NCBI RefSeq assembly: GCF_009360615.1
Contig: NZ_SPEY01000050.1
Span: 1-64,000, forward strand
Direction: 5' to 3'
Length of the DNA: 64,000 nt
Source of the DNA: Comamonas sp.
GTDB lineage: Bacteria; Pseudomonadota; Gammaproteobacteria; Burkholderiales; Burkholderiaceae_C
In this document: one piece after another, positions 1 to 64,000 of the stretch
How positions within the stretch are numbered: the stretch's first letter is position 1
Layout: each line of letters starts with the position of its first letter
Notes under the pieces: generated by a model
What the model saw: only the letters and a program-made list of their open reading frames with translations
Databases searched by the model: none
What the model was told of the DNA's origin: nothing
Translations under genes and position numbers: made by a program

Positions 1-1423
<1,423 letters not shown>

Positions 1424-1476
1424 CTACAAGGTCAGGAGCTCTTGGCGCCTGCCCTGCATAACTTTCGAATGAATAC

Positions 1477-1527
1477 TTGCCTGAAATCTATACAGGAAGA
1501 GCGGTAGCTGCTCCTGATTTCAGGCAA
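1477..1527. repeat. 12-bp perfect inverted repeat between dnaN and gyrB
   Basis: TTGCCTGAAATC at 1477-1488 is mirrored by GATTTCAGGCAA at 1516-1527, with further partial pairing inside (AGGA with TCCT). There is no U-run on either strand, so it is not an obvious intrinsic terminator. It lies in the presumed gyrB leader and shares the CCTGAAAT/ATTTCAGG stem with the hairpin at 32619-32651. Confidence 0.6.
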
Positions 1528-1554
1528 TGAAATGGCTGGCGGCGTTCGTTGCAG

Positions 1555-2676
1555 TCAGATGCGCATCGGCATCACGACGTACTTGAAGCTTTCGTTCTCG
1601 GGGATGGTGACCAGCGCCGAGCTGTTGCCGTCCTGCAGATCGATCCTGACCATGTCCTGGCTCATATTGGTGAGCACGTCGATCAGATAGGTCACGTTGA
1701 AGCCGATCTCGATGGTGTCGCCACCGTAGTCGATATCGAGTTCGTCCATCGCCTCTTCCTGCTCGGCGTTGTTGGACGCCACGCGCAGCGTGCCGGGCTC
1801 GACCGACAGGCGCACGCCCTTGAACTTGTCGCTGGTCATGATGGCCGTGCGCTGCAGCGATGCCAGCAGCGGTGCGCGGCCCAGGGTCACGCTGTTGGTG
1901 TGGTTGCGCGGGATGACGCGGTTGTAGTCGGGGAACTTGCCCTCGACCAGCTTGGTCACGAACTCCATGCCGCCAAAGGTGAACTTGGCCTGGTTGTTGG
2001 CGAACTGCATCTCGATGACGGGCTGGTTCTCGCCGCTGGCGTCCGACAGCAGGCGCTGCAGCTCCAGCACGGTCTTGCGCGGCAGGATCACTTCCTGCTT
2101 GATGGGCACTTCCACGTCCAGCGTGGCGCTGGCCCAGGCCAGGCGGTGGCCGTCGGTGGCCACCAGGCTCAGGGTGTTGCCCTCGGCGACGAACAGGATG
2201 CCGTTCAGGTAGTAACGGATGTCCTGCACGGCCATGGCAAAGGAGACCTGGCCCAGCAGGTCCTTGAGCACCTTCTGCGGCACGCTGAAGGCGGGGCCGA
2301 AGGCGGCCGATTCCTGCACCAGCGGGAAGTCTTCGGCGGGCAGGGTCTGCAGCGTGAAGCGGCTCTTGCCGCCCTTGAGAATCATCTTGGCCTGCTGCGT
2401 CTCCAGGCTCACGGTCTGGTCGCCGGGCATGGTCTTCAGGATGTCGATCAGCTTGCGGGCACCGATGGTGGTGGTGAAGTCGCCGGCGTCGCCGCCCAGC
2501 TCGGCCGTGGTGCGGATCTGGATTTCCAGATCGCTGGTTGTCAGCTGCAGTGCATTGCCGGTCTTCTTGATCAGCACATTGGCCAGAATGGGCAGCGTGT
2601 GGCGGCGCTCGACAATGCCGGCCACCGATTGCAGGACCGCGAGAACTTTGTCTTGTGTGGCTTTCAGGACGATCAT
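1555..2676 (-). CDS. dnaN: DNA polymerase III beta sliding clamp
   Basis: The ring-shaped processivity factor that tethers DNA polymerase III to DNA. The 373-residue product has the usual family length. It starts MIVLKATQDKVLAVLQSV, carries the ERRHTLPILANVL segment near residue 25, and ends in the conserved VMPMRI tail. It lies between dnaA (182 bp upstream) and gyrB on the same strand. The upstream gap contains a 17-bp imperfect inverted repeat directly behind the dnaA stop codon, which may affect dnaA-dnaN read-through. Confidence 0.97.
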   Translation of the reverse strand: MIVLKATQDKVLAVLQSVAGIVERRHTLPILANVLIKKTGNALQLTTSDLEIQIRTTAELGGDAGDFTTTIGARKLIDILKTMPGDQTVSLETQQAKMILKGGKSRFTLQTLPAEDFPLVQESAAFGPAFSVPQKVLKDLLGQVSFAMAVQDIRYYLNGILFVAEGNTLSLVATDGHRLAWASATLDVEVPIKQEVILPRKTVLELQRLLSDASGENQPVIEMQFANNQAKFTFGGMEFVTKLVEGKFPDYNRVIPRNHTNSVTLGRAPLLASLQRTAIMTSDKFKGVRLSVEPGTLRVASNNAEQEEAMDELDIDYGGDTIEIGFNVTYLIDVLTNMSQDMVRIDLQDGNSSALVTIPENESFKYVVMPMRI

Positions 2677-2807
2677 GTCAACCTCAGTGATTTAAGTGCG
2701 CATATGTTTTGACGCGGCGGCGCCCGCAGGGCGATGCGGACGCTCCCTCATGCCGCGTGAATTCCCCATTTTGCCCTGTGTGAGTGACATTCATGGGGTA
2801 GTTTTTT

Positions 2808-2859
2808 AGAGCGTGGTCATGATCTCTACGTCGGCGCGAGCAGATCGTGAACACGCTCT
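2808..2859. repeat. 17-bp imperfect inverted repeat between dnaA and dnaN
   Basis: The arm at 2808-2824 (AGAGCGTGGTCATGATC) and the arm at 2843-2859 (GATCGTGAACACGCTCT) are reverse complements except for two positions. The second arm runs into the dnaA stop codon. Read in the dnaA direction the hairpin is followed by A residues, not U, so it does not look like an intrinsic terminator. It could be an mRNA processing or stability structure or a protein-binding site. Confidence 0.6.
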
Positions 2860-4265
2860 TAACCCTTGAGCGTTTGTTCCAGCACATGCAGCTGCTGGTT
2901 CAACTCGGTGTTGGTCTGGCGCTCGCCCGCGATCTTGCGTACCGCGTGCAGCACGGTGGTGTGGTCGCGGCCGCCGAACAGTTCGCCGATCTCGGGCAGG
3001 CTTTTCTGCGTCAGCTCCTTGGCCAGGTACATGGCAATCTGGCGCGGCCGCGCAATGCTGGCCGGGCGCTTCTTGCTGTACATGTCGGCCACCTTGATCT
3101 TGTAGTAGTCAGCCACCGTCTTCTGGATGTTTTCCACAGAGATCTGGCGGTTCTGAATGCTGAGCAGGTCGCGCAGCGCCTCGCGCGCCAGCTGGATCGA
3201 CACTTCCTTCTGGTTGAAGCGCGAATAGGCCAGGATCTTGCGCAGCGCGCCTTCGAGCTCACGCACGTTGGAGCGCACGTTCTTGGCCACGAAGAAGGCG
3301 ACTTCCTCGGGCATGTCGGCGTTCTCGGCGCGGGCCTTGTTGATCAGAATCGCCACGCGCATTTCCAGCTCGGGCGGCTCGATGGCCACCGTCAGGCCCG
3401 AGTCGAAGCGCGAGACCAGGCGCTCGTGAATATTGGCCAGACCCTTGGGATAGGTGTCGGACGTCATCACGATATGGCTCTTCTTGGCCAGCAGGGCCTC
3501 GAAGGCATTGAAGAATTCTTCCTGCGTGCGGTCCTTGTTGGCGAAGAACTGCACATCGTCGATCAGCAGCAGATCGAGGGAGTGGTAGCGTTCCTTGAAC
3601 TCGTCAAAGGTGCGGCGCTGGTAGGCCTTGACCACATCCGACACGAACTGCTCGGCATGGATGTAGAGAATCTTGGCGTCGGGCTTGTCCTTGAGCAGCT
3701 GGTTACCCACAGCATGCACCAGGTGGGTCTTGCCGAGGCCGACACCGCCGTAGATGAACAGCGGGTTGTAGAGATGACCGGGCGAGCCTGCCACATGCAT
3801 GGCGGCCGAGCGCGCCATGCGGTTGGCCGTACCTTCGACCAGGGTCTCGAAGGTGAGGGCCGGGTTCAGGCGGGTGCGGAAAACCGGCGCACTGGCCTCT
3901 TCGCTGGTGACGGTGGGCACGGCGACATTGAGCGTCTGCGCCGCTGTCTGCTGCGTCGCCGAAGGCGGACGCACATAAGTTCGAACAACGCTTTCGCGCT
4001 GAGCAAGTGCTAACTCAAGGGTGACCGGCTGGCCGTAGAGCGACTCCAGCATGGCCGAGATGCGGCCTGCATACTGGGCACGGATCCAGTCCAGCTTGAA
4101 GCGGTTGGCCACATAGACGGTGACCTTGGAAAAATCTTCTGCAACGAGTGCCGTCAGCGGCTTGATCCAGGTGTTGAATTGCTGCTCCGGCAGCTCCTGA
4201 CCCAGTTGCTCAACGCAGACCTGCCACAGGGCCTGGCCTGCATCATTGGTTGGTTCCTCTGTCAT
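2859..4265 (-). CDS. dnaA: chromosomal replication initiator DnaA
   Basis: AAA+ initiator that binds DnaA boxes and opens the origin. The start at 4265 gives [15 protein letters not shown] and 468 residues. A longer upstream reading has no family support and would run through the promoter. Walker [10 protein letters not shown] is near residue 170 and Walker [10 protein letters not shown] follows it. The domain IV helix-turn-helix contains [13 protein letters not shown] and [12 protein letters not shown] proline/threonine-rich linker (about residues 95-125) separates domain I from the ATPase. A DnaA box overlaps the -35 hexamer of its promoter, which suggests autoregulation. Confidence 0.97.
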
Positions 4266-4280
4266 TGTCAAAAGTCTAAT

Positions 4281-4339
4281 TGTGGATAGGAGGAACAGTT
4301 GCGGGGTTGGTATTGTAGCTTTTGCGGAAGTTATCCACA
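4281..4339. promoter_or_regulatory. two DnaA boxes upstream of dnaA; possible part of oriC
   Basis: A perfect DnaA box TTATCCACA lies at 4331-4339. A second one with one mismatch lies on the opposite strand at 4281-4289 (TGTGGATAG). The dnaA-rpmH gap is a usual place for oriC in this group. However, only two boxes and no clear AT-rich unwinding element are visible, so autoregulation of dnaA is the safer reading. Confidence 0.55.
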
Positions 4340-4340
4340 A
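4312..4340 (-). promoter_or_regulatory. probable sigma-70 promoter of dnaA
   Basis: On the minus strand, TTGTGG (4340-4335) is followed after exactly 17 bases by TACAAT (4317-4312), close to the -35 and -10 consensus. The start codon lies 47 bases beyond. The perfect DnaA box at 4331-4339 overlaps the -35 hexamer, so bound DnaA should block polymerase. Confidence 0.6.
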
Positions 4341-4781
4341 AATATCAGAAGGCTGTCCCCGGCTCCAGTGCGTTATAGGCTGCACATCCTAATAGATTAG
4401 GCAGCCTGCGGCTTGTAAAGAATCTCCGACCTCTGCGCAGGCTTGTCGGTATCCTCATGAGTCCATAGCAAATTCAAGGGTCATTGCATCAAAGGCGCAA
4501 CGCTGTGATAATCCCCGGTTTCCCTGAATGTGTTCAGGGTGATATGAGCCGGGCGCCTTTTTTGTGCGCGCGCGCCCAGCTGCTTTAGAACATGCACAAC
4601 ATGTTCCCGGGCGCTGTGGCGGGTGCTTTGTTCCGTTTGTTGCCTTCTGGTCCGATGACATGCTCGGCATGTGAAAAAATATCGGGCTTGGCGGTGACAG
4701 TGTGCGGCGCAAAACCGGAATGGTCGGGCGCAAACATGGCGCCTTGCCGACGCAAATACTGAACCTTCTCAAGGAACCAAC
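4341..4781. other. non-coding gap between dnaA and rpmH
   Basis: I see no convincing gene here. It contains two small hairpins: CCCTGAA-TGTG-TTCAGGG at about 4521-4538, and GAACATG-CACAA-CATGTTC at 4588-4606. Divergent promoters for dnaA and rpmH are expected in this gap, and it may include part of the replication origin. No further perfect DnaA boxes were found by eye. Confidence 0.4.
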
Positions 4782-4916
4782 ATGAAACGTACTTACCAAC
4801 CTTCCAAGATCCGCCGCGCCCGTACCCACGGTTTCCTGGTCCGCATGAAGACCAAGGGTGGCCGTGCCGTGATCAACGCACGTCGCGCCAAGGGCCGCAA
4901 GCGTCTGGCCGTCTAA
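4782..4916 (+). CDS. rpmH: 50S ribosomal protein L34
   Basis: Small, very basic protein of the large ribosomal subunit. The 44 residues start [18 protein letters not shown] and end [11 protein letters not shown], which matches the family over its whole length. An AAGGA ribosome-binding site sits about 6 bases before the ATG. It heads the conserved rpmH-rnpA-yidD-yidC cluster, divergent from dnaA. Confidence 0.98.
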
Positions 4917-4980
4917 GGCCGGCGTTGGCTAGCGGTCTGCTCCTTCGCTGCGCTGAAAGCCTCTGAACGGAGGCTCTCCT

Positions 4981-5538
4981 ATGCAAAGGCTGAAAACGCG
5001 TCCGCAATTCCAGGCCACCATGTCTGCGGGCACGATTGCCCGTACCCCGCACTTCGCCCTGCACCGCATGGAGCTGGTGGCCGAGGTTGCCGACAGGGTT
5101 GCCAACCCCAGGACAGGGCCCGGATCGAGTGATCCGCAGGCCCTGTTTGGCGTTGGTGCCGTGCGCAGGCAGGCCTGGCTGGGGGCCATGGTGCCCAAGC
5201 GCTGGGCACGCCGCTCGGTCACGCGCCACACCATCAAGCGCCAGATCTATGCGGTGTCCTCGGATTATGAGGACGCCCTGCTGTGTGCTTCCTATGTGGT
5301 GCGCCTGCGCTCGGGGTTTGACCGTAAGCAATTCGTCAGTGCAACGTCGGACCAGCTCAAGGCGGCGGTCCGTAAGGAACTGCAACAGCTTTTTGCGACC
5401 GGCGCGCGCCGCCTGATGCAGGCCCGCCAGGCCGCAGCGACGCAGGGGGAATGTCAGACTGATGCGTCTCAAGCCTCTGATGGAAAAGCGCAAGAAGCTA
5501 CTGATTCAATAGCAAATCAGCCGGAGAACCAGTCATGA
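4981..5538 (+). CDS. rnpA: ribonuclease P protein component, long form
   Basis: Protein cofactor of RNase P, which trims the 5' end of tRNA precursors. It starts MQRLKTRPQFQATM, the usual N-terminal signature. The basic RNR-type helix reads RWARRSVTRHTIKRQIY, a divergent form of the usual AVxRNxxKR. At 185 residues it is far longer than the typical ~120. There is an extra ~30-residue insert (about residues 38-60, with RVANPRTGPGSS) and a ~40-residue polar tail. The tail is encoded partly by a sequence resembling a dispersed repeat (5484-5513). The stop overlaps the yidD start (ATGA), which implies translational coupling. Confidence 0.9.
   Translation: MQRLKTRPQFQATMSAGTIARTPHFALHRMELVAEVADRVANPRTGPGSSDPQALFGVGAVRRQAWLGAMVPKRWARRSVTRHTIKRQIYAVSSDYEDALLCASYVVRLRSGFDRKQFVSATSDQLKAAVRKELQQLFATGARRLMQARQAAATQGECQTDASQASDGKAQEATDSIANQPENQS
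5484..5513 (+). repeat. family B repeat remnant inside the rnpA 3' end
   Basis: This 30-base stretch starts AAAAGCGC, ends AATAGC, and aligns without gaps to 54662-54691, with 21 of 30 identical bases by eye. Related copies (reverse orientation) are at 32586-32609 and 59606-59631. Here it encodes part of the non-conserved RnpA tail. Confidence 0.4.
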
Positions 5539-5834
5539 TGCAGCGACTGCTCATGGCTGTCGTGCGTGGCTACAGGCTGCTGCTCAGTCCCTGGCTGGGG
5601 TCGGCCTGCCGCTTCGAGCCGACCTGCTCGGCCTATTCCCTTCAAGCGCTGGAACAACACGGCGCTGCGGTAGGCTCTTATCTGACGGTGCGCCGGCTGG
5701 CGCGCTGTCATCCGTGGTGTGACGGAGGGCATGATCCCGTGCCACAGCAAAAGCCCAGGCTGTTTTCCTTTCTGGACAATGCCTCGGACTCTTCCGCGAC
5801 CACCCAACCTTCCTCACCTAAGAAGTCTTCATGA
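5535..5834 (+). CDS. yidD: membrane protein insertion efficiency factor YidD
   Basis: Small membrane-associated protein that assists YidC-dependent insertion of inner-membrane proteins. The 99 residues carry the full family signature: GYRLLLSPWLG, CRFEPTCSAYS, a CHPW pair and GGHDPVP. The start overlaps the rnpA stop and the stop overlaps the yidC start, both as ATGA. The three genes are probably translated as a coupled unit. The C-terminal ~20 residues are serine/threonine-rich and not conserved. Confidence 0.95.
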   Translation: MMQRLLMAVVRGYRLLLSPWLGSACRFEPTCSAYSLQALEQHGAAVGSYLTVRRLARCHPWCDGGHDPVPQQKPRLFSFLDNASDSSATTQPSSPKKSS

Positions 5835-7543
5835 ACGATATTCGCCGCACCATACTGTGGGTGATATTTGGCTTTTCCATGGTTTTGCTCTGGGACAAGT
5901 GGCAAATCCATAACGGCAAAAAGCCCACCTTCTTCCCATCGCCGCAGACGGTCAGTGCGCCGGCTGCGGCCGACGCAAAGCCTGCTGACGTCAGCGTGCC
6001 CCAGCCCGCCGCGGCCGCGTCTGCCGGTGATGTGCCCGGTGCTGCCAGTGCTGCAGCCCAGCCTGCAACTGCGGCCACTCCCCGTCAGGACGTGACCGTG
6101 GGCAGCGATGTGATGCGTCTGACCTTCGACAGCGAAGGCGGCACGCTAAAAGCTTCCGAGCTGCTCAAGTACTCCGACACCGTGGATGAAAAGAAGCTCA
6201 TGCAGGTGTTCGAGCAAAACGCCAAGCGCATCTACCTGGGACAGACCGGCCTGATCGGCGGCAACTTCCCCACGCACAAGACTCCCATGACCGTGATGCC
6301 CGGCGAGCGTGAGCTCAAGGACGGCCAGGACAGCGTGCAGGTGCGCTTCGAGTCCGCCGACCAGGGGGGCGTGAAGCTGGTCAAGACCTTCACGCTCAAG
6401 CGCGGCTCCTATGCGGTCGATGTGCAGCACGATGTGGTCAACACCGGTTCGACCGCCGTGAATCCCCAGCTGTACATGCAGCTGGTGCGCGACGGCAACA
6501 AGCCCGAGCATGAGTCCACCTTCTACTCCACCTTCACCGGCCCTGCCGTCTACACCGACGCCAAGAAATACCACAAGGTCGAGTTCAAGGACATCGAAAG
6601 CGGCAAGGCCGAGGTCGACAAGGCTTCCCCCAATGGCTTCGTGGCCATGGTGCAGCATTACTTCGCCAGCGCCTGGCTGCTGGCCGACGGCATCCAGCGC
6701 GACAACTTCGTGCGCAAGGTGGGTGACAACCTGTATGCCGTGGGCATGATCACGCCCGTGGGCACGGTGGAGCCCGGCCAGACCAAGACCGTGAGCTCGC
6801 GTCTGTTCTCCGGCCCTCAGATCGAGCCCATGCTGGAGAAGCTCTCGCCCGGTCTGGAACTGGTCAAGGACTATGGCTGGCTGACGATTCTGGCCAAGCC
6901 GCTGTACTGGCTGCTGTCCGAGCTGCACCAGTTCATCGGCAACTGGGGCTGGTCCATCGTGGCCCTGGTGGTGCTGCTGAAGATCGCCTTCTACTGGCTC
7001 AACGCCAAGGCCTACTCCTCGATGGCCAAGATGAAGGCCATCAACCCCCGCATTCAGGAAATGCGCGAGCGTCTGAAGGACAAGCCCCAGCAGATGCAGC
7101 AGGAGATGATGCGCATCTACCGCGAGGAGAAGGTCAACCCCATGGGCGGCTGCCTGCCCATCATCATCCAGATCCCTGTCTTCATGGCTCTGTACTGGGT
7201 GCTGCAGTCCAGCGTGGAAATTCGCAACGCGCCCTGGATCGGCTGGATTCACGACCTTTCGGTGCCGGATCCCTTCTTCATCCTGCCGCTGCTGATGACT
7301 CTGTCCTCGCTGCTGCAGACCGCACTGAACCCCGCTCCTCCTGACCCCATGCAGGCCAAGATGATGTGGATCATGCCGCTGATGTTCAGCGTGATGTTCT
7401 TCTTCTTCCCCTCGGGTCTGGTGCTGTACTGGCTGACGAACAACATTCTGTCGATCGCTCAGCAGTGGATCATCAACAAGCGCATGGGCGTGCCGCCTCA
7501 GTTCAACCTGCCCAAGTTCGGCAAGGCTGCCGAAGGCAAGTAA
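5831..7543 (+). CDS. yidC: membrane protein insertase YidC
   Basis: Inserts and folds inner-membrane proteins, alone or with SecYEG. The 570-residue product has an N-terminal membrane anchor (about residues 5-22), then an Ala/Pro-rich linker, the large periplasmic P1 domain, and a C-terminal insertase core of five membrane segments. That core includes GGCLPIIIQIPVFMALY and FPSGLVLYWLTNNILS. The length and order are standard for proteobacterial YidC. A strong intrinsic terminator follows at 7564-7593. Confidence 0.97.
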   Translation: MNDIRRTILWVIFGFSMVLLWDKWQIHNGKKPTFFPSPQTVSAPAAADAKPADVSVPQPAAAASAGDVPGAASAAAQPATAATPRQDVTVGSDVMRLTFDSEGGTLKASELLKYSDTVDEKKLMQVFEQNAKRIYLGQTGLIGGNFPTHKTPMTVMPGERELKDGQDSVQVRFESADQGGVKLVKTFTLKRGSYAVDVQHDVVNTGSTAVNPQLYMQLVRDGNKPEHESTFYSTFTGPAVYTDAKKYHKVEFKDIESGKAEVDKASPNGFVAMVQHYFASAWLLADGIQRDNFVRKVGDNLYAVGMITPVGTVEPGQTKTVSSRLFSGPQIEPMLEKLSPGLELVKDYGWLTILAKPLYWLLSELHQFIGNWGWSIVALVVLLKIAFYWLNAKAYSSMAKMKAINPRIQEMRERLKDKPQQMQQEMMRIYREEKVNPMGGCLPIIIQIPVFMALYWVLQSSVEIRNAPWIGWIHDLSVPDPFFILPLLMTLSSLLQTALNPAPPDPMQAKMMWIMPLMFSVMFFFFPSGLVLYWLTNNILSIAQQWIINKRMGVPPQFNLPKFGKAAEGK

Positions 7544-7563
7544 GCACGGCGCCAGCGCCAACC

Positions 7564-7593
7564 AAAACGCCACCTGAAAAGGTGGCGTTTTTT
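7564..7593 (+). terminator. intrinsic terminator after yidC (bidirectional)
   Basis: AAAACGCCACC at 7564-7574 pairs with GGTGGCGTTTT at 7581-7591 across a six-base loop, followed by more T. The A-run on the other side lets it serve the convergent mnmE too. Confidence 0.9.
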
Positions 7594-7632
7594 CATGCCC
7601 GCTCGAACAAGGCGGCGGGCCGGCCTGCGACC

Positions 7633-9060
7633 TTACTTGCCGATGCAGAAGCTGGAGAAGATCACCCCCAGCAGGTCGTCGGAGCTGAATTCGCCGGTGA
7701 TCGAGTTCAGCGAAAGCTGGGCCAGGCGCAGCTCCTCGGCCAGCAGATCCAGATGGGCGGATTGCGCCGCCAGCTGCGCGTCAGCCATCTCCAGGTGGGC
7801 ATCCACGGCCTGCAGGGCCTCCACATGGCGGGCGCGGGCCAGGTACAGGCCTTCGGGCGCGGATTGCCAGCCCGCCACTTCCAGCAGTCGCTTGCGTAGC
7901 GCGTCCAGGCCGTCGCCGGTACGCGCTGACAAGGCGATCTGCTGCGCATTCAGCTGGGCGGTGTGACGGCTCTGTACTTCGGCAGCAGCCATATCGGTCT
8001 TGTTCCAGACATGGATGAGCGGCACCTGAGCGGGCAGCCTGTCCTGCAGAGTGCGGGCGATATCGGCATCGGCCGCCGCATAGTCGGCCTGCTCCACGCG
8101 GGTCAGATCGTGCAGAAAGAGCACGGCATCGGCCGCTGCAATCTCGTCCCAGGCACGCGCAATGCCGATGCGTTCCACCTCGTCATCGCTGTCACGCAGG
8201 CCTGCGGTGTCGATCACATGCAGGGGCACGCCCTCGATCTGAATCGTCTGCTGCACCTTGTCACGCGTGGTTCCGGCAATCGGGGTGACGATGGCCAGCT
8301 CGGCCCCCGCCAGTGCGTTGAGCAGCGAGCTTTTGCCCGCATTGGGCTGACCGGCAATCACCACCTTGATGCCTTCGCGCAACAGCGCGCCCTGATGGGC
8401 GCGTGCCAGCACGGCAGCGACCTGGGCGCGTAGGCGCTCGAGTTGGCCAAAGGCATCGGCCTTCTGCAGAAAATCGATTTCTTCCTCCGGGAAGTCCAGC
8501 GTGGCTTCCACCAGCATGCGCAGATGCACCAGGGCGTCGCGCAGCACATGGATTTCCTGCGAGAACGCGCCAGACAGCGAACGGCTGGCACTGCGCGCGG
8601 CGGCTTCGGTGCTGGCATCGATGAGGTCGGCAATTGCCTCGGCCTGGGCCAGGTCGATCTTGTCGTTGAGAAACGCGCGCTCCGTGAACTCCCCCGGCTG
8701 GGCCAGACGCAGCCCTGCCAGCACCGGCTTGCCGTCCTGGCTGCCGCTCTGGGCCGCTTCCAGGCAGCGCGCCAGCAGCAGCTGCAGCACCACGGGTCCG
8801 CCATGGGCCTGCAGCTCCAGCACATCCTCGCCCGTATAGCTGTGCGGGCCGGGGAAGTAGATCGCCAGGCCATGGTCTATGGGCGAGCCGTGCGCATCCC
8901 TGAAGGGCAGATAAGTCGCTTCGCGCGGTTTCAGCGCCTTGCCACAAAGCGTTTGCACCAGGGCCGCAAGACCTTTGCCGGAGACTCGCACAATGCCAAC
9001 GGCTCCGCGCCCGGGGGCGGTGGCGATGGCGGCAATCGGGTCATTGTGGCGGGGCAGCAT
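7633..9060 (-). CDS. mnmE: tRNA modification GTPase MnmE
   Basis: With MnmG it forms the 5-aminomethyl-type modification at the wobble uridine of certain tRNAs. The 475 residues start [21 protein letters not shown] after the initiator methionine. The G domain starts at about residue 230 with [12 protein letters not shown], then the DTAGLR switch and the NKTD base-recognition motif. The protein ends with the functionally required CIGK. It converges on yidC across a shared terminator. Upstream, an AT-rich stretch with GCATTA-TTTGCA-TAATGC (about 9125-9142) may include its promoter. Confidence 0.96.
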
Positions 9061-9341
9061 GGGCAGGAGCTTTCAGAGAGGCGGGCAAACAAAGGTCAGC
9101 AAGAATCATATCTCTGTGTTCTATGCATTATTTGCATAATGCTATGATTTCGTTTGCATCGTTATTGAACAGTCATGGCTGTTTGACCTTAAACGCCGAG
9201 CTGCAACCCCTCTTTTTTTGATAGCGCTCGGCCTACAATCCAAAATCCGATTTCATCGTCCGCAAGAGCACAGGGACCGGGTCATGTGCCCATAGAGAGT
9301 CCTTACTGCGGATGACTTACTTTGCGAGCTGGAGACCGCTG

Positions 9342-11651
<2,310 letters not shown>

Positions 11652-11666
11652 TCGCGCGGCACAAAC

Positions 11667-11703
11667 AAAAGCCCGCCGGTGCAGCAAGCACGGCGGGCTT
11701 TTG
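11667..11703 (+). terminator. intrinsic terminator after maeB (bidirectional)
   Basis: AAAAGCCCGCCG is mirrored by CGGCGGGCTTTT across a ~12-base loop (GTGCAGCAAGCA). It lies between convergent maeB and the small lipoprotein gene and can serve both. Confidence 0.85.
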
Positions 11704-11720
11704 CGTGCCTGGCGGCGGGT

Positions 11721-11870
11721 TTACCAGGTACGGCTGACGCCTGCGTCCACGGTGCCGAAGATTTCCACGCCACCGGAGCCGCTGGAGCTGGAGGAGGCCG
11801 GCATGGTGCCGGAGCAGGCCGTCAGCGCCAGCGTGGCGGCGGCTGCGGCCAGGGAGAGCCATTTGCGCAT
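11721..11870 (-). CDS. 49-residue small lipoprotein with a porin-like C-terminal motif
   Basis: A very short gene. A basic start (MRKWLSLAAAAATLALTAC) gives a signal peptide with lipobox LTAC at residues 16-19, followed by a serine/glycine-rich spacer. The last ~15 residues read GGVEIFGTVDAGVSRTW. That segment resembles the first beta strand of Gram-negative general porins, which often begin with a 'YGxxDxGV' motif. AAGGA lies 7 bases before the ATG at 11870, and an alternative in-frame ATG lies at 11876. It ends opposite maeB at a shared terminator. The function is unknown and the porin likeness may be coincidence. Confidence 0.72.
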   Translation of the reverse strand: MRKWLSLAAAAATLALTACSGTMPASSSSSGSGGVEIFGTVDAGVSRTW

Positions 11871-12006
11871 CTGCATTTCCTTGTCCGCATCCATTACGGA
11901 CCATGGCCCATGGTAGCGGGCCGGAGATACCCTGCCGTAACAGCTTGTTATGCCTGAAAAGGGGTTTAACCTAATCCAGGAAAGCCTTTGAAGCTATCAA
12001 AGTTGA

Positions 12007-12774
12007 TCAGGCCTCCAGGTACAGCCCGGCCAGCCGCTCGCGCGCTGTGCCATCCACACCCAGCACCTGGCTCAGATAGCGGTCCACGCTGCCATGCTGG
12101 GTGCGCACCGCATCGATCGAGGCCATCAGATAGGAAGGCTGCACGCGCCACAGTGCATCCAGTGCCTCTTCGGAGAGCTGGCCGTACATCTGGGTCGGGC
12201 GTACAAAGTACCGGTTGGTCAGCAGGTAGTCTTCCATGATCTGCTCCTCGTCCACGCCCAGGGCCGTCAGCAGCAGGGCTGCGGCCCAGCCCGTGCGGTC
12301 CTTGCCGGCCGTGCAGTGAAAGACCAGCGGCGCATCGCTGAGCTGCAGCAGCGCGAGGAACTGCGCAAAGCGATTGCCATACACGTTCACAAAGCTGCGG
12401 TAGGTGTCATGCATCAGCTCCTCGGTATCGCGGCTGCTGAGATGGCGGCCCTGCTCCATCATGGACTGGGCGCGCTGCACCACGGTGGGCTCGACCACCA
12501 GGGCATGGCGCTTGATCAGAGGCCAGGCATAGGAGAGATGCGCGCTTTCGCCTTCGCCGCGAAAGTCTGCGCTGCGCTGTATGCCCAGTTTTTGCAGCTG
12601 GTCCAGGTCTTGCGGGGTCAGATGCGCCAGATGCGCGGAACGGTACAGCTTGCCCCATTGCAGGCGGCGGCCGTCCAGGCCCCGATATCCGCCCAGATCG
12701 CGGAAATTGGAGGCTCCCGAGAGGGAGACTTGGCGCGCAGGGCGCTCCGTCAGCAGGTCATGGTTCGGTTGCAT
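12007..12774 (-). CDS. tyrosine/serine protein phosphatase family protein (PTP-like)
   Basis: Predicted cysteine-based phosphatase of the Y_phosphatase3 type. The 255-residue reading starts at MQPNHDLLTE, 5-6 bases after an AGGA site. NFRDLGGYR near residue 30 is the typical N-terminal signature. The catalytic P-loop HCTAGKDRTG is at about residue 150, with the nucleophilic Cys and the Arg both present. Relatives act on phosphoproteins or phosphoinositides, so the substrate cannot be told from sequence. It stands alone on the minus strand, ~380 bp downstream of the acid phosphatase gene. Confidence 0.88.
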   Translation of the reverse strand: MQPNHDLLTERPARQVSLSGASNFRDLGGYRGLDGRRLQWGKLYRSAHLAHLTPQDLDQLQKLGIQRSADFRGEGESAHLSYAWPLIKRHALVVEPTVVQRAQSMMEQGRHLSSRDTEELMHDTYRSFVNVYGNRFAQFLALLQLSDAPLVFHCTAGKDRTGWAAALLLTALGVDEEQIMEDYLLTNRYFVRPTQMYGQLSEEALDALWRVQPSYLMASIDAVRTQHGSVDRYLSQVLGVDGTARERLAGLYLEA

Positions 12775-13155
12775 ACCAATCCTTATAGCGGATTGCGAAG
12801 ACCCATCCATGTCATCCGTGTTACCCGGACGCAATGCCTGCCGTGGTCATGTGCAGGAGCGAGCGGGGTGATGCCACGACGTGGCCGCCTCCGATGGCGA
12901 AGGACGCCTGAACCTGGACTTGCACCAGCATGTGCGCGGGGTGTCGATCAGAGCGCTGGGCTTGTTCATGATGCGCTTGAACAGAACGGACGGTTGAGCC
13001 AGCGGCGCGAGCGCCATCCGAATACGAGTTCGCAGTTCGTCCGCCCGGCTTCTTCGGCGCCGTGGCTTCGGCGACTTTGACCATGCTCCAGGATCCGTGC
13101 GGCCCGGCGACCGTGGCAGTCGCTGTGGCAACGGTGGTGGTGCTGTGCGGCGCCC
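12775..13155. other. 381-bp gap without a recognised gene
   Basis: Open frames exist on both strands, but none shows a family motif or a good ribosome-binding site. Several frames give proline/arginine-rich low-complexity readings, as expected from unconstrained GC-rich DNA. The gap begins, seen from the phosphatase gene at its right, with CCCCCTGAGGGCG, the same edge as the dispersed repeat family A, and that edge provides the stop codon of that gene. It may be a decayed insertion. Confidence 0.4.
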
Positions 13156-14010
13156 TCAGGGGGAGAGCGTGGCCGATTCGGCGAGTGCTTCCCGGTGTGC
13201 CGGGCATTGCATGCCTGGGGAAGCACCGCGCTGGCGGGCCCTGTCCACTTCGGTACGCGCCAGCGCCAACTGGGCGCTGAAGACGGCGTCACTTTGCAGT
13301 CGGGCCACCGTGGCTGCGCCGATGAGGCGGCCGGCCTCAATGTCGCTACGCCAATGCACCCCGCAGATGCCTCTGCTCTGGCCGAATGCGCGGCCACGCT
13401 GGAGCAGGGCATCGCTGCGATCCGGGGCGATCTCTGCCAGCACCAGCGCCCAGGCCCATCCCACGGAGGAATGGCCGGAGGGGTAAGAGCCGTTCTTGGA
13501 CAGGTCGTTTTCTTCCTGCGGTGTGCAACTGGGCTGGGCAAAGGTCACAAAGGGTCGGATCCGCTGGTAGTGCTCCTTGGCCTTGCGGGTGGCGCGGCCT
13601 GCATCGGTGAGGGTGCGACGCAGCAGCATTTCCAGGTGCGGCGTGTCTTGGGCGGACACCGGCACTCCCAGCGCACAGGCGAAGGTCTGCGCTGCTGCCG
13701 GGAATTTCAGCTGTGCATCCTGGCGGGCCAGTTCGCCGCGCGCTGTGCTGCGCAGTGCCACCAACTGGTGAAAGCTCTCATCGTCCAGTCTCTGTGCGGT
13801 GGAGCCCGGTGTGGGCGGGGCTGGCAGCAGGGTCAGGCTGTCGGGCAACTGGTCTGCAGCGAGGTATCCGTTCAGATAGCCGGAGCCCTCGCTTGTTTCA
13901 CCGACCATCGTCGCAGAAGTGGGCGGCGGGGTGGTGCAGGCACCCGTTGCAAGGGCTGCGGCCAACCATGTCAGAGCCAGGCCCGGGGGAGTGAAAATGC
14001 GGTGGTTCAT
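13156..14010 (-). CDS. class A acid phosphatase (PAP2 superfamily), exported
   Basis: Predicted periplasmic non-specific phosphatase. The 284 residues start with a hydrophobic signal region (LALTWLAAALATGAC), possibly a lipoprotein signal although the lipobox is weak. The three PAP2 catalytic motifs are present in order: KEHYQRIRP near residue 145, YPSGHSS near 175, and SRGICGVHWRSD near 212. The start overlaps the stop of the upstream acyl-CoA ligase gene by four bases, so translation is probably coupled. The stop codon lies in a CCCCCTGAG motif shared with repeat family A. Confidence 0.9.
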   Translation of the reverse strand: MNHRIFTPPGLALTWLAAALATGACTTPPPTSATMVGETSEGSGYLNGYLAADQLPDSLTLLPAPPTPGSTAQRLDDESFHQLVALRSTARGELARQDAQLKFPAAAQTFACALGVPVSAQDTPHLEMLLRRTLTDAGRATRKAKEHYQRIRPFVTFAQPSCTPQEENDLSKNGSYPSGHSSVGWAWALVLAEIAPDRSDALLQRGRAFGQSRGICGVHWRSDIEAGRLIGAATVARLQSDAVFSAQLALARTEVDRARQRGASPGMQCPAHREALAESATLSP

Positions 14011-15551
14011 GGGGATGCGGGTGCCTCGGTGCGCAGCAGGTGCTTGAGTAGTTTGCCGGTCGCGGTGCGCGGCAGTGTGTCGCGGACCTCGAAGATGCGC
14101 GGAATCTTGTAGCGCGCCAGCTGCGGGGCCATGAATTCGCGCAGGGCCTGCTGGTCCAGCAGCGTGCCGGGCTTCAGGGTCAGCACCGCCACCACGGTCT
14201 CGCCCCATTCGGGGTGGGGACGGCCGATGACGGCCACCTCCTGCACATCGGGGTGGGTGCAGAGCAGGTCTTCGACCTCCTTGGAGTAGACGTTTTCGCC
14301 GCCCGTGACGATCATGTCCTTGAGCCTGTCCACGATATAGAGATAGCCGTCCGCGTCCCTGCGCGCCAGATCGCCGCTGTGATACCAGCCCTGGTGATCC
14401 AGCACGGCGGCCGTGGCCTCGGGGCTGTCCAGATAGCCCTGCATCATGGCTGCGGAGCGCAGGCAGATCTCGCCGACCTCGTCGGGACCGCAGGGGCTGC
14501 CGTCCTGGCGGCGCAGTTCCAGCTCCACGCCCGGTATGGCGCTGCGACCGATGGAGCCCGGCTTGGTCAAGGCTTCTTCGGGGTAGAGCATGCTGCCTAG
14601 CGGCCCGGACTCGGTCATGCCATAGACCTGCATGAAGCGGTCGCTGCGATAGGCCTTGCACAGCCTGCGAACCATCTCCGCGCCCAACGGGCCGCCGCCA
14701 TAGGTCCAGAGGCGAATGGCGCTGAAGTCGTAGCCGGCGACGTCCGGCACCACGGTCAGCGGGGCCAGAAAGGCGATCGGCGCACCGAAAGTGAAGCTGA
14801 TGCGTTCTCGCTCCAGCGTCTCCAGAAACTCCCTGGGAGCGTACTCGCGCATCAGCACGGCAGTGCCGCCCATGAGCAAGGTGCCCAGAAACCAGTTGTT
14901 CAGCGGCGATGAGTGCCAGATGGGCATGGCGATCAGCGTGCGTTCCCTGTGCGAAAGCGAGGTGGCGGCGGCCGTGCACAGGGCTGCGTGAAAGACATTG
15001 GCATGGCTGTGCAGGCAGCCCTTGGGCCGGCCCGTGGTGCCCGAGGTATAGAGGATTTCGGCCAGTGTTTCCGGTGCCGGATGAGCAGGCCCGTCGCTGC
15101 AGGGGGCGGCCTGCGTCAGCAGCTCGTCGAAGAAGCCCACGCCTTCGGCGGCACTGGCTGTGCTCAGCCACCGCAGTTCAGCCGCCGGCGGTGGTGCGTC
15201 CCGGATGGCTGTGATCAGCGACGCGCGCGTTCCATCCACAATGCACAGCCGAGTGCCGGAGTGGCGCAGTATGTAGGCGACTTCCGGGGGCTGCAGCTTG
15301 TGGTTGATAGGCACGACGGCGGCACCCAGCCGCCAGGCACCGAACAGCGCGAACACAAAGCCCGGGGTGTTGAAGCACAGCAGGCCTACCCTGTCGCCCG
15401 GACGCACGCCTTGCGCGCAGAGCACGGCAGCGGCGCGATGACTGGCCTCGGCCAGGGCGGCATAGCTCCAGTCCTGGCCGTCGGCGCGCAGCGCCGGTTT
15501 TTCGGGGCGCGTGCGTGCCTGCTGGTCGAGCAAGGAAACGAAATTCATCAT
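14007..15551 (-). CDS. AMP-forming acyl-CoA ligase
   Basis: Activates a carboxylic acid to its CoA thioester through an acyl-adenylate. The start is one of two adjacent ATGs (15551 or 15548), giving ~514 residues from MMNFVSLLDQQ. The family motifs are clear: YTSGTTGRPKGC near residue 165, an MTESG core motif, the YHSGDL motif near 395, and a C-terminal TATGKLLK with the catalytic lysine. It sits 13 bp after an AidB-like acyl-CoA dehydrogenase gene and overlaps the acid phosphatase gene by four bases. The acid substrate is unknown; a medium-chain or branched acid is a guess. Confidence 0.92.
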   Translation of the reverse strand: MMNFVSLLDQQARTRPEKPALRADGQDWSYAALAEASHRAAAVLCAQGVRPGDRVGLLCFNTPGFVFALFGAWRLGAAVVPINHKLQPPEVAYILRHSGTRLCIVDGTRASLITAIRDAPPPAAELRWLSTASAAEGVGFFDELLTQAAPCSDGPAHPAPETLAEILYTSGTTGRPKGCLHSHANVFHAALCTAAATSLSHRERTLIAMPIWHSSPLNNWFLGTLLMGGTAVLMREYAPREFLETLERERISFTFGAPIAFLAPLTVVPDVAGYDFSAIRLWTYGGGPLGAEMVRRLCKAYRSDRFMQVYGMTESGPLGSMLYPEEALTKPGSIGRSAIPGVELELRRQDGSPCGPDEVGEICLRSAAMMQGYLDSPEATAAVLDHQGWYHSGDLARRDADGYLYIVDRLKDMIVTGGENVYSKEVEDLLCTHPDVQEVAVIGRPHPEWGETVVAVLTLKPGTLLDQQALREFMAPQLARYKIPRIFEVRDTLPRTATGKLLKHLLRTEAPASP

Positions 15552-15564
15552 GGCTGGCACCCCC

Positions 15565-17214
15565 TCAGCCTGTCCAGGCATTGCGCAGCAGGGCGGCCGC
15601 GTCGCTGCGGGAGCAGGCAACACCGGCCACCGGGCCCCAGTCGGGGTCGAAGCGGCTGCCAAGGAAGGCCGCGGCACTGTCGCTGCCCGCATGCTGCAGC
15701 ATCAGCGTGGCCTGTACCGTGAGGGCCAGGCGCTGGGTGAAGCGGCGCGCTTCGCGCTCCAGATCCTCAGGCGCCTGCATGATGGCCCGGCGAAGCTTGT
15801 CCACCTGCGTGCGCAGCACGCCCTCCTCGGCACCGATCTGCTGCAGATGGTCGAGCAGCAGATGGGCGTCGTCGGGGTGGCGGGCAATGGCGCGCAGCAC
15901 ATCCAGGCACATGACGTTGCCCGAGCCTTCCCAGATGGAATTGACGGGGGCCTCGCGGAACAATCGGCCCATGGGGCCGGTCTCCACATAGCCGTTGCCG
16001 CCGAAGACTTCCATGGCTTCACCCGTGTAGCCCACGGCGCGCTTGCAGTTCCAGAACTTGGCGGCAGGCGTGACGATGCGGCGCCAGGCCTGATCCAGCG
16101 GGTCTTGCGAGCCAAAGCGTGCGCACAGGTCCATGGCCAGCCAGGTGGCGGCTTCGGACTCCAGTGCCATATCAGCCAGCAGGCCGGTCATCACCGGCTG
16201 CTCGGCCAGCGGCAGCCCGAAGGCATGGCGGTTGCGTGTGTAGTGCAGGGCCTGCACCAGGGCCTGACGCATAAAGCCTGCACTGGACAGTGCACAGTCC
16301 AGACGGGTGTAGGTGGCCATTTCGATGATGGTGGATATGCCCCTGCCTTCCTGGCCGATGAGCACGCCCCAGGCGTTGTCGAATTCCACTTCGCTGCTGC
16401 TGTTGGAGCGGTTGCCCACCTTGTCCTTGAGGCGCTGGATGTGAATGGCGTTCTTGCTGCCGTCCGGGCGCCAGCGTGGCACGAAAAAGCAGGTGGGGCC
16501 GCGCTCCTCGGTCTTGGCCAGCACCAGGTGGCCGTCGCACATGGGGGCCGAGAAGAACCATTTGTGGCCGGTGATCAGATATTCCTCGCCCCAGGGACCG
16601 CTGCTGCCTGACGGGTTCAGGGCCACGGCACCTGTGGTGTTGCTGCGCACATCGCTGCCGCCCTGGCGCTCCGTCATGCCCATGCCCACGGTGATGGAGC
16701 GCTTGCCCTGGGCAGGGATGTCGCGCGCGTCGTATTCGGTGGACTCCAGCAGCGGCCCCAGCACTGCATTGAGCTGGGGGTTGATGCGCACCAACGGAAT
16801 GCTGGCCTTGGTCATGGTGCTCGGACAGCCCGAGCCGGACTCGATCTGGCTGTGCATGAACAGCGAGGCACCATAGGCCGGCCAGGCGGTCTGCCGAGGG
16901 TCGGTGAAAGGCAGGTTGGAGATACCGTTGCGCCGCGCAATCGTCATCATCTGATGCCAAGCGGGGTGAAAGCGCACCTGGTCGATACGGTCGCCTGTGG
17001 GCGAATGCGTGTGCAGCTCGGGCTCGAAACGGTTGGCGTCCTCCGCGGCGCGCAACGTGGCTTCGGCACCATATTCCGCGCCTTGCCGCCGCAGTTCTGC
17101 CTCGCGCCACTGTGCGCCGCCGCGGGCCACGGCACGCTGCAGCACCGGGTCGCAGGCATAGACGTTGTAGTCCTTGAGTTCCGGGGGCTGGTTATGAGGA
17201 TGGATGCCAGTCAT
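15565..17214 (-). CDS. AidB-like acyl-CoA dehydrogenase
   Basis: FAD-dependent dehydrogenase of the AidB branch. The start at 17214 (MTGIHPHNQPPELKDYN) has GGAGGG 9 bases upstream and gives 549 residues, close to the ~540 of E. coli AidB. The N-terminal part (QPPELKDYNVYACD; GDRIDQVRFHPAWH) and the later TERQGGSDVR and GGNGYVETG segments are typical of this branch. AidB itself binds DNA and is induced by alkylation. Here the position in a ligase/receptor cluster suggests a catabolic dehydrogenase instead. The exact substrate is unknown. Confidence 0.88.
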   Translation of the reverse strand: MTGIHPHNQPPELKDYNVYACDPVLQRAVARGGAQWREAELRRQGAEYGAEATLRAAEDANRFEPELHTHSPTGDRIDQVRFHPAWHQMMTIARRNGISNLPFTDPRQTAWPAYGASLFMHSQIESGSGCPSTMTKASIPLVRINPQLNAVLGPLLESTEYDARDIPAQGKRSITVGMGMTERQGGSDVRSNTTGAVALNPSGSSGPWGEEYLITGHKWFFSAPMCDGHLVLAKTEERGPTCFFVPRWRPDGSKNAIHIQRLKDKVGNRSNSSSEVEFDNAWGVLIGQEGRGISTIIEMATYTRLDCALSSAGFMRQALVQALHYTRNRHAFGLPLAEQPVMTGLLADMALESEAATWLAMDLCARFGSQDPLDQAWRRIVTPAAKFWNCKRAVGYTGEAMEVFGGNGYVETGPMGRLFREAPVNSIWEGSGNVMCLDVLRAIARHPDDAHLLLDHLQQIGAEEGVLRTQVDKLRRAIMQAPEDLEREARRFTQRLALTVQATLMLQHAGSDSAAAFLGSRFDPDWGPVAGVACSRSDAAALLRNAWTG

Positions 17215-17305
17215 GGGTTTCTTCCCTCCAAGGTGTTTCCGTGCGTTGCATCGGGCAGTGCGTTGCAATATCTGTGACATGTCCGGCGGGCGCCTGCGGA
17301 GGTGT

Positions 17306-18550
17306 TCAGGGTGGCCGCTTCATCTGGCACCGGGTGTCCAGCGCGGCCGCCTGTGCGGGAACCATGGCGACGGGCTTCCATCCCAGGCCCGTTCCTTCCT
17401 GGTCATGCACCACGGTCTTGCCGTCCACCGGCTCCCAGCTCAGCACATGGATGGGCTGCTGGGCCTGGTGATCGCTGCTGCGCATTTCCACGGGGCCGTT
17501 GACGCCCTGGAAGCGCATGCCCGACATCCTGGCTGCCACGGCGGCAGGTTCCACGGACCCGGCTTCGCGTATGGCCTGGGCCAGCATCAGCAGGGCGTTG
17601 TGTCCCTGGCCGTTGATGAAGTCCTCGTTGAACTGCCGTCTGAAGCCCGGCAGCAGCGGGTCGCCGACCAGAGGTGGGGAGTTGGGGCTGAAGGCCGAGA
17701 CCAGCTTGACCCGGCCCTGTCCTGCTGCCCCCATGGCACTGGGCACGCCGAAGTTGTTGCCGTTGAGGGTGTAGAAGACCGCAGTCAGCCCGGCTTCGCG
17801 CGCGGTGCGCACGATCAGCGCCAGATCGGCACCGAAGTCCGCCGTGATGACGGCATCGGCCCCGGACTGCTTGATCTTGGCGATATAGGGAGAGAAGTCC
17901 TTGACCAGTCCGAGAGGGTGAAAGTCGTCGCCCACGATCTTCAGGTCGGGGCGCTTGGTCGCCAGCATGCTGCGCGCTGCGCGCGAGACTTCCTGGCCGT
18001 ACGCATAGTTGGGGTTGAGCAGAAAAACCCGCTGTACCTCCTTTTGGCCGACCAGATAGGACGCCAGCGCTGCGACCTTCATGTCCGAATTCGCATCGGT
18101 GCGGAAATGCCAGTAGCTGCACCTGGCATTGGTCATCTGCGGCGCCTGGGCCGCATAGTTCAGGTAGATGATCTCCTTGCCGGGGTTGCGGCCGTTGTGC
18201 TTTTCGATGGCCTCCTGCAGTGCCAGGCCCACGGCCGAGGAACTGGCGCCCTGCACCACATAGCGGATGTTCTGACCGATGATGGACTGAAGCAGGCTCA
18301 GCGCCTCCTGCGCAGACAGACGGTTGTCGAAAGGAACGATCTCGAACCTCACGGCACCGGCCCAGCTCTGTTCGTTGGCCAGCCTGGCGCTGTACTGGAA
18401 GCTCTTGAGTATATTCAGGCCCAATCCCGCCATGGGGCCGCTCATGGTATCCAGCGAGGCGATCCTCACGGCCGTGGCTGGCTGTGCGATGGCCAGCGAA
18501 GCGCAGGCCAGCGCCGTTGCGGCCAGGAAGATGGCAGTACGAGGGGGCAT
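17306..18550 (-). CDS. periplasmic substrate-binding protein, LivK type
   Basis: Receptor of the Leu/Ile/Val-type (Peripla_BP_6) class. The 414 residues start with a signal peptide (FLAATALACASLAIAQPATA). The mature part begins VRIASLDTMSGPMAGLG, the usual first strand with its small-molecule binding loop. No permease or ATPase genes are adjacent. It is the first gene of the minus-strand cluster with the dehydrogenase and ligase, and is divergent from a TetR gene. The cluster suggests it binds a carboxylic acid that is then activated and oxidised. Confidence 0.88.
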   Translation of the reverse strand: MPPRTAIFLAATALACASLAIAQPATAVRIASLDTMSGPMAGLGLNILKSFQYSARLANEQSWAGAVRFEIVPFDNRLSAQEALSLLQSIIGQNIRYVVQGASSSAVGLALQEAIEKHNGRNPGKEIIYLNYAAQAPQMTNARCSYWHFRTDANSDMKVAALASYLVGQKEVQRVFLLNPNYAYGQEVSRAARSMLATKRPDLKIVGDDFHPLGLVKDFSPYIAKIKQSGADAVITADFGADLALIVRTAREAGLTAVFYTLNGNNFGVPSAMGAAGQGRVKLVSAFSPNSPPLVGDPLLPGFRRQFNEDFINGQGHNALLMLAQAIREAGSVEPAAVAARMSGMRFQGVNGPVEMRSSDHQAQQPIHVLSWEPVDGKTVVHDQEGTGLGWKPVAMVPAQAAALDTRCQMKRPP

Positions 18551-18668
18551 GCTTGTCTCCGTCTTTGATGGGAATTTCTTGTCCGCCGGGCAGCGAGCAC
18601 ATCGGCATCGAAGTCCCTGTGGAAAATTCTAGAAACCCGTGCAAGAAAGGTGTTCGGATTTGGCCAGC

Positions 18669-19310
18669 ATGAAACCACGCACCCCTTCCTCCGCGACAGC
18701 AGGGCGTCGCAGGCCTTTGCAGTCCCGTGCACGGCAGACGTTTCAGGCCCTGCAGGACGCCTTTGTTCGGCTTTTGCTGGAGCGCAGTTACGCGGAAATC
18801 ACCGTGCGCGAGATCGTCCTGGTGGCGGGCACCGGCCTGGGCAGCTTCTACGAGTACTTCTCGGGCAAGGAAGATCTGGCCAAGGTATGCCTGCATCTGC
18901 GCTCCAAGGCGTTGCTGCTGGGCATTCGCGGCGTGACCAGCAGTCATGCGGGCCAGCCGCTGATGCAGATCGCCGAGGCAGTGGTCGATTCACAGCTGCA
19001 GGCGCACCGTGAGCGGGCGGATGAATGGGGCGCCCACTATCTGCTGGAGCGCCACTATTCCACCTCGGAGGCCTACCGGAAGATGTTCGAGCGCTTTGTG
19101 GACGCCTGGGCAGCAGCCATAGAGCAGTCCTCCGATCTGCCACCGGACTACCCGGTGCGCGATGCTGCACGGGTGAGCCAGTGCATTCTGTATGGCCTGT
19201 TCAACCACAGCTATCTGGCCACCGATGTCCCGCCGGATCTGGACTTGCTGCGCAAGCGCGCCAACACGGCCATATCTGGCTATCTGAGCGCCTTGCGTTG
19301 CGCTGCCTGA
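18669..19310 (+). CDS. TetR family transcriptional regulator
   Basis: The start at 18669 (MKPRTPSSATAGRRRPLQ) gives 213 residues. The N-terminal helix-turn-helix reads TFQALQDAFVRLLLERSYAE..TVREIV..AGTGLGSFYEYFSGKEDL, the clear TetR pattern. The C-terminal half is the variable ligand-binding part. It is divergent from the binding-protein/dehydrogenase/ligase cluster and is its likely repressor. The 118-bp shared gap contains an 8-bp palindrome TTCTAGAA at 18627-18634, a possible but unproven half of its operator. Confidence 0.9.
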   Translation: MKPRTPSSATAGRRRPLQSRARQTFQALQDAFVRLLLERSYAEITVREIVLVAGTGLGSFYEYFSGKEDLAKVCLHLRSKALLLGIRGVTSSHAGQPLMQIAEAVVDSQLQAHRERADEWGAHYLLERHYSTSEAYRKMFERFVDAWAAAIEQSSDLPPDYPVRDAARVSQCILYGLFNHSYLATDVPPDLDLLRKRANTAISGYLSALRCAA

Positions 19311-19314
19311 AATG

Positions 19315-19347
19315 AAAAAGACCGCCGGCGGCATGCCGTGGCGGTCT
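19315..19347 (-). terminator. intrinsic terminator after topB
   Basis: On the minus strand AGACCGCC pairs with GGCGGTCT across 13 bases and is followed by a run of T (19318-19315). It lies just behind the topB stop codon and also close to the end of the convergent tetR gene. Confidence 0.85.
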
Positions 19348-19375
19348 CTGCGGGTTGGCAGGCAAGGGCTGGCGA

Positions 19376-22300
19376 TCAGCTCACATGCTTGCCCACGATG
19401 CCGGCCAGCTCGAACATGCTGATCTGCTCCTTGCCGAACACCGGCTTGAGCTTGGCGTCGGCGTTGATGGCGCGCTTGTCCTTGGCGTCCTGCAGGCCGT
19501 TGGCCTTGATGTAGTCCCAGAGCTTCTTGATCACGTCAGGGCGCGAGGTGGGTTCGCTGCCGATCACGGCGGCCAGATCGGCGCTGGGCTTGAGCGTGGC
19601 GCTCACGGTGCGGGGCTTCTTCACCGCTGCGGTCTTGGTCGCCGTCTTGGCGGCGGTCTTCTTGGCCGCCGTGCCCGTCTTCTTGGCGGCGGCCGTCGTG
19701 GTCTTGGCCGTCGCTGCGCCAGCCGTCTTGCGCGCCGGGTACTTGCCTTCGCGCTGCTCGAACTCGAAGTTCACCTTGCCCGCAGCGCCATCCCAGACCA
19801 GGAAGGCCTTGAAGTTGCGACGCGTGCGGTTGGAGACGAACTTCTCCAGCAGATCGGTCTTGCCGGTCTGCAGCAGCTTGCTCATCTGCTCGCGCTCGAT
19901 GGGCTGCTGCAGAATGATCTGGCCGCTCTTGAAGTCGCAGCTGGGCGTGGTCTGGGCCAGCGTGGGAACGGCCTTGGAGCAGACATAGTTGGCACCATGC
20001 TCGAAGACGGGCGAGCCGCACTTGGGACAGGGGCCCAGGCTTTGCTGGTGGGCAAAGTCCACGATCTCGCCCGTGTCCTCGGAGTCCTTGTCGTCGCCGA
20101 AGTCGAATTCCAGCTTGAAGTTGCTGTTTTCCTCGTCACGCACGATGGCGACCTCGGCCACGAACGGCCATCCGGCCTTGGAGCGGAAGCCCTCCAGCGG
20201 GCCGATGCGGCGTTCGCGCAGCAGCTGTTCGGCCTCGGCGGTCTCGAAGGTGCGACCGGCAGGGGATTTGGTGAAAGAGAAGCCGCAGCCTTCGCTGGCG
20301 CCATTCGCACCCGTGCAGGCGTAGCGGCGGTAGTTCTCCCTGACCACGCCGCCGCAGTTGGGACAGGGCGTGGCCAGCGTCGCGTAGTCGCCGGGAATGG
20401 TGTCGCGGTCGTATTCCTTGGCCTTCTTGACCAGCTTTTCGGTCATGGCCTGGATCTGCTGCATGAAGGCTTCGCGCGAGAGCTGGCCCTTTTCCATCTG
20501 CGACAGCTTGAATTCCCATTCGCCGGTCAGGTCGGCACGGCACAGCTCCTCGACCTCCAGGCCGCGCAGCAGCGTCATCAGCTGGAAGGCCTTGGCCGTG
20601 GGGATCAGTTCGCGGCCTTCGCGCAGCATGTATTTTTCCGTCAGCAGGCCTTCGATGATGGCCGCACGCGTGGCTGGCGTGCCCAGGCCTTTTTCCTGCA
20701 TGGCCTCGCGCAGCTCGTCGTCGTCGATCTGCTTGCCGGCGCTTTCCATGGCCCCCAGCAGCGTGGCTTCCGAGTAGCGTGCCGGTGGCTTGGTCTTGAG
20801 GCCCTTGACATCGGCATGGTGGGTGCGCGGCTGCTCGCCGGGCTGCACGGCCACCAGGGGCTGGCCCTTGTCGCCTTCCTTGGCGTCCTCCACCTCGTTG
20901 GCGGCTTCCTTGCCGTAGATGGCCAGCCAGCCCGGCTTGACCAGCACCTTGCCCTCGGTCTTGAAGCTGTGCTGCTCCACCTTGCTGATGCGCGTGGTGA
21001 CCTGGTATTCGGCGCTGGGGAAGAACACGGCCATGAAGCGGCGCACGACCAGGTCGTACAGCTTCTGTTCGGCTTCCGACAAGCCGGAAGGGGCCTGCGT
21101 GGTCGGAATGATGGCAAAGTGATCCGACACCTTGCTGTTGTCGAACACGCGCTTGGTGGGGCGGATGTAGTTGTCGTTGATGGCCTGCTGGGCAAAAGGC
21201 GCCAGATGGCGCATGCCGCTGGTGGCCAGCATGTCGAAGGTCTGGCGCGCCACGGGCAGATAGTCTTCGGGCAGGGCGCGCGAGTCGGTACGCGGATAGG
21301 TCAGGGCCTTGTGGCGTTCGTACAGGCTTTGCGCCAGCGCCAGCGTGGTCTTGGCCGAGAAGCCGAACTTGCCGTTGGCTTCGCGCTGCAGGCTGGTCAG
21401 GTCGAACAGCAGGGGCGAGGCCTGCGTGGTGGGCTTGCTTTCCTCGGTGACGGTGGCCGGCTTGCCCTGGACGGCGGCGGCAATCGCTTCGGCCTCGGCC
21501 TTGTTCCACAGGCGGTCGGCCTTGGCCTCGGCATCGTCCGATTTCTTCCACTGCGGGTTGAACCACTTGCCCAGGTACTGGCCGGCCTGGGCGTCGAAAG
21601 TGCCGTGCACTTCCCAGTAGTCGCGGCTGACGAACTGGCGGATCTTTTCCTCGCGCTCCACCACCAGGGACAGGGTGGGCGTCTGCACGCGACCCACGGT
21701 GGTCAGGAAGAAACCGCCGTCGCGCGAGTTGAAGGCCGTCATGGCACGCGTGCCGTTGATGCCCACCAGCCAGTCGGCTTCGGAGCGGCTGCGCGCGGCG
21801 CTGGCCAGGCCTTGCATCTGGGCATCGCTGCGCAGATTGTTGAAGCCGTCACGAATCGCCTGCGGCGTCATGGATTGCAACCACAGTCGCTTGACCGGCT
21901 TGCCCAGACCGCCCTTGGCACCGCCCGCGTATTGCTCGATCAGGCGGAAGATCAGCTCACCCTCGCGGCCCGCGTCACAGGCGTTGATGAGTTCGGTCAC
22001 ATCCTTGCGCTTGGCCTGCTTGACCACGGCGTTCAGTCGGGTCTTGGTCTTGTCCACGGGCTTGAGGTCAAAGCGCGGGGGGATGACCGGCAGATTGGCA
22101 AAACTCCATTTCCCGCGCTTGACGTCGAATTCTTCGGGCGCCTGAATTTCCACCAGGTGGCCGACCGCACTGGTCACCACATAGCTGTCGGATTCGAAAT
22201 AGTCATCGTGTTTTTCAAACTTGCCTGCCACCGGGGTCAGCGCACGGACGATGTCCTGTGCGACAGAAGGCTTTTCTGCAATCACCAGGGTTTTAGTCAT
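19376..22300 (-). CDS. topB: DNA topoisomerase III with Lys/Ala-rich linker and C-terminal SWIB domain
   Basis: Type IA topoisomerase that decatenates and relaxes DNA. The 974 residues start MTKTLVIAEKPSVAQDIVRA (Toprim), with NACDAGREGELIF near residue 105. The catalytic tyrosine is in TYPRTDSRALP near residue 335. Two cysteine pairs (CPNCGG; CPKCGSP) mark C-terminal zinc-finger-like modules. Residues ~860-905 are a histone-H1-like stretch of AAKKTAAKTATKT type. The last ~70 residues (SADLAAVIG..SRPDVIKKLWDYIKANGLQD, ending FELAGIVGKHVS) are a SWIB/MDM2-type domain. It is divergent from a SET-domain gene. Confidence 0.94.
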   Translation of the reverse strand: MTKTLVIAEKPSVAQDIVRALTPVAGKFEKHDDYFESDSYVVTSAVGHLVEIQAPEEFDVKRGKWSFANLPVIPPRFDLKPVDKTKTRLNAVVKQAKRKDVTELINACDAGREGELIFRLIEQYAGGAKGGLGKPVKRLWLQSMTPQAIRDGFNNLRSDAQMQGLASAARSRSEADWLVGINGTRAMTAFNSRDGGFFLTTVGRVQTPTLSLVVEREEKIRQFVSRDYWEVHGTFDAQAGQYLGKWFNPQWKKSDDAEAKADRLWNKAEAEAIAAAVQGKPATVTEESKPTTQASPLLFDLTSLQREANGKFGFSAKTTLALAQSLYERHKALTYPRTDSRALPEDYLPVARQTFDMLATSGMRHLAPFAQQAINDNYIRPTKRVFDNSKVSDHFAIIPTTQAPSGLSEAEQKLYDLVVRRFMAVFFPSAEYQVTTRISKVEQHSFKTEGKVLVKPGWLAIYGKEAANEVEDAKEGDKGQPLVAVQPGEQPRTHHADVKGLKTKPPARYSEATLLGAMESAGKQIDDDELREAMQEKGLGTPATRAAIIEGLLTEKYMLREGRELIPTAKAFQLMTLLRGLEVEELCRADLTGEWEFKLSQMEKGQLSREAFMQQIQAMTEKLVKKAKEYDRDTIPGDYATLATPCPNCGGVVRENYRRYACTGANGASEGCGFSFTKSPAGRTFETAEAEQLLRERRIGPLEGFRSKAGWPFVAEVAIVRDEENSNFKLEFDFGDDKDSEDTGEIVDFAHQQSLGPCPKCGSPVFEHGANYVCSKAVPTLAQTTPSCDFKSGQIILQQPIEREQMSKLLQTGKTDLLEKFVSNRTRRNFKAFLVWDGAAGKVNFEFEQREGKYPARKTAGAATAKTTTAAAKKTGTAAKKTAAKTATKTAAVKKPRTVSATLKPSADLAAVIGSEPTSRPDVIKKLWDYIKANGLQDAKDKRAINADAKLKPVFGKEQISMFELAGIVGKHVS

Positions 22301-22417
22301 TGTGTGTTCTCGTCGTCATTAACCACCTGAACCCGGATCGAAATCCAGGCTCATACAATTCGCTTCTCACGCGCGCGCATGCGCACATGTGTGCATATTC
22401 AAAGTATCAGAGAAAAC
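22301..22417. promoter_or_regulatory. shared divergent control region of topB and the SET gene
   Basis: The 117-bp gap must hold both promoters. It contains a near-palindrome TGCGCACATGTGTGCA at 22380-22395 (core CACATGTG perfect) inside an alternating GC/CA stretch. This is a candidate operator or a Z-DNA-prone sequence. A TACAAT hexamer at 22354-22359 could be a -10 for the SET gene, but no good -35 is seen. Confidence 0.4.
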
Positions 22418-22924
22418 ATGCCCCGCACATCACTGGCCTCTTCCACAGGCCGCCGTATCCAGACCCGGCGCTCCGGCGTGCATGGCAAAGGCGTTTTCGC
22501 CGCGCAGGATATTGCGCAAGGCGAAGTCCTTATTGAGTACGTGGGTGAGGTGATTGACTGGCAGGAGGCGCAGGACCGTCATCCGCATGATCCCACCCAG
22601 CCCAATCACACTTTCTACTTCCAGGTCGATGATGAGCGCGTGATCGATGCCACGCACAAGGGCAACTCCTCGCGCTGGATCAACCACAGCTGCGATCCCA
22701 ACTGCTATACCGACGAGATCGACGGCCGCATCTACATCATTGCACTGCGCAATATTGCCGCCGGCGAGGAACTGAACTACGACTACGGCCTGATGGTGGA
22801 GGAGCGCTACACGGCCAGGCTCAAGGCCGAATATGCCTGCTACTGCGGTGCGGCGAACTGCCGGGGCACCATGCTGGCCCCCAAAAGGGGCTGGAAACCG
22901 CCGATGCCTCACTGCACCCCCTGA
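22418..22924 (+). CDS. SET-domain protein lysine methyltransferase
   Basis: Predicted S-adenosylmethionine-dependent lysine methyltransferase. The start at 22418 (MPRTSLASSTGRRIQTRRS) gives 168 residues. The SET motifs are complete: SGVHGKGVFAAQDI near residue 20, IEYVGEVI, NSSRWINHSCDPNC near residue 85, and ELNYDYGL. A post-SET cysteine cluster follows (YACYCGAANCRGTM). The family is best known from eukaryotic histone methyltransferases and is also present in some bacteria, including chlamydiae. The last codons and the stop (CACTGCACCCCCTGA) run into a dispersed repeat. It is divergent from topB. Confidence 0.92.
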   Translation: MPRTSLASSTGRRIQTRRSGVHGKGVFAAQDIAQGEVLIEYVGEVIDWQEAQDRHPHDPTQPNHTFYFQVDDERVIDATHKGNSSRWINHSCDPNCYTDEIDGRIYIIALRNIAAGEELNYDYGLMVEERYTARLKAEYACYCGAANCRGTMLAPKRGWKPPMPHCTP

Positions 22925-23019
22925 GCGGCTTTGCCTAGGCGGCCCCGCCGCTTCCCCCTCTCTCGCGTTGCGGGAGGGGGACGACGCCATCGCCGCGAGG
23001 CGGCTCTTGCTCGGCGTCT
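22917..23019 (+). repeat. dispersed GC-rich repeat, family A, copy 1
   Basis: Begins CCCCCTGAGCGGC, has GCCTAGGCGGCCCCGCCGC, then a C5-CTCTC.. G6 inverted pair, and ends near GCTCTTGCTCGGCG. Copies lie at 27609-27691 (inverted), 40776-40878 and 50412-50496. Its first bases supply the stop codon of the SET gene. Confidence 0.75.
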
Positions 23020-23079
23020 CTGAGTTGGAGCATGCTTGTTCAAGGCGTGCTCGCTGCATAGAAATTTTGGATAAAGAAA

Positions 23080-23913
23080 ATGACTCAGCCGATTCACTGG
23101 AATGCCGAAGCCTTGTGGGAAGTCGTCGCGCCGCAGCTGCCGGGCTTCACGGTCGAGGTGCTGCCGAGCATCGACTCCAGCAACACCGAGCTCATGCGCC
23201 GCGCCCGCGACGGGCTGGCGGAGCCGGTGCTGCTGATTGCCGAACAGCAGACGCAGGGCCGAGGTCGGCTGGGGCGCAACTGGGTCAGCGGCGTCGGGGA
23301 TTCGCTGATGTTCTCGCTGGGCCTGCCGCTGGCGCCGCGCGACTGGTCGGGTCTGTCGCTGGCGGTCGGGGTGAGCGTGGCCGAGAGCCTGCAGCCCCAT
23401 CTGCCGGCTGCCGGCAGCGCGACGCCTCGCATCGGGATCAAATGGCCCAACGATCTGTGGCTGGAAGGCGATCGCAAGCTCGCCGGCATTCTGATCGAGA
23501 CTGCCAGCTTCGTCGGCGCGCACCAGCACGATATGACCGCGCCGCGCTACGTCGTGATCGGCGTCGGCATCAATGTCCGCCCCCGCCCCGGTGACGGCAT
23601 GCGCACGGCCCCAGCCTGTCTGCAGGAACTCGATGCCGCGCTGGACGCACCCACGGCCCTTGCGTGCATACTGCCCAATCTGGTGGCCGAGGTGCAAAGC
23701 TTTGCCCAGCACGGTTTTGCTCCGCTGATGCAGCGTTTTGCCCAGCGCGACCTGCTGGCCGGTCGCGGGGTGACTCTGAGCGACGGCACCAGCGGCGTGG
23801 CCCAGGGCGTGGCGGCCGATGGCGGCTTTCTGGTGCGCACCGCGACGGGGGTACAGGCCGTGACCAGCTCGGAAATCAGCGTGCGTCCGTCCAGCACCCC
23901 GCTGCAGGCTTGA
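23080..23913 (+). CDS. birA: biotin--[acetyl-CoA-carboxylase] ligase
   Basis: Attaches biotin to the carrier domain of biotin-dependent carboxylases through biotinyl-AMP. The 277 residues contain the biotin-adenylate loop GRGRLGRNW near residue 65 and KWPNDLWLEGDRKLAGIL near residue 125. The N-terminus (MTQPIHWNAEALWEVV) is too short for the repressor-type winged helix, so this is a monofunctional enzyme. GGA lies 9 bases upstream of the ATG. The leader is separated from the SET gene by the family A repeat. Confidence 0.94.
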   Translation: MTQPIHWNAEALWEVVAPQLPGFTVEVLPSIDSSNTELMRRARDGLAEPVLLIAEQQTQGRGRLGRNWVSGVGDSLMFSLGLPLAPRDWSGLSLAVGVSVAESLQPHLPAAGSATPRIGIKWPNDLWLEGDRKLAGILIETASFVGAHQHDMTAPRYVVIGVGINVRPRPGDGMRTAPACLQELDAALDAPTALACILPNLVAEVQSFAQHGFAPLMQRFAQRDLLAGRGVTLSDGTSGVAQGVAADGGFLVRTATGVQAVTSSEISVRPSSTPLQA

Positions 23914-24043
23914 GATGGTGATGTTGCGGAGCTGCTTCGCGTCCTTCGCCGTTGCGGGGCGCCCTCTTTCCAGGCGCTGGCCCGGCCTTTGCCCGACGGC
24001 TCGCGCGCGGCGGTGGGCCCTGGACAACTGATATGAGATACCT

Positions 24044-24841
24044 ATGCTGAGAATCGTTTTCCTGCTCCTGGTGCTGGGCAATGCGGGTTACTACCTTTGG
24101 AGCCATGGCTATCTGGCCGCAATGGGGCTGGTGCCGGAGACCCAGTCCGAGCCGCAGCGCCTGCAGGAGCAGATCAAACCCGATGCGCTGGTGCTGCAGC
24201 CGCCTGCAGCGGCGCCGGCTCCGTCGGTCGAACCTGCGAGGACCGAGTCGTCCGAGGCACCCGCAGTGGACGATGACACGCCGGCTCCCAGGCCCGATGC
24301 GGCAACGGACACCAAGCCCGAGGCAAGGCCCGAGGCCAAAGCCGACGATGCCAGGCCGGCCAGGGACAGCAAAACAGCGGCCAAGGAGCCCGAGACCTGC
24401 TATCAGGCCAGCGGCATCGAGGAGGCGCAGGCCGACAGCATTCGCCGCGCGCTGGCGGGCAAGCCCAGAAGCGACTGGGAGCTGGTGGCCAATCACCAGG
24501 GCGGGCGCTGGATGGTCTATATGGGCAAGTTTCCCGATGCTGAATTCATGGATCGCAAGCGCGGTGAGCTGCGCCTGATGAATATCGATTTCGACCGGGC
24601 AGGAGGCAGCTTCGAGCCTGGCCTGTCGCTGGGGCGTTTTTCGACGGAAGAGGCCGCCCAGCGCCAGCTGGCCGCATTTGCCCGCCAGGGGGTGCGTACC
24701 GCGCGCGTGGTGCAGGAGCGCCCCGACGTGACCACCTATGCGCTGCGCCTGCCCAAGGCCACGCCCACCTTGCGCAACGAAGTGGCGGCACTGGCCGGCA
24801 AGAACCTGGTGCCCAAGGCCTTGCAGGCCTGTCCCAAGTGA
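24044..24841 (+). CDS. membrane-anchored SPOR-like protein
   Basis: A 265-residue protein with one N-terminal membrane helix (IVFLLLVLGNAGYYL, residues 4-18), then a long Pro/Ala/Asp-rich linker (about residues 45-120). The C-terminal domain has WMVYMGKFPDAEFMDRKRGEL and LGRFSTEEAAQRQLAAF, the typical spacing of a SPOR repeat that binds denuded peptidoglycan. It follows birA in the same direction; in related genomes a SPOR-like gene often sits near birA. The role is probably in the cell envelope or division. The exact function is unknown. Confidence 0.78.
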   Translation: MLRIVFLLLVLGNAGYYLWSHGYLAAMGLVPETQSEPQRLQEQIKPDALVLQPPAAAPAPSVEPARTESSEAPAVDDDTPAPRPDAATDTKPEARPEAKADDARPARDSKTAAKEPETCYQASGIEEAQADSIRRALAGKPRSDWELVANHQGGRWMVYMGKFPDAEFMDRKRGELRLMNIDFDRAGGSFEPGLSLGRFSTEEAAQRQLAAFARQGVRTARVVQERPDVTTYALRLPKATPTLRNEVAALAGKNLVPKALQACPK

Positions 24842-24863
24842 TTTTCGTAGCCTCTGACGTAAT

Positions 24864-24888
24864 AAAGGCCTGCATTTGCAGGCCTTTT
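24864..24888 (+). terminator. intrinsic terminator (bidirectional)
   Basis: AAAGGCCTGCA at 24864-24874 and TGCAGGCCTTT at 24877-24887 form an 11-bp stem with A and T flanks. It can end both the SPOR-like gene and the convergent receptor gene. Confidence 0.85.
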
Positions 24889-24931
24889 GCATTGGCAAGC
24901 CAGTTGCAGCATACGCAACCAGCTCCTGCTT

Positions 24932-25909
24932 TTAGTCCAGATGAATATTGGCTGCCGCGGCCAGCTTCTTCATCTTGGCCACCTCGCTGGCGATCTGCTT
25001 GGTGAAATCGGCGCTCGATGTGCCCGAGGGGTAAAGGCCTTGAGCAGCCATGCGCTGCTTGACGGCAGGGTCCTTCAGGGCTGCCACGATGGCCTTCTGC
25101 ACGCGTTCCACCTGCGCGGCGGGCGTGTTCTTGGGGGCCACCAGGCCGAACCAGGAAGGCTCGTTCAGATCGGGGTGACCAGCCTGGGCATAGGTCTGCA
25201 CGTCGGGCAGCACGTCCAGGCGTTCGTGCCAGGACACGGCCAGGGCGCGCACCTTGCCCGACTTGATGTGGGGGAGGGACGAGTTCACCTGGTCGAAGTA
25301 CACCGGCACCTGGTTGCCCAGCACGTCGTTGATGGCCGGAGCCGAGCCACGGTAGGGGATATGGTGCATTTCGGTGCCCGTGCTCTTGAGGAACTGGGCG
25401 CCCCACATATGGCCGATGGTGCCGTTGCCGGGAGTGGCGAAGGACACCTTGCCGGGGTTGGCCTTGAGGTAGGCCACAAACTCGGCGAAAGTCTTCACGG
25501 GGATCAGCTTGGGGTTGATCACCAGCACGCCGGGAGCCTTGACGATCTCGGTCACGCCCACGAAGTCGTTGGTGGCGTCATAGGGCAGCTTTTTGAAAAC
25601 GGCCGGGTTCACGCCATGCGTGGACAGCGTGGCAATGCCGAAGGTCACGCCATCGGTGGCGCGGGCCACTTCGGCCATGCCGATGGAGCCGCCGGCTCCG
25701 GCCTTGTTTTCGATCACGACGGCCTGTCCGCCCAGCAGCTTGATCAGCACATCCTGCATGTTGCGGGGCACCATGTCGGTAGGGCCGCCGGCAGGGAAGG
25801 GCACGACGATGCGCAGAGGACGCGAGGCGTCCTGCGCCATGCTCATGCCGGAGAAGGAAGAAGCGGCTGCGGCAGCAGCGGCGGTGTAGATGAATTGACG
25901 ACGTTGCAT
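24932..25909 (-). CDS. Bug-type tripartite tricarboxylate receptor (periplasmic)
   Basis: Extracytoplasmic solute receptor of the Bug (TctC) family. The start at 25909 (MQRRQFIYTAAAAAAASSFSG) gives 325 residues with a twin-arginine-like or Sec signal peptide. The mature part shows IVVPFPAGGPTDMVPR and AGAGGSIGMAEVARA, the usual ligand-binding motifs. No TctAB membrane genes are adjacent. The TctE/TctD genes lie upstream on the same strand and are likely to respond to its ligand. These receptors bind carboxylates such as citrate or nicotinate; the ligand here is unknown. Confidence 0.92.
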   Translation of the reverse strand: MQRRQFIYTAAAAAAASSFSGMSMAQDASRPLRIVVPFPAGGPTDMVPRNMQDVLIKLLGGQAVVIENKAGAGGSIGMAEVARATDGVTFGIATLSTHGVNPAVFKKLPYDATNDFVGVTEIVKAPGVLVINPKLIPVKTFAEFVAYLKANPGKVSFATPGNGTIGHMWGAQFLKSTGTEMHHIPYRGSAPAINDVLGNQVPVYFDQVNSSLPHIKSGKVRALAVSWHERLDVLPDVQTYAQAGHPDLNEPSWFGLVAPKNTPAAQVERVQKAIVAALKDPAVKQRMAAQGLYPSGTSSADFTKQIASEVAKMKKLAAAANIHLD

Positions 25910-26129
25910 CGAAAAGCTCCCAGGATCCAGTGATTCCAAATTGCTGTCCTGCGGAGCACAAATAGCGACTCTTCAGACAACCCATGATCGAATTGATTCT
26001 AGGGTAAGCGAGGGCTTGTCAGATACGCAGTTACCGTTATGCGAATCCGGCCCAATGGGCGCAAAGCCACGCCTGGCGCGGTCTTTCGGGTCAGCGGGGC
26101 ACCAAGTTGGTGCACTCCGAGGCACGGCT

Positions 26130-27572
26130 TCACTGCTGTCCCGGCATGGCCCTGAAGCGGACGGTGAACAGCGCTCCCGGCGGCACATGACCGGGCCTGG
26201 CGTCTTGCAGCAGCACTTGCGCGCCATGCTGGCGTGCGATTTCCATGACGATGGGAAGGCCCAGGCCGGAGCCGTCGGCTTCGGAGCCCAGCGCACGGTA
26301 AAAGGGCTGGAAGATCAGGTCGCGCTCCGCCAGCGGAACGCCAGGACCGGAATCTTCCACCTGCAGCAACAGGATTTGTCCGAAATGATCGGCCTGCACG
26401 CGCACGGTGACCACGCCCGGCAGGGCGCTGGACGAGGGCGTGTAGTTGATGGCATTGTCCACCAGATTGCGCACCAGCTCGGTCAGCAGCGTGGCGTTGC
26501 CGTTGAGCCAGACACCGGGCGTGCCGGCGCTGGCACCCTCGTAGCCCAGGTCGATGTGCTTGTCCATGGCGCGCGGCAGGCAGTCCTGCACCACTTCGGT
26601 GACGATGCGCACGAGGTTGCAGCCCTGCATGGCGGGCACGGCGCTTTCGGCCCGCGCCAGTGCCAGCAGCTGGTTGACGGTATGTGTGGCGCGCATGCTG
26701 GAGCGGCCGATCTGCGCCAGGGAGCGCTTCAGATCCTCGGTATTCGTTCCCTCGCGCTGGGCCAGGTCGGCCTGCATGCGCAGCCCTGCCAGCGGGGTCT
26801 TGAGCTGGTGGGCGGCGTCGGCCAGAAAGCGCTTTTGCGTGGCGATGGAGTCATGCAGCCGCTGCAGCAGATCGTTGACCGAATCGACCAGCGGCACCAC
26901 TTCCAGCGGCACATCCTTGTGGTTGATGGGCGAGAGATCTTCAGGCTTGCGCGCACGGATGCGCTCTTCCAGGCGGTGCAGCGGCTTGATGCCGCGTGCC
27001 AGCGCCAACCACACGAGCAAGGCAGCCAGCGGCAGGATGACGAACTGCGGCAGCATCACCCCCTTGATGATTTCCGTGGCCAGCACGCTGCGCTTCTCGC
27101 GCGTTTCCGCGACCTGCACCAGGGCGCTGGGCTCGTCGGGCAGCGGCATGCGCACCCAGATGTAGGCCACGCGCAGGTCGATGCCCTTGTATTCCTCGTC
27201 GCGCAGCAACACCGTGCCCGTGGGTGGGTCTTCGTCGGTGGCGGGGGGGCGGGGCAGGTCGCGCTCGCCCGCCAGGTATTCGCCCCTGGTGCCGCTGACC
27301 TGGAAGAACACGGTGTCCGACTCATCGGCGCGCAAGATCTCGCTGGCCGATTGCGGCAGATTGAACTGCACCTTGCCGCGCTGCACGATGACCAGCTGGG
27401 CCAGGGCCTGGGCGTTGTACTCCAGCGCACGGTCGAAGGGCTTGTTGGCCAGGCCCTGGGCCACCAGCCAGGTCAGCGCCAGGCTCACGGGCCACAGCAG
27501 CAGCAGCGGCGTGAGCATCCAGTCGAGGATCTCGCCGAAGAGGGATCGCTGCTCACGCTGAAAAATTTTCAT
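26130..27572 (-). CDS. tctE: TctE-type sensor histidine kinase
   Basis: Membrane sensor kinase. The start at 27572 (MKIFQREQRSLFGEILDWML) gives 480 residues. There are two membrane helices (about residues 18-40 and 165-185) around a periplasmic 2CSK_N-type sensor region. The H-box FLADAAHQLKTPLAGLR has its histidine near residue 252. The N box NLVDNAINYT and the G box GSGLGLPIV complete the ATPase. It lies downstream of tctD with 111 bp between, and that gap holds a family A repeat. It probably senses a tricarboxylate through the nearby Bug receptor. Confidence 0.9.
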   Translation of the reverse strand: MKIFQREQRSLFGEILDWMLTPLLLLWPVSLALTWLVAQGLANKPFDRALEYNAQALAQLVIVQRGKVQFNLPQSASEILRADESDTVFFQVSGTRGEYLAGERDLPRPPATDEDPPTGTVLLRDEEYKGIDLRVAYIWVRMPLPDEPSALVQVAETREKRSVLATEIIKGVMLPQFVILPLAALLVWLALARGIKPLHRLEERIRARKPEDLSPINHKDVPLEVVPLVDSVNDLLQRLHDSIATQKRFLADAAHQLKTPLAGLRMQADLAQREGTNTEDLKRSLAQIGRSSMRATHTVNQLLALARAESAVPAMQGCNLVRIVTEVVQDCLPRAMDKHIDLGYEGASAGTPGVWLNGNATLLTELVRNLVDNAINYTPSSSALPGVVTVRVQADHFGQILLLQVEDSGPGVPLAERDLIFQPFYRALGSEADGSGLGLPIVMEIARQHGAQVLLQDARPGHVPPGALFTVRFRAMPGQQ

Positions 27573-27608
27573 GCTTGTAAAACTGGCGTATTCCAACTCA
27601 GGGATGGC

Positions 27609-27691
27609 CAGCAAGGGCCGCCCCGCAGCAAAGGCCATCGTCCCCCTCGGGGGGAAGCGGCGGGGCCGCCTAGGCACCGCCGCTCAGGGGG
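27609..27691 (-). repeat. dispersed GC-rich repeat, family A, copy 2 (inverted)
   Basis: The reverse complement begins CCCCCCTGAGCGGCGG, continues TGCCTAGGCGGCCCCGCCGC and C6-G5 pairing, and ends near GCCCTTGCTG. It sits between tctD and tctE, and its first bases supply the tctD stop codon. Confidence 0.75.
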
Positions 27692-28361
27692 GAGCTATCT
27701 TTTCCAGGCAGTAACCGAGGCCACGCACGGTGGCGATGCGGATCGGCCCTTTCTCGATCTTCTTGCGCAGACGGTGGATATAGACCTCGATGGCATTGTT
27801 GCTCACCTCTTCACCCCATTCGCACAGGCGCTCCACCAACTGGTCCTTGCTGACCAGGCGGCCGGCGCGCTGAAGCAGCACTTCCAGCAGGCCCAGCTCG
27901 CGCGCCGACAGCTCCACCATCTTGCCGTCGATGGTCGCGACCCGGCCCGTCTGGTCATAGACCAGCGGGCCGTGCTTGATGGTGGAGCTGGCGCCGCCCA
28001 TGCCGCGGCGCGTGAGGGCGCGTACGCGCGCTTCCAGCTCGGACAGCGCAAACGGCTTGGCCATGTAGTCGTCGGCGCCGTAGTCCAGGCCTTGGACCCG
28101 CTCCTCGATGGAGTCGGCGGCCGTGAGAATCAGCACCGGCAGCGCGTCGCCGCGCCCGCGCAGACGCTTGAGCACTTCCAGCCCGTGCACCTTGGGCAGG
28201 CCCAGGTCGAGAATCAGCAAATCGAATTCGCTGCTGGTCAGCAAGGCAGTATCGGCCTCGCTGCCGTTGGCCACATGGCTGACGACGGCACCCGAGCTGC
28301 GCAGCGTGCGCAGCAGGCCGTCTGCCAGCACCTGGTCGTCTTCGGCAATCAGTATGCGCAT
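27684..28361 (-). CDS. tctD: TctD-type response regulator
   Basis: OmpR/PhoB-type regulator. The start at 28361 (MRILIAEDDQVLADGLLRTL) has GGAG 6 bases upstream. It is 225 residues long. The receiver has the acidic pair AEDD and the phospho-acceptor Asp52 in LLILDLGLP, with a conserved lysine in YMAKPF. The C-terminal winged helix has ARELGLLEVLLQRAGRLVSKD and EVYIHRLRKKI. The protein ends IAPP, with the stop TGA provided by the family A repeat. It is paired with tctE. Confidence 0.92.
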   Translation of the reverse strand: MRILIAEDDQVLADGLLRTLRSSGAVVSHVANGSEADTALLTSSEFDLLILDLGLPKVHGLEVLKRLRGRGDALPVLILTAADSIEERVQGLDYGADDYMAKPFALSELEARVRALTRRGMGGASSTIKHGPLVYDQTGRVATIDGKMVELSARELGLLEVLLQRAGRLVSKDQLVERLCEWGEEVSNNAIEVYIHRLRKKIEKGPIRIATVRGLGYCLEKIAPP

Positions 28362-28470
28362 GTCAGTCTCCTGCTTGTTATGTGTGCCTGTTTGCACTTT
28401 TGCTGCCATTGTAGGGACGGGCCATCGCCGTCCGGCGCAATTGTCGACAGGCGCTCGCAGGCGTCAGGCC

Positions 28471-28962
28471 TCAGTAGCCTTCGGCATAGGCTTCCAGGCC
28501 CAGCGCCACCACGGTGGCCACGTCCTCGCCCACGGCATCGCGGAACTCGGCCTCGGCCTGGCGCACGGCATCGTGAAAAGCCCGCAGCCAGACCAGGCCC
28601 GCATCGGTGAAGCGCACGCGCTTGGCGCGCGCATCGTGCGGGTCGATCGCGCGCGTGACCAGGCCCCAGGCCTCGCACTGCGTCACCAGGTCGGCCATGG
28701 CCTGTTTGCTCATGCCGGCCTTGTCGGCCAGATCGGTGAGCCGGTCGCCGGCCAGGGACAGATGGCGCGTGATGTGGATATGGGCGGCCCCCACCTTGTC
28801 GCGCGCCGCCAGGTTGGACAGGGCCAGCGGCACCTCCACATCGCGTGCCATGAGCTGCAGCACGCGTGCGTCGAAGCGGCGCATGGCATGGCCGAGCAGG
28901 CGGCCCAGATGGGTCTGGCGCCAGGCATCTTCGGCGGGGGTGACAGGTGCAATTTCAGACAT
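28471..28962 (-). CDS. MarR family transcriptional regulator
   Basis: A 163-residue protein (start 28962, MSEIAPVTPAEDAWRQTHLG; an in-frame ATG six codons upstream is also possible, and neither has a strong ribosome-binding site). The winged-helix core reads HITRHLSLAGDRLTDLADKAGMSKQAMADLV.. and DPHDARAKRVRFTDAG, the typical MarR wing. It is divergent from recA with ~138 bp between and may autoregulate. The effector and other targets are unknown. Confidence 0.88.
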   Translation of the reverse strand: MSEIAPVTPAEDAWRQTHLGRLLGHAMRRFDARVLQLMARDVEVPLALSNLAARDKVGAAHIHITRHLSLAGDRLTDLADKAGMSKQAMADLVTQCEAWGLVTRAIDPHDARAKRVRFTDAGLVWLRAFHDAVRQAEAEFRDAVGEDVATVVALGLEAYAEGY

Positions 28963-29026
28963 GGGTAAATAGTAAGGCAAACTGACTAAATATTTGGACG
29001 CACAGCCGATACAAGCTCATAAACTA

Positions 29027-29042
29027 CTGTTCAAGCATCCAG
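29027..29042 (+). promoter_or_regulatory. candidate LexA (SOS) box of recA
   Basis: CTGT-TCAAGCAT-CCAG fits the CTGT-N8-ACAG LexA consensus with one mismatch. It lies 59 bases before the recA start and just behind a possible -35/-10 pair (TTGGAC at 28994, TCATAA at 29017). The position suits repression, but the match is not perfect. Confidence 0.4.
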
Positions 29043-29100
29043 CCTGAATGTAAAGACAGGGCTGGCCACAGACAGTCATTCACCTACTTCGGAGCCTGAT

Positions 29101-30210
29101 ATGAACGCCATCGCCAAGACCAACGACGCCAACAGCGAAAAAGCCAAAGCCCTGGCAGCCGCCCTGGCCCAGATCGAAAAGCAGTTCGGCAAGGGCACCA
29201 TCATGAAGCTCGGTGAAGGTGAGGCCATCGAAGACATTCAGGTCGTCTCCACCGGCTCTCTGGGTCTGGATATCGCGCTGGGCGTGGGTGGTCTGCCGCG
29301 CGGCCGCGTGATTGAAATCTACGGTCCCGAATCCTCGGGCAAGACCACGCTGACGCTGCAGGTCATCGCCGAGATGCAAAAGCAGGGCGGCACCTGCGCC
29401 TTCATCGACGCAGAACATGCGCTGGACACCAGCTACGCCCAGAAGCTGGGCGTGAACCTCGGCGAGGTGCTGATCAGCCAGCCCGACACCGGTGAACAGG
29501 CCCTGGAAATCTGCGACAGCCTGGTGCGCTCGGGGGCCGTGGATCTGATCGTCATCGACTCGGTGGCCGCATTGACGCCCAAGGCCGAAATCGAAGGCGA
29601 GATGGGCGATGCCCTGCCCGGACTGCAGGCCCGTCTGATGAGTCAGGCCCTGCGCAAGCTGACGGCCACGATCAAGAAGACCAACTGCATGGTCATCTTC
29701 ATCAACCAGATCCGCATGAAGATCGGTGTGATGTTCGGCTCGCCCGAAACCACCACCGGCGGCAATGCGCTGAAGTTCTATGCTTCCGTGCGTCTGGATA
29801 TCCGCCGCACCGGCACCATCAAGAAGGGCGACGAAGCCATCGGCAACGAAACCAAGGTCAAGGTCGTGAAGAACAAGGTCTCGCCCCCCTTCAAGACGGC
29901 CGAGTTCGATATCCTGTTCGGCGAAGGCATCAGCCGTGAAGGCGAGATTCTGGACATGGGCGTGAACGCCAAGATCCTGGAAAAAAGCGGTGCCTGGTAT
30001 GCCTACAACGGCGAAAAAATCGGTCAGGGCCGCGACAACTCGCGTGAGTTCCTGCGCGAGAACCCCGCGCTGGCCATCGAGATCGAGAACAAGGTGCGCG
30101 AGAGCCTGGGCATCAAGCTGCTGCCCGTGGACGGGATTGCCGCCGCCGAAGCCAAGCCTGCCAAGGGCGGCAAGGGCAAGGTGGACAAGGATGGGGTGAT
30201 CGAGGCCTGA
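29101..30210 (+). CDS. recA: recombinase RecA
   Basis: Forms filaments on single-stranded DNA for homologous recombination and triggers LexA self-cleavage. The 369-residue product has Walker [11 protein letters not shown] near residue 75, the [18 protein letters not shown] strand and loop, L2-region [21 protein letters not shown] near residue 200, and a lysine/glycine-rich acidic C-terminus. recX follows, separated by a hairpin with a T-run. A candidate LexA box lies upstream. Confidence 0.98.
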
Positions 30211-30310
30211 TTTCCTGAACCATTGCGTCACCGCGGGCAGCGAGATCTTCGCGGCCCGGCGGCTGGCCGGCCTGGGCTCAAGCCTTGCAGAGCAAAAAGT
30301 TAGCCATCTT

Positions 30311-30337
30311 TGCGCAGGCGGTCCCTGCGCATTTTTT
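30311..30337 (+). terminator. intrinsic terminator between recA and recX
   Basis: TGCGCAGG at 30311-30318 pairs with CCTGCGCA at 30324-30331 over a five-base loop and is followed by six T. recX begins 18 bases later, so recX probably depends on read-through of this element, as described for E. coli recA-recX. Confidence 0.85.
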
Positions 30338-30354
30338 ATGGGAGAGAACCGAGC

Positions 30355-30831
30355 ATGAGCTTTGCCAAGCTCTCACTCAAGGGCCGCGCCCTCAAGATGC
30401 TGGCGCAGCGCGAGCATTCCCGGCTGGAGCTGCAGCGCAAGCTGGCCACCCATGTGGAGGAGGGCGATGATCTGAATGCCGTTCTCGACGAGCTGGAGCG
30501 GCGCGGCTTCATCAGCGTGGAGCGCGTGGTCGAGTCCGTACTGCGCAGCAAGGCCGGCCGTTACGGTGCAGCCCGTCTGGTGCACGACCTGCGCAGCAAG
30601 GGGCTGGATGACGAGACCGTGCGCCAGGCGGGCGAGCAGCTGCGCGGCAGCGAGCTGCAGCGTGCGCGCGATTTGTGGCGCAAGCGCTTTGGCAGCGTGC
30701 CTGTCGACATCAAGGAAAAGGCCAGGCAGCTGCGCTTTCTCGCTTCGCGCGGCTTTTCGGCCGACGTGGCTTCACGCGTGCTGCGCGATGCCCCATACTC
30801 CCCTGGATCCGACAGCGAGGACGAGGACTGA
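30355..30831 (+). CDS. recX: RecA regulator RecX
   Basis: Binds RecA filaments and limits their extension. The start at 30355 (MSFAKLSLKGRALKMLAQREHSR) gives 158 residues with a GGGAGAG ribosome-binding site. The helical repeat pattern is typical: REHSRLELQRKLATH, LDELERRGFISVERV, RAGRYGAARL-like turns, and RGFSADVASRVL at the C-terminus. It follows the intrinsic terminator behind recA. The gene ends with an acidic tail. Confidence 0.93.
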   Translation: MSFAKLSLKGRALKMLAQREHSRLELQRKLATHVEEGDDLNAVLDELERRGFISVERVVESVLRSKAGRYGAARLVHDLRSKGLDDETVRQAGEQLRGSELQRARDLWRKRFGSVPVDIKEKARQLRFLASRGFSADVASRVLRDAPYSPGSDSEDED

Positions 30832-30890
30832 GTTGCAGCCGCTCCCGCCTGCTGGACGAGAGAACTGCTTCTTGCAATGGAGGGGCCCAC

Positions 30891-31625
30891 GTGCCGACTG
30901 CTTCGCAACCCCCTGACGCCCCGTCCGCACTGCGCGTGGGTCTGAGTGCCGGCAAATCGCTGCTGGGTGGACTGATGCTGGGTGCGTTCCTGGCCCTGGT
31001 GCTGGGTTGTGGCGCGGCCGTATTCTATTTTTCCCGCCTGATGGCCGATCCCGGCCAGGGCATTCATGCCTCGGCGCATACCGGCATCTACGGCGCCGTG
31101 ATCAGCCTGCTGATGTCGCCGCCGCTGCTGGTGGCCGTGGTGCTCATCTTCATCATTCCCGCCTATCTCATGGTCGGTCTGCAGCTGGGCCGCGCCCGCG
31201 CGGCAGGCAAGCTGGTGGCGCGCTACGGCCAGGGTCTGGCCGAGCGCCTGGCGGCCATGCTGGCGCAGCGCATCGAGGCCCTGCCCAGCGCTCACAAGGC
31301 CATGCACAAGGCGGCGGACCTGCTCACCGTGGGAGCGGCGATGGAGCATCTGCAGCCCTGGGTCGGCAACGGACGTGCCGTGCAGTTCGTGGTGCGCAGC
31401 GTGCTCAATCGCTTGCCGCTGGCCGATCTGCTCGAGGAATGGGGCCACTCGCGCGCCCAGTGGGGCAGCGAAGGCGGCAAGGACGATCCGGCGCTGCGCG
31501 CCTTTCTGGGCACCCGCATCCAGGAGATGCTGCAGGGCCTGACCGAGCCGCCCTGGACGCTGCTGTGGATCTTGCTGGCCGGGCATGCCGTCGTGCTCGG
31601 CTTCGGCATCTGGCTGACTGCCTGA
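30891..31625 (+). CDS. conserved membrane protein of unknown function
   Basis: I do not recognise the family. A GTG start at 30891 with TGGAGGGG 6 bases upstream gives 244 residues. There are two N-terminal membrane helices (about residues 25-48 and 67-90), then a ~120-residue soluble region with many Ala and Arg (GRARAAGKLVARYGQGLAERL, and WGHSRAQWGSEGG near 190). A third helix closes the protein (WTLLWILLAGHAVVLGFGIW). It lies 60 bp after recX on the same strand and may be co-transcribed. No catalytic motif is seen. Confidence 0.72.
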   Translation: MPTASQPPDAPSALRVGLSAGKSLLGGLMLGAFLALVLGCGAAVFYFSRLMADPGQGIHASAHTGIYGAVISLLMSPPLLVAVVLIFIIPAYLMVGLQLGRARAAGKLVARYGQGLAERLAAMLAQRIEALPSAHKAMHKAADLLTVGAAMEHLQPWVGNGRAVQFVVRSVLNRLPLADLLEEWGHSRAQWGSEGGKDDPALRAFLGTRIQEMLQGLTEPPWTLLWILLAGHAVVLGFGIWLTA

Positions 31626-31650
31626 GGGCCCGGGCGGGCGTGGTGCCGGC

Positions 31651-32571
31651 CTAGTCCCGGCTGCTGCGTGTCGCCCACCAGCAGATCAGCGAGCCCAGCG
31701 TGACCAGGGCCACGCCCTGCCAGAAGCTCCAGCCCGGCAGCACCTGCAGCAGGGCGCTGGCCATCAGCGCCGAGAGCACGGGCGTGAAGTAGGACGCCGC
31801 GGCCAGCAGGGCCAGCCGGCCATGTTGGATGCCATGCTCCCAGCAACTGTAGCCCAGCGCCGTGAGTGCGCCGACCAGAACCACCTGGCCGGCGGTGAGC
31901 CAGCTCCAGCGCATGGGCTGTGGGTCGCCCAGCAGCAGCCATTCGAGCCACAGCGCCAAGGCCGTCCAGGTCACGAACAGGCCCACGGCGTTGAAGCCTG
32001 CACCATGGCGGCGCGCCAGCAGCGAATAGGCCGGCCAGAGCAGGGCGGCGGCAAAACCCATGCCATAGGCCAGCGGGTTGCCCAGCACATGGCTCCACAT
32101 GAGCGGCAGGCTGAAGCTCTCGCCGCCCAGCACTCGCGCCAGGCCCCACAGGCAGATCAGCACGCCGGGCCATAGCCACCAGCGCGCAGTCTGCTGGCCG
32201 CAGAGCACGGCCAGCACGATGGTGAGGCTGGGCCAGAGGTAGTTGATGAGCCCGATCTCCATGGCCTGGTTGCGGTCGTGGGCCAGGCCCACGGCCACGG
32301 ACAGGCAGATCTCGTAGACCACGAACAGCAGGCCGCAGCCCCAGAGATAGGCCGGATGCATGCTGCGCCAGCGGGTCAGCTCGTGCCAGCCCTTGCGCCC
32401 GCGCGCCACGGCGATGCAGAGTGCGGCCATGGTGTAGAGGCAGGCCGCGCCGCCGACCGCGCCCAGCGGCTCGGCCACGGCGCGCATCAGGCCCACGGTG
32501 CAGCTCCAGCAGAGCACGGCCAGCAGGCCTATCAAGGTGGCGCGCTGCTGCAGGTTTGGATTGGGGGACAT
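31651..32571 (-). CDS. yddG: aromatic amino acid exporter, YddG-type DMT transporter
   Basis: A 306-residue membrane protein of the drug/metabolite transporter superfamily with about ten helices. The N-terminus (ATLIGLLAVLCWSCTVGLMRAVAEPLG) matches the YddG branch, which exports phenylalanine, tyrosine and related compounds. It has two EamA halves (around INYLWPSLTIVLAV, and HGIQHGRLALLAAASYFTPVLSAL). It is convergent with the unknown membrane protein gene. Assignment to YddG rests on the N-terminal pattern. Confidence 0.8.
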   Translation of the reverse strand: MSPNPNLQQRATLIGLLAVLCWSCTVGLMRAVAEPLGAVGGAACLYTMAALCIAVARGRKGWHELTRWRSMHPAYLWGCGLLFVVYEICLSVAVGLAHDRNQAMEIGLINYLWPSLTIVLAVLCGQQTARWWLWPGVLICLWGLARVLGGESFSLPLMWSHVLGNPLAYGMGFAAALLWPAYSLLARRHGAGFNAVGLFVTWTALALWLEWLLLGDPQPMRWSWLTAGQVVLVGALTALGYSCWEHGIQHGRLALLAAASYFTPVLSALMASALLQVLPGWSFWQGVALVTLGSLICWWATRSSRD

Positions 32572-32585
32572 GGGGCAGGTCTGGT

Positions 32586-32609
32586 TATCAAAACGATAGC
32601 TACCTGCGC
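32586..32609 (-). repeat. family B repeat copy between yddG and the amino acid permease
   Basis: TATCAAAACGATAGCTACCTGCGC fits GCTATCAAAA-N(4-5)-AGCTGnCAGCGC, also present at 59606-59631 and, reversed, at 5484-5513 and 54662-54691. Confidence 0.45.
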
Positions 32610-32618
32610 CTGTCAGAT

Positions 32619-32651
32619 ATGGAATTTCAGGCGAAACACCTGAAATTCCAT
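32619..32651. repeat. 13-bp perfect inverted repeat
   Basis: ATGGAATTTCAGG at 32619-32631 and CCTGAAATTCCAT at 32639-32651 with a seven-base loop CGAAACA. No T-run follows on either strand, so it is a strong hairpin but not a plain intrinsic terminator. It lies between the permease stop and the yddG start. Confidence 0.65.
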
Positions 32652-32708
32652 GCTGGGAAAGCGCCAGCTGCTATCCAAAACAAGAATGCCGCGCATTGTG
32701 CGCCGAGC

Positions 32709-34121
32709 TTACTGAATTGCCACCACACCGACCGCGGCGCGCTTGCGCACGAACTGGTAGGCCACACCCAGCACCACAAACCACAGCGGCGTGACGATCA
32801 GCGCCTGGCGCGTGTCGTCCTTGAGGGTGAGCAGCACCAGGATACCTGCGAAGAAGGCCAGGCAGGCCACGCACATGGGGACGCCGCCGGGCATCCTGAA
32901 CCGGGAGGCCCGGTGAAGCTCGGCGCGCTGGCGGCGGTACGCGATGTAGGACAGCAGAATCAGCGACCAGACGAACATGAACAGAATCGCCGATACCGTG
33001 GTCACCAGGGTGAAGGCTTCCATCAGATCGGGAATCATCCACATCAGGAAAGCACCGGCCAGCAGGCAGACGCAGGAAAACATGAGGCCGCGCGAGGGCA
33101 CGCTGCGAGAGGACAGGGTGCCGAAGGATTGGGGCGCATCCCCCTTGAGCGAGAGGCCATAGAGCATGCGGCTGGTGGAGAACACCCCGCTGTTGGCCGA
33201 GGAGGCGGCCGAGGTCAGCACCACGAAGTTGATCACGCCGGCTGCAGCGGGCAGGCCGGCCAGCACGAACAGTTCCACGAACGGGCTCTTGCCCGGCACC
33301 ACGTCGCGCCAGGGGGTGACGGTCATGATGGCCACCAGCGCCAGCACGTAGAAGACGATGATGCGCACCGGAATCGAGTTGATGGCGCGCGGCAGCGTGC
33401 GCTCCGGATCTTTGGCTTCGGCGGCGGTGGTACCCACCAGTTCGATGCCGACAAAGGCGAACACTGCAATCTGGAAGCCTGCAAAGAAGCCCATCAGGCC
33501 GTTGGGGAACATGCCGCCGTCATTCCACAGATTGGCCAGCGCAGCGTGGCGGCCTGCCGGCGATACGAAGCCCGAGAACACCATCCACAGGCCCACGCCG
33601 ATCAGCGTCACGATGGCCACGATCTTGATCATGGCAAACCAGAATTCGGTCTCGCCGAACAGCTTCACCGTCAGCAGGTTCAGGCCCAGCAGCAGCAGCA
33701 CGCAGGCAATGGCAGGCAGCCACTGCGGGATGTCGGGGAACCAGAACTGTGCGTAGCCGGTGATGGCAATCACATCCGCGATGCCGGTGACGATCCAGCA
33801 GAACCAGTAGGTCCAGCCTGTGAAAAAGCCCGCCCAGGGGCCCAGCAGATCGGCAGAGAAATCGATGAAGGAGCGGTACTGAAGATTGGACAGCAGCAGC
33901 TCGCCCATGGCCCGCATCACGAAGAACAGCATGATGCCGATGGTCATGTACACGAAGATGATGGAGGGGCCGGCCAGGCTGATGGTCTTGCCCGAGCCCA
34001 TGAACAGACCCGTGCCGATGGCGCCGCCGATGGCGATCAGCTGTATGTGGCGATTGGTGAGATTGCGTTGCAGGTGGTCATGGCCATCCTGGCCCGGCGC
34101 GCCTGATGCCTTGCGAGTCAT
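32709..34121 (-). CDS. cycA: amino acid permease, CycA type (D-serine/D-alanine/glycine)
   Basis: APC-superfamily proton symporter. The start at 34121 (MTRKASGAPGQDGHDHLQRNLTNRHIQLIA) gives 470 residues, the length of E. coli CycA. The first helix carries IGGAIGTGLFMGSG and the family motif FVGIELVGTTAAEAKDPERTLPRAIN is complete. A longer upstream reading lacks family support. The substrate call (D-Ala/D-Ser/Gly) rests on overall resemblance. Other amino acids of the same family are possible. Confidence 0.85.
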   Translation of the reverse strand: MTRKASGAPGQDGHDHLQRNLTNRHIQLIAIGGAIGTGLFMGSGKTISLAGPSIIFVYMTIGIMLFFVMRAMGELLLSNLQYRSFIDFSADLLGPWAGFFTGWTYWFCWIVTGIADVIAITGYAQFWFPDIPQWLPAIACVLLLLGLNLLTVKLFGETEFWFAMIKIVAIVTLIGVGLWMVFSGFVSPAGRHAALANLWNDGGMFPNGLMGFFAGFQIAVFAFVGIELVGTTAAEAKDPERTLPRAINSIPVRIIVFYVLALVAIMTVTPWRDVVPGKSPFVELFVLAGLPAAAGVINFVVLTSAASSANSGVFSTSRMLYGLSLKGDAPQSFGTLSSRSVPSRGLMFSCVCLLAGAFLMWMIPDLMEAFTLVTTVSAILFMFVWSLILLSYIAYRRQRAELHRASRFRMPGGVPMCVACLAFFAGILVLLTLKDDTRQALIVTPLWFVVLGVAYQFVRKRAAVGVVAIQ

Positions 34122-34462
34122 CTGAGGGAAACCTTTGCAAAAGCTGCCGTCGCCACGGAGGGCAACGCCGCCGCTGCGGCGCCGGACCGCAACGGCTGGC
34201 AGGAAACCTGAAATCCTAGGAGTCGGCAAGGATAAACCAAGCCGGCCCATGCCATCCGGGGCACTGGAATCCGGGCTCGGGCGGCCGCCTCCGGTGTGGC
34301 CAGCCGTCTTGCGCCGGCCTGTTGCGTACGGTCTGGGAAGCACGGCCAGCGGAGCCAAGCCCGATGGTCGTGCATTGTGGAATGTGGAGTGCATGCAGGC
34401 GCTGGTGCCCGTCGGGCAAGCGCCTGCAGCCATCGCAACCCTGGCGGGTCGGAGCGCAGGTC
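34122..34462. other. 341-bp gap between the permease start and the argC stop
   Basis: No gene is visible. It should hold the permease promoter. Near the argC end there is a strong 10-bp hairpin, TGCAGGCGCT at 34394-34403 with AGCGCCTGCA at 34419-34428, enclosing TGCCCG-T-CGGGCA. It has no T-run, so it may be a transcript-end stabiliser rather than a terminator. Confidence 0.5.
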
Positions 34463-35395
34463 TTACAGACCCAGCATGATCTGCAGGTTCTGCACGGCAG
34501 CGCCGCTCGCGCCCTTGCCCAGATTGTCCAGCCGCGCGATCAGCACGGCCTGGCGATATTGCTCATTAGCAAACACGCGCAGCTCCAGCTTGTTCGTATT
34601 GGCCAGGGTATCGGCGGCCAGCTTGTTGTCGTCCGTGGGCGGGAGCACGCTCACCCAGTTGGCGCTGGTGTTGGTCTTGGCGTAATGGCTGGCCAAGGCG
34701 TCATGCAGGTCGGCGGCCTTGGGGGCGCCGGGCAGCAGGTCCAGATGCAGCGGCAGCTGCACCAGCATGCCCTGGGCGAAGTTGCTCACGGCAGGGATGA
34801 AAACGGGGCGGCGGGTCATGCCGGTGTAGTGCAGGATTTCGGGAATGTGCTTGTGCGACAGGCCCAGCGCGTAGGCCTCGTAAGGGGCGGCCTCGCCGCC
34901 TTCGTAGGCCTCGATCATGGTGCGGCCGCCGCCCGTGTAGCCCGACACGGAGGGCAGGCTCACGGGGTAGTCGGCAGGAATCAGGCCGGCCGCCACCAGC
35001 GGTGCCAGCAGGGCGATGGCACCCGTGGCGTAGCAGCCGGGGTTGGAGACGCGGGTGGCGTTCCTGACCGCCTCGAGCTGGCCGGCTCGCAGCTCGGGGA
35101 AGCCGTAGACCCAGCCTGCGGCCGTGCGGTGGGCGGTGGAGGCGTCGATGATCTTGATGGCGCGACCGGTCTGCGCGGTGATGGAGTCCACCATGGCGGC
35201 CGTTTCACGGGCGGCATCGTCGTGAAGACAGAGGATGACCAGATCCACACCGGCAATCAGAGCGCGCTTGGCGGCCGGGTCCTTGCGCAGTGCGGGGTCG
35301 ATGCTGACCAGTTCCACACCCGCAAAATCGACCAGACGATCACGGATCTGCAGACCCGTGGTTCCTGCTTCTCCGTCAATAAAGACTTTTGCCAT
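34463..35395 (-). CDS. argC: N-acetyl-gamma-glutamyl-phosphate reductase, type 2
   Basis: NADPH-dependent step of arginine synthesis that converts N-acetylglutamyl phosphate to the semialdehyde. The start at 35395 ([20 protein letters not shown]) has GGAG 9 bases before it. The 310-residue length fits the shorter type 2 branch. NPGCYATGA near residue 115 holds the catalytic cysteine. The gene stands alone between the permease and sucC, so other arg genes are elsewhere. Confidence 0.95.
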
Positions 35396-35870
35396 TGCAA
35401 TTTTCTCCTGCACCGGCGCGCGCATTTCTTTGTTGGGTATATGCCGCTGCCTGCGGCACCATTGCCGCTTTCCGAGCGGTGATTGTCCTTGAATCTGGCC
35501 AGGCATGCGCACGGCCCGTCTTTTAGGCAGGTCTGGTGCGAATGGCCCAGTAGAGCTGGCAGCTATTCGCGGTTGTCAGCACATTGCCAGCCGCTGCCTC
35601 AATGTCCTTGACTCGTATATAAGACATAAGAAAGTTGCGGGAGCAAAAGATATCGTGTAGGAATCATTTCCCTAAGGAATTCAAGGCATTGCAGCTGTTT
35701 CCGGAACACGACAAAGATGCGTGAAATTGTGGATTTTGCGCATGTTCGGGTGTCGTTTTGCGCGGTGCAGCATGGTACATTCCTGCTCGCCATGTCATAT
35801 GAACCCGATGGCCAGGCTCTCCGAGTCGGTGGCAAGCGGGTATTTCCCCTCAGTTCAGAGAGACAAAGTC
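35396..35870. other. 475-bp gap between divergent argC and sucC
   Basis: No gene is seen; the readable frames are short and lack motifs. The gap must hold the argC and sucC promoters. On the minus strand TTGCTC is followed 18 bases on by TTATAT (about 35648-35619), a possible argC promoter although far from the start. No clear sucC promoter was picked by eye. Confidence 0.35.
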
Positions 35871-37031
<1,161 letters not shown>

Positions 37032-37051
37032 TACGCCCCGGAGATAGAAAC

Positions 37052-37951
37052 ATGTCGATCTTTATCAACAAAGACACCAAGGTCATCACCCAGGGCATTA
37101 CTGGCAAGACCGGTCAGTTCCACACTGAAAAGTGCCAGGAATACGCGAACGGCAAGAACTGCTTCGTGGCAGGCGTGAACCCCAAGAAGGCTGGCGAAAA
37201 GATTTTCGACATCCCAATCTTTGGTTCCGTCAAGGACGCTGCCAAGGAAACCGGCGCTACCGTGTCCGTGATCTACGTGCCTCCCGCAGGCGCTGCTGCT
37301 GCCATCTGGGAAGCGGTTGAAGCCGATCTGGACCTGGCCATCTGCATCACCGAAGGCATCCCCGTTCGCGACATGCTGGAAGTGCGCAACAAGATGAAGG
37401 CCAAGGAAGCTGCCGGCGGCAAGAAGACTCTGCTGCTGGGCCCCAACTGCCCCGGTCTGATCACGCCTGACGAAATCAAGATCGGCATCATGCCCGGTCA
37501 CATCCACAAGAAGGGCCGCGTGGGCGTGGTGTCCCGTTCCGGTACGCTGACTTACGAAGCCGTGGCTCAGCTGAGCGAACTGGGCATTGGCCAGTCCTCG
37601 GCTGTCGGTATCGGTGGCGACCCCATCAACGGTCTGAAGCACATCGACGTGATGCGCGCCTTCAACGACGATCCCGACACCGATGCCGTGATCATGATCG
37701 GTGAAATCGGCGGTCCCGACGAAGCCGAAGCTGCCCAGTGGTGCAAGGCCAACATGAAGAAGCCTATCGTGGGCTTCATCGCTGGCGTGACAGCGCCTCC
37801 CGGCAAGCGCATGGGCCACGCCGGTGCCCTGATCTCCGGTGGCGCCGACACGGCTGACGCCAAGCTGGCCATCATGGAAGAGTGCGGCTTCACCATCACC
37901 CGCAACCCTTCCGAGATGGGTCGCCTGCTGCAAGGCCTGCTGAAGAAGTAA
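37052..37951 (+). CDS. sucD: succinyl-CoA synthetase, ADP-forming, alpha subunit
   Basis: CoA-binding subunit with the phosphorylated histidine. It is 299 residues long, close to the usual ~290. ITGKTGQFHTEKC near residue 18 is the CoA-binding loop. The active-site histidine is in AGVTAPPGKRMGHAGALISGG near residue 255. It is 20 bp behind sucC with a GGAGAT ribosome-binding site, and the two subunits form the active enzyme. Confidence 0.97.
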   Translation: MSIFINKDTKVITQGITGKTGQFHTEKCQEYANGKNCFVAGVNPKKAGEKIFDIPIFGSVKDAAKETGATVSVIYVPPAGAAAAIWEAVEADLDLAICITEGIPVRDMLEVRNKMKAKEAAGGKKTLLLGPNCPGLITPDEIKIGIMPGHIHKKGRVGVVSRSGTLTYEAVAQLSELGIGQSSAVGIGGDPINGLKHIDVMRAFNDDPDTDAVIMIGEIGGPDEAEAAQWCKANMKKPIVGFIAGVTAPPGKRMGHAGALISGGADTADAKLAIMEECGFTITRNPSEMGRLLQGLLKK

Positions 37952-38047
37952 GCCCGTGCAGAAAGTTCGTGATACGGCGTTGAATTTACGCAGTATTACG
38001 AACTGGCAAGACGGGCTCCGCGCCCTACACTGCCTCCACTCTTAAAA

Positions 38048-38074
38048 GAAAGCGCCGCGCAATGCGGCGCTTTC
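38048..38074 (+). terminator. probable terminator after sucCD
   Basis: GAAAGCGCCGC at 38048-38058 pairs with GCGGCGCTTTC at 38064-38074 over a five-base loop. The T tract is short (TTTCGT), so it is weaker than the others in this window. Confidence 0.65.
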
Positions 38075-38098
38075 GTATTCAAAACAGTGGAGTCACAA

Positions 38099-38791
38099 AT
38101 GGAATTTCTCAATAGTGCCGATTTCTGGATCGGCCTGGTGAAGATCATCTGGATCAACATCATCCTCTCCGGCGACAACGCCGTGGTCATCGCGCTGGCC
38201 GCGCGCTCGCTTCCCCCTGAACAGCAGAAGAAAGCCATCATGTTCGGCTCCGGCGCTGCCGTGGTGCTGCGTATCGTGCTGACCGTGGTGGCAGCCAAGC
38301 TGCTGGAACTCTCCTTCCTGCAGGTCGTGGGCGGCTGCCTGCTGCTGTGGATCGGCTATCAGCTGCTGACCGGCGACGAAGACGGTGAAGGCGAGGCCAA
38401 GGGCCATGGCTCCATGATGACCGCCATCCGTACCATCCTGATTGCCGACCTGGTGATGAGCCTGGACAACGTGATTGCCGTGGCGGCTACCGCCCAGGGC
38501 AATATGGTGCTGCTGATCCTGGGTCTGGCCATTTCCATTCCCCTGGTGATCTTCGGCTCCACGCTGATGATCAAGCTCATGGAGCGCTTCCCTGTCATCG
38601 TCACGCTGGGCGCTGCGCTGATCGGCTGGGTGGGTGGCGAGACCATCGTCAACGACAACCTGCTGCATGGCTACACCATGGCTCACCCCTGGCTGCACTA
38701 TGCCGCCGCTGCTGCCGGCGCCGTGCTGGTGGTCGGACTGGGCAAGTTCATGCAGGCGCGCTCTGCGAAGAAGGAAATCGCTGCGGCCTGA
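38099..38791 (+). CDS. TerC/YjbE family integral membrane protein (metal ion efflux type), copy 1
   Basis: A ~230-residue membrane protein with about seven helices. The start at 38099 (MEFLNSADFWIGLVKIIWINI) has GGAG 6 bases upstream. The paired acidic motifs of the family are clear: ILSGDNAVVIALAARSLPPEQQ and IADLVMSLDNVIAVAATAQG. The family exports manganese or is linked to tellurite resistance. This copy lacks an upstream riboswitch, unlike the copy at 57327-58082. A strong terminator follows. Confidence 0.9.
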   Translation: MEFLNSADFWIGLVKIIWINIILSGDNAVVIALAARSLPPEQQKKAIMFGSGAAVVLRIVLTVVAAKLLELSFLQVVGGCLLLWIGYQLLTGDEDGEGEAKGHGSMMTAIRTILIADLVMSLDNVIAVAATAQGNMVLLILGLAISIPLVIFGSTLMIKLMERFPVIVTLGAALIGWVGGETIVNDNLLHGYTMAHPWLHYAAAAAGAVLVVGLGKFMQARSAKKEIAAA

Positions 38792-38816
38792 TCGCCCCGA
38801 CAATCCCATCTCCCGA

Positions 38817-38848
38817 AAAACGCACCGTGGCGACACGGTGCGTTTTTT
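38817..38848 (+). terminator. intrinsic terminator after terC copy 1
   Basis: CGCACCGT at 38821-38828 and ACGGTGCG at 38835-38842 with a six-base loop, preceded by A-run and followed by six T. Confidence 0.92.
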
Positions 38849-39292
38849 GATGGCCGTAGCGTGGACGCACACGGTGTGAACATGGCCTCCATCCATTGCC
38901 CATCCCGGGGCTTGTGAGCCCGGTCGCCCAGCAGAGTTCGGACCTTGCCGGCCTGTCGGGTGTGTCCATGCACGCCACTCGCCACGATGAGAGTCTGGGC
39001 CTGATTGCCGCCGTGTCGCCCGCCGGGATGGGCCAAGGCCACCGTGGGCTACAGCATCCAATACCTGGCCGCTGCCGATGGCTCAAGCTTGCTAGCCTGT
39101 GGATCGGGCAGGAAGTGCTCTCCTGCCGCGAAGACCAGGGGCCGCTGTGCGCCATCCTGTCGGCCAGGGCGCGCAATATCGCTCCGGTGGACCAGGGAAG
39201 ACGATCCCTGGTCGCTGCCGGGCCTGTTCTTCTTCGGAGGGCAGGCGGGCTGCCGCCCGGGCCGGCGCGGCCAGGGCACACTATGCGCCATC
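38849..39292. other. 444-bp stretch without a clear gene
   Basis: Open frames exist on both strands but none carries a recognisable domain. A minus-strand frame around 38900-39040 reads IVASGVHGHTRQAGKVRTLLGD, which looks protein-like but has no start or ribosome-binding site I trust. It may be a decayed gene fragment. It must also contain the promoter of the reductase-like gene at 39293. Confidence 0.35.
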
Positions 39293-39862
39293 ATGAAGAC
39301 TCAGTACTACACCGCCTCCAGCCTGGACGGGTTTCTTGCCACCGAGGACGACTCTCTGGACTGGCTGTTTCCCCTGGGCAGCCTGACGCAGTCCAGCTAT
39401 CCAGGCTTCATTGCCCAGGTCGGTGCGCTGGCCATGGGCTCGGCCACCTATGAATGGATGGTCCGCAACGCCGACGCGGTGAAGCGCGAGACCGGCGCGG
39501 CCTGGCCATATGCGCAGCCTGCATGGGTTTTCTCCAGCCGACGGCTGCCGTTGATCGAGGGTGCCGATGTGCGCTTTGTCAGCGGCGATGTGCGGCCCGT
39601 GCAGGCATGCATGAGGGCGGAGGCCGGGGACAAGAACCTCTGGATCGTGGGCGGTGGAGACCTGGCAGGCCAGTTTCATGACGCGGGTCTGCTGGACGAG
39701 GTGATCGTGCAGATCGGCTCGGCCACTCTGGGTCAGGGCAAGCCTCTGTTGCCGCGCCGGTTGCTGAGTCCGGTGCTGCAGTTGCAGTCCGTGCAGCAGA
39801 TGGGCCGCGGCATGGCAGAGCTGCGCTACACCGTGTGCAGGGCGCAGCAGCCGGAAAGCTAA
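39293..39862 (+). CDS. dihydrofolate reductase / RibD C-terminal family protein
   Basis: A 189-residue protein with the RibD_C fold that binds NADPH. The start at 39293 (MKTQYYTASSLDGFLATEDDSLDWL) carries the family signature YxAxSLDGFxA. GALAMGSATYEWM near residue 45 and NLWIVGGGDLAGQF near residue 125 are the nucleotide-binding parts. The enzymatic activity of this branch is generally not known. The stop overlaps the convergent DMT transporter gene by 4 bp. Confidence 0.88.
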   Translation: MKTQYYTASSLDGFLATEDDSLDWLFPLGSLTQSSYPGFIAQVGALAMGSATYEWMVRNADAVKRETGAAWPYAQPAWVFSSRRLPLIEGADVRFVSGDVRPVQACMRAEAGDKNLWIVGGGDLAGQFHDAGLLDEVIVQIGSATLGQGKPLLPRRLLSPVLQLQSVQQMGRGMAELRYTVCRAQQPES

Positions 39863-40743
39863 CGGCTGTCCCTGGCTGGCCAGAGCACCGAGGCAATGGC
39901 CACCACCATCAGGCAGACGGCGGTCCAGTCCTGCCAGTGCAGGATCTCGCCCAGCCACCAGGCACCCGCAAACACGCCCAGCACCGGAATCATCATCACG
40001 CTCAGCGTGGACGCCACGGGGGGAAGGCTGCGCGCCAGATAGAACCACACGGCCTGGGCAAAGCCCAGCACCAGAACACCATTGAAAGCGATGGCAGCCA
40101 GCGCGCTCTGGTCGGGCGCATGCCACTGTCCTCGCTCGAAAACAAAGGCCAGCACGGTCAGTACCACGGTGGTGATGGTCACCATCCACAGCGACAGCGT
40201 CATCAGCGGTACCGGCACCTCCGTGCGGCGCAACAGCTGCGTGCCCCAGGCCCAGCCGGCGGCGGCCACCAGCATCAGCAGCACGCCCAGGGGCTTGCTG
40301 CCCAGGGCGCCAACCTCATGCCACAGCAGCAGCAGCACGCCGGCAAGGGCCGCTCCCACGCCGGCCCAGGCGCGTGCGCCCAGCCGCTCCCGGAAGAACA
40401 GGCTGCCGAATACGGCCGAGAAGATGGGCATGGTGTAGCCCAGAATCGCCGCCCGCCCGCTGGACAGCGTCGGGATGGCAATGATGATCAGGCAGTGCCA
40501 GAGCACCATGTTGAACAGCGAGAGCTTGGCCAGCTCGCCCCAGTAGCTGCGCGGTATGCTCAGCGGCAGGCCCTTTGTGGCGACGAAGAGCGCCAGAATG
40601 GGCAGACCCACCCACATGCTGGCCATGCGAAAGCTCAGCGGCGGGAAATGCTGTACGCCGAGCTTCATGACCGGCCAGTTCAGCCCCCAGACCATGGTGA
40701 GCAAGACAAGAAGAACGAGCTGTTTGGGCGTGAACGAAGGCAT
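39859..40743 (-). CDS. EamA/RhaT family DMT transporter
   Basis: A 294-residue membrane protein of about ten helices in two EamA repeats (LTMVWGLNWPVMKLGVQHF at the start; a second around GVLVLGFAQAVWFYLAR). The motif MMIPVLGVFAGAWWLGEIL in the second half is typical. The substrate is unknown. It converges on the reductase-like gene. A family A repeat lies upstream between it and pyrF. Confidence 0.85.
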   Translation of the reverse strand: MPSFTPKQLVLLVLLTMVWGLNWPVMKLGVQHFPPLSFRMASMWVGLPILALFVATKGLPLSIPRSYWGELAKLSLFNMVLWHCLIIIAIPTLSSGRAAILGYTMPIFSAVFGSLFFRERLGARAWAGVGAALAGVLLLLWHEVGALGSKPLGVLLMLVAAAGWAWGTQLLRRTEVPVPLMTLSLWMVTITTVVLTVLAFVFERGQWHAPDQSALAAIAFNGVLVLGFAQAVWFYLARSLPPVASTLSVMMIPVLGVFAGAWWLGEILHWQDWTAVCLMVVAIASVLWPARDSR

Positions 40744-40775
40744 GGGTGTGGATTATCTCCCCTTGAATGACTTTC

Positions 40776-40878
40776 TCCCCCTGAGTGGCTGCGCCTAGGC
40801 GGCCCTGCCGCTTCCCCCTCACTCGCTTCGCGGGAGGGGGACGACACCGTGGGTGCGCGGCGGCGCTTCCCCGGTGTC
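40776..40878 (+). repeat. dispersed GC-rich repeat, family A, copy 3
   Basis: Begins CCCCCTGAGTGGCTGC, then GCCTAGGCGGCCCTGCCGC, a C5..G6 inverted pair around CACTCGCTTCGCGG, and ends near GCTTCCCCGGTGTC. It lies in the gap between two divergent genes, so here it does not supply a stop codon. Confidence 0.75.
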
Positions 40879-40965
40879 ACCGAGTTGGTGTGTGCGTCTG
40901 TTTTGCGGCCTGGCGCAAGACCTGTAGCGGGGCTTGGAAGGGGCGAACAACTAAAATCACGCTTT

Positions 40966-41793
40966 ATGACTTTCATCGACATGCTGCGCGACGCGTCCAC
41001 GCGCAATGACTCCATGCTGTGCGTGGGTCTGGACCCTGAACCCAGCCGGTTTCCCGGCGCCATGCAGGGCGATGCGTCCAGGATCTACGACTTCTGTGCA
41101 GCCATCGTTGATGCCACCCATGATCTGGTCAACAGCTTCAAGCCCCAGATCGCCTACTTTGCCGCTCACCGTGCCGAGGACCAGCTCGAAAGGCTGATGG
41201 CGCACATGCGCCGTGTGGCACCCCATGTGCCTGTGATTCTGGATGCCAAACGAGGAGATATCGGCTCCACCGCCGAGCAATACGCCAAGGAGGCCTTCGA
41301 GCGCTATGGCGCCGATGCCGTGACGCTCTCGCCCTTCATGGGCTTCGACTCCATCACCCCCTACCTCAAGTACGAGGGCAAGGGTGCTTTCCTGCTGTGC
41401 CGCACCTCCAACCCCGGAGGGGACGACCTGCAGGCCCAGACCCTGGCCGATGTGCCCGGCAACCCCCATCTGTTCGAGCATGTGGCCAAGCTGGCCCAGG
41501 GTCCCTGGAATACCAACGGCCAGCTCGGCCTGGTGGTGGGAGCAACGCGCCCCAGCGAGATCGAGCGCGTGCGTGCCGTGGCCCCCACGCTGCCATTGCT
41601 GATTCCCGGCGTGGGTGCGCAGGGGGGCGATGCCGTGGCAACCGTCAAGGCCGCACGCATCGGCGGCGGTCCCATCATCATCAACTCCTCGCGCGCCATC
41701 CTGTACGCCGGCCAGGGCGATGACTTCGCCGAGGCTGCACGTGCCGCAGCCATCGCCACGCGCGCCACGCTGCAGGCGGCTGCGCGTAGCTGA
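40966..41793 (+). CDS. pyrF: orotidine 5'-phosphate decarboxylase
   Basis: Last step of UMP synthesis. The 275-residue product starts [23 protein letters not shown] and fits the longer type 2 branch. The catalytic motif is [15 protein letters not shown] near residue 92, with the DxKxxD triad. [16 protein letters not shown] and the phosphate site GVGAQGGD lie near residues 190 and 215. A LysR gene follows 17 bp downstream in the same direction. Confidence 0.96.
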
Positions 41794-41810
41794 GTCAGGG
41801 CGCTCTGGCC

Positions 41811-42719
41811 ATGCAAAGCAAATGGCTGGAAGACTTTCTGCTGCTGGCCCAGGAGCGCAGCTTCACGCGTGCGGCAGAGTTGCGCCATGTCACTCATCCG
41901 GCGTTCGGCCGGCGCATCCGTGCGCTCGAGGCATGGGCCGGGACGCCGCTGATCGAAGCGGGCGGAGGGCCGGTTCGTCTCACTCCGGCCGGCGAAGCCT
42001 TTCGCGACACCGCCGAGCAGATGGTGCGCACCCTGGCCCAGTCGCATGACGAGCTGCAGGCCGTGGCCGGCCGTCAGGCCCATGTGATCACGCTGGCCAC
42101 GGGACGGACGCTGGCGCGCACCATCGTGGCCGACTGGCTGGCGCGCTACGGCAGCGTGCTGCAGTCGGCAGAGATGCGCATCGTCACCCGCACACTCGAC
42201 GAAACCGTGCACATGCTGCAGCGCGGCGAGGTCAGCTTTGCCCTGCTCTACCATCACGCGGCGATCGCCGTGCGGCTGGATGGTCGCCAGTTCAGCTATC
42301 TGACGGTGATGAGCGACAAGCTGGTGCCCGTGGCGCGGGCCGATGCCGAAGGCAAGCCCCTGTTTGCGCTGGCGCAGGCACTGCTGCCCGGCGCCAGCCC
42401 CGTGCCTTATCTGGCTTTCTCGCACAGCATGGCACTGGGGCGACTGGTCGAAGACCATCTGGCCAGCCATCCGCTGTGGCCACGCCTGCGCCGCTGCCTC
42501 GAATGCGATTCGGCGGATGCCAATTACGAGTATGTGCTCAAGGGCCTGGGTGTGGCCTGGATGCCCTGGTCCATGGTGCAGCGCGACTGCCAGGACGGTC
42601 GTCTGGCGCTGGCCGGCGACGGCAGCCTGGATGTGCATTTCGATGTGAGGCTCTACCGGCCCAAGCGCCGCCTGAGCACGGCGGCGGAGCAGTTCTGGAC
42701 CGATATCACCGGTCAGTAA
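41811..42719 (+). CDS. LysR family transcriptional regulator
   Basis: A 302-residue regulator. The N-terminal helix-turn-helix reads MQSKWLEDFLLLAQERSFTRAAELRHVTHPAFGRRIRALE, and the rest is a substrate-binding-like effector domain. It lies just behind pyrF and ~200 bp ahead of a Bug receptor gene in the same direction. A perfect 7-bp inverted repeat at 42841-42860 in that gap has the shape of a LysR box, so the receptor is a plausible target. The effector is unknown. Confidence 0.9.
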   Translation: MQSKWLEDFLLLAQERSFTRAAELRHVTHPAFGRRIRALEAWAGTPLIEAGGGPVRLTPAGEAFRDTAEQMVRTLAQSHDELQAVAGRQAHVITLATGRTLARTIVADWLARYGSVLQSAEMRIVTRTLDETVHMLQRGEVSFALLYHHAAIAVRLDGRQFSYLTVMSDKLVPVARADAEGKPLFALAQALLPGASPVPYLAFSHSMALGRLVEDHLASHPLWPRLRRCLECDSADANYEYVLKGLGVAWMPWSMVQRDCQDGRLALAGDGSLDVHFDVRLYRPKRRLSTAAEQFWTDITGQ

Positions 42720-42840
42720 CTGAGCATTCACTCCGACCTGGCCCTTCGCCAGAATTGAAGTCCTGGCCGCCATCGTGGACATCGGGCGAGGGGGGAGCTG
42801 GATGTCCTCGGTTTCCTCAGAAATATTGTGATGTGCTGAA

Positions 42841-42860
42841 ATGGCACGGAAATGTGCCAT
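42841..42860 (+). promoter_or_regulatory. candidate LysR-type operator upstream of the Bug receptor
   Basis: ATGGCAC-GGAAAT-GTGCCAT is a perfect 7-bp inverted repeat with a T-N11-A core, 64 bases before the receptor start. The gene immediately upstream is a LysR regulator. Confidence 0.45.
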
Positions 42861-42923
42861 ATCGGCATTAAAAGGTTTTCTCCGTATTCGGACAATCGAC
42901 CCATACAGATTCGGAATAGTTTC

Positions 42924-43907
42924 ATGCAGAACACAAACATCCTCCGCCGCACCGCCATCGCCGCGGGCCTGCTGCTGGGCGCTGCCGTGGCAGTGCCGGC
43001 CATCGCCGCCGACAACTATCCCAGCAAGGCCATCACCATGGTCGTGGGCTACCCGGCAGGCGGCAGCACCGACCTGGTGGGACGTCTGGTCGCCGATGGC
43101 CTGGCCAAGCAGCTGGGCCAGCCCGTGGTGGTGGAAAACCTGGGCGGTGCCGGTGGTGCCATCGGTGCGCAAAAAGTGGCCAAGGCGCCTGCTGACGGTT
43201 ACACCATCATGGTGGGTGCCAACAATGAGCTGGCGATTGCCAGGCTCATCAACAAGGCCGTGAAGTACAACATCGGCGATTTCACACCCATCGGTCTGGT
43301 GGGCTCGCAGCCCATGGTGCTGGTCGCATCGCACAAGGCCGGCGTGAAGAATGCGGCCGAGTTCGTCAGCCTGGTGTCCAAGAACCCGGACAAGTTCAGC
43401 TATGGCAGCTCCGGCGTGGGCACGGCGCTGCACCTGGCCGGGGAGCTGGTCAAGGAGCAGGGCAAGCTGCACATGACCCATGTGCCTTACAAGGGCGTCG
43501 CTCCGCTGACCACCGACCTGGTAGGCAACAACATCGAGTTCGGTGTGTTCGTGCTGTCCTCGGGCCTGCCCCATATCAAGGCCGGCAAGGTCGTGGCCCT
43601 GGGTACGACCGAGGCCAAGCGCTCGGCCATCACCCCCGATATTCCGGCACTGTCCGAGCTGCCCCAGTTCAAGAACGTGGACATCAACAGCTGGTTTGCG
43701 TTGATGGCGCCCAAGGGACTGCCCGCCCCCATTGCCGCCAAGCTGAAGAAGGCGCTGGAAGAGACCATGGCTTCGCCCGAGTTCCGCAAGAAGATGGAAG
43801 AGACCGGCAATGTGGTGGCCGATCCCAAGGTGGATGCCGGCAAGTACATCAACACCGAAATTGCCAAGTACTCCAAGATCGTGCAGTTCGCACATATCGA
43901 GAACTGA
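42924..43907 (+). CDS. Bug-type tripartite tricarboxylate receptor, second copy
   Basis: Periplasmic solute receptor, 327 residues. The start at 42924 (MQNTNILRRTAIAAGLLLG) leads into a signal peptide ending AIAAD. ITMVVGYPAGGSTDLVGR and GGAGGAIGAQKVAKA are the typical ligand-binding motifs. There are no membrane subunit genes nearby. An upstream LysR gene and a palindrome suggest inducible expression. A strong terminator follows. The ligand is unknown. Confidence 0.93.
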   Translation: MQNTNILRRTAIAAGLLLGAAVAVPAIAADNYPSKAITMVVGYPAGGSTDLVGRLVADGLAKQLGQPVVVENLGGAGGAIGAQKVAKAPADGYTIMVGANNELAIARLINKAVKYNIGDFTPIGLVGSQPMVLVASHKAGVKNAAEFVSLVSKNPDKFSYGSSGVGTALHLAGELVKEQGKLHMTHVPYKGVAPLTTDLVGNNIEFGVFVLSSGLPHIKAGKVVALGTTEAKRSAITPDIPALSELPQFKNVDINSWFALMAPKGLPAPIAAKLKKALEETMASPEFRKKMEETGNVVADPKVDAGKYINTEIAKYSKIVQFAHIEN

Positions 43908-43947
43908 TCTTGCGTGGACTCGTGGTGAACTGAGGTCGCCTCGGTTG

Positions 43948-43986
43948 GAAAACGGCTTGTGCCTCCGGGGCACAGGCCGTTTTTGT
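43948..43986 (+). terminator. intrinsic terminator after the Bug receptor
   Basis: AAAACGGC-TTGTGCC pairs with GGCACAG-GCCGTTTT over the five-base loop TCCGG, then T-run. Confidence 0.9.
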
Positions 43987-44010
43987 TTTATCTGCTGATT
44001 GCAGGACAGA

Positions 44011-44645
44011 GGGCGGGTCTCGGCCCGCCTTGCCGACTTACTTTCTTGCTGGTGCAAGAACGTAAGCAAAGAACACCGCCCCTGCTGCCCACGCCCCCTC
44101 CGCTACGCTACGGGGTAACCTGCGCTGTCAACCTCTTGTGGCTGTACGGCAGAACTCACTTCGAGCTTCCCTCTGCGCTCAAACACGTTGCCGTAAAAGT
44201 GATGACGATGCAGTTGCACTCTACGGTGCAAATGCGCGCCACAAGAGGCAACCGTCGCAGGCGTGGGTACAAGGGGCAATACCGAATGCGGGCTAGCTTC
44301 TTTGAAAAATTAATAGCTGTTACCGCAATGCAGATAAGCGTTAGAGTGGCTCTGGCAGGCTGTTTGCTCCCGCATCCACCCGTGTGTCTGCGCCTGCGGC
44401 ACGTGGTTCAGGCTGTGGGCATTGGCACCGAAGAGTGCCAATGCATCGTGCGCTGATTTGCCGCCGTTTGTTTGAGCGCAGCGGCTACGCCGCGCAGCGA
44501 GTTGGGCGGCACCGCAGACTGCATGGCGTGACGCAGGCTTGCCCGGAGCGAAGCGCAGGGACGCAGACAGTCAGGACGTGTTCTTTTGCCTTCTTTTCTT
44601 GCACGAGCAAGAAAAGAAGGGCGGCCGGCGGGCCGAGAACCGTCC
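44011..44645. mobile_element. ~635-bp non-coding element with inverted hairpin termini
   Basis: GGGTCTCGGCCCGCC at 44015-44029 is mirrored by GGCGGGCCGAGAACC at 44627-44641 (14 of 15 positions). Just inside each end is a further hairpin: CTTACTTTCTTGC..GCAAGAACGTAAG on the left, CCTTCTTTTCTTGC..GCAAGAAAAGAAGG on the right. No gene is readable inside; the longest frames have no motif. The layout resembles a MITE or a known class of long intergenic repeats in Burkholderiales and Xanthomonadales, as I recall it. It also contains a stretch resembling family B (about 44309-44326). Confidence 0.6.
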
Positions 44646-44706
44646 TCAGTACGGGAATCAGGCAAAAATCAGGCTATAGCCCCAACTCATCAAGCGCTGC
44701 CCGCCA

Positions 44707-45879
44707 TCAATCCTGATGCACTCGCTGGCACCGCGCAGGCGACACTGCCCCCACATTCACCTTCTGCGCGGCGAGCGCCGCATCCAGCGTTTCCCCGAGC
44801 AGCAGATTGCGCGCCAGCAGGCTGTAGCCGGCGGCGCTCTGGATGCCGTAGCCGCCCTGGGCGGCAACCCAGAAGAAGCCCGGCACGGGCGTGGGCGATG
44901 CGTCCCAGCCGATCACCAGCTCGCCATCGGCGACAAAGCTGCGCAGGCCGGCCCAGGTATGCGAGGGGCGGCGGATTTGCAGCGTGGTGGCTTCCTCGAT
45001 GTGATAGATGCCGGTGGCAATGTCCAGCTCTTCGGGCACGACATCGTGCGGTGCCACGGGGTCTGCATTGGCGGGTGAGCCCAGCAACTGGCCGGCGTCG
45101 GGCTTGATGTACCAGTTTTCGTCGGCGCTGATGATGGCGGGCCATTGCGTGGCGTCCATACCTTCGGGGGCCGGGAAGGTGAAGGCGCTGCGGCGTTTCG
45201 GGGTGATGCCGATGGGAGCCGCTCCCACCATCGCGGCCACGACATCCACCCAGGCCCCGGCGGCGTTGACGATGACCCTGGCACGAATGCTACGGCCCTG
45301 GGGCAATGCGACATGCCAGCAATCGCCGACCCGGGTGATGGCCTGGACTTCGGCGTTGCACCACAGGTCGCCGCCACGCTGGCGCAGGCCGCGGATATAG
45401 CCCTGGTGCAGGCCGTGCACATCGATGTCGCGCGCGCCGGCGTCCAGAAAGCCGTCCACCAGCACCTCGGTGTCGAGCACCGGGACCAGGGCCTTGAGCT
45501 GCTCGGCGTTCAGGCGACGGGCACCAGGGGAGTGAACCAGGGCCTCGGCATAGGCGGCATCCACGAGATCCCGTTGGCCGGCCGTGCCCACATAGAGCAC
45601 GCCGCGCGGCGTGAGGAGGGGGGCTTCGGCGAAGCCGACCGGCGGCGCATCGTAGAAGGCGCGGCTGGCGCGGGTCAGGGCCTGCACCTGGGCGGGGCCG
45701 TAATGCTCTTCAAACAGTGCAGCCGAGCGGCCGGTGGTGTGATAGCCGGGCTGGGATTCGCGCTCCAGCACCAGCACGGAAGGCGGCGAGATCCCCCCCG
45801 ACTGGGCCAGCTGCCAGGCGGCGGAGGCTCCGGCCATGCCGGCCCCTACGATGACGAAATCCCAGACATCTTTCTGCAT
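44707..45879 (-). CDS. FAD-dependent D-amino acid dehydrogenase, DauA-like
   Basis: A 390-residue flavoprotein of the DAO family. The nucleotide motif is FVIVGAGMAGASAAWQLAQ, followed by LERESQPGYHTTGRSAALFEEHYG. The later LGSPANADPVAPHDVVPEELDIATG and HTWAGLRSFVADGELVIGWD, and FWVAAQGGYGIQ at the C-terminal end, match what I recall of Pseudomonas DauA (D-arginine dehydrogenase). It probably oxidises a basic D-amino acid. The nearby non-coding element lies downstream of its stop. Confidence 0.85.
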   Translation of the reverse strand: MQKDVWDFVIVGAGMAGASAAWQLAQSGGISPPSVLVLERESQPGYHTTGRSAALFEEHYGPAQVQALTRASRAFYDAPPVGFAEAPLLTPRGVLYVGTAGQRDLVDAAYAEALVHSPGARRLNAEQLKALVPVLDTEVLVDGFLDAGARDIDVHGLHQGYIRGLRQRGGDLWCNAEVQAITRVGDCWHVALPQGRSIRARVIVNAAGAWVDVVAAMVGAAPIGITPKRRSAFTFPAPEGMDATQWPAIISADENWYIKPDAGQLLGSPANADPVAPHDVVPEELDIATGIYHIEEATTLQIRRPSHTWAGLRSFVADGELVIGWDASPTPVPGFFWVAAQGGYGIQSAAGYSLLARNLLLGETLDAALAAQKVNVGAVSPARCQRVHQD

Positions 45880-45933
45880 TGCTTTTCTCCTCAGTATCGC
45901 CGGTCGTGGCCCTGCATGGCTGGCTGTGCTTGG

Positions 45934-49002
<3,069 letters not shown>

Positions 49003-49065
49003 GGGCGCTCCAGACGGGGAAAACTCTCCATGATAGTCAGACGGGCTTGGGTGTGACCAGATGAT

Positions 49066-49132
49066 CCAGGTTCACGGACAATCTACGGTTTTATTTCCTC
49101 TCTTTTGCCCGGCGGTGATTTAGTGAACCTGG
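49066..49132. repeat. perfect 10-bp inverted repeat in the uvrA/MFS divergent region
   Basis: CCAGGTTCAC at 49066-49075 and GTGAACCTGG at 49123-49132, with 47 bases between. The spacing could let a dimer bind both arms or allow looping. No function is known to me. Confidence 0.45.
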
Positions 49133-49165
49133 GCATGAGACGATGACTCTTGGCAAAATCTGAGC

Positions 49166-50401
49166 GTGAAAAAAATCAATACCTCCCCGAGCGCGGGCAC
49201 GCAGGGCACGGACAAATCCTCCACCACCATGACTTCCCAGGAACGCCGCTCCAGCGGGGCCCTGGCGCTGATCTTTGCGCTGCGCATGCTGGGCCTGTTC
49301 CTCGTGCTGCCCGTCTTCATGCTGGAGGCGCGCAAATACCCGGGCGGTGACGATCCGGCCATGATCGGCCTGGCCATGGGGCTGTATGGCTTGACCCAGG
49401 CCCTGTTCCAGTTGCCCATCGGCCTGGCCTCCGACCGTATCGGTCGCAAGCCGGTCATTGTCGCCGGCCTGCTGGTGTTTGCGGCGGGCAGCCTGATTGC
49501 AGCCACGGCCGATTCACTGACCGGCCTCATGGTGGGGCGTGCCATTCAGGGGGCCGGCGCGGTGTCTGCGGCGGTCACGGCCTTGCTGGCCGATCTGACG
49601 CGCGACGGCGTGCGTACGAAGGCTATGGCCCTGGTCGGCGGCAGCATCGGCCTGATGTTTGCGCTGGCGCTGGTGCTGGCACCGCTGCTCAACGCCTGGA
49701 TCGGCCTGTCCGGCATCTTCGGTTTGACCGGTGCGCTGGCGCTGGCGGGCATTGCCGTGGTGCTGTGGGTGGTACCGCCCGAACCCAGGAAGCATGCCGA
49801 TGCGCCCAAGGGCCGCTTCGGCGAGCTGCTGGGCCAGTCCGATCTGCTGCGCCTGAACTTCGGCGTTTTCATTCTGCATACCGTGCAGATGTCCATGTGG
49901 GTGGCCGTGCCGGCCATGCTGGTGCAGGCCGGTCTGGCCAAGGAGCAGCACTGGCACATCTATCTGCCGGCCGTGCTGCTGTCCTTTGCGGCCATGGGCC
50001 TGCTGTTTTCCATGGAACGCAAGGGCAGGCTGCGCACGGCCTTGCTGGGGGCCATCGGCCTGGTGCTGCTCGTTCAGATCGGTCTGGGCATGCTGGCTGC
50101 CAGCGGCACCATTGCGACGATCTGGTGCATGGCGCTGCTGATGTTCCTGTTCTTCTGCGGCTTCAACGCGCTGGAAGCCACCCAGCCCAGCCTGGTCTCG
50201 CGCATGGCACCGACGCCGTTGCGCGGCACCGCCTTGGGGGCCTACAACACACTGCAGTCGCTGGGCCTGTTTGCCGGCGGCGCTGTCGGCGGTGCCGTCG
50301 CCAAATTTGCCGGAGTGCCGGGCCTGTTCGCCATGACGTCGGTGCTGGTGGCCCTGTGGCTGATCGTGACCTGGCCATTGCGCCCGGTGGGCCGTCACTG
50401 A
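49166..50401 (+). CDS. MFS transporter (drug or sugar efflux type)
   Basis: A 411-residue twelve-helix transporter. The MFS motif A is LPIGLASDRIGRKPVIV near residue 95. A GTG start at 49166 is taken here; an in-frame ATG at 49229 (MTSQERRSSG) is a good alternative, and neither has a strong ribosome-binding site. It is divergent from uvrA and is followed by ssb ~260 bp later. uvrA-MFS-ssb is a common arrangement in this order. The substrate is unknown. Confidence 0.88.
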   Translation: MKKINTSPSAGTQGTDKSSTTMTSQERRSSGALALIFALRMLGLFLVLPVFMLEARKYPGGDDPAMIGLAMGLYGLTQALFQLPIGLASDRIGRKPVIVAGLLVFAAGSLIAATADSLTGLMVGRAIQGAGAVSAAVTALLADLTRDGVRTKAMALVGGSIGLMFALALVLAPLLNAWIGLSGIFGLTGALALAGIAVVLWVVPPEPRKHADAPKGRFGELLGQSDLLRLNFGVFILHTVQMSMWVAVPAMLVQAGLAKEQHWHIYLPAVLLSFAAMGLLFSMERKGRLRTALLGAIGLVLLVQIGLGMLAASGTIATIWCMALLMFLFFCGFNALEATQPSLVSRMAPTPLRGTALGAYNTLQSLGLFAGGAVGGAVAKFAGVPGLFAMTSVLVALWLIVTWPLRPVGRH

Positions 50402-50411
50402 CTTACAGCAA

Positions 50412-50496
50412 CACCCCCTGAGGCGCTGTGCGCCTTCCCCCTCTCTGCTGCGCGGAGGGGGACGCAGCCCTCGCAGCGGGGCTGCCCTTGCTCGGC
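50412..50496 (+). repeat. dispersed GC-rich repeat, family A, copy 4
   Basis: Begins CCCCCTGAGGCGCTGTGCGCC, has a C5..G5 inverted pair around CTCTCTGCTGCGCGG, and ends GCCCTTGCTCGGC. It starts ~11 bases after the MFS stop codon. Confidence 0.7.
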
Positions 50497-50659
50497 TGCT
50501 CGCGCGCAGTGGCCCCTTTTCTGCTGGGGCACCATGTATCGCCGTGATGGGATATAGGGCAATCCCGTGCTCGTTATGGCTGGCTTGGGGCAGAATACGA
50601 GGCTCATTGGTTCGGGACCTTTCGTGATTGCCCGTGCCACTTTTTGAAAAGGTATCTCT

Positions 50660-51208
50660 ATGGCATCCGTCAACAAAGTCATCATCGTCGGCAATCTGGG
50701 TCGTGACCCCGAAATGCGTACCTTCCCCAGCGGCGATCAGGTGGCCAATGTGACCATCGCCACCACGGACCGCTGGCGCGACAAGAACACCGGTGAAAAC
50801 CGCGAAGCCACCGAATGGCACCGCGTGGTCTTCAACGGCAAGCTGGCCGAAATCGTGGGGCAGTATCTGCGCAAGGGCAGCCAGGTCTATGTGGAAGGCA
50901 GCCTGCGCACCCGCAAATGGACCGATCAGGCCTCCGGTCAGGAGCGCTACGCGACCGAAATCCGCGCCGACAGCATGCAGATGCTGGGCAGCCGCCAGGG
51001 CGGCGGTCAGCAGCAAGGTGGCTACGGCAGCGACGATGGTTACGGTGAAAGCAGCTATCAGGCACCCAGCCGTCCGGCTCCCGCGCCCATGCAGCAACGC
51101 CCCGCACCGGCCCCGATGCAGCAGCGTTCTGCGCCCGCACCCATGGCGCCTCCTCCCCAGCGAGCGGCCTCGGGCTTTGACGATATGGATGACGACATCC
51201 CGTTCTAA
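50660..51208 (+). CDS. ssb: single-stranded DNA-binding protein
   Basis: Coats single-stranded DNA and recruits partners through its tail. The 182-residue product starts [20 protein letters not shown], with the OB-fold over about 110 residues. A glutamine/glycine/proline-rich linker holds a short repeat ([23 protein letters not shown]). The acidic tip ends DDMDDDIPF, the partner-binding motif. AAAGG sits 7 bases before the ATG. It lies close to uvrA, as in many bacteria. Confidence 0.97.
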
Positions 51209-51255
51209 ATCACGGAAAGCGGCAGCTGTCGCTTTCCACGGTTCTGTGTTCTGTG

Positions 51256-51286
51256 AAGCCCGCGCCATTGGAGCGCGGGCTTTTCT
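51256..51286 (+). terminator. intrinsic terminator after ssb; rest of 314-bp gap empty
   Basis: AAGCCCGCGC at 51256-51265 and GCGCGGGCTT at 51273-51282 with a seven-base loop, followed by TTC. The remaining bases to 51522 hold no gene; they should contain the promoter of the FHA gene. Confidence 0.88.
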
Positions 51287-51522
51287 TATGTGGCGCTTGC
51301 GCGCGCCGGGGCGATTCCGGGGATATTGCAGGCGGATGGCGGCCGGGTTGAAAATTTCAATGGGATGGCCGGCTTCATCGAATTAGTGAAATAAGATGCG
51401 GCATGCAAGGGCGTTTCATCCAGTTACGATTCGGAGTGAAGCGCTGAATCACATACGCGGGTGCGAGTGATCCCAGCCAGTGCAGCCAAGCGGGACTTGG
51501 CGTTTCCTCAGGAGCTTCGAGC

Positions 51523-52239
51523 ATGCCGACTTTGGTCATCTCAATCGACGGCGCCGTCATCAAGGAAGTGCAGCTCACCAAGGAGCGCACGACCCTGGGT
51601 CGTCGTCCCTATAACGACATCGTGATCGAGAATCTGGCGGTCAGCGGCGAGCATGCCGTGCTCACCATCGCTGGCGGCAAAGTCAGCATCGAAGACCTGC
51701 GCAGCACCAACGGCACCTATGTCAATGGCCGTGCCATCCAGAAGCAGGACCTGCTGAATGGCGACCTGCTGGACATCGGGCGCTACAAAATCCGCTTTCT
51801 CGACACCGTGATCGCCGATACGAACACGGCGTCTGCCCAGGGTGGCAAAAAATCGCTGGCGCATATTTCGGAACAGGCAGACAGCGGCCACGCCAAACTG
51901 GCCAGTCCGTCAGGGTTTGGCGAAATCTCCAGCTTCAGCTCCACCATCCAGGGCGCGCTGGCCGCGCTGCCCGAGCGCCACGCCGTGATCCGCATGCTCA
52001 CCGGCAGCCTGGCAGGCAAGGAAATCCCCCTCTACAAGGTCGTCACCACCCTGGGCAAGCCCGGTGTGGCCATCGCTTCCATTACCCAGAAGCCTCATGG
52101 TTTCGTGCTCACCCAGCTCGAAGGTGCCAGCCAAGACCTCAGGCTCAACGGTCAGGTGGTCGGGCCGCTGTCCGTGCCCCTGCTCAATGGCGATACGGTG
52201 GAGCTGGCCGGCAGCTCCATGCGGTTTGTCGTCGAGTGA
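51523..52239 (+). CDS. FHA-domain protein
   Basis: A 238-residue protein. The N-terminal FHA domain is canonical: TLGRRPYNDIVIENLAVSGEHA near residue 25 and RSTNGTYVNG near residue 60, so phosphothreonine-peptide binding is likely. The C-terminal half (ITQKPHGFVLTQLEG.. then LNGQVVGPLSVPLLNGDTVELAG) looks like a second, degenerate FHA-like fold. GGAG lies 8 bases before the ATG. It sits ahead of a type IV pilin gene. Its partner is unknown. Confidence 0.88.
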   Translation: MPTLVISIDGAVIKEVQLTKERTTLGRRPYNDIVIENLAVSGEHAVLTIAGGKVSIEDLRSTNGTYVNGRAIQKQDLLNGDLLDIGRYKIRFLDTVIADTNTASAQGGKKSLAHISEQADSGHAKLASPSGFGEISSFSSTIQGALAALPERHAVIRMLTGSLAGKEIPLYKVVTTLGKPGVAIASITQKPHGFVLTQLEGASQDLRLNGQVVGPLSVPLLNGDTVELAGSSMRFVVE

Positions 52240-52267
52240 CTGGCTGCCTTGACGGGCGTTAAGCGTC

Positions 52268-52281
52268 TGACAAATTTGTCA
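52268..52281 (+). promoter_or_regulatory. 14-bp perfect palindrome upstream of the pilin promoter
   Basis: TGACAAATTTGTCA lies ~95 bp before the sigma-54 promoter, the normal distance for an enhancer-binding activator such as PilR. A second inverted pair, CCAAT-TGCG-ATTGG, follows at 52282-52295. Confidence 0.5.
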
Positions 52282-52375
52282 CCAATTGCGATTGGATTAT
52301 CAAAATTGTTACTCAAACTCGCCTGAATGTTGCCAAACGTGTCGTCTTGGATATGACCTGCCTTTGCCAAATTGT

Positions 52376-52391
52376 TGGCATGCAGCTTGCT
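52376..52391 (+). promoter_or_regulatory. sigma-54 promoter of the pilin gene
   Basis: TGGCATGCAGCTTGCT matches the -24/-12 consensus TGGCAYRNNNNTTGCW in every fixed position. It lies 37 bases before the pilin start. PilA genes in many bacteria use sigma-54 with PilR. Confidence 0.85.
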
Positions 52392-52427
52392 TGATACCTT
52401 GGGTCTCATCCAACTAGGGAGTTTGAA

Positions 52428-53024
52428 GTGAAGCGTTCCATTCAAAAGGGTTTTACCCTGATCGAACTGATGATCGTTGTGGCGATCGTCGGTATTCTGG
52501 CTGCTGTGGCTCTGCCCGCTTATCAGGATTACACAAAGCGCGCACGCGTTTCCGAAGGTCTGGTGCAGGCCGGCGCCGCCAAGCAAAATGTGGCCGATAT
52601 TCTGTCCAAGGGCGCTGTAGCTGCCGATCCTCAAGGTTATGGCTCCGGCTATGTGCCCCCTACCCTGTCGGACAATGTTCTGGGCCCACTGGTTGCGCCC
52701 AATCCTGCCGTTTATGACAATGCCGCTGCCGCTATCCAAAGCGGTATCCGTATCGACCCTGTGACCGGACAGATCACCATTCCTTACAGCACTCGAGTCG
52801 AGCCTGCTGCAAGCAATCTCTTGAGCGTGGTTCCTTACCTGGGTGCAGCCAACGGCCAGGCGGAAGTCAATCTGCCCAATGGTACTGCTGCCTTCACTCC
52901 CCCTGCGGATGCAATCAAGTGGAAGTGCCGAGCTGCTGGTGCCACCTCTCCCTTCGCTGCTGCTGTTGTGGTTCCGACTCCCGCAACTCTGCCTCAAAAG
53001 CTGGCTCCTGCCGAGTGCCGTTAA
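52428..53024 (+). CDS. pilA: type IV pilin
   Basis: Major pilin precursor of ~198 residues. After a short leader (MKRSIQKG) the prepilin peptidase cleaves before [16 protein letters not shown], with the conserved Glu at mature position 5. The N-terminal hydrophobic helix continues to about residue 30. The C-terminal half is variable, with a cysteine pair (KWKCRAAG and PAECR) that probably closes the D-loop. A sigma-54 promoter lies 37 bp upstream. The 3' end is followed by a terminator and then the TfpZ-type accessory gene. Confidence 0.95.
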
Positions 53025-53047
53025 TATCTCAGTCATGTTGAGAAAAT

Positions 53048-53072
53048 AAAGAGCGCCTTCGGCGCTCTTTTT
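53048..53072 (+). terminator. intrinsic terminator after the pilin gene
   Basis: AAAGAGCGCC at 53048-53057 and GGCGCTCTTT at 53061-53070 with a three-base loop TTC, then T. It separates the highly expressed pilin from its accessory gene. Confidence 0.92.
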
Positions 53073-53095
53073 ACTTTATTGAAATGCATGTCAAC

Positions 53096-53860
53096 ATGAG
53101 CGTCCCGAGAATTCGATTTGCATTGAAAATGGCTGGTATCCACTTTCTGGGTAGCACGGTCATTGCGACAATTATTTCTGCATTCGTAATATGGATTATT
53201 TATCCATTTCCTTATCTTTATATATCCGGAGGACTGGCACTTTTATTGCTAGTTGTGAGTGTCGATGTGGTTTGCGGACCATTGCTGACCTTGGTACTTA
53301 GTAATCCTGCGAAGCGCCGGTCAGAAATATGGCGCGATCTTGGATTGGTGGTGGTGCTTCAATGTGCAGCACTGGGATATGGGATATGGACGATCTGGGA
53401 GGCAAGACCTTTGTTTCTGGTGCATGAGGTTGATCGCTTCAAGGTAATAACTGCGCAAAATATCGATTCAATTGAAATAAAAAAGCTTCCCTTATCTCTT
53501 CGGCCGAGCATATGGAGCGGTCCGCTTACTGTATCGATTCGAGACCCACAGAACGAGGAAGAGCGTCAGCGCGTTCTTTTCGAATCCCTGGAGGGAGGGC
53601 GTGATTATGCAGAGCGTCCGGATTTCTACATCAGCTACGATTCGGAAGCCGCATTGAAAGCGCTGGGGAGAGCGATACCCTTGCAGTATTTTTTAGAAAA
53701 AAAACCTGATCAAAGAAAAGAAATAGAAAGGCTAATTTCAGAAAAAAAAGCTGATATTTCCCATTGGAAATATATACCTATTATCGGTCGAAATGATTGG
53801 GTAGCAGTGGTAAATGGACAAGGCTTGGTAGAAACATTCTTGCCTGGAGATGGTTTTTGA
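53096..53860 (+). CDS. TfpX/TfpZ-type type IV pilin accessory protein
   Basis: An inner-membrane protein of ~254 residues (start 53096; an in-frame ATG at 53084 is possible). Four N-terminal helices include FALKMAGIHFLGSTVIAT and YISGGLALLLLVVSVDVVCGPLLTLVLSNPAKRR, the pattern of pilin accessory proteins that are needed for assembly of specific pilin alleles in Pseudomonas. A periplasmic C-terminal domain follows. The gene is clearly richer in A and T than all its neighbours, which suggests recent transfer. Confidence 0.82.
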   Translation: MSVPRIRFALKMAGIHFLGSTVIATIISAFVIWIIYPFPYLYISGGLALLLLVVSVDVVCGPLLTLVLSNPAKRRSEIWRDLGLVVVLQCAALGYGIWTIWEARPLFLVHEVDRFKVITAQNIDSIEIKKLPLSLRPSIWSGPLTVSIRDPQNEEERQRVLFESLEGGRDYAERPDFYISYDSEAALKALGRAIPLQYFLEKKPDQRKEIERLISEKKADISHWKYIPIIGRNDWVAVVNGQGLVETFLPGDGF

Positions 53861-53958
53861 CTGGCATCTCGCCAATCGATTGCATCATGGCTGATGAAAC
53901 AGATAGTGTGGAGCATAGCCACCGAATCTGATCAAGTGTTGTACCAAGAGCGCAGAGT

Positions 53959-54432
53959 CTATGTCGACCAGCTTCCTGACTTCCCCCCCCGCTTCTCTAG
54001 CACCCTGACCCCCCCCATCACCATCCCCTTGTCCACGGCCTTGCACATATCGTAGATCGTCAGCAGGCCGACCTGAACGGCGGTCAGGGCTTCCATTTCC
54101 ACGCCGGTCTGGCCTTTTAGCTCGACGGTGGCGGTGCAGAGGATGGAGCTGGATTCGGGCTCCAGCTCGAACTCCACGGCGACGCGGGTCAGGGCCAGGG
54201 GGTGGCAGAGGGGGATCAGGTCGCTGGTCTTTTTGGCGGCCATGATGGCGGCGATGCGGGCCACGCCCAGCACGTCGCCTTTTTTCGCGCTGCCGGTCTG
54301 CACGATGGCCAGGGTTTCAGGCTTCATGGCGATGCGGCCTTCGGCGACGGCGACGCGATGGGTGCTGGGTTTGGCGCCGACGTCCACCATATGGGCCTGG
54401 CCCTGGGCGTCGAAATGGGTAAGAGAGGACAT
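53959..54432 (-). CDS. moaC: cyclic pyranopterin monophosphate synthase
   Basis: Second step of molybdenum cofactor synthesis. The start at 54432 ([19 protein letters not shown]) gives 157 residues. [19 protein letters not shown] and the [22 protein letters not shown] helix carry the typical catalytic residues. The C-terminal part contains two runs of eight G on the coding strand (positions 54009-54016 and 53983-53990), giving MVMGGVRV and KRGGKSGSW. Such tracts are slippage-prone. The ribosome-binding site is weak. Confidence 0.92.
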
Positions 54433-54620
54433 GGGAGGTCTTTCCGGCGGCAGACGGGTTCGGTGCTGCCGCCCAATCAAGGTTGAGCGGGGATGGACTG
54501 GCGGCTTTACCTGGGCATCACAGGCGGGCATGTCGCCATCTCCATCAATCAAGGCATCATAGTGGGGTGTTGAACGGTCGGCATACGGAGAATCGGTATG
54601 CCGGCAATGCAGTGATTGCC

Positions 54621-56294
54621 ATGCCATTCTTGATGCCAAAACCGCGTACAGTTCATATTTTAAAAGCGCTGACAGCTTCTATTTTGATAGCTATCCAGGC
54701 TGTCTCCCCCTTGGCTGGCTCTGTGCAGGCGGCGGGTTTGCCGACCCTGGGTGACGGTGCGTCGTCGCTGACCACGGGCGAGGAGCGGCGTCTGGGCGAC
54801 TCCATCGCGCGCGAGCTCTACCGCGACCCGGACTATCTGGATGACCCGGTTCTGCAGGAGTATGTGGAAGGCATCTGGCTGCACCTGCAGGATGCGGCGC
54901 GAAAAAACGGCGAGCTCTCGCCCGAGCTGGAGGAGCGCTTTGCCTGGACGCTTCTCCTGGGCAAAGATCGCCAGGTCAATGCGTTTGCACTGCCCGGCGG
55001 CTATATGGGCGTCTATCTGGGCCTGATCGGCGTGGTCAGCAGCGGCGATGAGCTGGCCTCGGTCATTGCCCATGAAACCAGTCACATCACCCAGCGCCAT
55101 ATTGCCCGCATGATGGCGCAGCAAGGCAAGCAGACGCCGCTGATGCTGGCTTCCATGCTGCTGGGTGCTCTGGCGGCCACACGCAGCCCCGATGCAGCCA
55201 TGGCCATCATGATGGGCGGTCCGGCGGCCGTGATGCAGAACCAGCTGAATTTCTCGCGCGCCATGGAGAGCGAGGCAGACCGCATGGGCTATAGCCTGAT
55301 GTCGCCTGCCGGTTTTGCTCCCCAGGGCTTTGTGAGCATGTTCGGCAAGCTGCAGCAGGCCAGCCGGCTCAACGACAACGGCAGCTGGCCCTATCTGCGC
55401 AGCCACCCCTTGACCACCCAGCGTATCGCGGACATGGATTCGCGCATTCCGCCCGGCAAGCGCGCGGCCGACCCCGTGCCTACGCTGGAGCATGTGATGA
55501 TGTCGGCCCGCGCGCGCGTGATTTCCAACCCCGGTGTCGAGGTGCGCCGCCAGTGGGCCACATTGCCACGTTCCAGCAGTTTTTCCAGCCTGAGCCAGTT
55601 TGAGCAGGTCGCCCAGCTCTACGCGGCCACGCTCAGCGCCATGTATCTGCGCGACTGGCCGCTGGCGCGCGAGATGGTGCAGAGGCTGCTCACGGCGACG
55701 GCAGGCAATGCACCCGCGAATATCCAGGCCCGATGGCTGAATGCCGAGCTCGAGTTCAAGGCCGATAACCCACAGGCCGCCCTGGCTGCCTTGCCCCTGC
55801 AGTCCGTGATGGCTCCCCAGGCAGCTCCCAAGGTGACGGCCAGCGGCAATCTGGCCGGGCCGCGCGAGGCCGGGCCACGTGAGGTCGGGCCAAGCCTGGC
55901 GACGATTGATGTGGTGGAGCGGGTTGCGCCACGCAGGCCGGAGCTGCTGCTCAAGACGGAGATCCTGCTCAGGCTCAATCAGGCAGGCCCCATGGCAAGC
56001 CCCTTGCAGACCTGGGTGACGGACCATCCCCGCGATGGTTCGGCCTGGCAGACGCTGGCGCGCGTATGGCGCAGCCAGGGCCAGGAAATGCGAGCCCTGC
56101 GGGCCGAGGCCGAGGCCCAAGTGGCCCACTATGACTATGCGGCAGCGGTGGATCGCTTCAAGGCAGCCCAGGATCTGGCCCGCAAGGCAGGGGCCAGGGC
56201 GGATTACTTCGAGGCCTCCATCATCGACACGCGTCTGCGTGCCGTCGAAGAGTTACTCCGGGAACAGCTGCGCGACAAGGCGATCAATAAGTAG
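54621..56294 (+). CDS. exported M48 zinc metalloprotease, BepA-like
   Basis: Predicted periplasmic protease/chaperone of outer-membrane assembly. The start at 54621 gives ~557 residues with a signal peptide ([25 protein letters not shown]). The zinc site is HETSH near residue 150, with the third ligand in ESEADRMGY. The C-terminal half contains TPR-like helices. A short tandem duplication ([12 protein letters not shown], near residue 415) is visible. Part of the signal peptide is encoded by a family B repeat. The 3' end overlaps the convergent membrane-protein gene by 42 bp. Confidence 0.88.
54662..54691 (+). repeat. family B repeat copy inside the BepA-like signal peptide
   Basis: AAAAGCGCTGACAGCTTCTA followed by TTTTGATAGC. 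It aligns without gaps to 5484-5513 (21 of 30 identical) and, in reverse complement, to 59606-59631. It encodes [12 protein letters not shown]-type residues of the signal peptide. Confidence 0.45.
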
Positions 56295-56603
56295 GCCCAG
56301 CACCGAGTAGATCAGCGCACCCAGCATGGCGGCCCAGAAGCCGGCGACGTGGAAGCCGCCCAGCAGGCCCGAGGCCATCCAGAACATCAGGCCGTTGACC
56401 ACCAGCAGGAACAGACCGACGGTGACGATGGTCACGGGCAGGGTCAGGACCACGAGTATGGGCCGGATGATGGTGTTGAGCAGGCCAATGACCAGGGCCG
56501 CAATCATGGCCGAGCCGAAGCTCTGCACCTGAACGCCGCTGTAGACATAGGCGACCCCGAGCAGAGCCGCCGCGCAAAGAAGCCATTTGACGAGGATTTT
56601 CAT
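56253..56603 (-). CDS. phage-holin-4-type small membrane protein
   Basis: A 116-residue membrane protein (start 56603, MKILVKWLLCAAALLG). It has four helices with conserved IGLLNTIIRPILVVLTLPVTIVTVGLFLLVVNGLMFW, the pattern of the Phage_holin_4_2 family. Members are widespread in bacteria outside prophages, and the function is unclear. It converges on the BepA-like gene and overlaps its end by 42 bp. Confidence 0.85.
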   Translation of the reverse strand: MKILVKWLLCAAALLGVAYVYSGVQVQSFGSAMIAALVIGLLNTIIRPILVVLTLPVTIVTVGLFLLVVNGLMFWMASGLLGGFHVAGFWAAMLGALIYSVLGLLIDRLVAQLFPE

Positions 56604-56658
56604 GCCGTCCAGCATAGCAGCAGGTGTTGTCGGCGGGCCACCACAGCCCCGGTCCATG

Positions 56659-56694
56659 AAAAAAGCCCTGTGCAGTTTTCACCGCACAAGGCTT
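56659..56694 (-). terminator. intrinsic terminator after the gene at 56717
   Basis: On the minus strand AAGCC-T-TGTGC pairs with GCACA-G-GGCTT over a ten-base loop with one mismatch, followed by six T. It ends the upstream hypothetical gene before the holin-like gene. Confidence 0.8.
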
Positions 56695-56716
56695 GCTTGA
56701 AGAATGGATGCTGTTC

Positions 56717-57193
56717 TTAAAAAGAGAGCGAGTCGTCGATCACGAAGCCCATCATGGCGGCAATCGCCGCCATGGTGCCGGGAAGATTCCAGCGGCCACC
56801 GTTGGCGTTTGTCTTGGCATTGGTGGCTTTGACAGGGGCCGCTTGGGCGGCCTCCTGCTTGGGGCGTCGGGCGTCGATGATCTGGGCTGCGCCATGTTCC
56901 TGCTGCAGCTCGGTGACGAGCTCGGTCAGCGGGCCCTTGGCCAGCACGGGCGTGACCTTGCCTCCGCTGGCCGCCATGACAGGCATCAGGGCCGCAAACA
57001 GCTTGTCGGCCCATTTGCCGCGCCAGTTCTCTCGGGCGCGATGGCTGACCCATTTGCTCACACGGTGGGTCATGCGCGGAGCACAGGCCACCAGCAACCA
57101 GTGGGAGGAAGCCGCCTGGCTTGATCCCGCCAGCGCCTCGAGCATTGGCTGGGCGTATGTGGCGTCATCCACGTAAACAATGATGGGGTTCAA
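56717..57193 (-). CDS. hypothetical protein with C-terminal hydrophobic segment
   Basis: I do not recognise the family. The 158 residues begin MNPIIVYVDDATYAQPMLEAL, which resembles the first strand of universal-stress-protein-like folds. The middle is rich in basic residues (VSHRARENWRGKWADKL). A Lys/Asn-rich linker precedes a hydrophobic stretch (GTMAAIAAMMGFVI) at the end. It may be a small cytoplasmic protein with a weak membrane anchor. It lies upstream of the holin-like gene on the same strand, with a terminator between, and ~130 bp downstream of terC copy 2. Confidence 0.7.
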   Translation of the reverse strand: MNPIIVYVDDATYAQPMLEALAGSSQAASSHWLLVACAPRMTHRVSKWVSHRARENWRGKWADKLFAALMPVMAASGGKVTPVLAKGPLTELVTELQQEHGAAQIIDARRPKQEAAQAAPVKATNAKTNANGGRWNLPGTMAAIAAMMGFVIDDSLSF

Positions 57194-57326
57194 AGTGCGT
57201 CCTAACGGGAACGAAGGTTGAAGAATGCGGCACTTTCGCTGGAATGTGCCGACTTGGTTCTGTTGTGAGTCGTGAAGGCTGCGGTCAGTTCCCGCATTCC
57301 TTCACGAATCGCCCGGTTTTGCAGGC

Positions 57327-58082
57327 TCAATGGGCTGCCAAGGCGGGGCGGCGGCTGGCGATGAACTTGCCCAGGGCCAGCACCAGCAGTGCGCCACCGA
57401 TATGGGCGGCCCAGTACAGGGTACGGGAGATCTCGGCCAGGCCTTGTGCATCGGTGGTGCCCAGCTTGGGCATCCACAGCCACTTCTCGGTGTTCACGAA
57501 CACGGGATCGGTGACGAACATGCCGCCCGCGATCCAGCCCAGCAGCATGCCGCCGGCAACGATGATCATGGGGAAGCGCTCCATCAGCTTGATGACCAGC
57601 TGCGAGCCCCAGACGATGATGGGCACAGATATCAGCAGACCCAGCACGATCAGCAGCATCTGGTGGTCGCCCGAGCTCTGGGCGGCACCGGCGATGGCGA
57701 TCACGTTGTCCACGGACATCACCAGGTCGGCGACGATGATGGTCTTGATGGCGGCGAACAGCTTGTCGCTGCCTTCGATGTTGTCGTGACCTTCGTCATC
57801 GGGGGCAATCAGCTTGATACCGATCCAGATCAGAAGGATGGCACCCACGACCTTCAGGAAGGGCAGCTGCAGCAGCACCATGGCAAAGGCGATCAGGATG
57901 ATGCGCAGGATGATGGCGCCGGCGGTGCCGTAGATGATGCCCTTGCGACGCTGCTCGGGGGGCAGCTTGCGGCAGGCCAGCGCGATCACGACCGCGTTGT
58001 CGCCGCCCAGCAGGATGTCGATGATGATGATCTGGCCCAGTGCGATCCAGAAAGGGGCATGGGTGAGAAAGTCCAGGTCCAT
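57327..58082 (-). CDS. TerC/YjbE family membrane protein (manganese efflux type), copy 2
   Basis: A 251-residue membrane protein with about seven helices. The start at 58082 (MDLDFLTHAPFWIALGQIII) has a GAGGAAAAC leader. The paired motifs are LLGGDNAVVIALACRKLPPEQ and IVADLVMSVDNVIAIAGAAQ. A yybP-ykoY aptamer lies ~160 bases upstream of the start, which fits a manganese exporter such as Alx or MntP-linked TerC proteins. It differs from the copy at 38099 mainly by that control element and a longer middle. Confidence 0.92.
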   Translation of the reverse strand: MDLDFLTHAPFWIALGQIIIIDILLGGDNAVVIALACRKLPPEQRRKGIIYGTAGAIILRIILIAFAMVLLQLPFLKVVGAILLIWIGIKLIAPDDEGHDNIEGSDKLFAAIKTIIVADLVMSVDNVIAIAGAAQSSGDHQMLLIVLGLLISVPIIVWGSQLVIKLMERFPMIIVAGGMLLGWIAGGMFVTDPVFVNTEKWLWMPKLGTTDAQGLAEISRTLYWAAHIGGALLVLALGKFIASRRPALAAH

Positions 58083-58218
58083 GTGTTGTTTTCCTCGTTG
58101 TCGAATGTTTTCGGAGCAAGTGTCGGGGGATGCACCGCCATTGCCGCCGAGACCAAATGACCGTTGCGACGTATGCCGAAGCACCCATCCGGGCGAGGAA
58201 AAACCTGGCTCGGGGAGT

Positions 58219-58250
58219 CCTTTGATCGACCGTCACGGGTCCATCAAAGG
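58219..58250 (-). promoter_or_regulatory. switching hairpin of the manganese riboswitch
   Basis: CCTTTGAT and GACC pair with GGTC and ATCAAAGG across a six-base loop. The first arm is also the 3' strand of the aptamer P1 stem. The following ACTCCCC is complementary to the GGGGAGT of the aptamer. Mutually exclusive folds are therefore possible. Confidence 0.65.
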
Positions 58251-58366
58251 TCTTGCTCAACTGCAGCATGGCTGCAATCCGAACGGCCGGAAGCGTGAAG
58301 CTTCGTATTGACGACCGGTTCGCTGCCAGTTCCATTGCGGTTCTGGCCGAGCTACTCCCCTTCGAA
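58245..58366 (-). ncRNA. yybP-ykoY (manganese) riboswitch upstream of terC copy 2
   Basis: On the minus strand the sequence begins CGAAGGGGAGTAGC, the hallmark of the family. Then come a variable arm, CGTCAATACG, a TCCGGCC box, and finally GAGCAAGACCTTTG, where CCTTTG closes P1 with CGAAGG. The order and spacing match the class that binds Mn2+ and controls efflux genes. It lies ~160 bases before the terC start on the same strand. Confidence 0.85.
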
Positions 58367-58542
58367 GCTCTGGATTTCAACACAGCATGCTGCCGATGAC
58401 AAGCGCCAAAACCTAGGTAGTTCACAGGTTTTATATTGGGCAGCCGTCTCGCAGCGCTTTTGCATAAAGCACAGGCAGCTAGCAAAAACGCAGCAACCTT
58501 GCAGGCGCAGGCGTCGCGTCAGCGGCTTATGATGACCGCTCC

Positions 58543-58962
58543 ATGACTGCCATTCACATCACCGACATCGAAGCGGCCATCAATTACTGGCGAGGCCGTG
58601 CTCCCTCACCCGACGGCGTGCTGCTGGCACCCGAGGTCAGGGCGCTGGCCGAGGTGTACGCTCTGATGATTTACGAAGGCGAGTCCGAGGTGGCCGTTCA
58701 GGGCTTTCCCTCGCATGCCATGGCGGCCTGGCTGGCCTGGTTCGAGACCACGCCCGATACCCCCTGCATTGCCATCTGCTCCACCAGCCAAGGCGACGAG
58801 AAATGCAAGGGCTGTGGCCGCAGTTTCGACGAGGTCCAGCACTGGACGGCCATGGAGCCCGCCGAAAAACGGGCGGTGTGGCGTCGCATCACGGTCGAGG
58901 GCGACTCCTGGCGCTTCACCCGCTATGCGGAGCGCGCCGTGGAGCGTAAACACTCCCGCTGA
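58543..58962 (+). CDS. DUF3717-DUF1289 domain fusion protein
   Basis: A 139-residue protein. The N-terminal part (ITDIEAAINYWRGRAPSPDG) fits DUF3717. The C-terminal part has PCIAICSTSQGDEKCKGCGRSFDEV and W-x-M-x(3)-EKRAVWRRI, which is DUF1289, a small zinc-binding-type module with four cysteines. DUF1289 proteins occur as short stand-alone genes or in fusions, and the function is unknown. It is divergent from the terC riboswitch region. Confidence 0.85.
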   Translation: MTAIHITDIEAAINYWRGRAPSPDGVLLAPEVRALAEVYALMIYEGESEVAVQGFPSHAMAAWLAWFETTPDTPCIAICSTSQGDEKCKGCGRSFDEVQHWTAMEPAEKRAVWRRITVEGDSWRFTRYAERAVERKHSR

Positions 58963-59011
58963 GGCGCACGCCCAGGCGTACCCCGCGCCAATGCGCGGTC
59001 AGCTCTGTGCG

Positions 59012-59572
59012 TTATTTCCAGCGCACGGGTTCGACAAACACCGTGCCCAGGTTGCTGGACAGGGTCAGCTGGCCTTCCTGGATCGTGGCCTGCAGCTGCA
59101 TGCTGCGCTCGGCCAGACCGCCCAGCTGCTGGGCGATCTCGGAGTCGATGTAGAGCACTTCCAGCTTGTCCTGGCGGTTGACCTTGCCTTCCAGGCCCTT
59201 CCACCAGACATGGGAGGCGTGGTGGAAGGGGTAGACCAGCACATGGTCCGACTTGTTGCAGGCCTTGGTGATGGGCTTTTCGTCCGGCTGGCCGACTTCG
59301 ATCCACAGGCGCTTCTGGCCGGTGAAGTCGGTGATGTGCACGTCCGGATCGTCAGGATCGGACAGGCCGATGCCAAAGCCCAGCGTGCCGTCACCATTGC
59401 ACAGGTCTTGCAGCTTCCAGGCGTTCAGTGCCAGGGCCACCAGGCGCACCATCATGCGGTCATCTGTTTCGCTGGGATGGCGCGCCAGCGTCAGATTGTG
59501 GTCGGCGTAGTAGTTGTGGTCGATGTCGGCAATCGACAGATTGGCTTTGAAGATGGTGGACTTGATGGCCAT
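59012..59572 (-). CDS. yaeQ: YaeQ family protein
   Basis: A 186-residue protein with the clear family pattern: MAIKSTIFKANLSIADIDHNYYADHNLTLARHPSETDDRMMVRLVALAL, then RLWIEVGQPDEKPITKAC. YaeQ has a nuclease-like (PD-(D/E)xK) fold and was first noted as a suppressor linked to RfaH, as I recall. Its true role is unresolved. It lies downstream of purB on the same strand, with a strong terminator between. Confidence 0.93.
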   Translation of the reverse strand: MAIKSTIFKANLSIADIDHNYYADHNLTLARHPSETDDRMMVRLVALALNAWKLQDLCNGDGTLGFGIGLSDPDDPDVHITDFTGQKRLWIEVGQPDEKPITKACNKSDHVLVYPFHHASHVWWKGLEGKVNRQDKLEVLYIDSEIAQQLGGLAERSMQLQATIQEGQLTLSSNLGTVFVEPVRWK

Positions 59573-59604
59573 GGCGGTGCTGCCTGAGGGCAGTCCTTTT
59601 GAAA

Positions 59605-59658
59605 ACTATCAAAAACAAGAGCTGCCAGCGCCAATCAATATTGGCTTTGGCAGCTCTT
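59605..59658 (-). terminator. intrinsic terminator after purB
   Basis: On the minus strand AAGAGCTGCCA and inner GCCAAT pair with ATTGGC and TGGCAGCTCTT, followed by GTTTTTG. The outer part is a family B repeat copy (59606-59631), so the repeat seems to work as the terminator here. A second small hairpin (GCTTGAA/TTCAAGC) lies at about 59671-59685. Confidence 0.85.
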
Positions 59659-59708
59659 TGATGCTGAAGAGCTTGAATTTCAAGCGCCAGCAGCTAGCTT
59701 TTTTACAA

Positions 59709-61256
<1,548 letters not shown>

Positions 61257-61258
61257 CT

Positions 61259-61876
61259 ATGAAACTAATAGGCTCCACCACCAGCCCCTTTGTGCGCAAA
61301 GTCCGCGTCGTGCTGGCCGAAAAGAAGCTGGACTATCAATTTGTCGAAGAAAACCCCTGGGAGGAAGCGCTTTCACCGGGTACGGGCAATCCTCTGGGCA
61401 AGGTGCCGCGTCTGGTGATGGATGGCACGGAGGCAATGTTCGATTCGCGCGTCATCGTCGAATATCTGGACACACTTTCGCCGGTCGGCAAGCTGATTCC
61501 GGGCACGGGCCGCGAGCGCGCCGAGGTCAAGACCTGGGAGGCCCTGGCCGACGGCATGCTGGATGCTGCCGTTCTGGTGCGGCTGGAGGCCACCTGGCCA
61601 GGCCGCAGCGCAGAGCAGCGTAGCCAGGCCTGGATGGATCGCCAGATGGGCAAGGTCCGGGCCGTGCTCAAGGTCATGTCGCAGGGATTGGGCGAGAAGC
61701 CGTTCTGCTGTGGCGGCACGCATCTGACGCTGGCCGATATCAGTGTCGGCTGTGCCCTGGCCTGGCTGGATTTCCGCTTTCCCGAGCTGGACTGGCGCGC
61801 CGAGCATCCGAATCTGGCCGCCTTGCTGACCAAGCTGGCGGCGCGCCCCAGCTTTGTGAATACCGTGCCCCACTGA
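61259..61876 (+). CDS. glutathione S-transferase
   Basis: Cytosolic GST of ~205 residues. The start at 61259 (MKLIGSTTSPFVRKVRVVLAEKKL) has the thioredoxin-fold N-terminus with the catalytic-type serine at residue 9. NPLGKVPRLVMDG near residue 45 is the cis-proline glutathione-binding loop. The C-terminal all-helical domain has LTLADISVGCALAWLDFRFPEL. It resembles the E. coli YibF branch. It is divergent from purB and ends with a perfect palindromic terminator. Confidence 0.92.
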   Translation: MKLIGSTTSPFVRKVRVVLAEKKLDYQFVEENPWEEALSPGTGNPLGKVPRLVMDGTEAMFDSRVIVEYLDTLSPVGKLIPGTGRERAEVKTWEALADGMLDAAVLVRLEATWPGRSAEQRSQAWMDRQMGKVRAVLKVMSQGLGEKPFCCGGTHLTLADISVGCALAWLDFRFPELDWRAEHPNLAALLTKLAARPSFVNTVPH

Positions 61877-61902
61877 GGGGGAGTGGCGGCACCGCAGCCA
61901 AG

Positions 61903-61930
61903 AAAAAGGCCACTCGCGAGTGGCCTTTTT
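61903..61930 (+). terminator. intrinsic terminator after the GST gene
   Basis: A perfect palindrome: AAAAAGGCCACTCG is mirrored by CGAGTGGCCTTTTT with no unpaired loop base beyond the turn. Confidence 0.92.
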
Positions 61931-62230
61931 TGGGGCATAAAAAAGTTGCGAAGCATCCCGAAACGAATTAAGAGAGGGAGGGAGGAGAAGCGCTCCGGGG
62001 ATGTTTCAATGGGCGGACCCAAAGGCTTCGCAACTGGAAATGGGTGGATGCAGACCTGTCAGTTCATTGCACTTGACTATCAGATAAGACACTGTTGCAG
62101 AAGTTCCAGCCCTGGTGGGTGTCATTTTTGTAACAGTTTGGCAATGCCTGTAGGCAAATCTTGATGGATGCTGCCAGTGCCCTGAAAGGCGGGGCCTTAC
62201 CCATCTCCGTGCGATCGCTTGACTGCTTTC
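61931..62230. other. 300-bp convergent gap with an 11-bp perfect inverted repeat
   Basis: AGTTGCGAAGC at 61944-61954 and GCTTCGCAACT at 62025-62035, with 70 bases between. A smaller hairpin TGCCT-GT-AGGCA is near 62145-62156. No gene is visible. Because both flanking genes end here, the inverted repeat is not a usual promoter operator. It could be a small RNA or a transcript-end structure. Confidence 0.45.
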
Positions 62231-64000
62231 CTAGGCTGCGGCGCCGGGGCCGAAAACCGCTGTCCAGAGCTTGAGCACCGCTTCGCGCTGGACCTGCGCC
62301 TGCTCCGGCTCCAGCTGTCCGGAGCGCTCGTCCAGTCTTGCCACGTGCTGCAGGCGGCGCAGCTCGCGGTAGGCTTTGGCGGCTTCATAGCCCACGCCTT
62401 CGGGCAGCAGGCCCGCGTCTTCGGCGCGCTGCAGCAAGGCGATATTGCCCACGTTGGCGATCAGCTCGCGGTGTGCTCCGGATTCGGCCAGCACCAGGTA
62501 TTGCACGGCAAATTCCACATCCACCATCCCGCCGGGGCTGTGCTTGACGTCAAACAGGCCGCCCCGCACCGGGTGGGCGCTGCGCACCCGCTCACGCATG
62601 GTTTCAATCTCGTTGCGCAGCGCTGCGGCATCGCGCGGCGCCGTGATGACGGCTTCGCGCACCGCATCAAAGCGCTGGTGCAGGTGCAGGTCGGTCGCGG
62701 GTCCGCCCGTTGGCGAGGGAAAGTCCCGGCTGCCCAGCACAAAACGCGCACGCGTCATGGCCTGGTGCTCCCAGGTCCAGGCGGTATTGCTGCCACGCTG
62801 CTGCTGGTAGTTGGCATAGGATTCGAAGCTGGTCACCAGCAGGCCGGAGTTGCCGTTGGGTCGCAGCGCGGTGTCGATCTCGAACAGATCGCCTTCGCCA
62901 GTCTTGACGGTCAGCCAGTTGATGAGCTTGCGCACATAGGCCGCGTAGACCTCGGGAGCGCGCTCATCGTCGTCATCGAAGACGAAGACGATGTCCAGAT
63001 CGCTGCCATAGCCGAGCTCCTTGCCGCCCAGCTTGCCATAGCCCACGATGCCGAAGCGCGGCGTATCGCGATGTCGGCTCTTGAGCCGGCTCCAGCACCA
63101 TTGGGCCGTGATGCGCAGCACGCTGTCGGCCAGCGCGCTCAGGTCGTCGGCGACCTGCTCCACGCTGATGCGGCCTTCGATATCGCGTGCCAGCGTGCGA
63201 AAGACCTCGGCGTGGTGGGCGCGGCGCAGCAGGTTGAGAAGGGTTTCGTCGTCGTCTTCACCCGTGGACTGCAGCGCGGCCAGACGCATGGCCAGCTCAT
63301 GCTCGAAGTCTGCTGCGACGAAGCGCTCCTTGAGAATGGCGTCGCTGGCCAGTTCGTCGATCACGCCGGGGTGTTGCTGCAGATAGCGTGCAGGCCAGCG
63401 CGCCGCTCCCAGGAGATGCAGCAGTCTTTCGTGGACCGCTGGCCGCTCCAGCAGCAAAGCGAGATAGCTTTCGCGGCGCAGCAGGGGCTCCAGCCATTGC
63501 AGAAAACGCTTGGCGGCCTCTTCGCCGGACTGGCCGCTTTCCACCCATTGCGCGGTGCGCTCCACCAGTCTGAACAATCGCGCGCGGGCCTCGTCGCGCA
63601 GGCCGTTGATGCGGGTATTGCTGCGCCAGTCGGCGACCTGCCCTGCCAGTGACGGCGGCAGGGCCTCGATCAGCTCCTCGATGTCGCGCGGCGTGGGCGG
63701 CCCGCCTGCTGCTGCCTTGGCGGCCTTGCAATGGCCGTTGCCGCATTGCTGGGAGTCTCCGCCCAGCAAGGTGTCGAACTCCTGGGCCACCAGTTCGCGG
63801 TGTTCGTCCAGCTGGTGCAGAAAGCCGCAGGCATCGGCATAGCCCAGGGTGCGGGCGATCCACAGCAGATCGTCGTCGCGCGTGGGCAGCACATGGGTCT
63901 GCTGGTCGTCCAGATACTGGATGCGGTGCTCCACCTGGCGCAGGAAGATGTAGGCGCGGCTCAGGGCGTCGGCAATCTCGGCGCTCATCAGATTGGCCTG
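62231..64000 (-). CDS. glnE: glutamine synthetase adenylyltransferase, 3' part; N-terminus beyond window
   Basis: Adenylylates and de-adenylylates glutamine synthetase in response to nitrogen status. The window holds the last 590 codons, and the reading frame is open to the edge. Visible are the central R region (ALSRAYIFLRQVEHRIQYLDDQQTH) and the C-terminal adenylyltransferase catalytic site (GYGKLGGKELGYGSDLDIVFVF) near the middle, then FEIDTALRPNGNSGLLV. The missing N-terminal half should carry the adenylyl-removing domain. The usual length is ~900-950 residues. Confidence 0.96.
   Translation of the reverse strand, partial: QANLMSAEIADALSRAYIFLRQVEHRIQYLDDQQTHVLPTRDDDLLWIARTLGYADACGFLHQLDEHRELVAQEFDTLLGGDSQQCGNGHCKAAKAAAGGPPTPRDIEELIEALPPSLAGQVADWRSNTRINGLRDEARARLFRLVERTAQWVESGQSGEEAAKRFLQWLEPLLRRESYLALLLERPAVHERLLHLLGAARWPARYLQQHPGVIDELASDAILKERFVAADFEHELAMRLAALQSTGEDDDETLLNLLRRAHHAEVFRTLARDIEGRISVEQVADDLSALADSVLRITAQWCWSRLKSRHRDTPRFGIVGYGKLGGKELGYGSDLDIVFVFDDDDERAPEVYAAYVRKLINWLTVKTGEGDLFEIDTALRPNGNSGLLVTSFESYANYQQQRGSNTAWTWEHQAMTRARFVLGSRDFPSPTGGPATDLHLHQRFDAVREAVITAPRDAAALRNEIETMRERVRSAHPVRGGLFDVKHSPGGMVDVEFAVQYLVLAESGAHRELIANVGNIALLQRAEDAGLLPEGVGYEAAKAYRELRRLQHVARLDERSGQLEPEQAQVQREAVLKLWTAVFGPGAAA

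Follow-up and report, generated by a model that had tools for sequence, protein, structure and literature searches.

In the 64,000-nucleotide stretch of Comamonas DNA analysed here (the window), topB and a gene encoding a predicted SET-domain methyltransferase lie divergently, their starts separated by a gap of 117 bp (positions 22301-22417), as the preliminary description of this DNA had stated, and a birA-like gene follows the SET gene. The features of the locus are collected in Table 1.

Table 1. Features of the topB-SET locus, in window coordinates
Feature	Position	Strand	Basis
topB, DNA topoisomerase III, SWIB-fused (PRK14724 type), 974 aa	19376..22300	-	ORF, Pfam, NF011313
TopB SWIB domain, residues 903-973	19382..19594	-	PF02201, E 2.1e-25; genome search
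H1-like Lys/Ala-rich TopB linker, KKPR motif just before SWIB	19595..19750 (start approximate)	-	Tail comparison
TACAAT, -10-like element toward SET	22354..22359	+	Conserved across aligned gaps
Alternating pyrimidine-purine tract, perfect, 31 nt, Z-DNA-prone	22368..22398	.	Run lengths, rarity, B-Z energetics, pattern conservation
TGATACTTT, extended -10-like element (TGnTAnnnT) toward topB	22401..22409	-	Conserved pattern
SET-domain protein lysine methyltransferase (predicted), post-SET cysteines, 168 aa	22418..22924	+	PF00856, KMT2A match, invariant residues
birA-like biotin-protein ligase, downstream of SET	23080..23913	+	BPL_LplA_LipB, BPL_C

TopB had been described as ending in a Lys/Ala stretch and a SWIB-type domain, and the Pfam profile search bore this out, with PF02201 matching the C-terminus at 88.7 bits against a gathering score of 25; the other Pfam matches were Topoisom_bac (E 2.9e-112), Toprim and Toprim_Crpt. 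The NCBIfam model PRK14724 (NF011313) matched at 2087 bits (cut-off 1088) over model positions 1-988 of 988, and PRK06319, the chlamydial topoisomerase I/SWI fusion, gave 186.2 bits, below its cut-off of 868, which places TopB outside that family. The adjoining protein proved to have a complete SET methyltransferase domain with a post-SET cysteine cluster, as had also been claimed: PF00856 was covered over its whole profile (positions 1-105 of 105, E 8.9e-28), the best solved relative was the SET domain of KMT2A (MLL1; E 2.4e-30), and N89, H90, C92, Y123, C141, C143 and C148 were invariant across 46 aligned SET sequences. We take N89, H90 and C92 to be the NHxC motif and C141, C143 and C148 to be the post-SET CxCx4C motif. 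With NF043024, the LegAS4/AnkI effector family, the SET protein scored 51.8 bits against a cut-off of 550 and thus falls outside it. An alternative in-frame SET start, an ATG at position 22379, lies inside the alternating tract. The window's own genome also encodes a small SWIB protein, for which no similarity to the SET protein was found, and a search of the same genome for an Hc2-type histone-like protein (PF07382) gave no match.

The pairing of topB and SET extends far beyond this strain. Of the 111 family genera with a close SET, 108 had the two genes divergent and adjacent, a count that leaves out G043 (whose sole SET match is 42% identical) and weaker matches. There were three exceptions: in G065 the two genes sit on separate contigs, in G110 topB gave no strong match, and in G079 the genes are 8 kb apart. 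The same arrangement was seen in 76 of 80 named loci, which were the best 80 of 586 and so the closest to the window, and in the other four the locus ends 63-239 bp short of the SET match. Among the 108 pairs, the TopB match spanned SWIB in 47, lacked it in 52 (the profile match ending at position 840-940 of 988) and was fragmentary in 9; the 20 SWIB-less paired TopBs that were read individually had no SWIB and carried lysine-bearing tails. Because SET is retained in 52 of the 108 pairs although their TopB lacks a SWIB match, an essential SWIB-SET partnership was rejected. Some genera keep topB and have lost SET (8 SET-less genomes in the family draw), the birA-like gene (neighbour cluster c4) adjoins topB in three SET-less loci (L084, L085 and L086), and in three genomes of another family, f6, SET lies adjacent to topB tail to tail. 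No common partner of SET or topB was seen in other families among the eight proteins scanned of many neighbours, which included dprA, a TPP enzyme, a DUF2157 protein, ilvD, a PHB depolymerase and a sensor kinase. In the literature listings searched we saw neither the pairing of topB with SET nor a Z-tract beside topB reported.

The gap contains two -10-like elements in facing orientation, and the alternating tract sits between them. TACAAT was aligned in all 21 gaps compared and was present in 123 of 128 gaps (TA[CGT]AAT in 126 of 128), and the TGnTAnnnT pattern toward topB, which was picked after viewing the sequences, was found in 113 of 128 gaps against 9.3 expected from shuffles. Both elements come from conservation; a sigma-70 consensus scan of positions 22250-22480 found no promoter. 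The near-palindrome noted in the preliminary description, ATGCGCACATGTGTGCAT, is real, and it forms part of the larger 31-nt alternating tract; as an operator it was rejected because the best palindrome is not constant across the 21 gaps compared. The shared control region that had been suggested for the two genes is likely, given the conserved gap elements and the tract.

The tract is the longest alternating run in its own 5.26-Mb genome, where runs of at least 22 nt occur at only two places, the gap and one other (23 nt). When the region from 260 nt before to 30 nt after the SET start was compared, with loci of identical upstream sequence or less than 150 nt of upstream dropped, 118 of the 135 divergent loci had a longest alternating run of at least 16 nt, the median being 23 nt, whereas the 33 other SET loci included four such cases and had a median of 9 nt. 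Three of these four (L233, L236 and L267) end shortly before SET, and the fourth, L031, is that of G110. Among the divergent loci the longest perfect run ranged from 6 to 63 nt and was shorter than 16 nt in 17 of 135. A background of 1.65 Mb of other locus sequence, from partly overlapping loci with the stretches before SET and topB excluded, held 25 runs of at least 16 nt and none of at least 20 nt. At the scale of whole genomes, a run of at least 28 nt was present anywhere in 43 of 120 family genomes and absent from 77, and 33 of the 43 had one in the topB-SET gap. This gap count comprises 29 fetched loci (19 placed by locus coordinates, 7 by genome coordinates, and G042, G047 and G055 by the run-length comparison) and four genomes, G000, G048, G078 and G083, that rest on genome coordinates; in the other ten (G022, G025, G065, G079, G088, G089, G100, G107, G109 and G115) the run was not found in the gap, which was cut or not read in some of them. 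The tract appears to track topB and not SET, since two of four SET-less loci keep it beside topB, L087 (21 nt) and L086 (17 nt); L084 has lost it and L085 has 11 nt. Eight topB genes of other families (f4, f6, f10 and f32) had alternating runs of only 7-11 nt, and therefore topB in general has no need of the tract.

Along the tract the base within the purine/pyrimidine (R/Y) class varies, and the class is more conserved than the base: its information content is 0.57-0.88 bit at all but one of the 13 positions from 8 to 20, the exception being position 12 with 0.39 bit. Pyrimidine-purine steps over 114 gaps numbered 1043 for CG, 761 for CA, 426 for TG and 131 for TA, and the 31-nt tract has the sequence character expected of Z-DNA, a long purine-pyrimidine alternation rich in CG and CA/TG steps. 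The conserved class and drifting letters bear on a rival reading, in which the tract is a set of binding sites and a sequence-specific regulator recognizes its alternating CG/CA/TG words. Such words do recur (CGCGCAC in 91 of 128 gaps, CACGCGC in 87 of 128), as do CATGTGTGCA-like ends in Comamonas and Acidovorax loci, but no 7-mer of the tract is found in more than 91 of the 128 gaps, the R/Y class is kept more than the base, and the perfect run varies roughly tenfold in length across divergent loci; we consider this reading doubtful. It is quite improbable that the element acts at the RNA level, with the two leaders overlapping in the tract and expression set by leader structure or by complementarity of the 5' ends. 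The facing -10-like elements would place the predicted starts of both genes at the ends of the tract, and on the SET strand CA steps exceed TG steps, an asymmetry that Z-DNA does not require; against this, an Rfam search of positions 22100-22600 gave only two sub-threshold matches (E 1.7 and 9.8), the letters of the tract drift, and the tract is retained in two SET-less loci.

The direction of the drift was assessed in 51 disjoint sequence pairs, which are not phylogenetically independent. Between the -10-like anchors, which were chosen after viewing the sequences, there were 272 transitions to 154 transversions (ratio 1.77), as against 397 to 627 (0.63) in the flanks (Fisher p 2.5e-18); CpG deamination could inflate transitions inside the tract. 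That the tract is a neutral relic, born by slippage and decaying mainly by transitions so that its alternation is preserved, is very hard to credit: transitions do preserve R/Y order and simple alternating repeats do occur elsewhere in some family genomes (for example G023 and G079), but 33 of the 43 genomes with long runs have one at this very site, the spacing between tract and -10-like element is 7-10 nt at 105 of 125 loci, the 1.65-Mb background contains no run of at least 20 nt, and the flank ratio indicates that transversions are not rare near the tract.

We calculated the B-Z transition with a single-run model of a 5-kb domain and the energy values given in Table 1 of PMC3024258. The midpoint for this gap was sigma -0.0365, and the 128 gaps had a median of -0.0368 (10-90% range, -0.0392 to -0.0351); 124 of the 128 flipped before all ten of their own shuffles, for which the median was -0.0515. 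This gap ranked top of 1065 window tiles for Z-proneness. Its margin over other Z-prone sites was modest (-0.0365 as compared with -0.0384 to -0.0418 across 11 other 5-kb domains, any site counted). By this calculation the gap is prone to left-handed DNA despite its changing letters, suggestive of a sensor of DNA twist built into the locus.

We therefore propose, with about even confidence, that topB and SET are controlled by the tract acting as a supercoiling-sensing (B-Z) element, a proposal in which the conservation is observed and the function is predicted. The locus is a conserved divergent arrangement, topB on one side and SET-birA on the other, with a putative DNA-structure element in the 117 bp between them. 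Lying between the facing -10-like elements, the tract would be the DNA that transcription of either topB or SET copies first. By calculation its B-to-Z transition would fall near sigma -0.037, and this flip could make the expression of both genes depend on negative supercoiling. The simplest route would be that the Z-form restrains RNA polymerase at both starts and absorbs local supercoils; TopB activity would in turn feed back on supercoiling, and the effect may run in either direction. A Z-block at high negative supercoiling would have the wrong homeostatic sign for a relaxing enzyme, and we counted this against the proposal. A bolder extension, which we offer tentatively and regard as unlikely, is a conserved chromosomal Z-DNA switch of bacteria in which the gap acts as a twist gauge (at about sigma -0.037) whose B/Z flip links DNA supercoiling to topoisomerase III and to a histone-type methyltransferase, with the Lys-rich tail of TopB or the small SWIB protein binding the Z-form and SET tuning that binding by methylation. 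At this place evolution has retained the alternation of purines and pyrimidines, and not the sequence, beside a topoisomerase gene in dozens of genera. This makes the locus a place to test for native regulatory use of Z-DNA by bacteria.

The lysines methylated by the SET enzyme are probably those of a DNA-bound protein. The preliminary description had it methylating lysines of the TopB linker, or of another H1-like protein, and thereby tuning DNA topology, a reading to which we give a small chance. Besides the conserved pairing, it is favoured by the tails, which bear lysines both in the 20 SWIB-less paired TopBs and in the SWIB-type ones that were read, and by a K.PR or KPR motif, which 55 of the 63 distinct linkers of SWIB-type TopBs contain, where shuffles predict 4. 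KAPRK is found in histone H3 as well. Across the order, strong SET matches (at least 165 bits) also co-occurred with this topB in 25 of 27 genomes versus 40 of 113, counts that ignore relatedness. However, the three f6 TopBs that adjoin SET have 0-1 tail lysines; Lys-rich tails persist without SET in L084, L085, L086 and L088 (four of the five SET-less genomes fetched), and KPR occurs in the tail of L085, which lacks both SET and SWIB; and lysine-bearing tails are present in 20 SET-less genomes of other families too. As a general rule, then, the claim that SET acts on the linker of a SWIB tail was not supported, given also the 52 SWIB-less pairs, and the f6 tails and SET-less loci lower the standing of TopB tail lysines as a general substrate. 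The linker, with its K.PR before SWIB, is kept as one candidate substrate in SWIB-type species and cannot be the general one. In a comparison of 40 tails, lysines tended to be more numerous in SET-bearing than in SET-less tails, with overlapping ranges and two mis-cut SET-less tails (L137 and L139).

Several known systems resemble parts of this locus. As a SWIB-tailed topoisomerase III, the window TopB matches PRK14724/NF011313 over its full length, so that the fusion itself is an already curated family; that model describes the protein alone, and about half of the SET-paired TopBs of the family lack a SWIB match. A topoisomerase gene under a topology-responsive promoter would follow the same logic as the supercoiling-sensitive topoisomerase control described for Streptomyces topA (PMC5055605) and Synechocystis (PMC9825172), although the parts of these accounts available to us mention no alternating or Z-DNA tract. 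Chlamydiae have the same three domain types as are found here, a SWIB-topoisomerase I, a small SWIB protein and the SET protein NUE; the chlamydial enzyme is topoisomerase I, whereas the window has topoisomerase III with the SET gene divergent beside it. SWIB is noted in PMC6426960 to co-occur often with SET, and a chromatin-modifying complex is suggested there. PMC3980110, a review of bacterial SET proteins, treats several of them as acting on host histones and includes in its list one from Burkholderia with activity on H3. The effectors LegAS4/RomA and BtSET have the SET domain in common with the window protein, which is encoded by a small chromosomal gene retained beside topB in, for example, Comamonas, Acidovorax and Limnohabitans, and this conserved pairing argues for an internal, chromosome-related role of the SET enzyme.

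The preliminary description had read this divergent pair as a topoisomerase III gene (topB) with a SWIB tail and, 117 bp away, a complete SET methyltransferase gene with a post-SET cluster, and both readings were borne out. A domain search found Toprim, Topoisom_bac, Toprim_Crpt and a C-terminal SWIB domain in TopB, and PRK14724, a curated SWIB-tailed family, matched the protein end to end. The SET protein covers the full profile, the SET domain of KMT2A is its nearest solved structure, its catalytic and post-SET residues were invariant across 46 aligned sequences, and the gap between the two starts is indeed 117 bp. Among the best 80 of 586 loci, the nearest named SET was that of Comamonas testosteroni NFYY023 (93% identity), and the genome seems to be that of a Comamonas.

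Features of the topB-SET region in the window
Feature	Position	Strand	Remark
topB, topoisomerase III, 974 aa	19376-22300	minus	ORF, Pfam, curated family match
TopB linker bearing a K.PR/KPR-type motif	19595-19750		
Alternating purine-pyrimidine tract, 31 nt	22368-22398		sole run of at least 16 nt within the 64-kb window
SET protein gene	22418-22924	plus	complete SET profile

The genome of the window (G000) has a single SET gene and two genes that encode SWIB. The second SWIB gene (locus L093:4007-4474) encodes a small protein of 156 aa with an N-terminal part bearing Ala/Lys, and its SWIB domain (G000:C116:21252-21470) shares 69% identity with that of TopB. Another topoisomerase-like gene, with an open frame of 955 aa, lies at G000:C122:47105-49660. 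A second SET paralogue, ~34-42% identical to that of the window, is found apart from the topB pair in many genera of the family (for example, genomes G071, G096, G007 and G062).

The pairing extends across the family, which we sampled with one genome from each of 120 genera. SET was present in 112 of these genomes and window-type topB in 119 (114 exceeding the cut-off), and in 108 of the 111 genomes with a close SET, topB was divergent and at most 1.5 kb away. In the three exceptions, the genes were on different contigs (G065) or 8 kb apart (G079), or there was no strong topB hit (G110). Among the best 80 of 586 loci, all named, 76 displayed the divergent pair, and the other four stop 63-239 bp short of the SET match. 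The SWIB domain is optional: by profile span, 47 of the 108 paired TopBs have it, 52 do not and 9 are fragments. All 20 SWIB-less paired TopBs inspected carry a Lys-bearing tail, mostly Lys/Ala-rich. Eight genomes in the draw were SET-less and five of their loci were fetched; in three (L084, L085 and L086) birA adjoins topB, which looks like clean SET loss. A further locus from a genus without SET, L087 (G024), encodes a TopB tail with no lysine and many arginines, yet has a 21-nt alternating tract ahead of topB.

Outside the family, a strong SET of the window type (at least 165 bits) was found in 27 of 140 genomes of the order, and window-type topB was present in 25 of these 27 versus 40 of the 113 others. 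In family f6 (G124, G173 and G218; loci L172, L173 and L181), topB and SET are adjacent but convergent, tail to tail, with 2-3 bp between the ORFs in L181 and L172 and dprA upstream of topB, as scanned in L172; adjacency thus occurs in two different arrangements. The distance is 4-7 kb in f4 and 17 kb in f10. In two small f32 genomes both genes lie near contig ends, with ~12 kb between them should the contig be circular; a third f32 genome has them 87 kb apart. In f3, f8, f11, f13 and f47 they are on different contigs or far apart.

These loci bear on the earlier proposal that SET methylates lysines of the TopB linker or of another H1-like protein. The f6 TopBs, adjacent to SET, have Arg-rich tails with 0, 1 and 1 lysines, which argues against SET generally acting on lysines of the TopB tail. 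Of 63 distinct SWIB-type linkers, 55 carry a K.PR or KPR motif ahead of SWIB (4 expected by shuffling), including KAPR in 30, KTPR in 15 and KKPR in 7; KAPRK is also found in histone H3. In SWIB-type TopBs, this motif is a candidate SET site, and might equally be a DNA-binding motif. The small 156-aa SWIB protein is another candidate substrate.

An alignment of 21 gaps displayed a fixed TACAAT, then an alternating purine-pyrimidine stretch whose letters and length vary, and finally a TTCAAGTTAACAGAG-like stretch ahead of SET. Among 135 divergent loci, the alternating run ahead of SET reached at least 16 nt in 118, at least 20 nt in 85 and at least 30 nt in 48; the longest (63 nt) is that of L197, from a Comamonas metagenome-assembled genome. 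At 33 other SET loci the median was 9 nt, with at least 16 nt in four, and the remaining 1.65 Mb of locus sequence held 25 runs of at least 16 nt and none of at least 20 nt. Runs of at least 22 nt occur at only two places in G000, the topB-SET gap and L274:1983-2005 (G000:C32, 23 nt); the latter sits within a 200-aa ORF with, as judged by eye, phage-like ORFs alongside. A run of at least 28 nt was present somewhere in 43 of the 120 family genomes, in the topB-SET gap for 33 and not found there for 10. Long CACACG-type repeats, simple yet alternating, lie distant from topB at G023:C27:4630-4681 and G079:C1:2312233-2312266. The tract appears to accompany topB, given that L087 and L086 retain 21 and 17 nt without SET; L085 has 11 nt and L084 has lost it. 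At topB of eight loci in f4, f6, f10 and f32, runs were 7-11 nt.

What is conserved in the tract is the purine/pyrimidine pattern rather than the letters. When substitutions between the two -10-like anchors were counted in 51 disjoint locus pairs, ignoring alternation, there were 272 transitions and 154 transversions, versus 397 and 627 in the flanks (Fisher P=2.5e-18, treating substitutions as independent). Of the 13 positions from 8 to 20, 12 had 0.57-0.88 bit in purine/pyrimidine class, with letters varying within class (G/A, C/T). The -10-like element lies 6-12 nt from the tract in 112 of 125 loci.

With B-Z energies from Table 1 of PMC3024258 and a single-run model of a 5-kb domain, the window tract was computed to flip at sigma -0.0365, and some site in each of 11 further window domains of that size at -0.0384 to -0.0418. 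Among 1065 window tiles, the gap ranked first (-0.0364; runner-up, -0.0393), a modest lead over the next Z-prone site. Over 128 gaps, the computed midpoints had a median of -0.0368 with a narrow spread (shuffled gaps, -0.0515), and 124 gaps were computed to flip ahead of all ten of their own shuffles.

To the left of the tract, TA[CGT]AAT occurs in 126 of 128 gaps, and to the right the reverse complement of TGnTAnnnT in 113 of 128 (9.3 expected). If both are -10 elements, they would face each other and put the two starts at the edges of the tract, making it the first stretch of DNA to be transcribed in either gene. Peck and Wang reportedly found that supercoil-induced Z-DNA in alternating CG inserts blocks RNA polymerase. 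We therefore propose that the tract may make transcription of topB and SET depend on negative supercoiling, whether up or down.

In the open-licence literature searched, we found neither the Comamonadaceae topB-SET pair nor the tract described. The SWIB-TopB fusion is already a curated family, and for chlamydiae the co-occurrence of SWIB and SET has been noted in PMC6426960.
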